Both the position numbers and the translations under genes were made by a program. From positions 1 to 38,144 of the IMG/VR virus record IMGVR_UViG_3300036846_000713: a stretch of 38,144 bases of DNA; one strand, written 5' to 3'. Below the pieces are notes generated by a model. It saw nothing but the letters and a program-made list of their open reading frames with translations. It was not told where the DNA came from and ran no database searches. The stretch's first letter is position 1. The number at the start of each line of letters is the position of its first letter. This DNA is from a virus. Positions 1-38,144 of the stretch are shown one piece after another.

Positions 1-30
1 CTCACCGGCATCTTTTTTTTGGCTTTAGAT

Positions 31-55
31 TAATCAAAAATCGGCGGTTTGATTA
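31..55. repeat. AT-rich inverted repeat near left end
   Basis: An 8-bp perfect inverted repeat, TAATCAAA (31-38) and TTTGATTA (48-55), encloses a 9-base loop. It lies in the only AT-rich stretch of the first kilobase, next to a T8 run (13-20). It could be an operator, a protein-binding site, or a relic of an attachment or packaging end. No T-run follows the right arm, so it is not a terminator. The function is unknown. Confidence 0.4.
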
Positions 56-123
56 AATCGCCAAAGCTGGGCATGGTGCGCGCAAACCCGCGCTTTTGCG
101 GGCATTTGGGGGCCGCCGGCCGC

Positions 124-168
124 GTAACGTCACAATAACGTTAGCGTCACGTTACTGTAACGTTACAG
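124..168. repeat. Cluster of GTAACGT/CGTTAC motifs, operator-like
   Basis: Several copies of a (G/A)TAACG(T) word and its complement are packed into 45 bases. They end in the perfect 14-bp palindrome CTGTAACGTTACAG (155-168). The palindrome covers the proposed -35 element of the terminase promoter, so a bound protein would block RNA polymerase. The words GTAACGTCACAATA here and GTAACGTGACAATA at 9551 are almost the same, which links this site to the iterons inside the replication gene. Regulation by a shared phage protein is inference. Confidence 0.5.
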
Positions 169-190
169 CGCGGTGGGCGGCGGTTATAGT
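162..190 (+). promoter_or_regulatory. Candidate sigma70-type promoter for the terminase genes
   Basis: GTTACA (162-167, 4 of 6 to TTGACA) is followed after exactly 17 bases by TATAGT (185-190, 5 of 6 to TATAAT). Transcription would start near 197, upstream of the AGGAG ribosome site at 202-206 and the ATG at 215. The position supports choosing ATG 215 over the upstream GTG at 173, which would lie upstream of the RNA start. The -35 box is inside a perfect palindrome, so the promoter is probably regulated. Confidence 0.45.
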
Positions 191-214
191 CGGGTTAGCT
201 TAGGAGCTTGCCCA

Positions 215-652
215 ATGCCCAGCGGTGGACGCCGGCCGGGGGCCGGACGCAAAGCCGGCGCCAAGTCGCGCCCCAAACCCGAACTGGAACGCGAGCGCGC
301 TTTTGCCGCCATGCGCAAGCAAGCAGCCCAGGCCCGGCGCCAGGCGCGCGACGACGCCGCCCAGGCCCGCCAGGCCAAGCGCACGGCCAAAGCGCAAACC
401 GTTGCCGTGCAAATCCTGGCGCCTTTGGACACGCCCGGGCCGCCGGCTGGCCTGGGCCCGTTGCGGTTTTTAGAGGCGTTGATGGACGACCCCAGCTTGC
501 CCATTGGTTTCCGTAAAGATTGCGCAGCCACCGCCCTGCCCTACCGCGCCGCCAAACCGTTGCTGGGGCTTAAGGAGCAAAGGCGCGAGGCGGCGTGGCT
601 GGACGGCGACGACGACGACGACGACGGCCTTGCCAGGGCGCTTAGGAACTAA
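215..652 (+). CDS. terS: Terminase small subunit
   Basis: This 145-residue protein should recognise the phage packaging site and recruit the large subunit. The N-terminus has the GRRPGAGRKAG-type basic segment common in this family. A long Ala/Arg/Gln helix follows (about 28-65), then the motif PLRFLEALMDDPSLPIGFRK and APYRAAKP-like text typical of phage small terminases. The C-terminus carries a run of aspartates (about 130-137). ATG 215 is chosen because AGGAG lies 8 bases upstream. The stop TAA shares its last A with the ATG of the large subunit, which indicates translational coupling. The identity rests on family resemblance plus the neighbouring large subunit. Confidence 0.82.
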   Translation: MPSGGRRPGAGRKAGAKSRPKPELERERAFAAMRKQAAQARRQARDDAAQARQAKRTAKAQTVAVQILAPLDTPGPPAGLGPLRFLEALMDDPSLPIGFRKDCAATALPYRAAKPLLGLKEQRREAAWLDGDDDDDDGLARALRN

Positions 653-2298
653 TGCCGGCGCCCTGGCAAACGGCGGTGCCCGATTGGGCGGACAGGATAC
701 GCGCCCGCCGCAGCTTGTTGCCCGCATGCCCCTGGTGGCAGGCGCAAGCCGACAAGGCCCAGGCGGTTTTTGGCGGCCTACGCTTGCCCGACGTCCCCGG
801 GCAACCGGCGTTGCGCGACGCGGCCGGCCCCTGGCAACGCGATTTGGTGCAAGCGATATTTGGCAGCTGGGACGACGCGGCCGGCATGCGCCGGATACGC
901 GAATTTGGCGTCATGGTGCCCAAAAAAAACAGCAAAACCACGGCCGGCGCCGCCGTCATGCTGACGGCCATGCTGCTATCGCCAAGGCCGCGTGCCGAGT
1001 TTTTAATCGTCGCGCCGACGCAAGAGATTAGCGACGTGTCGTTTGCCCAGGCCTTGGGCATGGTGGATTTGTCGGGCACCTTGCGCCGCCGCTGCCACGT
1101 CCAATTGGGCCACAAAAAAATCACCGACAGGCGCACGGGCTGTTTTTTGAAAGTCAAGTCTTTTAGCCCCGACGTGCTGACGGGCAGCAAGCCGGCCGGC
1201 ACGCTGTTGGACGAAATCCACGTGATTGCCGACAAACCCAACGCCGACAGGGTGATTGGCCAGCTTAGGGGCGGCATGCTGTCGCAACCGGAGGCGTTTT
1301 TGCTGTTTATCACGACGCAAAGCGAACGCCCGCCGTCGGGCGTTTTTTTGGCCGAATTGCGCAAGTGGCGGGCGGTGCGCGACGGCCAGATTGCGGCCGC
1401 CATATTGCCGATGTTGTACGAAATGCCGCGCGGCGCCGATTGGCGCGACGCCAGCTTGTGGCCGTGCGTCAATCCCAACCTGGGGTTTTCAATCCATGCC
1501 GGCCGCTTGGCCGAAGACTACGCGCTGGCCGACGCGGCCGGGATTGAGGAATTGTCGCGCTGGGCGTCGCAACACCTTAACGTCGAGATTGGCGTGGCGC
1601 TGCAATCGGACGGCTGGGCCGGCGCCGCCTATTGGGAGGCCCAGGCGCGGCATTTGCCGTTGGATATGGTGCTAGGCCTTAGCGACGTGCTGACGGTGGG
1701 GATTGACGGCGGCGGCCTGGACGATTTGCTTGGCCTGGCCGTGCTGGGGCGCGAAGCCACTACCGGCGATTGGCTGTTGTGGTCGCACGCCTGGGCGCAC
1801 CCGATAGCCCTGGCCCGGCATAAGCAAATCGCCGCGCGGCTGGGGGATTTTGCCCAGGATAGCGAACTGACGATTGTTGACGAAATCGGCCAGGACGTGG
1901 CGCAAGTCGCGGCCTTGTGCGGCCGGGTTTACGACACTGGCAAGCTGGATAAGGTGGGCGTCGACCCCGTCGGGATTGGCGCAATCTTGGACGCGCTGGC
2001 CGAATACGGGATCGACGACAAGCACGTTTTGGGTATCCCCCAGGGCTGGCGCCTGTCGGGCGCAATCAAAACCACCGAACGCCGGCTGGCCGCCGGCACG
2101 CTGCACCACGGCGGCGCCCGGCTTATGGCCTGGGCGTGCGGCAACGCCCGCGTTGAGCCCCGGGGCAACGCCGTCACGATTACCAAGCAAAACGCCGGCA
2201 CGTGCAAAATCGACCCGCTGGTGGCATTGTTTGACGCCGCCGCGTTGATGGCGCTGAACCCGGCGCCGCGCCTGGCCATAGACGATTGGATAGGCTGA
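652..2298 (+). CDS. terL: Terminase large subunit (HK97-type ATPase/nuclease)
   Basis: A 548-residue DNA-packaging motor protein. The ATPase half shows a Walker A-like VPKKNSKTT (89-97), a Walker B LLDEIH with D187/E188, and a TTQSE coupling motif soon after. The nuclease half begins at GIDGGGLDD with a metal-binding candidate D352, with further acidic residues in TIVDEIGQD and GVDP. Length and motif order match the Terminase_1/HK97 group. It starts in the stop codon of the small subunit. In most related phages portal and capsid genes follow directly; here they lie 10 kb away behind replication and integration genes. Confidence 0.93.
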   Translation: MPAPWQTAVPDWADRIRARRSLLPACPWWQAQADKAQAVFGGLRLPDVPGQPALRDAAGPWQRDLVQAIFGSWDDAAGMRRIREFGVMVPKKNSKTTAGAAVMLTAMLLSPRPRAEFLIVAPTQEISDVSFAQALGMVDLSGTLRRRCHVQLGHKKITDRRTGCFLKVKSFSPDVLTGSKPAGTLLDEIHVIADKPNADRVIGQLRGGMLSQPEAFLLFITTQSERPPSGVFLAELRKWRAVRDGQIAAAILPMLYEMPRGADWRDASLWPCVNPNLGFSIHAGRLAEDYALADAAGIEELSRWASQHLNVEIGVALQSDGWAGAAYWEAQARHLPLDMVLGLSDVLTVGIDGGGLDDLLGLAVLGREATTGDWLLWSHAWAHPIALARHKQIAARLGDFAQDSELTIVDEIGQDVAQVAALCGRVYDTGKLDKVGVDPVGIGAILDALAEYGIDDKHVLGIPQGWRLSGAIKTTERRLAAGTLHHGGARLMAWACGNARVEPRGNAVTITKQNAGTCKIDPLVALFDAAALMALNPAPRLAIDDWIG

Positions 2299-2300
2299 CA

Positions 2301-2477
2301 ATGGACGACACCATGACCGTAAGCGACGCGCTGCTAATCGTTTTGCGCGGCATGCGCGACGCCGAGTGGAAAACGTGGAACCTGGCAATGTGCCTGGCCG
2401 CCGCCGCGATTGTCGACAGACACACCGACGACGCCGTTGCCCGCGCCGTCGCGCGCGCGCGGGCCAATGACGGTTGA
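2301..2477 (+). CDS. Small hypothetical protein after terL
   Basis: A 58-residue ORF beginning three bases after the terL stop, with a weak ribosome site inside the end of terL. An ATG at 2313 is an alternative start. The sequence is acidic at the start, then has a helical Ala-rich stretch (NLAMCLAAAAIVDRH) and an Arg/Ala tail. No family recognised. Its placement in the terminase operon and uninterrupted frame favour a real gene, but it could be a chance ORF. Confidence 0.45.
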   Translation: MDDTMTVSDALLIVLRGMRDAEWKTWNLAMCLAAAAIVDRHTDDAVARAVARARANDG

Positions 2478-2501
2478 CAACTACTAATTAACCGAATCAC
2501 G

Positions 2502-2548
2502 CTGCTGTTACCGCATGGCCTGTATTGAGTCGCATGCGGCAACAACAG
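2502..2548 (+). promoter_or_regulatory. Long hairpin in the leader of the 2562 gene
   Basis: The arms 2502-2517 and 2533-2548 pair at 14 of 16 positions around a 15-base loop. The right arm ends just before the ribosome site (AGGAAGG, near 2547-2553) of the gene at 2562. No T-run follows, so this looks like a leader structure or protein-binding site rather than a terminator. A consensus -35 TTGACA lies upstream at 2474-2479, but no good -10 is spaced 16-18 bases from it. A regulatory role in expression of the 2562-3844 pair is inference. Confidence 0.45.
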
Positions 2549-2561
2549 GAAGGCAAATCCT

Positions 2562-3338
2562 ATGCCCCGTACCCCTAACGCGAGGGACGAATCCCTCGTC
2601 ACCCAAATACATGTGCCCGAATTGCAACATAGTATGATTAAGTTGCGCATTGTCGGCACGACGCCGATGTTTATGAATCGCATGACGGCCAAGGCCAAGC
2701 GCACGCTATTAGTCGGCGGGCGCAAGAAAACGCAAGTGGAACGCGCCGAAATTAAGCACAACCCTTTGGACGAATACCGCGACAGTGCCGAAATCTTGCG
2801 CGACCAAACCGCGCCCACGGCGCTGGGTTTGCGGCTTGTCGCGTTTAAGGCGGCTATGTGCACGGCGGCAATCGAAACCGCCGGGATTACCAAAACGTCG
2901 GCACAACGCTTGCTGTTTTTGCCGGGCGAAGTCACGCCGCTTTACGGCGTGCCGTTAATCCGGCTGGACACCGTGCGCAGTGCCGACATTAACCGCACGC
3001 CCGACGTGCGCGCCCGCGCCTATCTGCCCCGCTGGGGGGCGGAAATCGAAGTACACGCTGTCGTGCCGCAATTGCCCGTAACCGCCGTCGTTACCCTGGC
3101 CGTCAACGCCGGCTTGCTGATTGGCCTGGGGGATTTCCGCCAGGAAAAGGGCAAGGGCAATTTTGGCCTGTTCCGCGTGATTGCCGGCACCAAACCCGAT
3201 GCGGAATGGGACGAACTGGTGGCCGCGCACGGACGCGAGGCGCAATTGGACGCGTTGGCCGTCCCCAGCCCGGCCGACGCCGACACCGCCGAATTGCTGG
3301 AATTTGTCGAGTCCGAACAACGGCGGCGGGCGGCATGA
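2562..3338 (+). CDS. Conserved-type phage protein with Gly-rich C-terminal loop
   Basis: A 258-residue protein of unknown function with a good ribosome site. Features seen: an N-terminal segment of alternating hydrophobics with the text IVGTTPMFMNRMTAKAK; a central AFKAAMCTAAIET helix followed by GITKTSAQRLLFL; and a C-terminal GLGDFRQEKGKGNFGLFRV loop before an acidic tail. This pattern (TPMFMNRM, AFKAAM, GxGxFRxEKxGxFG) resembles a recurrent phage protein family that I recall only as uncharacterised. The glycine-rich loop near the end is reminiscent of RAMP/RRM-fold RNA-binding proteins, but that is speculation. The gene overlaps the next by 4 bases, so the two are probably co-translated. 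Confidence 0.7.
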   Translation: MPRTPNARDESLVTQIHVPELQHSMIKLRIVGTTPMFMNRMTAKAKRTLLVGGRKKTQVERAEIKHNPLDEYRDSAEILRDQTAPTALGLRLVAFKAAMCTAAIETAGITKTSAQRLLFLPGEVTPLYGVPLIRLDTVRSADINRTPDVRARAYLPRWGAEIEVHAVVPQLPVTAVVTLAVNAGLLIGLGDFRQEKGKGNFGLFRVIAGTKPDAEWDELVAAHGREAQLDALAVPSPADADTAELLEFVESEQRRRAA

Positions 3339-3844
3339 TTACCCGCCAGCAACGCGCGGCGATTGTCCGCGACTTTGCCGCCGCGCATGGGGGCATTTAC
3401 GACGCCAAGGCGTTTGTTGCCCACGTCGCAAAAACCGGGCCGACACACCCGGCCTATGCCTGGTTTGAATGGGACGACGACGAGGCCGCCTATCAGTACC
3501 GCGTTTGGCAAGCGCGGTGCTTTGGCAACGACTTGGAAATTGCGTTCCGTATCAGGACGGTGGACCACGGCGAAATCGAGGTTGTCACCAAAACCGGGCC
3601 GCTGGTGCACGCGCCGCTGGATTGGCGCGACAGCGGCGGCGGCTATCGGCTGACGGACTTAACCAACCCCGCGCACGTTGTCGAAATGTGCGCCCAGGGC
3701 GCGCGCGCCTTGGAACGCATTATCGAACGCTACGGGGCGGTGCTGGCCTTGCGCGGGATTGACCCCGACGCCACCGCCTTGCCGCTGGCGCGGATTATCG
3801 ACAGGCTGGACATTGTGCCCGCGCGCGTGCCCGAACCGGCCTAA
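3335..3844 (+). CDS. Partner protein of the 2562 gene, unknown function
   Basis: A 169-residue protein starting at ATG 3335, whose ATGA overlaps the previous stop. Text such as HPAYAWFEWDDDEAAYQYRVWQAR suggests a helical, aromatic-rich domain (about residues 33-60). A region of beta character (IAFRIRTVDHGEIEVVTKTGPLV) follows, then a long C-terminal helix (about 110-150). I recall similar proteins beside relatives of the previous gene in other phages, but assign no function. The pair is followed by stacked hairpins and a terminator, so it ends a transcription unit. Confidence 0.68.
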   Translation: MITRQQRAAIVRDFAAAHGGIYDAKAFVAHVAKTGPTHPAYAWFEWDDDEAAYQYRVWQARCFGNDLEIAFRIRTVDHGEIEVVTKTGPLVHAPLDWRDSGGGYRLTDLTNPAHVVEMCAQGARALERIIERYGAVLALRGIDPDATALPLARIIDRLDIVPARVPEPA

Positions 3845-3853
3845 ACGATATGT

Positions 3854-3944
3854 CCGGGCGTCCCTGGACACGCCCGGGCGGCCCACGCGCGCCGCGTGGG
3901 TATCTGGCGCGGCCGGGGGACAGGTACCCCGGCCGCGCCTTTTT
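3854..3944 (+). terminator. Three stacked hairpins ending in a rho-independent terminator
   Basis: Hairpin 1 pairs 3854-3861 with 3870-3877. Hairpin 2 is perfect, 3882-3889 with 3893-3900, with a 3-base loop. Hairpin 3 has a perfect 13-bp stem, 3906-3918 with 3927-3939, loop GACAGGTA, followed immediately by TTTTT (3940-3944). Hairpin 3 is a strong classical terminator for the terminase operon. It also shields that operon from the repeat tract that begins about 15 bases later. Confidence 0.85.
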
Positions 3945-3956
3945 ATGGGTGCGGGG

Positions 3957-5371
3957 CAGGGCCCGGCGTGGCGCGGCGGGCATGGTCGGTTCGGCGTGGC
4001 GCGGCCAGGCTTGGCATGGCATGGCGGGCTAGGCTTGGCGCGGCGTGGCCAGGCAAGGCCTGGCGGGCGCGGCGCGGTTTGGCGCGGCTGGGCACGGCAA
4101 GGCTAGGTTTGGCGGGCACGGCAGGGCTAGGTTTGGCGGGCACGGCGGGGCCCGGCCCGGCCCGGCGCGGCGGGGCGCGGCAAGGCCCGGCCTGGCCCGG
4201 CGCGGCACGGTTGCGACGGGCGAGGCAAGGCTAGGCTAGGCACGGCGCGGCGGGCGCGGCGCGGTTTGGCACGGCGGGGCCAGGCCCGGCCTGGTACGGC
4301 GGGCGTGGCCTGGTTAACCCTGGCGCGGCCTGGCGAGACGAGGCGGCAAGGGCGACACGCGGCGGCCCCGGCCCGGTTGGACTTGGCAAGGCAAGCCAAG
4401 GCGCGGCGGGCGCGGCGGGGCTGGGCGGGGCACGGCCCGGCATGGCCCGGCCAGGCACGGCGGGTTTGGCAAGGCTTGGCCCGGTTGGGCACGGCAAGGC
4501 GGGGCATGGCTGGCGGGGCCAGGACTGGCACGGCAAGGCAGGGCGCGGCATGGCTTGGCGGGCGACGCATGGCGCGGCGCGGCTGGGTTTGGCGGGGCGT
4601 GGCAAGGCACGGCGGGCCTGGCGTGGCGCGGCGAGGCTTGGCTCGGCACGGCGCGGCTTGGCCGGGCACGGCGGCCCTGGCGTGGCACGGCTTGGCGTGG
4701 CGCGGCGAGGCTTGGCACGGCGCGGCGCGGCTTGGCGGGCGCGGCACGGCCCGGCGGTGTTCGGCACGGCCCGGCGTGGCATGGCGTGGCTTGGCTGGTG
4801 CGGCCCGGCGGGGCTGGGCGGGGCCCGGCTTGGTGAGGCAACGCATGGCATGGCTGGCGGGGCCAGGACTGGCCCGGCTGGGTTCGGTACGGCGCGGCTG
4901 GGCGCGGCACGGCACGGCGGGCGCGGCGCGGCTGGGTTTGGCAAGGTAGGGCTTGGCGCGGCGGGGCAAGGCATGGCACGGCGGCCGGGGCATGGCTGGG
5001 CGCGGCAAGGCAAGGCCCGGCATGGCGGGGCGCGGCGGGCTTGGCCCGGCCTGGCCCGGCGTGGCGAGGCTTGGCTTGGCGCGGCCCGGCCTGGCGGGCG
5101 AGGCTTGGTGCGGCGCGGCCAGGCGCGGCCTGGCATGGCCCGGCACGGCGGACTGGCAAGCCAGGGCCACGCCGGGCAAGGCATGGCAAGGCGCGGCGGC
5201 CCTGGCTGGGCATGGCGCGGCGCGGCACGGCTGGGCCGGGTTAGGCCTGGCGGCCTTGGTATGGCGGGGCGCGGCTGGGCTGGGCATGGCGGGCACGGCC
5301 TGGCTTGGCCGGGCAGGGCATGGCAAGGCCTGGCTTGGCACGGTATGGCACGGTATGGCATAGTTGGCGGG
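3957..5371. repeat. 1.4-kb degenerate GGCNN pentamer tract
   Basis: GGC recurs almost every 5 bases for about 1.4 kb, with a variable dinucleotide between (AT, AC, GC, TT, AA, CA, CT, TA and others). Occasional four-base GGGC steps shift the phase, and some units change GGC to GGT. The + strand is strongly G-rich relative to C. Because 5 and 3 are coprime, every + frame reads the same degenerate pentapeptide and every - frame reads a Pro/Ala-rich one. The only stop the pattern can form is TAG, from TA (or, on the other strand, CTA) units. This explains six-frame openness without coding. I see no ribosome site, domain or codon bias supporting a gene. The function is unknown: recombination, packaging, structure-forming DNA or selfish repeat are all possible. 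Confidence 0.9.
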
Positions 5372-5394
5372 CAACTTAGGCAAAGGCCCCGGCT

Positions 5395-5694
5395 ATGGCA
5401 GCAAGCGACGACACCAACCCGCTTAACACCCCGCGCATTGTCTTTAGGCAATACGACGGCGAGGAGTATTTGCAATTTTTGGGCCCCGTCGACGGCGGCC
5501 ACGTGGGCGTCGATTTTGCCCGGTGCTATGTGCTGGCGCAAATGGGGCAGACATTGGGCGACATGGCCCCGGGGCTGGCCAGTATCGCGGGCGCGCTGGC
5601 GCGAATCGCCGACGCCCAGGACAAAATTGCCGCCGCGCACCTACGGCTGGCCCAGGCGCTAGAACGGCTGGCGCGCGACGGGCGCATGCACTGA
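5395..5694 (+). CDS. Hypothetical protein with C-terminal coiled coil
   Basis: A 99-residue ORF directly after the pentamer tract. The N-terminal half is mixed (PRIVFRQYDGEEYLQFLGPVDGG). The C-terminal half is a heptad-like helix (LASIAGALARIADAQDKIAAAHLRLAQALERL), so it may oligomerise. The switch to ordinary codon usage of this genome exactly at 5395 supports a real gene. The ribosome site is weak (TTAGGC and AAAGG upstream). No family recognised. It is isolated between the tract and a 300-base gap. Confidence 0.6.
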   Translation: MAASDDTNPLNTPRIVFRQYDGEEYLQFLGPVDGGHVGVDFARCYVLAQMGQTLGDMAPGLASIAGALARIADAQDKIAAAHLRLAQALERLARDGRMH

Positions 5695-5994
5695 CAGGCG
5701 GGCGGGGGGTTGCGTCCGGCGGCGGTGCAACCCAACCCCGGCGCCTAAGCCAGCGGTAACACGCTGGGGTTACAATGGGCGCAACCCCCCAGGCGGTGGG
5801 ACGGCACGGCGACACGGCAACGCGCCTTGAGGGCTCAGTGGGCACCTTGGTCTAGCCCCGTGCCAGCGCACCGCCCCGCCCGCCGGCATAGCCGCGCGCG
5901 CCCGGCTTGTCGCCTGGGGTAAATCCCGGGCTGGACGTGGCGCCCCAGGCGCCTAGCCTGCGCGCCTGTCACCAATCCTTGGGCCTAACGCCTT
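5695..5994. other. Intergenic stretch with hairpin and shared element
   Basis: No gene is supported here. It holds a short group of GGCAC/GGCAA pentamers near 5810-5820 and a hairpin pairing 5911-5919 with 5943-5951. It also holds the words GGGGTAAATCC (5916-5926) and AATCCTTGGGCCT (5974-5986). Both words recur in the same order in the intergenic region at 8615-8700, so this looks like one copy of a duplicated regulatory or recombination element. Confidence 0.5.
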
Positions 5995-6099
5995 ATGCGC
6001 CGCCGCTTGCGCAAGCACGGCCACGAACTTGCCTTGCTGGCCGCGATAGCGGCCGGTTGGCTGCTGTCGTTGGCCTTGGCCTGGCACGCATTGGGCTAA
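5995..6099 (+). CDS. Tiny membrane protein, candidate
   Basis: A 34-codon ORF with a basic start (MRRRLRKHGHE) followed by one hydrophobic segment (LALLAAIAAGWLLSLALAW), the pattern of a single-span membrane peptide with the basic end inside the cell. No clear ribosome site is seen, so this may be chance. If real, it could serve in lysis, exclusion or membrane anchoring; nothing in the sequence decides between them. Confidence 0.3.
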   Translation: MRRRLRKHGHELALLAAIAAGWLLSLALAWHALG

Positions 6100-6114
6100 A
6101 CCCCCGCTGCCCCC

Positions 6115-6351
6115 CTGGGGGGTGATTTGGGGGGTTGGCCCCCACCGCGGGGGCGAAAACCAAGCCAAATCAATACCTTGTCGGCTTATGGCCAACACCT
6201 CGGCAAGCCCGGCCACGCCGTGCCATACGGTGCCATACCGTGCCAACCCCCCAAATAAATGGCGGTTTCCCGCCGATGGCCTTGACTATGCTTACCATGC
6301 CGTGCCATACCGTGCCCAACGGCTGGGGGGTTATTTGGGGGGTTGGCCCCC
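6115..6351. repeat. Repeat-dense site before the integrase (attP candidate)
   Basis: A 29-bp direct repeat occurs at 6115-6143 and 6323-6351 with one mismatch; its core is TTTGGGGGGTTGGCCCCC. An inverted 17-bp copy of the same core lies between them at 6242-6258. Next to the inverted copy and before the second direct copy are runs of GTGCCATACCGTGCC (around 6219-6241 and 6301-6316). These are the pentamer repeat of the 4-5 kb tract read on the opposite strand. Direct plus inverted repeats immediately 5' of a tyrosine integrase are the expected architecture of an attachment site with arm-binding sites. They could equally control integrase expression through alternative hairpins. Confidence 0.55.
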
Positions 6352-6375
6352 GCCCCCCAGGCGCACGGAGACGAC

Positions 6376-7653
6376 ATGCAAGACAAACTTACCCTGGGGC
6401 AAATCCGCGACGTGATTGCCAAAACCCCGCACGCCAAAAAAACCAAGTATCCCGACGGTGGGGGGTTAAATCTGGTGGCCATGCCGTCGGGCGGGCTGTT
6501 TTGGAAACTCAAATACCGCGTGGCCGGCGTCGAAAAGGAATTGTCGATTGGCGCTTGGCCGGCCGTCAGCTTGGTTGCCGCGCGCGACGCCCGCGCCCAG
6601 GCCAAGGCGCAAATTGCCGCGCGCAACGACCCCAGCGCGGACAAGGCCGCCGCCGCCCGCGCCGCCAAGGCACCCCAGGCCGACGGGCCAACCTTTGCCA
6701 AGTTTGCCGACGACGTGCTTGCGGCGCGCAAATCCCAACAGCAACCCGAAACCAAGCGCAAATGGGAAACCCAGCTGGGCCACGCCAAGGCGGCATTTGG
6801 CCCGCGCGACATTGGCACAATCACCAATGCCGAAGTCCTGGCGTTCCTATCGCCCTGGCAGACGGCCGGCAACCTAACCGCGTTGCACGGTATCCGCGCC
6901 CGCATGGCGGTTGTGTTTAGGCGGGCCATTTGGCACGGCGCTTGCGCCAGCAACCCGTGCGACGGGTTAACGGATATGCTGCTGACAAAACGCAACAAAA
7001 AATTCAAAGCGATTGTCGACCCCACGCCGTTTGCCGACATGCTGCAACGGATTGACGCGCACGGGCGCCCGGTAAGCCGGGCGGCCTTGCTGTTTTTGGC
7101 CCTGACCTTCCAGCGGCCCAACATGGTGCGGCTTATGGAATGGGCTGAAATCGACTGGCAAGCCAAACGCTGGATTGTGCCGGACGCCAAAATGAAGGGT
7201 TGGGCGGGCACCGGGCGCCAGCACATTGTGCCGCTGTCCGCGCCGGCAATCGACTTGCTGCGTGGCTTGCTGCCCCTGACGGGCGCGGGCAAATTGGTTT
7301 TCCCCGGCCGTCACCACGGGCGGCCTATGGGCGACGGCGGCCTTGCCAAAGTGCTAGCGCGGACGATTGGCAGCCCGGACCACGTTGCGCATGGTTTCCG
7401 CGCGGCGGCCAACACGCTGATTAAGGAACAGCTGGCGGGCAAATTGCTGGCCCGCATGCCGGCAACCGCGCTGCTAAAGTTGCAAGAAATTATCGACGTG
7501 CAATTGGCGCATATCCTTGGCGGCACGCGCGGCGCTTATGACAGGGCGTTGCTGATTGACGAGCGCACGGTGCTTATGGAGGTTTGGGGGGAATACGTCG
7601 ACGGCTTGCGCGGCCAGGCGCCGCGCGTCGTCAAGCTGGGGCAAGCGGCATGA
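6376..7653 (+). CDS. int: P4-type tyrosine integrase
   Basis: A 425-residue site-specific recombinase that would integrate and excise the phage DNA. The N-terminal ~85 residues form the DUF4102-type arm-binding domain (KYPDGGGLNLVAMPSGGLFWKLKYR...ELSIGAWPAVSL). A SAM-like core-binding domain follows (about 105-200), then the catalytic domain. Catalytic residues seen: R247 (TFQRPN), H339-x-x-R342 (HGFR), H379 (LAH) and nucleophile Y388 (GAYDR). All are present, so the enzyme should be active. ATG 6376 is chosen, with a GGAG-like site upstream, over an upstream TTG at 6343 that falls inside the 29-bp repeat. The stop overlaps the next start by 4 bases. Confidence 0.9.
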   Translation: MQDKLTLGQIRDVIAKTPHAKKTKYPDGGGLNLVAMPSGGLFWKLKYRVAGVEKELSIGAWPAVSLVAARDARAQAKAQIAARNDPSADKAAAARAAKAPQADGPTFAKFADDVLAARKSQQQPETKRKWETQLGHAKAAFGPRDIGTITNAEVLAFLSPWQTAGNLTALHGIRARMAVVFRRAIWHGACASNPCDGLTDMLLTKRNKKFKAIVDPTPFADMLQRIDAHGRPVSRAALLFLALTFQRPNMVRLMEWAEIDWQAKRWIVPDAKMKGWAGTGRQHIVPLSAPAIDLLRGLLPLTGAGKLVFPGRHHGRPMGDGGLAKVLARTIGSPDHVAHGFRAAANTLIKEQLAGKLLARMPATALLKLQEIIDVQLAHILGGTRGAYDRALLIDERTVLMEVWGEYVDGLRGQAPRVVKLGQAA

Positions 7654-8042
7654 CCAAAATAAACGGGTTTTTTATGCTGGCGGGCGTGCTGGGCGTTGCC
7701 GCAATTGTGCAAACAATCGACCCGGCGCCCCGCGCGCCCCGTCCGGCCCCGCTAACGCCCGCCCAGGCGCGGGCGGAGATTATCGGGGCCCTGGGGCGCC
7801 GCCAGGCGCTTGCGGCGTTATCCGCGTTGCGCCAGGCCATGCGCGAGCCGTCTAGTTTTGAGCTTATCGCGGCGACTGGCACGGCCGACGGCACGCGGCT
7901 TTGTATCGTCTATCGGGCGCGCAATGGGTTTGGCGGGATGAACGTTGAGGGCGCGACGGTGCGCGGCGGCATGCTACGCACGCACGCAACCCGCTGCAAA
8001 CGCGGCCCCGTCGATTACGCCGGCCTGGCCAACCTGTTATGA
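7650..8042 (+). CDS. Membrane-anchored or exported small protein
   Basis: A 130-residue protein overlapping the integrase stop (ATGA). The first ~24 residues form a hydrophobic segment (FFMLAGVLGVAAIVQTI), a membrane anchor or uncleaved signal, followed by a Pro-rich linker. The rest contains AMREPSSFELIAATGTADG...CIVYRARNGFGGMNVEG, a motif I recall from small exported phage and bacterial proteins of unknown function. It may be a lysogeny-expressed surface protein, for example in exclusion, because it is coupled to the integrase; that is inference. Confidence 0.65.
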   Translation: MTKINGFFMLAGVLGVAAIVQTIDPAPRAPRPAPLTPAQARAEIIGALGRRQALAALSALRQAMREPSSFELIAATGTADGTRLCIVYRARNGFGGMNVEGATVRGGMLRTHATRCKRGPVDYAGLANLL

Positions 8043-8449
8043 GCAAGGCAACACGCCAGCCCCGCCCGGCCAAGGCCCCTTGCGCAACGTGCCCCTACCG
8101 CCGCGACGTCGCGGCGGGCATTTGGCACCCGTCCGAATATGCCAAGTTGCCCGCTTACGACGGCGAGACATGGGAGCAGGCGATAGCCGGCGCCTGGGGG
8201 TTGTTTTACTGCCACCAAAACGACGGGCGTTTATGCGCGGGTTGGGTTGGCTGCCACGACATGCGCCACAACCTGGCCGTGCGCCTAACCCCCGTGCACG
8301 CGTCGACATTTGCCTATGTCAGCCCCGTTGCTTTGTTTGACACGGGCGCCCAGGCGGCGGCGCATGGCCTGGCCGGTTGCGATACGCCCGACGCCCGCGC
8401 GCTGGCCGCGATTGCCAAGTTGCAAACCAAGCGAATCGGGCCAGGCTGA
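8039..8449 (+). CDS. DUF6283-like cysteine-rich protein
   Basis: A 136-residue protein beginning with PCATCPYRRDVAAGIW, followed by EYAKLPAYDGET and FYCHQNDGRLCAGWVGCHD. These are the hallmarks of the small phage family I know as DUF6283. Four or more conserved cysteines and histidines suggest metal binding. The biochemical role is not known. It overlaps the previous gene by 4 bases and closes the integrase operon before the terminator at 8504. Confidence 0.75.
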   Translation: MSKATRQPRPAKAPCATCPYRRDVAAGIWHPSEYAKLPAYDGETWEQAIAGAWGLFYCHQNDGRLCAGWVGCHDMRHNLAVRLTPVHASTFAYVSPVALFDTGAQAAAHGLAGCDTPDARALAAIAKLQTKRIGPG

Positions 8450-8503
8450 CGATTGCCGGCCGTCAATCCCAAATTTTTTTTATCAACAGATAACAGCCAA
8501 AAC

Positions 8504-8534
8504 GCCCCGCCGGCCCGCCGCGCGGGGCTTTTTT
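8504..8534 (+). terminator. Rho-independent terminator after the integrase operon
   Basis: A perfect 7-bp G+C-only stem (GCCCCGC 8504-8510 with GCGGGGC 8522-8528) with an 11-base loop is followed directly by six T residues (8529-8534). It sits 55 bases after the last stop of the integrase operon, in the right orientation. Confidence 0.8.
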
Positions 8535-8536
8535 GT

Positions 8537-8710
8537 CGGCACGGCATGGCACGGCATGGCACGGCATGGGAAACATGGGACGGGCCGCGCGACATGCTGC
8601 ACCGCGTCAAATTAGGGGTAAATCCTGGCACGGCATGGCACGGCATGGCACCCCCGGCGATATTGACTTGGCGCCCGCTTAGGCACAAATCCTTGGGCCT
8701 GGACGCGATT
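8537..8710. repeat. Short pentamer arrays and duplicated intergenic element
   Basis: Two short arrays of alternating GGCAC and GGCAT units lie at about 8537-8570 and 8626-8651, just after the terminator; they match the GGCNN tract but are regular rather than degenerate. GGGGTAAATCC (8615-8625) and AATCCTTGGGCCT (8688-8700) repeat the pair found at 5916-5986. The remainder of the 8450-8785 gap shows no gene. The following GATTATTAAC stretch near 8708 is the AT-richest part and may hold a promoter, but I see no convincing -35/-10 pair. Confidence 0.6.
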
Positions 8711-8785
8711 ATTAACGTGCCGGCAATATGCCACTAGGCCGCGCGCGGCGTCGTTGGGAACACATTAAGTTTTGGGGAGGCCCCC

Positions 8786-9004
8786 ATGCAACCGCAAGAA
8801 GTTAGCGGCGGCGATGCGCTGTTGCGTGCGCCGGAAGTTTATACGCGCCTGGGCATTAGTAGGCGCGAATTTTACCGCCGGATTGAGCGCGGCAAGTTCC
8901 CCCCCGGCGTCAAGGTTGGCGACTGGCTTAGGCGCTGGCCCAAGTCGGTTGTCGACGCCTGGATTGCCGACAACGTCACCAACGCCGGCAACCCCAAACC
9001 CTAA
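8786..9004 (+). CDS. AlpA/excisionase-like HTH regulator
   Basis: A 72-residue protein with GGGGAGG upstream. The text ALLRAPEVYTRLGISRREFYRRIERGKFPPGVKVG is the winged-helix start of the AlpA/MerR-like excisionase family. RWPKSVVDAWIADN is the usual ending of that domain. Such proteins bind attachment sites or integrase promoters. Being first in the regulation/replication block, close to the integrase and its repeats, it is the best candidate for excisionase or an early switch. A second AlpA-like gene is at 35753. Confidence 0.75.
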   Translation: MQPQEVSGGDALLRAPEVYTRLGISRREFYRRIERGKFPPGVKVGDWLRRWPKSVVDAWIADNVTNAGNPKP

Positions 9005-9076
9005 CCCGACAGGGCCCCGGTAAGGCGGGCCGCAACCCCCGGCCCGCTTGCCGGCGGGATTTGGAGACATGCGCCA

Positions 9077-9304
9077 ATGACTGACGACGACGACACCACG
9101 ATAACGCCGGCAATGCGCGAGCGCGCGGCGATTTGCGCCTGGCTGGACATGTTGCGCGAATTGGGCGCGGGCCATGACTTGATGCACGCCCCTTGCACCG
9201 TGGCCGGCGTGCTTAAGGCCGTTGCGGATTTAATCGAGGCCGGCGCCCATGCCCGGTTTTACGAGGCCGCCGCGCGTATGCGCGACGGGCAAACGGTGCA
9301 ATAA
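9077..9304 (+). CDS. Hypothetical protein before the replication gene
   Basis: A 75-residue protein with an acidic start (MTDDDDTT) and three predicted helices (RERAAICAWLDMLREL; CTVAGVLKAVADLIEAG; ARFYEAAARMRDG). GGAG lies about 10 bases upstream. The stop TAA shares its last base with the next ATG. Similar small helical proteins are common in phage early regions; no function assigned. Confidence 0.6.
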   Translation: MTDDDDTTITPAMRERAAICAWLDMLRELGAGHDLMHAPCTVAGVLKAVADLIEAGAHARFYEAAARMRDGQTVQ

Positions 9305-10125
9305 TGCCCCGGGCGCTGGCCGACTTTATCCGCGATTTGGGCGCGGCCGGCGCCAGCAAAAAAGTGATCGCGCTGGCTGTTGAACATATCCAAGCGTTGG
9401 AGGCCGATTTGCGCGCCGAGGGCGCGGGGATTGCCGAACGGCTGGCAGCATGGCGGGCCGACGGCGCCGCGCGCACCCGCCTAAGCCGGGCCAAAAAACG
9501 GGCCCAGCTGGCGCCGGCTAACCCTATGGCAAACGGCGCGGATTTGCCCGGTAACGTGACAATACGTGACGGTAACGTGACGTCACGTGACAGTAACGTG
9601 ACGTCACGTGACAGTAACAATTCACCCCCCCTGATTGCCCCCCCTGATAAACCCCCCCCGGACCCCCTAAAATTAACCCCCCCTTTAACCCCCCCACCGT
9701 GTGACAACCCGCGCGCGCGCGCGGCGGCCAGCGCCCAGCATTTGCCCGACGATTGGCAACCGGCCCCGTTTGCCGCTGACAGCCAGGCGGCGGCCAGGGC
9801 AGCCCGCATGGGCGACGATTGGGTTGCCGACGAACTGGAAACTTTCCGCGCCCATTGGGCAGCCAGCGGCTTGCCCAACGCCCGCAAACGCAGCTGGCAA
9901 AACGCCTGGGCCTGTTGGCTCAAGCTGGCCGAAGGCAAAAGGAGGCCGACGCATGGACGACGCCAAAACGATTTGGGAAATCTTGCCCAGCGGCCCGACC
10001 CCATCCTCGCCGCCTACCGCGACGCAATCGCCGACGTTGCGGCCGAGCAAAGTGCCGCCGAAAATCAGGGCTTTGATTTTGGAGCTAGGCTTGCGCTACC
10101 GGCCGCCGGCACGCGAGGACATTGA
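9304..10125 (+). CDS. DnaT-like phage replication protein carrying the iterons
   Basis: A 273-residue protein. N-terminal helices (about 1-70, ending SRAKKRAQLA) are followed by a repeat- and Pro-rich linker (about 80-140). A conserved-type domain follows: LPDDWQPAPFAADSQAAARA...WVADELETFRAHW...NARKRSWQNAWACWLKLA (about 145-220). This matches the C-terminal domain I know from phage replication proteins of the DnaT/primosome type. The linker contains 7-residue repeats NVT(I/S)RD(G/S), which are the 21-bp DNA repeats at 9551-9619, as lambda O carries its origin. The last ~58 codons overlap the next gene in another frame, which is unusual. The stop could be displaced by a sequencing frameshift, or the overlap may be real. 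Confidence 0.7.
   Translation: MPRALADFIRDLGAAGASKKVIALAVEHIQALEADLRAEGAGIAERLAAWRADGAARTRLSRAKKRAQLAPANPMANGADLPGNVTIRDGNVTSRDSNVTSRDSNNSPPLIAPPDKPPPDPLKLTPPLTPPPCDNPRARAAASAQHLPDDWQPAPFAADSQAAARAARMGDDWVADELETFRAHWAASGLPNARKRSWQNAWACWLKLAEGKRRPTHGRRQNDLGNLAQRPDPILAAYRDAIADVAAEQSAAENQGFDFGARLALPAAGTRGH
9551..9619. repeat. Iteron-like 21-bp tandem repeats, candidate origin
   Basis: Two perfect 21-bp units lie at 9572-9592 and 9593-9613, each containing GTAACGTGAC then GTCACGTGAC. They are preceded by a diverged unit (9551-9571) and followed by a partial one (9614-9619). Each unit includes the palindromes CGTGACGTCACG and GTCACGTGAC. A strand-biased stretch with repeated C6-C8 runs interrupted by AT-rich words (TAAAATTAA near 9668) follows. 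Iterons inside a replication gene next to an easily melted region is the lambda-type origin layout. The origin assignment is inference. Confidence 0.6.
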
Positions 10126-10507
10126 GGTGCACAACCAACGCCTGGCGTTGCTGGCCGGCGACTTGGCCGACGTGCCGCCCGAAGCGTTGCGCCAGGCAAT
10201 CGACCGCTGGGCCGTCACCAAACCCTATTTACCCAAGGCAAGCGAGCTAATCGAACTGGCGCAAGCAACCCTGGCCGGGGCCGGCGTCGACCTGGCGGCC
10301 AGCCCCCAGGACAGGGCCGACGCCCGCAACGCCCGGTTGGAAGACGCGCACAATTTCCGGCTGCGTTGGGTTGTCGAGGGGGGCATGCAAATAGCGGTGG
10401 ATTACGAAACCTGGCTGGCAAGCGCCCGGCCGGACGATTTTGCCCGGTTGCAGCGCGCCCGCTGGCAATGGCTGGCGCATGTGCCGGCCCAGGACGCCAC
10501 GCCGTGA
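9953..10507 (+). CDS. Second replication protein, lambda P/helicase-loader-like position
   Basis: A 184-residue protein with a strong ribosome site (AGGAGG at 9940-9945, 7 bases before ATG 9953). After a Pro/Thr/Ser-rich start comes a domain with LRYRPPAREDIEVHNQRLALLAGDLADVPPEALRQAIDRWAVTKPYLPKASELIELAQ. I know this type from phage proteins placed after DnaT-like genes, where helicase loaders often sit. The C-terminus is helical and basic. It overlaps the previous gene by 173 bases and ends in GTGA shared with the next start. No Walker motif is visible, so a true DnaC-type ATPase is unlikely. Confidence 0.65.
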   Translation: MDDAKTIWEILPSGPTPSSPPTATQSPTLRPSKVPPKIRALILELGLRYRPPAREDIEVHNQRLALLAGDLADVPPEALRQAIDRWAVTKPYLPKASELIELAQATLAGAGVDLAASPQDRADARNARLEDAHNFRLRWVVEGGMQIAVDYETWLASARPDDFARLQRARWQWLAHVPAQDATP

Positions 10508-10938
10508 ATGCCCTGGTGCCCGTGTCACTGGCCGCGCGGCTGGCGGCGCTGGACGTGCCCGACGATTTGGTACGCCAGGCCGTCGCTTTGGAAGCCCTGG
10601 CGGACGACTACCGGCACCTATGCCACGCGCGCGGCGCCCTTAACCTAACCGACGCCGCCAAGGTTTTGGAAATCCGGCCAAAACGCCTGATTGCCTGGCT
10701 TGTCGGGCATGATTGGATTTTCCGCGAAAAGGATAGACTAGCGGCGCACCAAGCACGCTTGGAAAGCCGGCACCTAAAACAGAAAATTATCCGGCTGTAT
10801 CGCGTCGACGGGAGCGAAACCTTTGGCGTGCAAGTTTTTGTAACCGCCCGGGGCATGGCCTTGTTGGCGCGCAATTTTGCGCACGAACGGGCCGAGGACA
10901 CCGGGCCAAAAAAGGCGGCGGACAATGACATATTTTGA
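10504..10938 (+). CDS. KilAC/ANT-domain protein (phage antirepressor C-terminal type)
   Basis: A 144-residue protein read from GTG 10504, which overlaps the preceding TGA. The text ALNLTDAAKVLEIRPKRLIAWLVGHDWIFREKDRLAAHQARLESRHLKQKII...GVQVFVTARGMALLARNFA fits the ANT (KilAC) DNA-binding domain along almost the whole length. Most phage antirepressors carry a BRO or KilA N-terminal domain in front; here the ANT domain stands alone after a short helical lead. It could regulate the early genes or act in replication. It overlaps the next gene by 14 bases. Confidence 0.75.
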   Translation: MNALVPVSLAARLAALDVPDDLVRQAVALEALADDYRHLCHARGALNLTDAAKVLEIRPKRLIAWLVGHDWIFREKDRLAAHQARLESRHLKQKIIRLYRVDGSETFGVQVFVTARGMALLARNFAHERAEDTGPKKAADNDIF

Positions 10939-11179
10939 ACTTGCAATTTTGCGGCAAATCGCGCGCGGCCCGGTTTGGGCGCAAAGCGTGCGCAACGTTA
11001 AGCCGGTTGTCGTGCGGCTGATTGCCGCCGGCCTGGTTGTGCGCGTCGCGCCCTGGCCAGGCCAATGCAAAAACATGTTGGCCCTTACCGACGCCGGCCG
11101 CGCCGCCTGGGCCGTGCACGCGCCCAAGGCCCGGTTGGCTGCCCAGGATTACCGCCATGCCTATCCGGCCAGAAAATAA
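10925..11179 (+). CDS. Small winged-helix-like protein
   Basis: An 84-residue protein from ATG 10925. The text ELAILRQIARGPVWAQSV...VVVRLIAAGLVVRV...LALTDAGRAAW looks like a small winged helix: a helix, a recognition-like helix, then a beta wing followed by LTDAGR as in MarR/PadR-type proteins. DNA binding is plausible but not proven by key residues. Both ends overlap neighbouring genes, typical of the packed early operon. Confidence 0.55.
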   Translation: MTYFELAILRQIARGPVWAQSVRNVKPVVVRLIAAGLVVRVAPWPGQCKNMLALTDAGRAAWAVHAPKARLAAQDYRHAYPARK

Positions 11180-11513
11180 GCCCCGCTATCCGGCCACGTG
11201 GCCGGCGCTTGTCGCGGCGGCCCAGGCCCGCAGTGGCAACCGTTGCGAGTGCACGGGGCAATGCGGCCTGGCGCACCCGGGCGGGCGGTGCGCCGCCGTG
11301 CACCGGGGCAAGCACCCCGACACCGGCAACATGGTAATCCTAACCCTGGCGCATTTTACCGGCGTGCCGCTGGAATCCGTCGACATTGGCCAAATGTTTT
11401 ACGCGTGCCAGCGGTGCCATAACCGATACGACGGGCCCGCGCGCCGCGCCGGCATACGCGCCCGCCGATACAAGGACCAACTAGACCTATTTGCCCAGGA
11501 GACGACGCCATGA
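11157..11513 (+). CDS. HNH-like zinc-motif protein
   Basis: A 118-residue protein. CECTGQCGLAHPGGRCAAVH is followed by VILTLAHFTG and then MFYACQRCHNRYDGP. The Cys pairs and LAH...CQRCHNRYD pattern match the compact HNH-like proteins often encoded in phage early regions, with AH as the candidate catalytic histidine and CxxCH as the zinc/N-H part. It may nick DNA during replication or recombination, or be inactive. ATG 11157 overlaps the previous stop region. The 4-base ATGA overlap with the next gene shows coupling. Confidence 0.6.
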   Translation: MPIRPENKPRYPATWPALVAAAQARSGNRCECTGQCGLAHPGGRCAAVHRGKHPDTGNMVILTLAHFTGVPLESVDIGQMFYACQRCHNRYDGPARRAGIRARRYKDQLDLFAQETTP

Positions 11514-11794
11514 GCCCGCCCGCAAAAGACAATGCCCGCGCGCCCGTCCTGACGTTTGATTGCACGCTGGGCGAGTTTGTCGGCCAGTTTTGCGACGCCG
11601 CCGCCGGCCGGCCGCCCGAACAATTGGCGGCGCTGGTTTGGCGCATGCGGTTTGAAACCGTGCCGGCGCGCTATGTGCGCGACAACGCGGCGCGGCTGGT
11701 GCGCAACCATTGCGCCAAACATGGCATGGACGCGTTTGCCGCTGACGTGCTGTTGCAGGCAATCAGCCAACTTGGTTTGGAGGAAGGGCAATGA
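11510..11794 (+). CDS. Hypothetical helical protein
   Basis: A 94-residue protein with overlapping start and stop (ATGA both sides). The sequence is mostly helical (TLGEFVGQFCDAAAGRPPEQLAALVWRMRFETVPARYVRDNAARLVRNHCAKHGMDAFAADVLLQAISQL). No known motif. It sits between two proteins with zinc motifs and is probably co-translated with them. Confidence 0.55.
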   Translation: MSPPAKDNARAPVLTFDCTLGEFVGQFCDAAAGRPPEQLAALVWRMRFETVPARYVRDNAARLVRNHCAKHGMDAFAADVLLQAISQLGLEEGQ

Positions 11795-12060
11795 GCAGCC
11801 CGCGCAAATGCGACGTGGCTGCCGTTTTAGCGGCCCGGTTGCGCGCCCGCCTGGCGCCCGCGACGGCCGGGCATATGTGCCCGATTTGCCGGCGTTGGTA
11901 CGCCGCCGCGCGCGACCACGCGGTGCGGTATCACGGCATGGCCACCCCGGCGCCCATATCCATTGCCCGCACGGTTAGGCCGCTTGGCCGTGCAAACGTC
12001 CCAATACCCTTGCCGTGCCATGCTGACACGCACGACAAGGGACGGGCCCCGCCAGCTTAA
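11791..12060 (+). CDS. Small protein with a C2H2-type zinc finger
   Basis: An 89-residue protein. MCPICRRWYAAARDHAVRYHG gives Cys-x2-Cys-x9-His-x4-His at about residues 29-47, a C2H2-like zinc site. A Pro-rich tail follows. It is the last gene of the replication block and stops just before a hairpin region. A DNA- or RNA-binding regulatory role is plausible; none is shown. Confidence 0.55.
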   Translation: MSSPRKCDVAAVLAARLRARLAPATAGHMCPICRRWYAAARDHAVRYHGMATPAPISIARTVRPLGRANVPIPLPCHADTHDKGRAPPA

Positions 12061-12098
12061 GGTAGTTTCCCGCTTCCCCCCGCTGGCGGCCCAACCTA

Positions 12099-12163
12099 TC
12101 CCGGGCGGCTGACTTAGCCCCCCCCTGTAACCCGACTGCTAAGTTGGCCCCCGGGACTTTTCC
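12099..12163 (+). terminator. Probable terminator between early and structural genes
   Basis: TCCCGGG (12099-12105) pairs with CCCGGGA (12150-12156), and inside it ACTTAGC (12112-12118) pairs with GCTAAGT (12138-12144), with an internal loop between and a 19-base apex. CTTTTCC then CTTTTGT follow. This is a weaker design than the other terminators. The rest of the 12061-12320 gap shows no gene and presumably holds a promoter for the head genes, though I cannot point to a clear one. Confidence 0.45.
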
Positions 12164-12320
12164 GCTTTTGTCAATCTGCGTTATTTGGTACGCAACGCCA
12201 TGCCACCGCGTGACCGTCCTGACAGGGCCGAGCGCGGCAGACTAGCCAACGGCGGCGACGGTGCGGGACGGCGGCAAGCCGGCCCGGTAATCCCGGCCAC
12301 ACCCGGCCATCCCGGGTTAA

Positions 12321-14387
12321 GTGGCCAGCATGCCGCCCCGCCCCGCTACTAGCCCCGCACCCCGGCGGATTGTCAAAACCGGCGTCCAATCGGACGCCAA
12401 CCCCTACACGTTTGTTATGGCCAGCGACGCCGTCGACAGGGCCGGCGACATTATCGACATGGCAGGCGTTGACTTAACCGCCTTCCGCAAAAACCCGGTT
12501 GCCTTATGGAACCACGATAGCGCCAGCCCTATCGGGACTTGGGACAACGTCAAAACGGTTGGCGGCCAGCTGGTGGGCAATCTTGTCCTGGCCACCAAGG
12601 GCAGCGTTGCCTATGTCGACCGCCTACGCGAGCTTATCGAACAGCGGATTTTGCGCGCGGTTAGCGTCGGATTTTTGCCGCACGAATACGCCCAGCTGGA
12701 CGCGACCGGCGGCCTACGGTTTACGCAAACCGAATTGCTGGAATGCTCGTTGGTAAGCGTGCCGATGAACGCCCAGGCATTACGGATTAAGGGCCTGGGC
12801 CCGTCGCCTTACGACGCTTTGATCTTCCACCCCGGCGGCACCACGCCCCGCACCGGCCCCCCGACTATTGCGCGCGCCGGGGGCGCACGTGCCGCCACCA
12901 CCCGCGCGCCGTTACCGGCCCCCCCCGGCAAGGGACTTAGGACAATGCCAACGCCTATTGCAGAAAAGATTGTCGCGCTCCAAGCGCGCGCTGTCGCTAT
13001 CGACGACGAGTTGCAGGCTATCGAGCTTGCGGCCGAAAATGACAACAACCGCGATTTTACCGAGGACGAAACCGCCAAGGTTGCGGCCCTGGCGGAAGAA
13101 AAGCAAACCGTCACCCGCAGCATTGAAACCAATACGACAATCGAGCGCGCGCTGGCCGCGCGTGCCCTGCCCGTCGCGGCCAACAGCAATTTGCCGGCAA
13201 CCGTGCCGGGCCGGATTGAACTGGTTGGTAAGGAACGCCCGGGCCAGCTGATTTTTAAGATGGCGGCGGCGCACCTTATCGCGCACCACAAACGGCGTTC
13301 GCTAGACAGCGTGATTGGCGAACACTACCGCGACGACGAACGCGTAAAAGTGGCGTGCGATTGGGTGCGGCGTGCGGCCACCGACATTGCCGACACCAAA
13401 ACCCCGGGCTGGGCGGCCGAGCTAGTCCACCAAGGCTATACGGACTTTGTCGCCGACGTCCTGGCCGTGTCGATTTACAACGCGCTGTCGTCGCGTGGCC
13501 GCGTGCTGCAATTTGGCAATAACGGCGTCATTATCGCGCCGCGCCGCAGCAACCAAGGCAACATGGCCGGCGGTTGGGTTGGCGAGTCCGGGGTGATCCC
13601 GGTTGTGCAGGGCACCACCGCCGCGACGACTTACGAACGCTATAAGCTGGGCGCGATTAGCACCTACAGCAAGGAACTGGACCAAATCAGCACGCCGCAA
13701 ATCGAGCAGCTTATCCGCGACAGCATTGGCGAGGACACGTCGTCCCTAATTGATACCAACTTGCTGTCAACCAACGCCCAGCGCGCGGGCGTCCGGCCGG
13801 CTGGGTTGCTGGCTGGCGTCGCCGGTATCCCTAGCAGCGGCATAACCCAGGCCAATGTGAACACCGACTTTAGGGCGCTGATTGACGGGCTGGGCCGCAA
13901 TATCAGCAACGTCGTTTTCATTATGAACCATAGCCACGCAATGGGCCTTTCGTTCATGGTGACAGCAACCGGCCAGTATATCTTCCGCGACGACATACGG
14001 AACGGCATGCTGTTCGGCTATCCGCTGATTATCAGCGTCAATTGCCCGCCCACGATTGTTGTGGCCGTCAACGCCAGCGACTTTGCAACCGGCCTGGGCA
14101 CCGTTAATTTTGACATATCGGAGGAAGCCACGCTGGTAATGGCCAACGCCGATATAAACCCGCCAACCCAGGCGGTTAAGGTTGACGGCACGGTGGACGT
14201 GGCCGGCGAAGTCGGGCCGGACTTGGGCATTAGCGTGCGCGGCGGCCCGTCCGGCGTGGGCACGGCGGGCAGCGAAGCCATTAGCATGTTCCAAACCTGG
14301 TCAATTGCCTTGCGCATGGTGATGCCAATTACGTGGGGCATGTTGCGGCCTGGCGCGATTAGCTGGTTGTCCGGCGTCGCCTGGTAA
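12321..14387 (+). CDS. Prohead protease fused to HK97-type major capsid protein
   Basis: A 688-residue fusion. Residues ~25-160 are the HK97/S78 prohead protease: SDAVDRAGDIIDMAGVD, WNHD with catalytic H65, AVSVGF with S115, and TELLECSLVSVPMNA with E141. A Pro/Gly/Ala linker (~163-208) leads to M209, where a coiled-coil scaffold (delta) domain begins (IAEKIVALQARAVAIDDELQAIE, to ~285). The HK97-fold coat follows (about 290-688). GTG 12321 or ATG 12330 starts the fusion. ATG 12945 with GGGA and AGGA upstream could give coat protein alone. The protease must cut itself and the scaffold from the coat domain during assembly. Confidence 0.9.
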   Translation: MASMPPRPATSPAPRRIVKTGVQSDANPYTFVMASDAVDRAGDIIDMAGVDLTAFRKNPVALWNHDSASPIGTWDNVKTVGGQLVGNLVLATKGSVAYVDRLRELIEQRILRAVSVGFLPHEYAQLDATGGLRFTQTELLECSLVSVPMNAQALRIKGLGPSPYDALIFHPGGTTPRTGPPTIARAGGARAATTRAPLPAPPGKGLRTMPTPIAEKIVALQARAVAIDDELQAIELAAENDNNRDFTEDETAKVAALAEEKQTVTRSIETNTTIERALAARALPVAANSNLPATVPGRIELVGKERPGQLIFKMAAAHLIAHHKRRSLDSVIGEHYRDDERVKVACDWVRRAATDIADTKTPGWAAELVHQGYTDFVADVLAVSIYNALSSRGRVLQFGNNGVIIAPRRSNQGNMAGGWVGESGVIPVVQGTTAATTYERYKLGAISTYSKELDQISTPQIEQLIRDSIGEDTSSLIDTNLLSTNAQRAGVRPAGLLAGVAGIPSSGITQANVNTDFRALIDGLGRNISNVVFIMNHSHAMGLSFMVTATGQYIFRDDIRNGMLFGYPLIISVNCPPTIVVAVNASDFATGLGTVNFDISEEATLVMANADINPPTQAVKVDGTVDVAGEVGPDLGISVRGGPSGVGTAGSEAISMFQTWSIALRMVMPITWGMLRPGAISWLSGVAW

Positions 14388-14459
14388 GCCAGCGCGGGGG
14401 CGGCGGTTTGCCTTCCGGCCGCCCCCGCAACCCTGACGGGAGGCTAGGGAGGGCGCGCT

Positions 14460-14837
14460 ATGGGCCGCACGGTTTGGGCCTTTGCCGAGCTTGAAGAACT
14501 GGACGGACAAACCGGCTTTGTTGGCGACGTCGACGACGCTTTGGCCGCAAAGCTGGTGGCGTCGGGCGCGGTGCAAGACCCTTACGCAACCGTACCGCTA
14601 AAACATATTGGCAGCGAACCCAGCGCGCGGACGGGCCGCTATGCCACGCGGCAAATGAAGGCAACGGACGCGCCGCCCAAGGCGCCGGACGCGGCGACGA
14701 CGACGCCCCGGCCGCCGGCACCGCCGCCGGCCAAATCCGCAGGGCCAGAAACCCGCATGCCGCCGGCCGACGCGGCCCGCGATACCGACGACGACGCCGA
14801 CAAGCCCCGGCGCGGCCGGCCGCCCAAGGATAAGTGA
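14460..14837 (+). CDS. Small head-region protein with basic GRP tail
   Basis: A 125-residue protein with GGGAGG upstream. The N-terminal ~55 residues (VWAFAELEELDGQTGFVGDVDDALAAKLVASGAVQDP) resemble small phage proteins found between capsid and portal or head-completion genes. The rest is Pro/Ala-rich and ends in acidic DTDDDAD, then KPRRGRPPKDK, whose RGRP core looks like an AT-hook. The basic tail may contact DNA in the head, or may be a coincidence of composition. Function unknown. Confidence 0.6.
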   Translation: MGRTVWAFAELEELDGQTGFVGDVDDALAAKLVASGAVQDPYATVPLKHIGSEPSARTGRYATRQMKATDAPPKAPDAATTTPRPPAPPPAKSAGPETRMPPADAARDTDDDADKPRRGRPPKDK

Positions 14838-14838
14838 G

Positions 14839-16530
14839 TTGCCTTGGCAAGAGTCTTTAGCGCGCTGGCTGGGCCGCGCGGCGCCGCCGGCACCCGCGCA
14901 CCTGGCCACGCCCGTTGCCACCGGCACGGGCGGGGGCAGCGGCGGCGCAATGGAAGTGGCGATACCCCCCAGCTGGCCGGAGAATTGGTGGCAACGCGGC
15001 ATGATACCGGGGCCGGCGGGCGAACCGGCGGCGGTTAATGCGTGCGTTAACGCCCTGGCCCAAAGTATCGCCCAGCTGCCCGGCGGGCATTACCGGCTAA
15101 ACGACAAGGGGGCGCCGGAACGCATTACCAATAGCGCGCTGTCGCGCATTTTGCGCAGCCCTAACGGCTATCAAACGCGCTCCGATTTTATGATTAATCT
15201 GGTTTGCGACTTGCAATTTGTTGGCAACGCCTACGCCTTTGCCCAGCGCAACAATAGGCAGGAAGTCACGGCGCTGCACCTTATGCCCGCGCGCCAGTGC
15301 GCGCCCTATGTCGATATGGAAACCCAGGCGATTTTTTATGGCCTGGGCCGCAACCCGCTGGTGGGCGATTTGGATTATTTGGTGCCCCAGCGCGACGTTT
15401 TGCACGTGCGCGGGCGCTGCTACCCGGGCCAGCCCTTGCGCGGCGTGCCGCCGCTGGAATGGGCGATAAGCGCCCGCATGGCCAATACCGCGATAACCGA
15501 CGCCCAGGCCGCGTTTTTTACCAACGCCGCGCAACCGTCGGGCGTGCTGTCAACCGACCAACTGTTGACGAAGGACCAAATGGAGCGGTTGCGCGAGGCC
15601 TGGCGGGCGCATGCGGCCGGCGTGCGCCGGGGCGACGTGCCGGTTTTGGGCGGCGCCCTAAAATGGGTGCCAATGTCGCTGTCGTCGCAAGATGCCCAAA
15701 TGATCGAAGCGTTTAGCATGACGGTTGCCGACATTGCCCGGGCCTTTGGCGTGCCGCTAACGATTATTGGCGAAGTCACGCGGGGCCGCCAATCGTTTGC
15801 CAATGTCGAGCAGCTTATCGGGTTATGGCTGGCCCAGGGATTGGGGTTTTGGGTTGAGCATATCGAAGTGGCGTTTGATAAATTTTTTGCCCTGCCCGAT
15901 GGCGAATATACCGAACTGGACACCGACGCGCTGTTACGCACGGCGCTTAAGGAACGGATCGACGCGCTAACCGCCGGGATTACCGGCGGGTTGTATGCGC
16001 CCAACGAAGCGCGCGCCAAGGAAGGGCTGGGCGCCGTGGCGTTTGGCGACGAGCCGCGCGTGCAAGCGCAAGTTGTGCCGCTGTCGCAAGTCGACAAGCA
16101 ACCGGCCGCGCCGTCGGCACCCGCGCCCGGCAACCCGGTAAACCCGGCCAACGACAACCCGCCGGGCGCTGACGCCCCGCCGGCTGACGCCCCCGCCGCC
16201 GACGCCAAAAAATTTGCCGACGCCCTGGCCGTGCAAGGCGCGGCGGTGGCGGCAACCGTGCGCGCCGACGTCGCCGCCGATATGCGCGCGGCGTTTGACG
16301 GGTTTGTTGCCGCCCTACCGGCGCCCGCGCCGGCCGTCGACGACGCCCAGCTTGCCCAGGCGTTGCAGGCGCATGGCGACGCGGTTGCCGCCAACGTGCG
16401 CGCAATCGTTAGCGACGCAATCGCCACGTTGCCGGCGCTTGTCGCGCCGCCCGCGCTGACGCCGACGGCCGACGATTGGGCCGCCCGCTTGCGCAGTGCC
16501 AAGGGGAGGGCGGCCCATGCAAACGCCTAG
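14839..16530 (+). CDS. Portal protein (HK97-type) with long Pro/Ala C-terminal extension
   Basis: A 563-residue portal, the dodecameric ring through which DNA enters the head. The start TTG 14839 has AAGGA 8 bases upstream; ATG 14949 is an alternative. Core text: AVNACVNALAQSIAQLPGGHYR, NGYQTRSDFMINLVCDLQFVGNAYAFAQRN, DVLHVRGRCYPG, PLEWAISARMANTAITDAQAAFF, and IARAFGVPLTIIGEVTRGRQSFANVEQLIGLWL, all portal hallmarks. From ~418 a Pro/Ala/Asp linker and alanine-rich helices extend the protein by ~140 residues beyond the usual core. Its place downstream of the coat gene is reversed relative to most HK97-like phages. Confidence 0.9.
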   Translation: MPWQESLARWLGRAAPPAPAHLATPVATGTGGGSGGAMEVAIPPSWPENWWQRGMIPGPAGEPAAVNACVNALAQSIAQLPGGHYRLNDKGAPERITNSALSRILRSPNGYQTRSDFMINLVCDLQFVGNAYAFAQRNNRQEVTALHLMPARQCAPYVDMETQAIFYGLGRNPLVGDLDYLVPQRDVLHVRGRCYPGQPLRGVPPLEWAISARMANTAITDAQAAFFTNAAQPSGVLSTDQLLTKDQMERLREAWRAHAAGVRRGDVPVLGGALKWVPMSLSSQDAQMIEAFSMTVADIARAFGVPLTIIGEVTRGRQSFANVEQLIGLWLAQGLGFWVEHIEVAFDKFFALPDGEYTELDTDALLRTALKERIDALTAGITGGLYAPNEARAKEGLGAVAFGDEPRVQAQVVPLSQVDKQPAAPSAPAPGNPVNPANDNPPGADAPPADAPAADAKKFADALAVQGAAVAATVRADVAADMRAAFDGFVAALPAPAPAVDDAQLAQALQAHGDAVAANVRAIVSDAIATLPALVAPPALTPTADDWAARLRSAKGRAAHANA

Positions 16531-17470
16531 CGCGGAATTTATCGAGGGCCTGGGCCTTATCCTGGCCGAGCATGAGGCGGCGACGGCGGCGCGGCTGGAC
16601 GACATGAGCGCCAGGGTTGCCGACACAATCCAATCGCGGCTGGACGACATTAACGCCAGGGTTGCCGACACAATCCAATCGCGGCTGGACGCTATCCAAC
16701 CCGGGGCGCCTGGCCGCGACGGCCAGGATAAGATTTTATTGTTGCCCAGGCACGTGGGCGCGGGCGAACCCTATGCGGCCAATGACGTGGCCTGGCATGC
16801 CGGCGGCATTTGGCAGGCCGTGCGCAACGGGTGCGGGCCGCCCGACGCCGACCCAGCTGGCTGGCGGTGCCTGGTGCCGGGCATTGCCGCTATTGAGACG
16901 CGCGAGGACTTTGCGACGCGCGAGCTTTGTTTTGGGTTTAGGCTGTCGGACGGCACCTTGCACGAATGCCGGACGCGCATGCCGGCCGGCGCCCTGCCCG
17001 CCGATTACCAAGCGCGCGGCTGGGGCGTGATTGCCGGCGACACAATCCGCGACGGTGACTTTGAGCGCGAGGCTATCCGCGACAACCCTACCGGCCCCGC
17101 TGATTGGGCGGTTAGGGAAGTGCGCGGGCGGCGCGGGCGCGATGGCAAAAGCGTGCCCGGCGAGCCGGGGCGGCCTGGGCCTGGCCTGGTTGGCCTAACC
17201 CTGGCCCGCAACGCCCAAACCGGGCAACTTGTCATTGTGCCCGCGTTTGCCGACCCAGCGGTGCAGGCCCAGCCAATCGCGGTTGACATGTTGACCGAAG
17301 AACCCGGGCCGGCCCGGCACATTATCCGCACCTATGCGGGCAAATGGCGCCCCGGCAAGCCGTGCGGGCGCGGCGACGTCGTCACGCATGCCGGCGGCCT
17401 GTGGCTGTCCCTACGCCCCGACAACGACGACGCGCCGGCCGACGGGCCGGGTTGGGAAAGGATGCTGTAA
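16517..17470 (+). CDS. Carbohydrate-binding-module-like protein with collagen-like repeats
   Basis: A 317-residue protein from ATG 16517 (GGGGAGGG upstream), overlapping the portal end by 14 bases. A coiled-coil start includes a 15-residue tandem repeat (ARVADTIQSRLDDI). GAPGRDGQ follows, then a module GEPYAANDVAWHAGGIWQAV...PAGWRCL and, near the end, a second one GKPCGRGDVVTHAGGLWLSLRP...GPGWERML. Both resemble the small aromatic CBM5/12-type fold. Between them lies GRRGRDGKSVPGEPGRPGPG, a collagen-like GXX run. Proteins of this build often sit next to portals and may form head fibres or decorations that bind glycans; that role is inference. Confidence 0.65.
   Translation: MQTPSAEFIEGLGLILAEHEAATAARLDDMSARVADTIQSRLDDINARVADTIQSRLDAIQPGAPGRDGQDKILLLPRHVGAGEPYAANDVAWHAGGIWQAVRNGCGPPDADPAGWRCLVPGIAAIETREDFATRELCFGFRLSDGTLHECRTRMPAGALPADYQARGWGVIAGDTIRDGDFEREAIRDNPTGPADWAVREVRGRRGRDGKSVPGEPGRPGPGLVGLTLARNAQTGQLVIVPAFADPAVQAQPIAVDMLTEEPGPARHIIRTYAGKWRPGKPCGRGDVVTHAGGLWLSLRPDNDDAPADGPGWERML
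16591..16690. repeat. 45-bp in-frame tandem repeat
   Basis: Two near-identical 45-bp units (16591-16635 and 16636-16680), plus the first ten bases of a third at 16681, differ at only a few bases (ATGAGC versus ATTAAC). They encode a 15-residue heptad-like helix, so the repeat lengthens a coiled coil at the start of the 16517 gene. The near identity implies recent duplication. Confidence 0.85.
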
Positions 17471-17474
17471 CGCC

Positions 17475-18143
17475 ATGCCGCTGGACGTCGACGCCCTAAA
17501 AATCCGGCTGGGGATACCGCCAAGCGACACCACGCAAGACGCGGTAATTGCCGCCGTTGCCGCCGACGCCCAGGCGCTTTGCGAGGACTATTGCGACCGC
17601 CAGTTTGATTACCTGGCCGACGCGGAAACCTTTTTTGGCACGCCCGCAACGTTGCTGGTGCACCGCTGGCCAATCGACGCGGCGGTGCCGCCCATTGTCA
17701 GCGACGGCCAGGGCGTCGACATTAGCACGCGCTGGCAGTGCGACGCGGCGCGGGGCATGCTTTACGCCCCCAACCTGGGCTGGCAGGGTTGGGCTTATCG
17801 CGGTTGGGATGGCACCTGGTACAATTGCCCGTGGCTGGGGCCGCTTACCGTCGCCTATACCGGCGGCTGGCCAACCTGGCCGCGCACGCTGACGTGGGCG
17901 GCAACAATTGCGTTTGACGTGCTTTGGGCGGAAACCCCCGGGGGCATGTTGCCGCCGGGGGCGCCGGGCCAATCGGGCAATATCAAAAAATACAGCGTCG
18001 TGGGCGCTTATAGCGTCGAGACGGCGGCGGGCGGCGTCGGCGAGATTGGCGCCAATGTCGGCACCGGCTGGGGCGCCCTGCCCGGCGCCGTGACAAGCGC
18101 GCTGGACAATTACCGGCGCGAAAGCCGGATTGGGGCCGGATAA
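17475..18143 (+). CDS. Head-tail connector (adaptor, HK97 gp6-like)
   Basis: A 222-residue protein. The start MPLDVDALKIRLGIPPSDTTQDAVIAAVAADAQALCEDYCDRQF matches the helical bundle of gp6-type adaptors that dock under the portal. An inserted aromatic beta-rich section follows (FFGTPATLLVHRWPID...GWQGWAYRGWDGTWYN...GPLTVAYTGGWPTWP). DVLWAET and a Gly-rich end with NYRRESRIG complete it. The stop overlaps the next ATG by one base. The order portal, CBM-like, adaptor, closure, tail genes supports this call. Confidence 0.75.
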   Translation: MPLDVDALKIRLGIPPSDTTQDAVIAAVAADAQALCEDYCDRQFDYLADAETFFGTPATLLVHRWPIDAAVPPIVSDGQGVDISTRWQCDAARGMLYAPNLGWQGWAYRGWDGTWYNCPWLGPLTVAYTGGWPTWPRTLTWAATIAFDVLWAETPGGMLPPGAPGQSGNIKKYSVVGAYSVETAAGGVGEIGANVGTGWGALPGAVTSALDNYRRESRIGAG

Positions 18144-18520
18144 TGGCCCGCCTACCCTTCCCCCCCGGCGCCGCCATGCGCGCGGACGGGTTGGCCACGT
18201 ACGGGGGCATAGACATAGCTGGCGAACCCGTCACGATTTGGCAGGCCAGCCCGGCCGGCTTTGTCAAGCACGGCCCGGTTAACGCTATGGTTAATACCTA
18301 CCGCCGCGACGAATTGGTGCCGGGCGGCCCTATCGAAAACGGCGATTTGCGGTGCCTGATTTACTGGCCCAGCTTTGCCGCCCTGGCGATTGGGCGCCGG
18401 TTGGAGCGGGCCGACCGTGTCGAATGGCGGGGGCGGCAATACGCGGTGCAGCAATTTGACGACGCAACCCATAGCGCGGCCGGCGCGATTTTTGCCGCGC
18501 TGTTGCAACTAAGGGGCTGA
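18143..18520 (+). CDS. Head closure-type protein
   Basis: A 125-residue protein in the usual place of the head-tail stopper. It has a beta-rich body (TIWQASPAGFVKHGPVNAMV, DRVEWRGRQYAVQQFDDATHS) with VEWRGRQYAVQ typical of small SPP1 gp16/HK97 gp7-like stopper folds. Assigned mainly by position and size, so the exact role is moderately uncertain. Confidence 0.6.
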   Translation: MARLPFPPGAAMRADGLATYGGIDIAGEPVTIWQASPAGFVKHGPVNAMVNTYRRDELVPGGPIENGDLRCLIYWPSFAALAIGRRLERADRVEWRGRQYAVQQFDDATHSAAGAIFAALLQLRG

Positions 18521-18524
18521 CGCT

Positions 18525-19250
18525 ATGGCCCGCCCCGCACCGCCAACACGGATTGAGCGCACAATCCAAATTGACGACATGGCGGACCTTAGCGACGCGG
18601 TTGCTTGGTTCCATGATTTACATATCGAAACCGCGCAAGAAGAACTGGCCACGGCGCAAGCTGGGGGCAGCTTGTTGGACCCGACAACATTTGTCGACGG
18701 CAAGAAAAACGGCGACGTCGACGAGGTTAATCTATTTGGCAACATAACCTATGTTGGCGGCATGGGGCCGGTTGACGAGGCAATACAAGCGGCCTGGGCC
18801 TTTGTAGAGGCCGCCGCGCCTGTCCGCACCGGGCATTACCGGCAATCCCTGGCCTGGTTTGCCAACGGGCAAATGACGGGCGCCCCGCCGCAGGGCAAGC
18901 GGCTGGGGCTTAGGGGCAATGCCGAGCTTGTGGACTTGGCGCCTTATGCGGCGATGGCCGAAATCATGGTGCCCAAGGGCGTCATTTATGGGGCTTATGT
19001 CGCGGTTAGCCGGCGCTTTGGCAAAACCGTAAGCGTTAGTTACCGTTACACGCGGGCCGAACGCTATGGGGGGTTTATGCTGGCCCCAGGCATGCCGGCG
19101 CCCAAGCGGCCTTATAACGTACCCGTGCTGACAATCGGCAACCCGTCGTCGTCGGTTAAGCCAGGCGTCGCGCGGAGTCGCCCCGGTTACAATATCCGCC
19201 GCCGCCGCGCGACTGTCCGCAAGTATTTACGCGCTAAGGGGTTGACATGA
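18525..19250 (+). CDS. HK97 gp10-like neck/tail completion protein
   Basis: A 241-residue protein. The central text AWAFVEAAAPVRTGHYRQSLAWFANG matches the APVRTGxYRxS core of the HK97 gp10 family; PYAAMAEI and a basic C-terminus (RSRPGYNIRRRRATVRKYLRAKG) follow. An N-terminal ~80-residue extension (AVAWFHDLHIETAQEELATAQ, then acidic) is longer than usual. The stop overlaps the next gene by 4 bases. It likely joins head to tail or caps the tail tube. Confidence 0.7.
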   Translation: MARPAPPTRIERTIQIDDMADLSDAVAWFHDLHIETAQEELATAQAGGSLLDPTTFVDGKKNGDVDEVNLFGNITYVGGMGPVDEAIQAAWAFVEAAAPVRTGHYRQSLAWFANGQMTGAPPQGKRLGLRGNAELVDLAPYAAMAEIMVPKGVIYGAYVAVSRRFGKTVSVSYRYTRAERYGGFMLAPGMPAPKRPYNVPVLTIGNPSSSVKPGVARSRPGYNIRRRRATVRKYLRAKGLT

Positions 19251-19678
19251 GCAGCCCCGGCTTCCGCGCGGCTGTCAAGGCCGTACTAGCCGACAATTGG
19301 ACGGCCACCCCGGTTTTTGATTTAAGCGATTACGCGACGTTTGACGACATACCCCAGGGCGACGCCGACGCCATGTTACTGTTGCAATTTATCGGCGGGC
19401 CCGAACGCATAGAAACGCTGGGCCAGATTACCGCGCACGGCTGGCGCGAAGACGGGATCGCGATTTTCCACCTGGCCATGCCGACGGGGGAACCCAGCCA
19501 ACGGGCGCTGGACTATGGCGAAACCCTGGTGGGGCTGTTTAGGGGCCGCCGGCTGGGCCCGTACCTTATCGACTATATGGAGCACCCGAGCGACTTTGCC
19601 GGCGCCGCCATAAAATTAAACGGGCGCTGGCACGGCTGGTCAGCAAACTTGGGTTATACAACAGTGATTTGCGCGTGA
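19247..19678 (+). CDS. Tail terminator-like protein
   Basis: A 143-residue protein: RAAVKAVLADNWTATPVFDLSDYATFDDIPQGDADAMLLLQFIGG, then GWREDGIAIFHLAMPTGEPSQRALDYGETLVGLFRGRR. This order (short helix, beta sheet with IAIFHLAMPTG, long helix with LFRGR) fits gpU/DUF4128-type tail terminators that stop tube growth. Position just before the tube protein agrees. Confidence 0.7.
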   Translation: MSSPGFRAAVKAVLADNWTATPVFDLSDYATFDDIPQGDADAMLLLQFIGGPERIETLGQITAHGWREDGIAIFHLAMPTGEPSQRALDYGETLVGLFRGRRLGPYLIDYMEHPSDFAGAAIKLNGRWHGWSANLGYTTVICA

Positions 19679-19703
19679 GTCCTAAAGGGTTAGGAGAAAG
19701 GGA

Positions 19704-22541
19704 ATGTCGTCTGCGAATGCCGTTGAATTGGTGCTGTTGCCGGAGGCAACGTATGGCACCACGCCGCCGCTAAACGCCGCGCAAGCTGGGCTTGTGCGGT
19801 TTACCAAGGAGACACTGTCGGGCACGCCGACGACTACCGAAAGCACGGAAAACCGCTTGGACCGCATGTCGGGCGGCCAGATTGTCACCGGCCTGGACGT
19901 CGGCGGCGCAATCGACGGCGAGCTATCGCCGGACGCCGTCTATCAGCGGTTGTTCCAAATGGGCATGATGGACGCCAGCCCCACCCCGGCCACGGCGCCC
20001 CTTAGCCTTAGCGGGGGCAGCTATACCAAGGACGCCACCAACGCCCAGCTGGCCAACCTGGGGCTGCCAGGCGGCGGCCTGGACGCGTTTGTTACCGGCG
20101 ACATGGTGATTTTGGCCGGGCTGGACGACGACGCGGCCAACGGCGCCGCGCAAGTTGTCAGCGTCAACCCCGACGGGCGCGGCGCGCAAGTCACCGCCAG
20201 GCCGGCGGCCGGCGACACCGCGACGATTGCCGCCGGGGCAACCGTGGCGCGGCCGGCGTGCCTATCCATTGGCGTCGACACGATTAGCGCGACGCTGTCC
20301 AAAGCCTACACGGACGTTTTGCACGACGTCACCACCGACGCGCATTCGCAACGCTATACCGGCGCGATTTGCAACGGGTTTAGCGTCGGCCTGACGTACG
20401 GCCAGTTAGTCACAATCACCTATAACCTGTTGGCAAACGGCTATTTGCAGGAGGCGCCCAGCCTGGCCCAGCAAATCGACACGGCCGGCGGCACGATTGC
20501 CGACGCCGGCACGGCCAACGTGCTAAACGCCAGTATCGACATGGGCCTTGTTACGGTGGACGGCTTGCCCACCGCCTATTGTGTCGAGAGCCTTAAAATC
20601 ACGCTGGACAACGGCAACACCCCGCAAAATTGCCTGGGGCACGCCGCCCCGTCACGGTACAATCCGGGCACGGCCAAGATTACCTTAGAGGCCAGCATTT
20701 ACTTGGCCGACGCGGCATACGACGCATTTATGCCGGGCAAACTGAAGGCCGAACCCGTGGGCATGTTGTTTGCCGTATCCAACGACGCGGGCGGTTATGC
20801 GTTTGAACTGACGGCGGCCCAGCTGTCGTTCCCCGACCCCGCTGTTACCGGGCAAAACGCGCCGGTAATGATTGCCGCCAGCGGCACCGGCAAAGTTGGG
20901 CCCGGGGGTGCCAGTGCCTTGCGCGTCTATTATTGGGGCGGCGTCGGCGGGCCCGCGCCAGGCACCGCGCTAAAGGCGCTTACCGGCCCTTTTAGTTTAC
21001 CCGAGAACGCACCGGCCGGCGCGACGGCGGGCGCAATCCATAGCAAAACGTCTGGCTCCACGCTGTCGCTTACCGACGACGGCGGGGGTACCGTTGCGTT
21101 GTCGGGTGCCAACATAGTGCGCGGCGCGACGCCACTAGACTATGCAACAGCGCAATCGCACCCGTTTACGGTGCGCGAAACCCTACCGGCGGCAACCAAC
21201 AGCCCGCGCGACACCAACCTAACCCTGGTTGTTACGCAAGTGGCCGGGGGGCTGGCGGCGCCCCATATTGTGCCGGATACCAACCAAACGACTTACCCGG
21301 TTGCGCTGTCCGCTGACTTGGGCGTCATGCCGTCGACGGACCAATTGCAATGCGTCGTCGCCAGCGACGCCGGCATGGCCAACGCGCTTTACACGTCGCC
21401 TTGGGTGACGGTGGGCGCCAGCGGCCCGGTTGTGTTCCCCGGGTTGGAAAGTTTCAACCTGGCCAGCGGCGAGATTTTTGTGGCCGTCAAACGCCAATCG
21501 GGCGCCGTAACAAGCGCCTATAGCAATGTGCTTAAATGGGGCGACACCACGGCGCCCATTGCGTCGGGCGGCGGCACGGTAACGCTTAACGAGCATTTGC
21601 ACGTGGCAATCCCGGTTACGTTTAGCGAGCTGGTTTATCCGGCCCTGGGCGGCACCAATGCCGGCGCTTTTGAACTTACCGGCGCCACGCCGGGCACCGC
21701 GTTTACCGTGCGGCTGCTAGGCGACGGGCTGACGGATTACGAAACCGCGCCGGCCCTGTCGGCCACCGTCAGCGGCACCGACTTGGGCGGCAATGTCAGC
21801 AACCCGCTGGCCATTGGCCTAACCGTTATCAACGACCCCACCGACGATGCGCCGTTTGATTACACGCCGTTTGCGGCGGGTTACGAACCCGCGCACGCGG
21901 GCAGCGTTTGGCAGGATACGGCCGGCACCGTGCCGGCGACGGCCGACGGCGACCCCGTGCGGCGCCTGGACGACGTCAGCGGCCACGGCTGGCACCTGAC
22001 GCAACCGGCGGGGGCAGACCATTTTATTTTGCACGTCGCGGGCCTGGCCAAATGGTTGCGGCCCAACAGTGGCACGGCGGCACTATCCAACGCCGGGCTG
22101 GGGCTATCCACGGGCAGCGTATGGCAGCGCATGACGGCGCTGCTGCAAAACGACGCGGTTGTCAGCAACCGGCTTTACCATAGCGGCGACGGCGGCATGG
22201 CCGGCTTGCTGTATCACCCGACGGCGCCCGAACTGGCCGCATATGACGGCGCGTCGCCGTCAACCGGCGTTGCCGTGCCGACGGGGGAAAACCATACGAT
22301 TTTGGAAAACCACGGCAGCGGCAACAGCTGGGTGCAGCTGGACACCGACACGCCGCCGCCCGGCGTCTATGCCGGCAACACGCTGGCCAACGGCATAACT
22401 TTGGGCAATCACCCCACCGACACCGGCCCAGGTTCGGCAACCTCCGATTTCCGGTTGTACGCGTTTGCTGTCACCAATGACGCCACGTTTGCCGCCAACG
22501 AGGCCGCTGTCCGCGCGCATTTCCAAACCCTTTACGCTTGA
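19704..22541 (+). CDS. Major tail tube protein with large lectin-like C-terminal extension
   Basis: A 945-residue protein with GGAGAAAGGG upstream. Residues 1-~410 look like a phage tail tube protein (VELVLLPEATYGTTPP..., SGGQIVTGLDVGGAIDGELSP, CVESLKITLDNGNTPQNCLGHAAPSRYNPG...ASIYLADAAYDAF). After that come three beta-sandwich-like segments: about 415-515 (cadherin-like), 515-612 (fibronectin III-like) and 613-710 (Ig-like). A LamG/concanavalin-like domain ends it at ~711-945 (SVWQDTAGTVPATADGDPVRRLDDVSGHGW is its signature). Tube proteins usually have 150-350 residues, so the outside of the tail would be heavily decorated. Whether every subunit carries the extension is unknown. Confidence 0.75.
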   Translation: MSSANAVELVLLPEATYGTTPPLNAAQAGLVRFTKETLSGTPTTTESTENRLDRMSGGQIVTGLDVGGAIDGELSPDAVYQRLFQMGMMDASPTPATAPLSLSGGSYTKDATNAQLANLGLPGGGLDAFVTGDMVILAGLDDDAANGAAQVVSVNPDGRGAQVTARPAAGDTATIAAGATVARPACLSIGVDTISATLSKAYTDVLHDVTTDAHSQRYTGAICNGFSVGLTYGQLVTITYNLLANGYLQEAPSLAQQIDTAGGTIADAGTANVLNASIDMGLVTVDGLPTAYCVESLKITLDNGNTPQNCLGHAAPSRYNPGTAKITLEASIYLADAAYDAFMPGKLKAEPVGMLFAVSNDAGGYAFELTAAQLSFPDPAVTGQNAPVMIAASGTGKVGPGGASALRVYYWGGVGGPAPGTALKALTGPFSLPENAPAGATAGAIHSKTSGSTLSLTDDGGGTVALSGANIVRGATPLDYATAQSHPFTVRETLPAATNSPRDTNLTLVVTQVAGGLAAPHIVPDTNQTTYPVALSADLGVMPSTDQLQCVVASDAGMANALYTSPWVTVGASGPVVFPGLESFNLASGEIFVAVKRQSGAVTSAYSNVLKWGDTTAPIASGGGTVTLNEHLHVAIPVTFSELVYPALGGTNAGAFELTGATPGTAFTVRLLGDGLTDYETAPALSATVSGTDLGGNVSNPLAIGLTVINDPTDDAPFDYTPFAAGYEPAHAGSVWQDTAGTVPATADGDPVRRLDDVSGHGWHLTQPAGADHFILHVAGLAKWLRPNSGTAALSNAGLGLSTGSVWQRMTALLQNDAVVSNRLYHSGDGGMAGLLYHPTAPELAAYDGASPSTGVAVPTGENHTILENHGSGNSWVQLDTDTPPPGVYAGNTLANGITLGNHPTDTGPGSATSDFRLYAFAVTNDATFAANEAAVRAHFQTLYA

Positions 22542-22550
22542 GGCCGTGCC

Positions 22551-24773
22551 ATGACTGTAAACCCGGCAACAAAACAATTGTACGGCCAGCACGTGACAAG
22601 TCGCGACGTCATTGGCGCGGGCGGCTGGGTGACGGGTATCGACATTGCCGCCGACGGCACCAAGATAATCCGCAACGACGTGGCCGGCTGTTATTATCGT
22701 AAAGCCAGCGACACGCGGTGGACGCTGCTATATCGCGCGGGCGACAATATTATGCCCGTCGACATTATCGCCAACGGGATTTACGACGCGGCGATTGCCC
22801 ATAGTAATTCCGCCCATATGGCCTTTATTTTATATGGCCGGTTGTATTTGACCACCGACGGCGGCGCCACGTTGACTTGGTGCCAGGCGTGGGGCGGCGA
22901 CCCCGCTTGTTACCCCAACGACACAATCCGCACGACGGGCAAACCGTTACAGTACGACCCCACCAACCCCGCCGTTATTTTTACGTGCACCCCAACCCTG
23001 GGGTTGCAATATACGCTGGACGGCGGCGCCAGCTGGACGGCGGTGCCCACGTCGACGTTGCCGCTGCCCACCAAGGCCTCGATAGCCTTTGATAAAACGT
23101 CGGCCAGCGGCGGGCGCTGCCAATCGCTTTACGTCTGGATTGCCGGCACCGGCTTGTATTGGAGCGGCGACGGCGGCGGCACCTGGGCGCAAGTGCCAGG
23201 CTCAACAACCCTAGCATGCGCGTCTATGGCGGTTGGGCCTGATAGCCGGCTGCATATGTGCGGCAGCGACACAAGCATGGATTATAACGGCGTTTACAAC
23301 CGTTGGGACGGCAGCGCGTTTTACAGCCCCGGCAGCGTGCCGGCGGCCAAATCCCTGGCAATCAGCCCTGTCACCGGCAACCTGTATTTGGTTGACGTCG
23401 CGGGCGATATTTACATGTCCACCGACAGCGGCGACAACTTTACAACGTGGATGGACAAACGCCGCCAGGCCGACCGCATTACTTGGCATGGTGTGACGGA
23501 CGAATACTATATGGCCAACGGCGGCCTGGGCGTCGACGCCAATGACACCTTATGGATGGTTGAGGGCATTGGGGCTTGGCAGGCCCCGGCGCCGCACGCC
23601 TATGTCAGCCCGATTGTCTGGACCGAAGCCAGCGTCGGCATTGAAAGCATGGTTGTCCGGCAAATGGGCATTAAGCCGGACGGGACACTATTGGCGGCGA
23701 TGGACGACCGCACGGCTATGGTTATGCCCAGGCCCGGCGTCGACTATCCGGCGACAAATGCCAATGACGGCGTTATGTCTATCCGGCACGGCGGCGGTAT
23801 AGACTACGCGCCCAACAACCCCAACATACTGGTAACGACGATTAAGGAAGGCAAGGGCATGTTTAGCGCCAATAACGGCGCAAACTGGACTAATTTCCCC
23901 GGCGACATACAAGCGGCCAGCGGCGGCTGGGGCGGCGGCAACATTATCGCGTTTGATGACCAAATCTTTGTGCAACAGCAAACCAATGACGCCAAATGTA
24001 TGCGTACCACCGACGGCGGCGCCAACTGGTTGCAAGTCATGATTGGCAACGGGCTAAATACCTGGGCGCACCACCAATATACGCTAAACCGCTGCATATT
24101 GGTGCGCGATTATTTTACGCCTGGCGCCGCCTGGCTGTACCACGTCGGCGACGGCAGCGGCGACGTTAACGATTTGGCCTGTCGCGGACTTTGGCGCACG
24201 ACGGACAAGGGCGCGCATTGGGCGCGGGTTTATAACGGCTGGATTGACAGCTACACGCGCGACTTTTGGAACGGCAAATTATACCAACGCAGCGCGACAG
24301 AACTTTGGTGGGCCGGCGGCAACAATAGCTATGCCTGCCGGCGTTCGTTAGACGGCGGCGCCAGCTGGGCCGGCGCCCCAGGCGACGACGCCGTGATTGG
24401 CCCGGGCAGCTTTTTTACCAGTACCTACGGCGTCGCGTTTGGCCCGGCGCCGATTGCCGGCCAACCCGCCGCCATTTACGTCGTGGGCTTCCGTACCACG
24501 GTGGGCGGCGCCCCGCCCGATTTTACCGGGTTTGGCCTTTGGCAATCGTTGGACGACGCCGCCAGCTGGGTGCGCCTGGTGCAATACCCCGGGGGCTATT
24601 TTGACGAGCCTAGCGGGCTGATTGCCGACCCCAACACCTACGGCAAGATTTACGTCAGCTATGCCAACGTTGGCATTGTCATGCTGACATTTACCGACGT
24701 GCGCGCGCTGACGGGCACGGGCAGCCGGGGGGGCCGCCACAACCCGCGCGGCCAGGCCGCTTTGGCCATTTAA
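22551..24773 (+). CDS. Asp-box (BNR) beta-propeller protein
   Basis: A 740-residue protein with at least nine Asp-box-type motifs (S/T-x-D-x-G-x-x-W). TDGGATLTW near 101, DGGASW near 157, GDGGGTW near 206, TDSGDNF near 291, ANNGANW near 441, TDGGANW near 487, TDKGAHW near 552, LDGGASW near 601 and LDDAASW near 667. That predicts two linked seven-bladed propellers, as in GH74 xyloglucanases, or a sialidase-like fold; catalytic residues cannot be assigned. Ends in a Gly/Arg tail. It sits between tube and tail chaperone genes, so it is probably a tail-attached glycan-binding or glycan-cutting protein. GAGG lies upstream. Confidence 0.7.
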   Translation: MTVNPATKQLYGQHVTSRDVIGAGGWVTGIDIAADGTKIIRNDVAGCYYRKASDTRWTLLYRAGDNIMPVDIIANGIYDAAIAHSNSAHMAFILYGRLYLTTDGGATLTWCQAWGGDPACYPNDTIRTTGKPLQYDPTNPAVIFTCTPTLGLQYTLDGGASWTAVPTSTLPLPTKASIAFDKTSASGGRCQSLYVWIAGTGLYWSGDGGGTWAQVPGSTTLACASMAVGPDSRLHMCGSDTSMDYNGVYNRWDGSAFYSPGSVPAAKSLAISPVTGNLYLVDVAGDIYMSTDSGDNFTTWMDKRRQADRITWHGVTDEYYMANGGLGVDANDTLWMVEGIGAWQAPAPHAYVSPIVWTEASVGIESMVVRQMGIKPDGTLLAAMDDRTAMVMPRPGVDYPATNANDGVMSIRHGGGIDYAPNNPNILVTTIKEGKGMFSANNGANWTNFPGDIQAASGGWGGGNIIAFDDQIFVQQQTNDAKCMRTTDGGANWLQVMIGNGLNTWAHHQYTLNRCILVRDYFTPGAAWLYHVGDGSGDVNDLACRGLWRTTDKGAHWARVYNGWIDSYTRDFWNGKLYQRSATELWWAGGNNSYACRRSLDGGASWAGAPGDDAVIGPGSFFTSTYGVAFGPAPIAGQPAAIYVVGFRTTVGGAPPDFTGFGLWQSLDDAASWVRLVQYPGGYFDEPSGLIADPNTYGKIYVSYANVGIVMLTFTDVRALTGTGSRGGRHNPRGQAALAI

Positions 24774-24785
24774 GGAGTCTGATTT

Positions 24786-25196
24786 ATGGGCCTTGACAAG
24801 TACCGATTGCCCGCCAGCGTGCGCGAAGGGGTTTGGCTGGAACTGCCCGACGCCCCCGGCGATAAGTTCCGCGTGCGTTTGCCGTCGCGGTATAACCGCG
24901 AATACACGGCGGCCCAGCAACGCGCGGTTGCCGTCAGCGTGGGCGACGATTTCAAGCTAAAACCCGACTTAGCCCACGTGGATTTTTTTGCCTGGCAGGA
25001 GGCCCGCTATCAGGCGTTTTTGGAATTTTGCGTGCTGGATTTGCCGCCGGGGCTAACCAAGGCCCAGCTTAACGACGAGTACCGGCCGGGCTTGGAGGTG
25101 CTGTTTAATATGGCGTCCGATTTGGCCGATATGGAAGACGCCGAGGCCGACGCGACGACAAAAAAAAATAGCAAACCTGCTAAACTGGCAAGCTGA
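24786..25196 (+). CDS. Tail assembly chaperone, short form (G-like)
   Basis: A 136-residue protein with a strong AAGGAG site. Text: GVWLELPDAPGDKFRVRLPSRYNREYTAAQQRAV...FFAWQEARYQAFLEFCVLDLPPG, a pattern known for G-type chaperones of siphophages (equivalent of lambda gpG). It ends a few codons after an A9 run at which ribosomes can slip. The downstream frame encodes the second half. It coats the tape measure during tube assembly. Confidence 0.78.
   Translation: MGLDKYRLPASVREGVWLELPDAPGDKFRVRLPSRYNREYTAAQQRAVAVSVGDDFKLKPDLAHVDFFAWQEARYQAFLEFCVLDLPPGLTKAQLNDEYRPGLEVLFNMASDLADMEDAEADATTKKNSKPAKLAS
25160..25168 (+). promoter_or_regulatory. Slippery A9 site for programmed frameshift (-2 or +1)
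   Basis: Nine A residues read ACA AAA AAA AAT in the G frame. A -1 slip gives an immediate TAG, so it cannot make a fusion. A -2 (equivalently +1) slip enters a frame open to 25482 that has no ATG, GTG or TTG near its beginning. Frameshifting between the two chaperone ORFs is conserved in tailed phages; -2 is known in Mu. The direction chosen here is inferred from frame arithmetic. Confidence 0.65.
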
Positions 25197-25482
25197 TTGG
25201 GCTGGGCGTGAAACGTCTTATCAATATCTGGCGCAAACCGGGCGCTTACGCGACGAACACCGCCGGCCGGCGACGTGGGGCGCGGACTGGCTGGCGCAAG
25301 CGTTTTACGAATTGTCGACGTGCCGCGCCCTGGGGTTTGGCGTCGCGGGGCCAATCCCGGCCACGGCAATTTGGGCTTATGTCGACCGTTACCGGCTGCC
25401 CGATTGGACGTGCGACGCAATCTTTAGTCTGGATGCCGCGTGGCTGGCCCGCCAGCGCGACGCCATGCCAACCGGGGGATAA
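25168..25482 (+). CDS. Tail chaperone frameshift extension (T-like)
   Basis: Read from the A9 slip, this 104-residue extension has no stop and runs NWQADWAGRETSYQYLAQ..., WGADWLAQAFYELSTCRALGFGV, AIWAYVDRYRLPDWTCD and FSLDAAWLARQRDAMP. The last portion (AxWAYVDRYxLPxW...SLDAAWLA) resembles the C-terminal tail chaperone domain of other siphophages. Third-base habits match neighbouring genes (TTT TAC, TTT GGC), which supports coding. With the G part the product would be about 231-232 residues. No start codon is present, so it exists only as a G-T fusion. Confidence 0.7.
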   Translation: MANLLNWQADWAGRETSYQYLAQTGRLRDEHRRPATWGADWLAQAFYELSTCRALGFGVAGPIPATAIWAYVDRYRLPDWTCDAIFSLDAAWLARQRDAMPTGG

Positions 25483-25486
25483 ATCC

Positions 25487-25720
25487 GTGCCGCCACCGCC
25501 GCGCAAGCTAGACGCCGTCCTAACCGCCATGCGCGCCGACGATTGGCCGCGTGCGATAGCCCTGGCCGCTAAGTTCCCCCGGCTGGGGCCGGACAAAACC
25601 GCAATCATGCGGGCGCACGAAGCCCTGGCCCGCCCTGATTTCCAACGCCAGCTGGGCCGCTGCCCCGACGCGCTGATTGCCGCCGGCAAGGCCGCGCTGG
25701 TGCGGCGCTATGGGGGGTGA
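25487..25720 (+). CDS. Small conserved-type protein after the chaperone
   Basis: A 77-residue protein from GTG 25487, five bases after the fusion stop. Text: RKLDAVLTAMRADDWPRAIALAAKFPRLGPDKTAIMRAHEALARPDFQRQLGRCPDALIAAGKAALVRRYGG. I recall similar small proteins (GDWxxALRLAAKFPRLGxxKxAIxRAHEA) near other proteobacterial phage genes, with no function known. In frame with a long upstream ORF, but the upstream part looks like a shadow of the chaperone gene. Confidence 0.6.
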   Translation: MPPPPRKLDAVLTAMRADDWPRAIALAAKFPRLGPDKTAIMRAHEALARPDFQRQLGRCPDALIAAGKAALVRRYGG

Positions 25721-25723
25721 GTC

Positions 25724-26308
25724 ATGGGGCCGGACCTTTACGAGGGCGCATTAGTCAAGGTTAGCGCGGCCAGCGCGCGGTTGCTGTTTACGCAGTGCGG
25801 CCCGGCGTGCAACGCGGCCAACGCGTGCGGCGGCAAATGTTGCGACGCGCCCGGCCGGCCAGGCGGTTGCCTGGTGACAATCCATGCTAGCGAACGCCAG
25901 GCAATCACCGCGTGCGGCGGCACCGTCGACGGCGATTTTTTGGCCCCGGCACCCGGCGGCGGTTGCCCGTTTAAGGCCGGCGGCTTGTGCACGTTGCACG
26001 ACACCGGGCACAAGCCATTTGGCTGTATCGCCAGCCCCTTTACCCTAAACCGCGCCGCCACGCTGATTGTGCGCAACCGTTACAAGTGCTTGCCCTGCTA
26101 TCGCGGCCAGGGCCCCAAAGCGCCCGCCTACCGCACCTTTGCCGCGTCGTTGCGGCTGTTGTTTGGCCAGGCCCAGGCCGCGCGCATAACCGCGCACCTA
26201 GACGACGGCGGCGGCGACATAACCGCGCCCATGCCGCTGGCGCACTATCAAATCCTTGACGCCAACGACGCCGCCAAGGCGCGGCAGAAAGCGCCGCCCT
26301 ATGCGTGA
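25724..26308 (+). CDS. Cysteine-cluster protein (YkgJ-like)
   Basis: A 194-residue protein with cysteines C25, C29, C35, C39, C40 and C49 in the N-terminal part. GGCPFKAGGLCTLHDTGHKPFGCIASPFTLN follows, then NRYKCLPCYRG. The pattern resembles YkgJ-type zinc/iron-sulphur cysteine clusters (CxxxxxxxCTLHxxxPxxC). The C-terminal part is helical. It begins a three-gene cassette with a DNA methylase, inserted between chaperone and tape measure. A nucleic-acid or cofactor role is possible; no reaction can be assigned. Confidence 0.6.
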   Translation: MGPDLYEGALVKVSAASARLLFTQCGPACNAANACGGKCCDAPGRPGGCLVTIHASERQAITACGGTVDGDFLAPAPGGGCPFKAGGLCTLHDTGHKPFGCIASPFTLNRAATLIVRNRYKCLPCYRGQGPKAPAYRTFAASLRLLFGQAQAARITAHLDDGGGDITAPMPLAHYQILDANDAAKARQKAPPYA

Positions 26309-26543
26309 ATACGACTTGTTTGGCTGGCCCGTCGTCGACGGGCATAAATCGGTTTTGGCCCGGCGGTTTGATTACCCGCCGTTTACCGTCCTTAACACCC
26401 GCGACGGCTGGTGGCAGGAACGCAAGCGGCAATGGCTGGCCCTGGGGATTAAATCCGAAGTCGGGCGTGGCGCCGCGCTAATCCCCCACGACGCCGCCAT
26501 GCAATTTGCCCGCGACAAGGCGCGGGAGGCGCGCGGGCTGTGA
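26301..26543 (+). CDS. Small protein partner of the DNA methylase
   Basis: An 80-residue protein from ATG 26301, overlapping the previous gene by 8 bases. RFDYPPFTVLNTRDGWWQERKRQWLALGIKSEVGRG is a motif I recall as the N-terminal part of phage DNA-methylase-associated proteins (PPFxVLDxRxGxWQxRKxxWxxLGIxSExGR). It ends at the TGA whose G precedes the methylase start. It may target or assist the methylase, or be the split N-terminal section of a methylase. Function unproven. Confidence 0.62.
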   Translation: MREYDLFGWPVVDGHKSVLARRFDYPPFTVLNTRDGWWQERKRQWLALGIKSEVGRGAALIPHDAAMQFARDKAREARGL

Positions 26544-27388
26544 CAGATTACGCGCGCACCTTTGGCCAGGATTTGATGCGGGGGGAATATACCGTCGGCC
26601 GGGCAATCCCCGGCGGCGGCACCGGGCCCAACAGCGTTTACATGTTTAGGCAAGCCGATGGCAGCATGGACGCGGGCGCGGACGCCCAGGCGTCGGGCAA
26701 CGGCACGTCGGTTTTTGACCCGGTTTTGACTGAGCTATTTTACCGCTGGTTTTGCCCGCCGGGCGGCCTGGTGCTGGACCCGTTTGCCGGGGGCAGCGTG
26801 CGCGGCATTGTCGCGGCGGTGCTGGGCTATCGCTATGCCGGGTTTGAACTAAGGCCCGAACAAGTCGAGGCCAACCGCGCCCAGGCGGCCGACATATGCC
26901 CGGAGAACCCGCCGGCCTGGTTTATCGGCGACAGCGCGGCATTGGTGCCGCTTTGGCCGGGCCAGGCCGATTTTATCTTTAGCTGCCCGCCCTACGGCGA
27001 TTTGGAGGTTTATAGCGCGCTGCCCGGCGACTTAAGCGCCATGCCCTACCCGGCCTTTGCCCAGGCCTACCGCGCCGTCGTTGCGGCGGCGGTGGCCAAA
27101 TTGGCGCCCGACAGCTTTGCCGCCTTTGTCGTCGGCAATTACCGCTGCCCCAAAGGGTTTTACCGCAACCTAACCGGCCTGACGGTGGACGCGTTTGAGG
27201 CCGCCGGGGCGCGGTTTTACAACGAGGCAATCCTTGTCAACTGCATTGGCAGCTTGCCCGTGCGCATAGGCAAGCAATTTACCGCCGCCCGCAAGCTGGG
27301 CAAAACCCACCAAAACGTCCTGGCCTTTGTCAAGGGCTGCCCGCGCCGCGCCGCCCAGCGGATAGAAAGGGCCGCAAGCCATGCCTAG
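26540..27388 (+). CDS. DNA methyltransferase (N4-cytosine/N6-adenine class)
   Basis: A 282-residue enzyme read from GTG 26540. Motif I, DPFAGGS (80-86), would bind S-adenosylmethionine; motif IV, SCPPYGD (148-154), is the catalytic loop of amino-methyltransferases. A later QNVLAFVKG is the usual terminal strand. The start GGGTGPNSVYMFR...GTSVFDPVLTELFYRWFCPPGG also follows phage DNA-methylase texts. Such enzymes protect phage DNA against host restriction or regulate genes. The target site cannot be read from sequence. It overlaps the tape-measure gene by 8 bases, so it is expressed with tail genes. Confidence 0.82.
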   Translation: MTDYARTFGQDLMRGEYTVGRAIPGGGTGPNSVYMFRQADGSMDAGADAQASGNGTSVFDPVLTELFYRWFCPPGGLVLDPFAGGSVRGIVAAVLGYRYAGFELRPEQVEANRAQAADICPENPPAWFIGDSAALVPLWPGQADFIFSCPPYGDLEVYSALPGDLSAMPYPAFAQAYRAVVAAAVAKLAPDSFAAFVVGNYRCPKGFYRNLTGLTVDAFEAAGARFYNEAILVNCIGSLPVRIGKQFTAARKLGKTHQNVLAFVKGCPRRAAQRIERAASHA

Positions 27389-29477
27389 CAGCGACGAACG
27401 CCGGATTGTCGAACTTGTCCTTAAGGCGGTGGGCGATACCGAAGTGCAGCGCATGACGGCCGAACTGTTAAAATTGCGCCGCAGTGCCGAGGACAGCGCG
27501 GGCGCGCTAAAGTATTTAGAGGAAGCCGGCAAGCATTTGGGCGAACAATTTAAGGAGATTGGCGCAAAGATTGTGGCCGGCTTTGCGCTTGAGGGGATAA
27601 TTGACAGGTTCAAGGAAGCGGCCGAAAGTATGGAGCAACTTGCGCTGGCCACGCAAAAGGTTGGGGTAAGTGCAAAAGATTTGCAGGGCCTAAATATTGC
27701 CGCCAACCTTACCGGCACCAATGTTGAAACGCTGGACAAAGGTTTGCAAATCCTATCCAAAAACATGGCGGACTTGGCAGGCAAAGGCGGCCCCGCCACC
27801 AAATATTTGCGGGATTTGGGGATTACGGCCAAAACTGACGTTTACGAGGCGTTCACCAAACTGTCCGAGCAATTTGAGAAAATGCCGGACGGCGCCCAAA
27901 AAACGGCGTTGGCCATGTTGGAATTTGGCAAGGCCGGGGCCCAACTTATCCCAATGCTAAACGAAAGCGCAAAGCTATTAGTAGAAATTGCCGAGGTTAG
28001 CGAAAATTGGGGCACTAAACTTACGGATAAAGACGTCGACGCCGTCGCCCAACTAACCGACCATATCAAAGTGCTAAACAGCCAAGTTGGACTGTTGACG
28101 GACAAATTTGTGTCAGGATTAGCGCCCGCTTTGGACGCCATTGCCAAGCAATTGATGAAAGCTAAAGTAAACGGCAGCGCATTTTTTGAAATTGCCGGTT
28201 GGATTGGCGCCCGCATAATCGAAATTACCGCCGGGTTTGAAATTTTTTGGAGCATGATTGTCCAAGTTGACCATGCCTTATACGGGTTGGGCGGGGAATT
28301 TTTATTTGTCGGCAAGTCAATTGTTGACTTGATGACGGGCCGGTTTGAGGCGTTGGACGCGGACCTTAAGGCTATATCCACCCAGGCCCGGGCAACCTGG
28401 CTGCAAATGGGCGCGGACAGCAAAAAAGGCTATGCCGACGCCCTGGCCTTGCGCGCCGGCTATCTGGCCAACCTGGCGGCCCAGCCGGAACCCAAACCCA
28501 AAGGCGACGGCGACGTGCCGGACTTGGGCAAGGCGGCCAAGGCAAAAAAGGTAAAAACGCCCGTCGACAAAACCGGCGAGGAGTATCTGAAACGGCTGAC
28601 GGACGAGCTTAAACGCTACGAAACCGTGCTGGGCGACGCGGAAAAAAAGACGTTGGACATGGCTGACGCCCAGCAAAAATTGGTGGACGGGTTTAACGAG
28701 GCGGCCGACCCCACCGCGAAATTCCTTAAGGATATGCTGGACATATCCAAGGCCCGCGACACCGGCAAACTAACCGCCCAGGGCGAGGCCTTGGCCATGC
28801 AAAAGGCCCGCGACGCGTACGACGCGGCCAGCACGGCGCTTTACGAAAACAGCGACGCGCACAAGGCGGCGGTGCAGGCGGCCGACTTGCACAAGGCAGC
28901 CCTGGACAAGTTGCAAGCCAAATGGGGCTTTGTCGCGGACGCTATGGGCCAGGCCACGCAAAAAATGATTGATGGCAGCGAGTCCGTCGGCACCGCCATG
29001 CGCGAAATGGTGGCCAACGTTATTAGCGAGCTTACCCGCATGGCCCTGGTGGCCGCCGCCAATAAAATTTTTGGCGCGATTTTGAAAAGTGCCGGTTTGG
29101 ACCCGTTTAAGGCCGCCCAGGGCGCGGCCTTTGTCGGCGGCGTCAAGGCCTTTGCCAGCGGCGGTATTTTATCCGGCCCAACCGCGTTTGGCATGGCCGG
29201 CGGCGGCATTGGCATAGCGGGCGAAGCGGGGGCCGAGGCTGTCGCGCCGCTACGCCGCGACGCCAGCGGCAACCTGGGCGTCGTCGCCCCGCGCCCGCAT
29301 GTCACCGTTAACAATTATGCCGGCGCGGACGTCGCGGTGCGGCCTACCGACCAAGGCTTGCAAATCGACGTCATGCGCCGCCAGCTGGCCGACGACATAC
29401 GGCGCGGCGGCAACCCGCTGTCGGCGGCTTTGGAGGGCACCTATCGCGTGGGCCGCTATGCGGGGGCCTACACATGA
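27381..29477 (+). CDS. Tape measure protein
   Basis: A 698-residue protein that sets tail length. By the common rule of about 0.15 nm per residue the tail would be about 100 nm (estimate). Features: coiled-coil start, then long alpha helices (27400-28700 is visibly lower in G+C than its surroundings). A hydrophobic stretch near ~540-570 includes MAREMVANVISELTRMALVAAANKIF. The ending GIAGEAGAEAVAPLRRDASGNLGVV is a tail tape measure hallmark (GEAGxEAVxPLRR). It overlaps the next gene by 4 bases. It should thread through the tube and reach the cell envelope during injection. Confidence 0.9.
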   Translation: MPSSDERRIVELVLKAVGDTEVQRMTAELLKLRRSAEDSAGALKYLEEAGKHLGEQFKEIGAKIVAGFALEGIIDRFKEAAESMEQLALATQKVGVSAKDLQGLNIAANLTGTNVETLDKGLQILSKNMADLAGKGGPATKYLRDLGITAKTDVYEAFTKLSEQFEKMPDGAQKTALAMLEFGKAGAQLIPMLNESAKLLVEIAEVSENWGTKLTDKDVDAVAQLTDHIKVLNSQVGLLTDKFVSGLAPALDAIAKQLMKAKVNGSAFFEIAGWIGARIIEITAGFEIFWSMIVQVDHALYGLGGEFLFVGKSIVDLMTGRFEALDADLKAISTQARATWLQMGADSKKGYADALALRAGYLANLAAQPEPKPKGDGDVPDLGKAAKAKKVKTPVDKTGEEYLKRLTDELKRYETVLGDAEKKTLDMADAQQKLVDGFNEAADPTAKFLKDMLDISKARDTGKLTAQGEALAMQKARDAYDAASTALYENSDAHKAAVQAADLHKAALDKLQAKWGFVADAMGQATQKMIDGSESVGTAMREMVANVISELTRMALVAAANKIFGAILKSAGLDPFKAAQGAAFVGGVKAFASGGILSGPTAFGMAGGGIGIAGEAGAEAVAPLRRDASGNLGVVAPRPHVTVNNYAGADVAVRPTDQGLQIDVMRRQLADDIRRGGNPLSAALEGTYRVGRYAGAYT

Positions 29478-29971
29478 CGGTTACGCCCGCCCTGCAACGG
29501 CTTTATGCCAGCGCGCCCGACGGCGCCGTGATTTACGAAACGCTGGAATTGCGGCACCCGCGCTTTACGCAAGCCTATTACCTAACCAACGCCGCGCTGC
29601 CATTTAGCGCCCAGCTGGAAACCGGCGCCCAAGTCGATTTTATGGCCTTGCCGTTTACCGCCCAATTGCCCGGCGCCAACAGCGGCGGCACCCAGGATTT
29701 AACCCTGGTGCTGGACAACGTCGACCGCCTGATAGTCGACGAATTGGAGCGCGCGGCCGGCGACCCCCGCACGCGGATTGCCGTTACCTACCGGGCCTTT
29801 GCCAGTACCGATTTGTCGGGGCCGGGCGCCGACCCTATCGCGCTGTCGCTATCGGACGTGACGGCCACGGATACGCAAGTGCAAGGCACGGCCAGCCGCA
29901 CCGACGTCCTAAACCGCCGTTACCCCAGCGTGCTTTACGAAATCGGCATGTATCCGGGGTTGGACAGATGA
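29474..29971 (+). CDS. DUF1833-like distal tail protein
   Basis: A 165-residue protein: LRHPRFTQAYYLTNAALPFSAQLETGAQVDFMALPFTAQLPGANSGGTQDLTLVLDNVDRLIVDELERAAGDPRTRIAVTYRAFAST...DVLNRRYPSVLYEIGMYPGL. This matches the DUF1833 family, which lies between tape measure and NlpC/P60 genes in lambda-type alphaproteobacterial phages. It probably forms the baseplate ring or tip. It overlaps both neighbours by 4 bases. Confidence 0.78.
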   Translation: MTVTPALQRLYASAPDGAVIYETLELRHPRFTQAYYLTNAALPFSAQLETGAQVDFMALPFTAQLPGANSGGTQDLTLVLDNVDRLIVDELERAAGDPRTRIAVTYRAFASTDLSGPGADPIALSLSDVTATDTQVQGTASRTDVLNRRYPSVLYEIGMYPGLDR

Positions 29972-30372
29972 CGGGCGACGACTTTGCCAACGCCTGGATA
30001 GGCACGCCGTTTTTATGGGACGGGCGCGGGCGCGACGGCGTCGATTGCTGGGGCCTGGTTGTCGCCTGGCACGCCGACGTCGCCAACGTCGCGCTGCCCG
30101 ATTGGGTGCGCGGCGCCCGCAACCGGGCCGCCGTTGTGCGCCTATTTGCCGCCGGCCACGTCAGCCATTGGCACCGGCTGGACGCGCCTAGCCCGGGTTG
30201 CATTGTCCTGGCGCCCGTCGTGCGCCCGGCCCATGTCGGGATTTACTGGCGCGGCGGCGTTTTGCACGCGGCCGACGGCGCGGGGGTTGTCTGGCACCCC
30301 TTGGCGCGCTTTGCCATTGCCCACCCGGCGCACCAATATGGGCTTTACACGGGGGGCCGGGCCCGTGCTTGA
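29968..30372 (+). CDS. NlpC/P60-type cysteine peptidase of the tail tip
   Basis: A 134-residue protein with the catalytic Cys in GRDGVDCWGLV (C27) and His in PAHVGIYWRGGVLHA (H89). Length and text are typical of phage tail NlpC/P60 proteins (lambda K C-terminal domain), which can open peptidoglycan cross-bridges. The usual third residue of the triad is not certain. It sits in the tail block, between the DUF1833 and tip genes, so it acts in infection, not host lysis. Confidence 0.82.
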   Translation: MTGDDFANAWIGTPFLWDGRGRDGVDCWGLVVAWHADVANVALPDWVRGARNRAAVVRLFAAGHVSHWHRLDAPSPGCIVLAPVVRPAHVGIYWRGGVLHAADGAGVVWHPLARFAIAHPAHQYGLYTGGRARA

Positions 30373-32866
30373 ACCCGGCGCCGACACCGTCACGATTGCG
30401 CTGTTGCCCAACCCGCTGGACATGGCCAACCGCACGGTTTGGGCGGCGCGGCCCGGCGCCCCGTTTATCGACTGGCTGCAATGCCATTACCCCGACGGCT
30501 TTGGCGCCGGGATAACCCTGGCGCGCAACGGCCACGTCGTGCCGATTGCCGACGCCGACTTTATCACCGCGCCCGGCGACGTCGTGACAATCATTGTTCA
30601 CCCCGGGCACCCGGGCCTGGGCGCGCTAATCCTAAAGGCGGTGATAACCGCCGCGATTAGCGCGGCGGCGTCGCTAGTCTTCAACCTGATTTTCAGCAAA
30701 CCGCGCGCCCCGTCGTCGCAACAATTGCCGCAACCGGACCCGATTTACAGCATAACCGGCGCGCAAAATGCCGCGCGGGTTGGCGACCCCGTGCCGGCGC
30801 TTTACGGGCATATGTTGACAACCCCCGATTTTGCCGCCCAGCCCTACACGTATTTTGACGCCAACAACCAATACATTGCCCAAATCCTGGTAATTGGCTG
30901 GGGCGAGTATGACTTAAACGACGTGCGGGTTGGCGACACGCCGGTTAGCGCCTTGCAAAGCGACGCGCTAACCTATTGGCACATGGGGCCGGGCGACCAC
31001 GCGCAAACAATGGGCCGGATCGAAGCGGCAACCGGCGTTATGGAAAACGTTGTGACGTCGCCGGAAGTTAGCAGCCAGGAATTTAGCCAGGCCCCGCCCG
31101 TCAGCGGCAACGTTTTTGAAGCTAGCCAACTTGTCGCCACCTTTGTTGCGCCAAACCGGATAGACAACGTTGTCATTGGCCCGCTTAATAATGTGACAGG
31201 GTATGATTGGTTGCAAGTCAGCGGCACGGACTTAAACGACCGCACCTATAGCGTTGCCGGCTATAGCCCCGGCCAGGACGGCAACACGTGGACCGTAATT
31301 GTCAACGAAAACACAATTGTTGCCGAGAATTTTGAAGGCGGCACCCGCACCTTCATTATGCGCTGGTTTAACAGTACCGACACCGCCAACCTGGCCGGCC
31401 CGTTTATTACGGCCAAGCCCGGCGCGGTTGGCGACCGCATTATGTGCGACTTTGTCTTCCCCCAGGGCCTTTACGACGTCAACCAATCGACGGGGGCCAT
31501 GACGTACATGTCCGCGACGTTTGAGATCCAATACCAACCCGTCGACGACGCCGGCAACCCGCTGGCCGGCTGGACGGCCTACCCCGTCAGCTTGTCGCGC
31601 GCGACAACAACCCCCGTGCGCGTAACCTATACAATCAACGTGCCGGCGGCCCGCTATCGCGTGCAAGTGCTGCAAACGTCGCCGCCGCCGCCCAGCGGCG
31701 GGGCCCAGGCCAATTTTAACTGGACGGCGTTAAAAATGCGGCTGCAAAACGTGCCCGGCCCGGTTTATGGCCAAACCACGTTGCTGGTTGTCCGCGTGCG
31801 CGCCACCAACGGCATAAGCGCCCAGGCCAGTTCGCGCATAACCGCCGACGTTACCCGCCGCTTGCCGGCGCTGGGCGTGGGCGCCTTGCGCGCGACGCGC
31901 GACCCGGCCGACGCGTTTGTCGATATTTACACCAACCCGCTTTACGGCGCGCAACGGCCCCTTAGCGAAGTCGACACGGCGGAACTGGCGCGGTTGCAAG
32001 CGCATTGGGCCGGCCGGGCATTTTTTGACGGCGGTTTTGCGCAAAAATCGACGATTTGGGAGGCCCTGGGGATTGTCATGCAAACGGCCGGCGCGGCGCC
32101 GTTGCCGCTGGGCCAGCTTATGTCAGCGGCGCAAGACGGCGTTAAGGCCTTGCGCACCCAGCTTTACAGCGACGCCAACATGGACAAAGGCACGCTGACA
32201 ATCGGCTATAGTTTTGACAAACCCGGCGATTACGACGGCGTGCGCGTCGAGTATCGCGACCCGGCGACGTGGAACCCGTTATATGTGCAGTGGCCGGACG
32301 CGGCGGTGGACCCCGACGCGGTGCAATTGTTTGGCTGCGCCGACGCCGGCCAGGCCTTGGGCTTTGCCCGCTTGCTTTGGCAAAAACGCCAGGGCCAGCG
32401 CAAAAGCGCAACCTTTGATACCGATTTGGAGGGGCTGTTGCCGCGCCTGGGCGACCGCGTTGCGATTGCCGTGCAATTGCCCCGCTGGGGCGTCGCTGGC
32501 GTCGTTAGCAGCGTCGACGGGCTAACCCTACGCCTGGACGCCCCGGTTGACTGGACGGCCCCGGAGGGCGGTTATTTTGCCGTTTTGCGCAACGAGTGGG
32601 GCGCACCTAGCCAGCCAATCGCGATAAGCCCCAGCGGGCGCACGCCGTTTGAAATCGTCCTGGCCGCCGCCCCGCCATTTGCGCTCTATGGCACGGGCGG
32701 GCAGGAACCCACGCATTACGCGGTGGGCACGGCAATCCAACAAGTTGCGGATTTTACCGTGGCCAATATCGCGCACAAGGGCGGCGCGGCGGTGACTATC
32801 GAGGCGCTATCGTACGACCCCAACACGTACGCGGGCACGCTGCCCTGGCTGGTGGAACCGATATGA
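30365..32866 (+). CDS. Tail tip protein, J-like (host-specificity central hub)
   Basis: An 833-residue protein read from GTG 30365, overlapping the NlpC stop; ATG 30422 is an alternative. It starts with a small N-terminal domain, then a hydrophobic helix (ALILKAVITAAISAAASLVFNLIFS). The text AQNAARVGDPVPALYGHMLTTPDFAAQPYTYF is typical of lambda J-type tip proteins. ELARLQAHWAGRAFFDGGFAQKSTIWEALGIVMQTAGAAPL and GVRVEYRDPATW fit the hub core. The remainder is beta-rich. It closes the tail and reaches the host surface. Confidence 0.82.
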   Translation: MLEPGADTVTIALLPNPLDMANRTVWAARPGAPFIDWLQCHYPDGFGAGITLARNGHVVPIADADFITAPGDVVTIIVHPGHPGLGALILKAVITAAISAAASLVFNLIFSKPRAPSSQQLPQPDPIYSITGAQNAARVGDPVPALYGHMLTTPDFAAQPYTYFDANNQYIAQILVIGWGEYDLNDVRVGDTPVSALQSDALTYWHMGPGDHAQTMGRIEAATGVMENVVTSPEVSSQEFSQAPPVSGNVFEASQLVATFVAPNRIDNVVIGPLNNVTGYDWLQVSGTDLNDRTYSVAGYSPGQDGNTWTVIVNENTIVAENFEGGTRTFIMRWFNSTDTANLAGPFITAKPGAVGDRIMCDFVFPQGLYDVNQSTGAMTYMSATFEIQYQPVDDAGNPLAGWTAYPVSLSRATTTPVRVTYTINVPAARYRVQVLQTSPPPPSGGAQANFNWTALKMRLQNVPGPVYGQTTLLVVRVRATNGISAQASSRITADVTRRLPALGVGALRATRDPADAFVDIYTNPLYGAQRPLSEVDTAELARLQAHWAGRAFFDGGFAQKSTIWEALGIVMQTAGAAPLPLGQLMSAAQDGVKALRTQLYSDANMDKGTLTIGYSFDKPGDYDGVRVEYRDPATWNPLYVQWPDAAVDPDAVQLFGCADAGQALGFARLLWQKRQGQRKSATFDTDLEGLLPRLGDRVAIAVQLPRWGVAGVVSSVDGLTLRLDAPVDWTAPEGGYFAVLRNEWGAPSQPIAISPSGRTPFEIVLAAAPPFALYGTGGQEPTHYAVGTAIQQVADFTVANIAHKGGAAVTIEALSYDPNTYAGTLPWLVEPI

Positions 32867-33471
32867 ACGACTTGGCCGTACCGCGCATTTTTGCCCCCTT
32901 GGCGCCCAGCCTGGCCCCGGCGCTGGTGCCGCCGACGTTTGACGACGATTACAGCGTTTATCCGGCGGATTTCCCCATACCCGACCGCAGCCCTTATACC
33001 TACGGCGTGGACATGGGGGTTGTGCGCAGCCAGTTTGCCGCCGGCAACGCGCGCCAGCGGCGGGTTTATACAATCATGCCGCACATGCTGGCCCTGTCGT
33101 TCCATATGCGCATGGAAGACCTGTTTGTCTGGCAAAGCTGGGTGAACGCCTTTGCTTATACGTGGATACACTGCCCGGTTGCCACCATGTACGCGGGCGA
33201 ACCCCCGGGGGCCGAAATCCGTTACGAAACCTTACGGTTTGCCGGCGATTTGGCGATAACGTGCGACGGTTGGGACTTGTACGCCGTCACGGTGCCGGCC
33301 GAACTATCCAACGACGCGCACACCACGGCCCCGCCTGTCGCGCTGGGCGGCTGGCTGGTTGGCGGCCGGCCGGCGGCGCCGTCGTCCGATTGGTGGATTG
33401 GCGGCACGCCCGCCGCACCCGCGCCGCTATGGGTTGAGGCGGGCACGCCTGGCGCCCCGTCCAGTTTGTAA
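32863..33471 (+). CDS. Tail-region protein of unknown function
   Basis: A 202-residue protein overlapping the J-like stop (ATGA). Aromatic and Pro-rich: PPTFDDDYSVYPADFPIPDRSPYTYGVDMGVVRSQFAAGNARQRRVYTIMPHMLALSFHMRMEDLFVWQSWVNAFAYTWIHCPV. The last ~50 residues repeat GGWLVGGRPAAPSSDWWIGGTPAAPAPLWVEAGTPGAP, which suggests an extended or sugar-binding end. The main part resembles phage proteins placed between J and fibre genes. It is likely a baseplate or fibre-joining component; no family is certain. Confidence 0.62.
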   Translation: MNDLAVPRIFAPLAPSLAPALVPPTFDDDYSVYPADFPIPDRSPYTYGVDMGVVRSQFAAGNARQRRVYTIMPHMLALSFHMRMEDLFVWQSWVNAFAYTWIHCPVATMYAGEPPGAEIRYETLRFAGDLAITCDGWDLYAVTVPAELSNDAHTTAPPVALGGWLVGGRPAAPSSDWWIGGTPAAPAPLWVEAGTPGAPSSL

Positions 33472-33483
33472 GGAGCCTTAGAT

Positions 33484-35475
33484 ATGGCCAACACCCTTGC
33501 CCGCATGCGCCAGATTGTCGGCCTAAGTGCCGATTGGGCGGCCAACAACCTAACCCTGGGCGACGGCGAGATTGCCTTGGAACGCTTGCCCGACGGCACG
33601 GTAAAGGCGCGCATAGGCGACGGCGTCACCCCGTTTGAAACCTGCCCGTACCTGGGCGGGGCTTTGGATTTGGCCTTTGCCGACGGCCGGTACGTTAACG
33701 AGGCCGAGACGTTTACGGCTGGCGGCGCGGCGGCGGCCAACAAATGGCCCCGGCTAAACGCGGGCGGCATGCTGGACCCCAGCTTAGTCAATCTGCCCGC
33801 TGCATTGCATTACAAGGGCGCCACCGACGCCCTGGGCACGCCGCCGACGGGCGCCGTTGCCGGCGATCTCTACATCGTGCTCTATGCGGGCACGGTCGAT
33901 GCCAGCTGGGGTTCGCCAGCGGCTGGCACGGCCTGCAAGCCCGGCGACTGGCTGGTCAAGAACAACGCCGGGCAATGGCAGCTGATTCCGATCCAGACGG
34001 CGGGCACCGTCACCGAAGCGCCGACCGATGGCAGCTATTACGCGCGGCAGAACTCTGGCTGGTCCGCTGTGAACACGGCGTTTGTCCAAAAGGCCGGCGA
34101 TCAGATGACCGGCGCGCTCGGCATCGGCGTGGCGCCGATCGGCACGCGATCCTCGCTCGAAACCACCGGCGATATCGCCTTGCGCGGTGATCCGAGCAAT
34201 CCTAGCAATCATATCGGTTTTAACGCGACCGCTGTCGGCAGCGGCTGGCAGGCTCAACAGGCGACATTTGCGGCGGTGATCCGCTTTGAAAATTCTAGCG
34301 GAAACCTTCAGTTTTTTACAACGCCGACTGCCGCCGTCAGCGCGGGCGGCGCGGTTACTCCGATTTATGCCGGCGGTTTTGACATTCATGGCGGTTTCAA
34401 CGTCGGCACTGTCGGCGGCGATTATGGCGTCAACTGGGTCGGCGTTTTGCGCCGCGATCAGGACGCCATCACCATGCTCGGTGTCATCAACGGCGACACC
34501 ACGGCAAGTGCCCAAGCGACCGTGCGCATGATTACCGGCACCGGCAATTCCTTCTGGAGCCTCACCGTCGCCGACAATGCCGCCGCCCCCTTCGCCGAGA
34601 TGGATTTCGGCAGCGCGGTCCATTCCTGGCGCATTAATTTTGGCGGCACCGAAGTCGGGCGCCTGCTGCCGGATGGCACGCTCGGGATTAAATGTGTGCC
34701 TGTCGCCGCCACCAATGCACCTTTGCAAGTCTATGGGGATATTGGCTTGGTAAACGGCAGCTGCAACATCGGGTTTAATGCTTACTATCAAGGCGGCTGG
34801 CACACCTTCAACGCCGGAGCGCCGCTGATCGCGGCGTGGCAGGGCGCAAGCAACTTTCTTTCATTTTATGGCCAGCAGACCGCGAACAGCGGCCCCGGAC
34901 CCACGCCTAACATTTACGAGTTCATGCGGCTGGTGCCCAACGTGCTCGGCGGCAATCCGCAATTGCGACTCTTGGGTGCGGGCGTCGATCCGACCCGCAC
35001 CTACCCGGCTCTCCTGCAAGTGAGTTTTGACTCGAACTCCGGCGTTGACGGCATAGCCTGCCTAACGCCGCGCGTTGGCGGCACCGCGATTGTGTTCCAG
35101 ACATCGTGGACCACGGTGGCGGGTTCGATTGTGCCCAACGGCAGCACCACCAGCTACGGCACCAGCTCCGACGCGCGCCTGAAAACCAACATTGCCGACG
35201 CGCCCGACGCTGGCGCGATTATTGACGCAATCCGCGTCCGGCAATTCAACTGGCGCGGCGACGGCGCGCACGTCGCTTACGGCATGATTGCGCAGGAACT
35301 GGCCAATCATTGCCCCGACGCGGTGATGCCGCCCAACCCGCGCAAGGACGCCGACGACGCCCTCGGCAATCCGTGGATGACCGACAACGCCAAGCTGGTG
35401 CCGCTGCTAATCCGCGAAATCCAAGCGTTGCGCGCGCGCGTGGCGGCGCTGGAAACCAAGGGAGGCCAGCCATGA
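33484..35475 (+). CDS. Tail fibre with S74 self-cleaving chaperone
   Basis: A 663-residue fibre with an AAGGAG site. The N-terminus (1-~70; LSADWAANNLTLGDGEIALERLPDGTVKARIGDG) is the phage-fibre/MTD-type attachment domain. The middle (~110-550) is beta-rich with FVQKAGDQMTGALG. The C-terminus has SSDARLKTNI with candidate Ser562 and Lys567, then YGMIAQELANHCP, the signature of peptidase S74 chaperones that cut themselves off the trimer; a coiled coil ends it. From about 33860 to 35030 codon use changes: CTC, ATC, GATC and TTC before G appear, unlike the rest of the genome, suggesting recent exchange of the receptor-binding part. Confidence 0.85.
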   Translation: MANTLARMRQIVGLSADWAANNLTLGDGEIALERLPDGTVKARIGDGVTPFETCPYLGGALDLAFADGRYVNEAETFTAGGAAAANKWPRLNAGGMLDPSLVNLPAALHYKGATDALGTPPTGAVAGDLYIVLYAGTVDASWGSPAAGTACKPGDWLVKNNAGQWQLIPIQTAGTVTEAPTDGSYYARQNSGWSAVNTAFVQKAGDQMTGALGIGVAPIGTRSSLETTGDIALRGDPSNPSNHIGFNATAVGSGWQAQQATFAAVIRFENSSGNLQFFTTPTAAVSAGGAVTPIYAGGFDIHGGFNVGTVGGDYGVNWVGVLRRDQDAITMLGVINGDTTASAQATVRMITGTGNSFWSLTVADNAAAPFAEMDFGSAVHSWRINFGGTEVGRLLPDGTLGIKCVPVAATNAPLQVYGDIGLVNGSCNIGFNAYYQGGWHTFNAGAPLIAAWQGASNFLSFYGQQTANSGPGPTPNIYEFMRLVPNVLGGNPQLRLLGAGVDPTRTYPALLQVSFDSNSGVDGIACLTPRVGGTAIVFQTSWTTVAGSIVPNGSTTSYGTSSDARLKTNIADAPDAGAIIDAIRVRQFNWRGDGAHVAYGMIAQELANHCPDAVMPPNPRKDADDALGNPWMTDNAKLVPLLIREIQALRARVAALETKGGQP

Positions 35476-35633
35476 TTATCACGCTAATTATCGTTGTGCT
35501 GGTGCTGCTGCTGCTGCTGTATCTGGTGCAGCTGGCGCCGCTGGACCCGGCGTCTATGCGGATTTTCCAAATCGGGCTGGTGATTATCGCGCTGTTGTGG
35601 CTGGCGTCCGATTTGGGCTTGGCGCGGTTTTGA
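35472..35633 (+). CDS. Two-span small membrane protein, holin-like
   Basis: A 53-residue protein with GGGAGG upstream and 4-base overlap with the fibre. Two hydrophobic segments (IITLIIVVLVLLLLLYLV and IFQIGLVIIALLWLA) joined by QLAPLDPASMR. I recall this arrangement as a Thivi_2564-type or holin-like small membrane protein next to phage tail genes. A role in lysis is likely but not shown. Confidence 0.65.
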   Translation: MIITLIIVVLVLLLLLYLVQLAPLDPASMRIFQIGLVIIALLWLASDLGLARF

Positions 35634-35752
35634 CAGCGTTAGGACAGTCGGACGGTTGCACGGTGCGGCGTGCAATTGCGGCGACGGCTTGATAATGTTG
35701 CGCGCAATATAACGTGGCCATGACGCCGCGCCCCGTCCTATGTTAACCGCGT
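35634..35752. promoter_or_regulatory. Operator-like intergenic region
   Basis: Inverted repeats TTGCAC-N8-GTGCAA (35656-35675) and the palindrome TTGCGCGCAA (35698-35707) flank an AT-rich GATAAT (35691-35696). GATAAT could be a -10 element, but no good -35 sits at the right distance. It lies before an AlpA-like gene and after the structural operon, so a promoter with operators is plausible. Confidence 0.4.
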
Positions 35753-35947
35753 ATGATTGAAACCCTGCTATCGCCCAAGGAAGTGGCCAAGCGCATAGGC
35801 GTCGCGCGTTCGACGCTGGACCGCTGGACGGCCAACGGTAAGTTCCCCCCCGCAATCGCAATCGGGCCTGGCCGGCTGGCCTACCGCGTTATCGACGTCG
35901 ACGCCTGGTTGGCCGGCCGGCGCCGCAACGGCGGTTACAATGGCTAA
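35753..35947 (+). CDS. AlpA-like HTH protein (second copy)
   Basis: A 64-residue protein: LLSPKEVAKRIGVARSTLDRWTANGKFPPAIAIGPGRLAYRVIDVDAWLAGRR. This is the AlpA/excisionase-type HTH with the usual FPPAI and WLAGRR end. Compared with the 8786 gene it is shorter and has a different helix. It overlaps the next gene by 8 bases. It may be a regulator or an excisionase. Confidence 0.75.
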   Translation: MIETLLSPKEVAKRIGVARSTLDRWTANGKFPPAIAIGPGRLAYRVIDVDAWLAGRRRNGGYNG

Positions 35948-36578
35948 GGCGCTGGCTGGCCGGTTTGCCCAGGCCCCGGCGCAAATCCGCGCGCTGCCCC
36001 GCGACGCGCGCGGCTATCCTATCCCGGCCTTTGTCGGCACGCTAAACGGCCAGCGCGATTTTAGGGTGATCCACCGCGACACGGTTGCCCATTGCGTGCG
36101 CGAGCGGCTTTGTTGGATTTGCGGGCGCGGCCTGGGCCGGCTGTTGGCATTTGTTATTGGCCCCATGTGCGGCGTTAACCGCATATCGTCCGAACCCCCC
36201 AGCCACGTGGATTGCGCGCGGTTTGCCGCGCAAAATTGCCCGTTTTTAACCACGCCCGCCGCCCAGCGCGACACGCGCGGGCTGGACGCCGCCGCCAGTT
36301 TAACCCCGGGCATAGCTTTGGCGCGCAACCCTGGCGTCACCCTGGTTTGGATTTGCAAGCGGTTTACGCAAACCCGCGACGGCTTGTTTGCGCTGGGGCC
36401 GCCGCACGCCGTGCAATGGTACGCGCACGGCCGGACGGCGACGCGGGCGGAAATTTTGGCGTCAATCGACACCGGCTTGCCCGCGCTGCAAACCCTGGCG
36501 GCGGCCCAGGGCGACGACGCTTTGGCCCAATTGCACGCTATGCTGGGCGCTTGTCTGGCCCTGGTGCCGGCGGCATGA
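35940..36578 (+). CDS. Zinc-motif phage protein, unknown function
   Basis: A 212-residue protein: IRALPRDARGYPIPAFVGTLNGQRDFRVIH, CWICGRGLGRLLAFVIGPMCGVNRISSEPPSHVDCARFAAQNCPFL. I recall this text as a widespread, uncharacterised phage family with a CxxC...C...C metal site. A C-terminal helical half follows. The 4-base overlap with the next HNH gene suggests a joint role in packaging or DNA processing. Confidence 0.7.
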   Translation: MAKALAGRFAQAPAQIRALPRDARGYPIPAFVGTLNGQRDFRVIHRDTVAHCVRERLCWICGRGLGRLLAFVIGPMCGVNRISSEPPSHVDCARFAAQNCPFLTTPAAQRDTRGLDAAASLTPGIALARNPGVTLVWICKRFTQTRDGLFALGPPHAVQWYAHGRTATRAEILASIDTGLPALQTLAAAQGDDALAQLHAMLGACLALVPAA

Positions 36579-36907
36579 CTAGGCGCGGGCGCCTATCCAT
36601 GTTTAGGCCAGGCCCACCGCGTGCCCGCCTGGGCACGGCCAACGTGCTATTGTCGGGCGCCGGCCGCGATAGGGGCTTGCGCCTGGCCAAAATCCGCGCG
36701 GTTGTCGCGCGCCGCAGCGGCGGCTGGTGCGAGTGCGACGAGTGCCGGATTACGGGCGATAGGTTGCCGGCGGACGAGTTTGACCATGTCGTGCCGCTTT
36801 GGGAGGGCGGCGCGGATACGATTGACAATTTCCAACACCTCAACGCAACTTGCCACGCCAAAAAAACAGCGCGGGAAAACCGGCGACGACTTGGCCTTGA
36901 CGTCTAA
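36575..36907 (+). CDS. HNH endonuclease
   Basis: A 110-residue nuclease: GGWCECDECR, then DEFDHVVPLWEGGADTIDNFQHLNATCHAKKT, the complete HNH signature with DHxxPL and N...CHxxKT. Such genes commonly precede terminase genes and help nick or cut DNA at packaging. If the genome circularises, this gene lies about 1.5 kb before the terminase genes. ATG 36575 overlaps the previous stop. Confidence 0.85.
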   Translation: MTRRGRLSMFRPGPPRARLGTANVLLSGAGRDRGLRLAKIRAVVARRSGGWCECDECRITGDRLPADEFDHVVPLWEGGADTIDNFQHLNATCHAKKTARENRRRLGLDV

Positions 36908-36926
36908 CACGTAAGGAAGCGGGACT

Positions 36927-37385
36927 ATGGACATGCAAGCGACTATCGCGCGGCGGATATTTGCGCCGGACAAGAAACTGGAAATGGGCAAATTTGCCCA
37001 CGAAAGCACATTGGGCCGCCAGGCGTGCGCGCGCCACCTGGGCGTCACGCCTAGCCAGCTGGATTACTATGTGCGCGCCTATCGCTTTGCCAACGGCTTG
37101 TTGCAACCGCGCAATCCCCCGCTAACCAGCGACATAAAAGCCCTGGCGATATTGGCCAAACTGGACGGCACGCCCGCCAAACGCGGGCCCTATAAAACGG
37201 CCAAATCCGCACCGACGCCCACGCCGACGCCAACCCAGGCGCAATTGGTGCCCGTCGACAACCAAGCCGGCGCCCTGGCCAATTTGCGCGCCGCCAACGC
37301 CGCGCTGCAAGCGGATTTGGACCGCGCGCTGGACGAAGTCCTGACGCTGCAAAAGTTGCTTATGGTTGTCGGGCGCACGTTGTGA
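36927..37385 (+). CDS. DNA-binding candidate with coiled-coil tail
   Basis: A 152-residue protein with AAGGAAG upstream. ESTLGRQACARHLGVTPSQLDYYVRAYRFANG looks like a helix-turn-helix segment (about 26-60). A Pro/Thr-rich linker with repeated (PT) units follows, then a coiled coil (ALANLRAANAALQADLDRALDEVLTLQKLL). It may regulate or pack DNA. It overlaps the next gene by 4 bases. Confidence 0.5.
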   Translation: MDMQATIARRIFAPDKKLEMGKFAHESTLGRQACARHLGVTPSQLDYYVRAYRFANGLLQPRNPPLTSDIKALAILAKLDGTPAKRGPYKTAKSAPTPTPTPTQAQLVPVDNQAGALANLRAANAALQADLDRALDEVLTLQKLLMVVGRTL

Positions 37386-37633
37386 CTAAAAAGCGCCCCA
37401 AAGTCCGGCTATGGTCGCCGCAACGGCCCGCGCGCCCCGACGTCGACCCGATATACACGCAAATCAAACGGCTGATGGACCGGGACAAGGCCAGCATATG
37501 GGACAAGGCCGATGGCAGCGGCTTATCAACGACGACGCTATACAACTGGCGCAAAGGCAAAACCAAGCGCCCGTCCGGCGTATCGTTACAGATGGCCGCC
37601 AGCTATTTGGGCAAGCGGATACGGTTGGACTAG
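37382..37633 (+). CDS. Small HTH regulator candidate
   Basis: An 83-residue protein from GTG 37382, basic at the start (TKKRPKVRLW). KLMDRDKASIWDKADGSGLSTTTLYNWRKGKTKRPSGVSLQMAASYLGKRI has an XRE/Cro-like turn: a helix, then SGLSTTTLYNWRKGKT resembling recognition, then a further helix. This is the nearest thing to a repressor in the window. A non-divergent, end-of-operon position is unusual for a CI-type gene. Confidence 0.55.
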   Translation: MTKKRPKVRLWSPQRPARPDVDPIYTQIKRLMDRDKASIWDKADGSGLSTTTLYNWRKGKTKRPSGVSLQMAASYLGKRIRLD

Positions 37634-37643
37634 GGACTATGCG

Positions 37644-37847
37644 GTGGGCGATTACGACGCGGTGACATGGCTGGCCATTGGCGTAAATGCCGGCGTCGCG
37701 GGGATTGCCCTGGCTGTCGCGGGGCGCTTTATGGGCGACTATTGGCGCACCCGCGACAGTGACGAATTGCGGAGCATGCTGCTGGCCTTGGCCTTGGCCG
37801 TATCGGGCACGGTTGGCGTGGCCTTGGCCAGCGGCGCGCCCCGCTAA
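37644..37847 (+). CDS. Small two-span membrane protein
   Basis: A 67-residue ORF from GTG 37644, with AGGGA about 8 bases upstream. Two hydrophobic helices (WLAIGVNAGVAGIALAVAGRF and LLALALAVSGTVGVALASG) joined by a polar loop rich in D/R/S (MGDYWRTRDSDELRSM). A second holin-like candidate. Earlier starts would run through the neighbouring gene. No family assigned. Confidence 0.5.
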   Translation: MGDYDAVTWLAIGVNAGVAGIALAVAGRFMGDYWRTRDSDELRSMLLALALAVSGTVGVALASGAPR

Positions 37848-38144
37848 CGCAACGGCGCGGCCAGGCGCACGGCTTACCCCTTGTCGTGCGTCGCAAGCCA
37901 CGCCGCACGGGCTGCCGCGCCGCATGTTGGCAGCCCTGGGCGTGGGGCTGACGGGTTGGCAGCGTCCACCCGTCGCCCCACGTCGCCCACGCCCGCCTAA
38001 GCCGTGCTGGGCCCGCCGCGCGCCTTGGTGGCATGACGATAGCGCCACGCCCAGGCCAGCCCCAGCGGCCGGCGCTGGGCCGCCTGGGGGCTGGCCGGGC
38101 GCGGGGGGGGCGGGACAAAATCAAACGGGGGGCCGGTCGGATAC
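37848..38144. other. Non-coding right end with large hairpins
   Basis: No gene is supported. A hairpin with one bulged base pairs GGGGCTGACGGGT with ACCCGTCGCCCC (about 37945-37981), and an inverted repeat pairs GGCCAGCCCCAG with CTGGGGGCTGGCC (about 38052-38097), with a G8 run after it. A packaging-site role beside the terminase start, if the ends join, is possible. No unusual motif is certain. Confidence 0.35.

Follow-up and report, generated by a model that had tools for sequence, protein, structure and literature searches.

VIPR (Viral Interference Programmable Repeat) systems were described in 2026 (PMC13142463; bioRxiv 2026.04.26.720920). According to the main text of this preprint, a VIPR system combines a vap gene with the phage-encoded RAMP protein Vipr and with vrRNAs built from 9–16 YNNGG repeats, in which the GGY bases serve as a scaffold and the NN pairs recognize double-stranded DNA with a one-base skip; the systems silence competing phages (PMC13142463). 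The characterized systems are those of the SUSP1 and Pseudomonas fulva prophage types, and in the characterized clades each vrRNA carries an invariable structured 3' tail. Seven types (I–VII) with variable array architectures are distinguished, the vap genes are numbered vap1–6, and 'staggered arrays with overlapping vrRNAs' are named as one architecture (PMC13142463). CRISPR RAMPs have been proposed to descend from VIPR.

Here, a stretch of 38,144 nucleotides, termed the window, was analyzed at its full length (positions 1 to 38,144 of the IMG/VR virus record IMGVR_UViG_3300036846_000713). It harbors a tyrosine integrase gene (phrog_1) at 6343–7653 as well as genes for terminase, portal, major head protein with a protease part, tape measure, and DNA methyltransferase, which together indicate a temperate siphophage-like record. 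We interpret a tract of GGY-NN pentamers in the window, with a probability of roughly 0.94, as a VIPR vrRNA array; its carrier would be a temperate tailed phage whose host is probably an alphaproteobacterium. A previous sequence-only reading had stated that no described element resembled this tract; that statement is superseded, as the tract matches, with an identical repeat code, the VIPR vrRNA arrays presented in the main text of the 2026 preprint (PMC13142463). The features of the locus are listed in Table 1.

Table 1. Features of the proposed VIPR locus in the window.
Feature	Position	Strand	Basis
vipr gene, 258-aa Vipr (proposed ancestral RAMP protein)	2562..3338	+	phrog_4652, profile and fold matches
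vap-type accessory gene, 169 aa	3335..3844	+	phrog_15946, position and recurrence
Pair of strong hairpins downstream of vap and before the array; with the TTTTT after it, the second resembles an intrinsic terminator	3852..3944	+	folding, terminator scan
Probable vrRNA array, GGY-NN pentamers in ~25 blocks (putative guides)	3955..5372	+	motif and spacing analysis
Best-preserved part of array, 16 consecutive blocks of 7–12 pentamers	4409..5291	+	
Block starts 1–8 of best-preserved part	4409, 4463, 4512, 4561, 4615, 4674, 4738, 4797	+	
Block starts 9–16 of best-preserved part	4856, 4920, 4984, 5038, 5097, 5150, 5199, 5253	+	
Example of 4-nt boundary unit, GGCG	4405..4408	+	
Further GGCG units	3975, 4023, 4062, 4111, 4135, 4249, 4298, 4459, 4557, 4611	+	
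Further GGCG units (continued)	4670, 4734, 4916, 4980, 5034, 5093, 5195, 5249, 5288	+	
GGCT units	4508, 4793, 4852	+	
Final block of 14 units, with the irregular array 3' end	5292..5397	+	

The tract is about 1.4 kb long, has sharp borders, and contains 276 GGY motifs; its earlier placement at 3957–5371 was correct to a few bases. Exactly five nucleotides were counted in 186 of 252 GGC-to-GGC spacings, and self-identity at lag 5 reached 0.617 as compared to 0.356 ± 0.014 in Markov-1 simulations (z = 18). A pyrimidine occupied the third position of the triplet in 230 of 240 cases, whereas the NN positions comprised all 16 dinucleotides with an entropy of 3.66 of 4 bits. GC content was 79%, with 50% G. 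The sequence-only reading had described pentamers with a near-random dinucleotide, 4-base phase slips, and extreme G-richness of one strand, and all of these were borne out; the slips are real and non-random and comprise about 25 four-nucleotide units, most of them GGCG, with a few GGCT. Its two flanking features were also found, namely a strong terminator-like hairpin upstream (3906–3939 plus a T-run, 13 G–C pairs) and an open reading frame at 5395 downstream.

Open reading frames of 93–469 amino acids overlap the tract, and since all six frames contain long open stretches, a translated repeat protein might be suspected. This has next to no likelihood, because the absence of stop codons in GGYNN accounts for the open frames, the four-base units shift the frame repeatedly, and what is preserved in the arrays of relatives is the 5-nt register rather than a reading frame; the tract had rightly been read as non-coding. 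Another explanation is a degenerate microsatellite or a selfish repeat that expanded through replication slippage and has no function. The strict 5-nt period would fit this explanation, as would the likeness of a few neighboring blocks such as 4615 and 4674, which have six units in common and in register. However, adjacent NN pairs were no more alike than expected by chance (0.068 versus 0.090), which counts against growth by slippage and indicates that the tract is not a recently slipped microsatellite; the high NN entropy and the regular block length described below argue in the same direction.

The sequence-only reading had proposed a GGCNN search of related phage and host genomes. An outward scan for viral contigs with nine GGC every five bases, in which contigs were chosen by the DNA pattern only, revealed at least 120 viral contigs that show the same pattern; their GC contents were 39–76%, NN was degenerate in most, and some of them contained several arrays; plain microsatellites were a handful of the matches listed (e.g. 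L020, L069, L074, L114, L115). The open reading frames neighboring the tracts were clustered without prior knowledge, followed by profile iteration, and two protein families were obtained, of which the first two genes in Table 1 encode the window members. The first family (Vipr), merged by profile iteration, adjoins the tract in 86 of the 120 contigs listed. Among the listed loci with a called tract, it was located within 1 kb of the tract in 80 of 80 and on the same strand in 79 of 80, but it was found in none of 80 control loci fetched by means of the window's terminase. In the other 34 of the 120 tract loci listed, Vipr was absent from the stretch examined; some of these are cut contigs and a few are plain microsatellites. 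The association with one protein family already refutes the microsatellite explanation, including the expanding selfish repeat of the sequence-only reading, and leaves it very improbable.

Several lines of evidence identify the adjoining protein. A profile of the Vipr clade of the window, searched against all PDB sequences, had a sole match, 36pp 'SUSP1 Vipr protein' (E = 7.3e-6); this protein was reached by the profile only and was missed by phmmer with the single Vipr sequence. The iterated Vipr HMM also matched a homologue in phage SUSP2 (E = 3.6e-41), and GGY/NN repeats are present around the SUSP2 gene as well. An AlphaFold2 model of Vipr (mean pLDDT 82) gave Csm3-type RAMPs of type III CRISPR complexes as best Foldseek matches, with probabilities of 0.97–0.99, E-values of about 1e-4, and low global TM-scores of 0.3–0.4; the Foldseek library extended to 2026-04-08, and 36pp was absent from it. 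A RAMP/Cas7-type, Csm3-like fold is therefore predicted for the protein. Its C-terminal glycine-rich loop, GxGDxRQEKGKGxFG, was invariant in the 15 sequences of the clade alignment. Recurrence of the tract, the same adjoining protein family, and the match to 36pp together lead to the reading of the tract as a VIPR vrRNA array. At gathering threshold, Rfam assigned no family to any part of the window, and a hammerhead-interspersed array was not found. A CRISPR-Cas array was also considered and rejected, as identical repeats separating spacers were absent and the neighboring genes are phage genes with no cas genes nearby.

The start codon of the second gene overlaps the vipr stop codon (ATGA), so that the two genes form an operon-like pair. 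This gene was named vap-type because of its position and recurrence; homologues occur in 26 of the 120 tract-selected loci listed and are present in almost every close Vipr locus. Both PHROGs, phrog_4652 (Vipr) and phrog_15946 (vap), are of unknown function, and a Pfam search with the two proteins returned nothing convincing. The AlphaFold2 model of the vap product (pLDDT 88) consists of helices and a beta hairpin in a winged-helix-like arrangement plus a long C-terminal helix. Its N-terminal part is predicted to be a putative DNA-binding domain of the helix-turn-helix/winged kind, a reading drawn from secondary structure only, because the fold search against solved structures (PDB) gave no match. 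The vap profile of the window did not match the gene neighboring the SUSP2 homologue. In a tree of 117 Viprs, this second gene and most of the slip arrays fell into one clade (66 rows, 99/94), which does not include SUSP2; the slip arrays of L062 and L089 are located outside this clade.

The hairpin region downstream of vap folded with −82.8 kcal/mol (z = −4.4). In the closest viral relative (L209), the terminator is located 3' of the array, whereas in the window it lies between vap and the array. Transcription of the array past the hairpin at 3906–3944 would require either read-through or an array start that escaped recognition.

The same relative shares 62% Vipr identity with the window, has the same order vipr-vap-array, and uses GGCA as boundary. 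Close Vipr loci were found in Bradyrhizobium, Methylobacterium, Microvirga, Aureimonas, and one alphaproteobacterial MAG; the closest relatives contain vipr, vap, and array in the order of the window, and there, too, a 4-nt unit interrupts the register. Vipr of the alphaproteobacterial type was additionally observed in two MAGs of distant phyla, Nannocystis (L249) and Nealsonbacteria (L256), which may be misbinned contigs.

Packaging, recombination, and G-quadruplex or R-loop formation had been put forward as possible functions in the sequence-only reading, and a DNA or RNA structural element forming two-tetrad G-quadruplexes or R-loops for packaging, replication, or recombination would agree with 50% G and a GG every five bases on one strand. 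However, the array of one branch (about L225–L235) consists of GTYNN in place of GGYNN at the same position, and those of L211 and L218 consist of G(G/A)YNN, also at the same position. Hence, conservation concerns the 5-nt register rather than the G run. Furthermore, the preference for C or T as third base is no requirement of a G-quadruplex, and the 3' end of the array folded no better than shuffled sequences (z = +1.1). A structural element is thus hardly credible. The broader argument of the sequence-only reading, that so costly a tract is likely to have a function, was strengthened: conservation of position with drifting dinucleotides, which it had named as a sign of function, is exactly what the relatives display. 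Its interpretation is therefore supported in part.

The vrRNA array of the window is divided by the four-base units. In the best-preserved part, the 16 blocks contain, in order, 10, 9, 9, 10, 11, 12, 11, 11, 12, 12, 10, 11, 10, 9, 10, and 7 pentamers, and the closing unit of each is 4 nt long, except for one of 3 nt. Mean block length is 10.25 ± 1.3 five-base units, and none of 50,000 random cuts was equally even. The segment 3955–4408 is less regular. A shared tail between the blocks was not found in the window array. In other loci, block lengths peak at 7–10 units, and very short blocks form a minority; some blocks of L209 and L049 contain 1–4 units only. The letter of the 4-nt unit is near-constant within a locus and was A (GGCA) in 159 of 201 units from 31 loci, so that the window with its G (GGCG) is unusual. 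A larger array was observed on a 158-kb contig (L061), with 33 four-base units, blocks of 7–10 pentamers, and non-repeat gaps between groups of blocks. Irregular stretches of the window array (4519–4530, 4865, 5150–5175, and 4310–4400; e.g. GGCCAGGACTGGC, GGACTTGGCAAGGCAAGCCAAG) show a broken GGY pattern and short inverted repeats; they are possibly processing sites or decayed guides.

In a group of near-identical phages (L226–L233), the array consists of separate blocks of about 49–84 nt bounded by GTTAAG[T/G]CG|GTT. One block is identical in L229, L230, and L231, and variants of it occur in L226, L232, and L233; other blocks are unique, and the differences comprise whole units. Shared and unshared segments start and stop at 4-nt units, one of which directly follows the vap stop codon. 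As judged from these sequences, array blocks of these phages apparently move as cassettes, and the sharing and loss of whole blocks suggest that the 4-nt unit, an interruption of the 5-nt register, most likely marks the end of one guide and the start of the next. A VIPR array might instead carry the 4-nt units inside its guides, where they would serve, for example, to follow a target or give rise to overlapping, staggered guides. Such an architecture is named in the main text of the preprint ('staggered arrays with overlapping vrRNAs', PMC13142463), and blocks of 1–4 units, as in L209 and L049, are too short for a guide. On the other hand, the window contains 16 blocks of 7–12 units in a row, and the segments of L226–L233 begin and end at 4-nt units; we regard the placement inside guides as unlikely. 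For the complete proposal, namely a tail-less type of VIPR array with the 4-nt unit as guide punctuation, in which one transcript yields about 25 guides that related phages acquire, lose, and shuffle among themselves as cassettes, we see even odds.

By analogy with the SUSP1 and P. fulva systems, the array would be transcribed and each block would give rise to one guide of about 45–65 nt. Vipr subunits would coat the guide and hold the GGY bases as a scaffold, successive NN pairs would base-pair with double-stranded DNA with one base skipped in between (nNNnNN...), and this pairing would silence genes of competing phages. The 4-nt unit would separate the guides, and whole guides would be exchanged as cassettes; these last two steps are our own proposal. 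That the window array targets other DNA is suggested by homology to a system for which RNA-guided binding of DNA has been proven.

Targets were searched with several guides. The full guides 4615 and 4674, read with a 1-nt skip code, had no matches in viral contigs. The 8-unit cores of 4615 and 4920 gave 67 and 36 matches in viral contigs, the flanks of which were no better than chance, and guide 4920 had none in 199 genomes of one order. The guide common to L229–L231 gave seven chance matches. When all guides were compared with the loci collected here allowing 0–3 skips, no skip stood out and the 1-nt skip showed no excess. The best apparent 1-skip match, in L370, was rejected, since this locus had been fetched by the same pattern and the match is out of codon phase. 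Seven genomes were also searched for the host by means of the capsid protein, and the matches were weak only. Overall, no target was found with the few guides and the few sequences tried, a result that is weak evidence.

Additionally, a 10-mer, GGCACGGYAT, was found in tandem at four intergenic sites around the integrase gene, the copies on one side of the gene being inverted relative to those on the other (6221–6244 and 6293–6316 on the minus strand; 8538–8571 and 8627–8650 on the plus strand), and in the last array units (5337–5360, plus strand). Allowing at most one mismatch, 15 matches were counted as compared to 0.16 expected, six of them within the array. The 10-mer looks like a candidate integrase-arm or repressor site. 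A palindromic tandem repeat, GTAACGTGACGTCACGTGACA, is located at 9551–9618 inside a replication-initiator-like gene.

The window represents an addition to the known, very recent VIPR kind, with an architecture not detailed in the main text of PMC13142463: that text contains neither a tail-less array nor 4-nt cuts into blocks of 9–12 units nor gain and loss of cassettes. It would constitute a large natural bank of VIPR guides; together, the window and its relatives indicate the punctuation of guides and the mode of change of the bank. Near-identical phages apparently exchange whole guides, although a Cas1-like gene was not noticed. If the proposal of a tail-less array is true, the array would be a CRISPR-like memory bank with turnover by recombination without Cas1. 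The source of new VIPR guides is thereby directly testable by strain comparison.

As compared to the VIPR systems of SUSP1 and P. fulva as described in the main text of the preprint, the window likewise combines, in a phage, a Vipr homologue with predicted RAMP fold and glycine-rich loop, a small vap-type gene in a minimal locus, and a same-strand, intergenic, non-coding GGY/NN array, whose mean block length lies within the 9–16 repeats of a guide; carriage by a phage or provirus is indicated by the integrase, portal, head, tail, and terminase genes. SUSP1 has four vrRNAs with a 3' tail each and a different vap, whereas the window has about 25 putative head-to-tail guides with a 4-nt separator and no common tail. 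As VIPR array architectures vary among the seven types (PMC13142463), the absence of the tail concerns the type and not the membership. The 'staggered arrays with overlapping vrRNAs' of the preprint may have the same architecture as the window array. Microsatellites have a short period as does the tract, but here two of five positions are near-random and neighboring units are uncorrelated. With CRISPR class 1 effectors (Csm3/Cas7) the window shares the predicted RAMP fold, the glycine-rich loop, and array turnover by whole units; in contrast to them, spacers are not separated by constant repeats, cas genes were not found nearby, and the guide information is interleaved with the scaffold every five bases.
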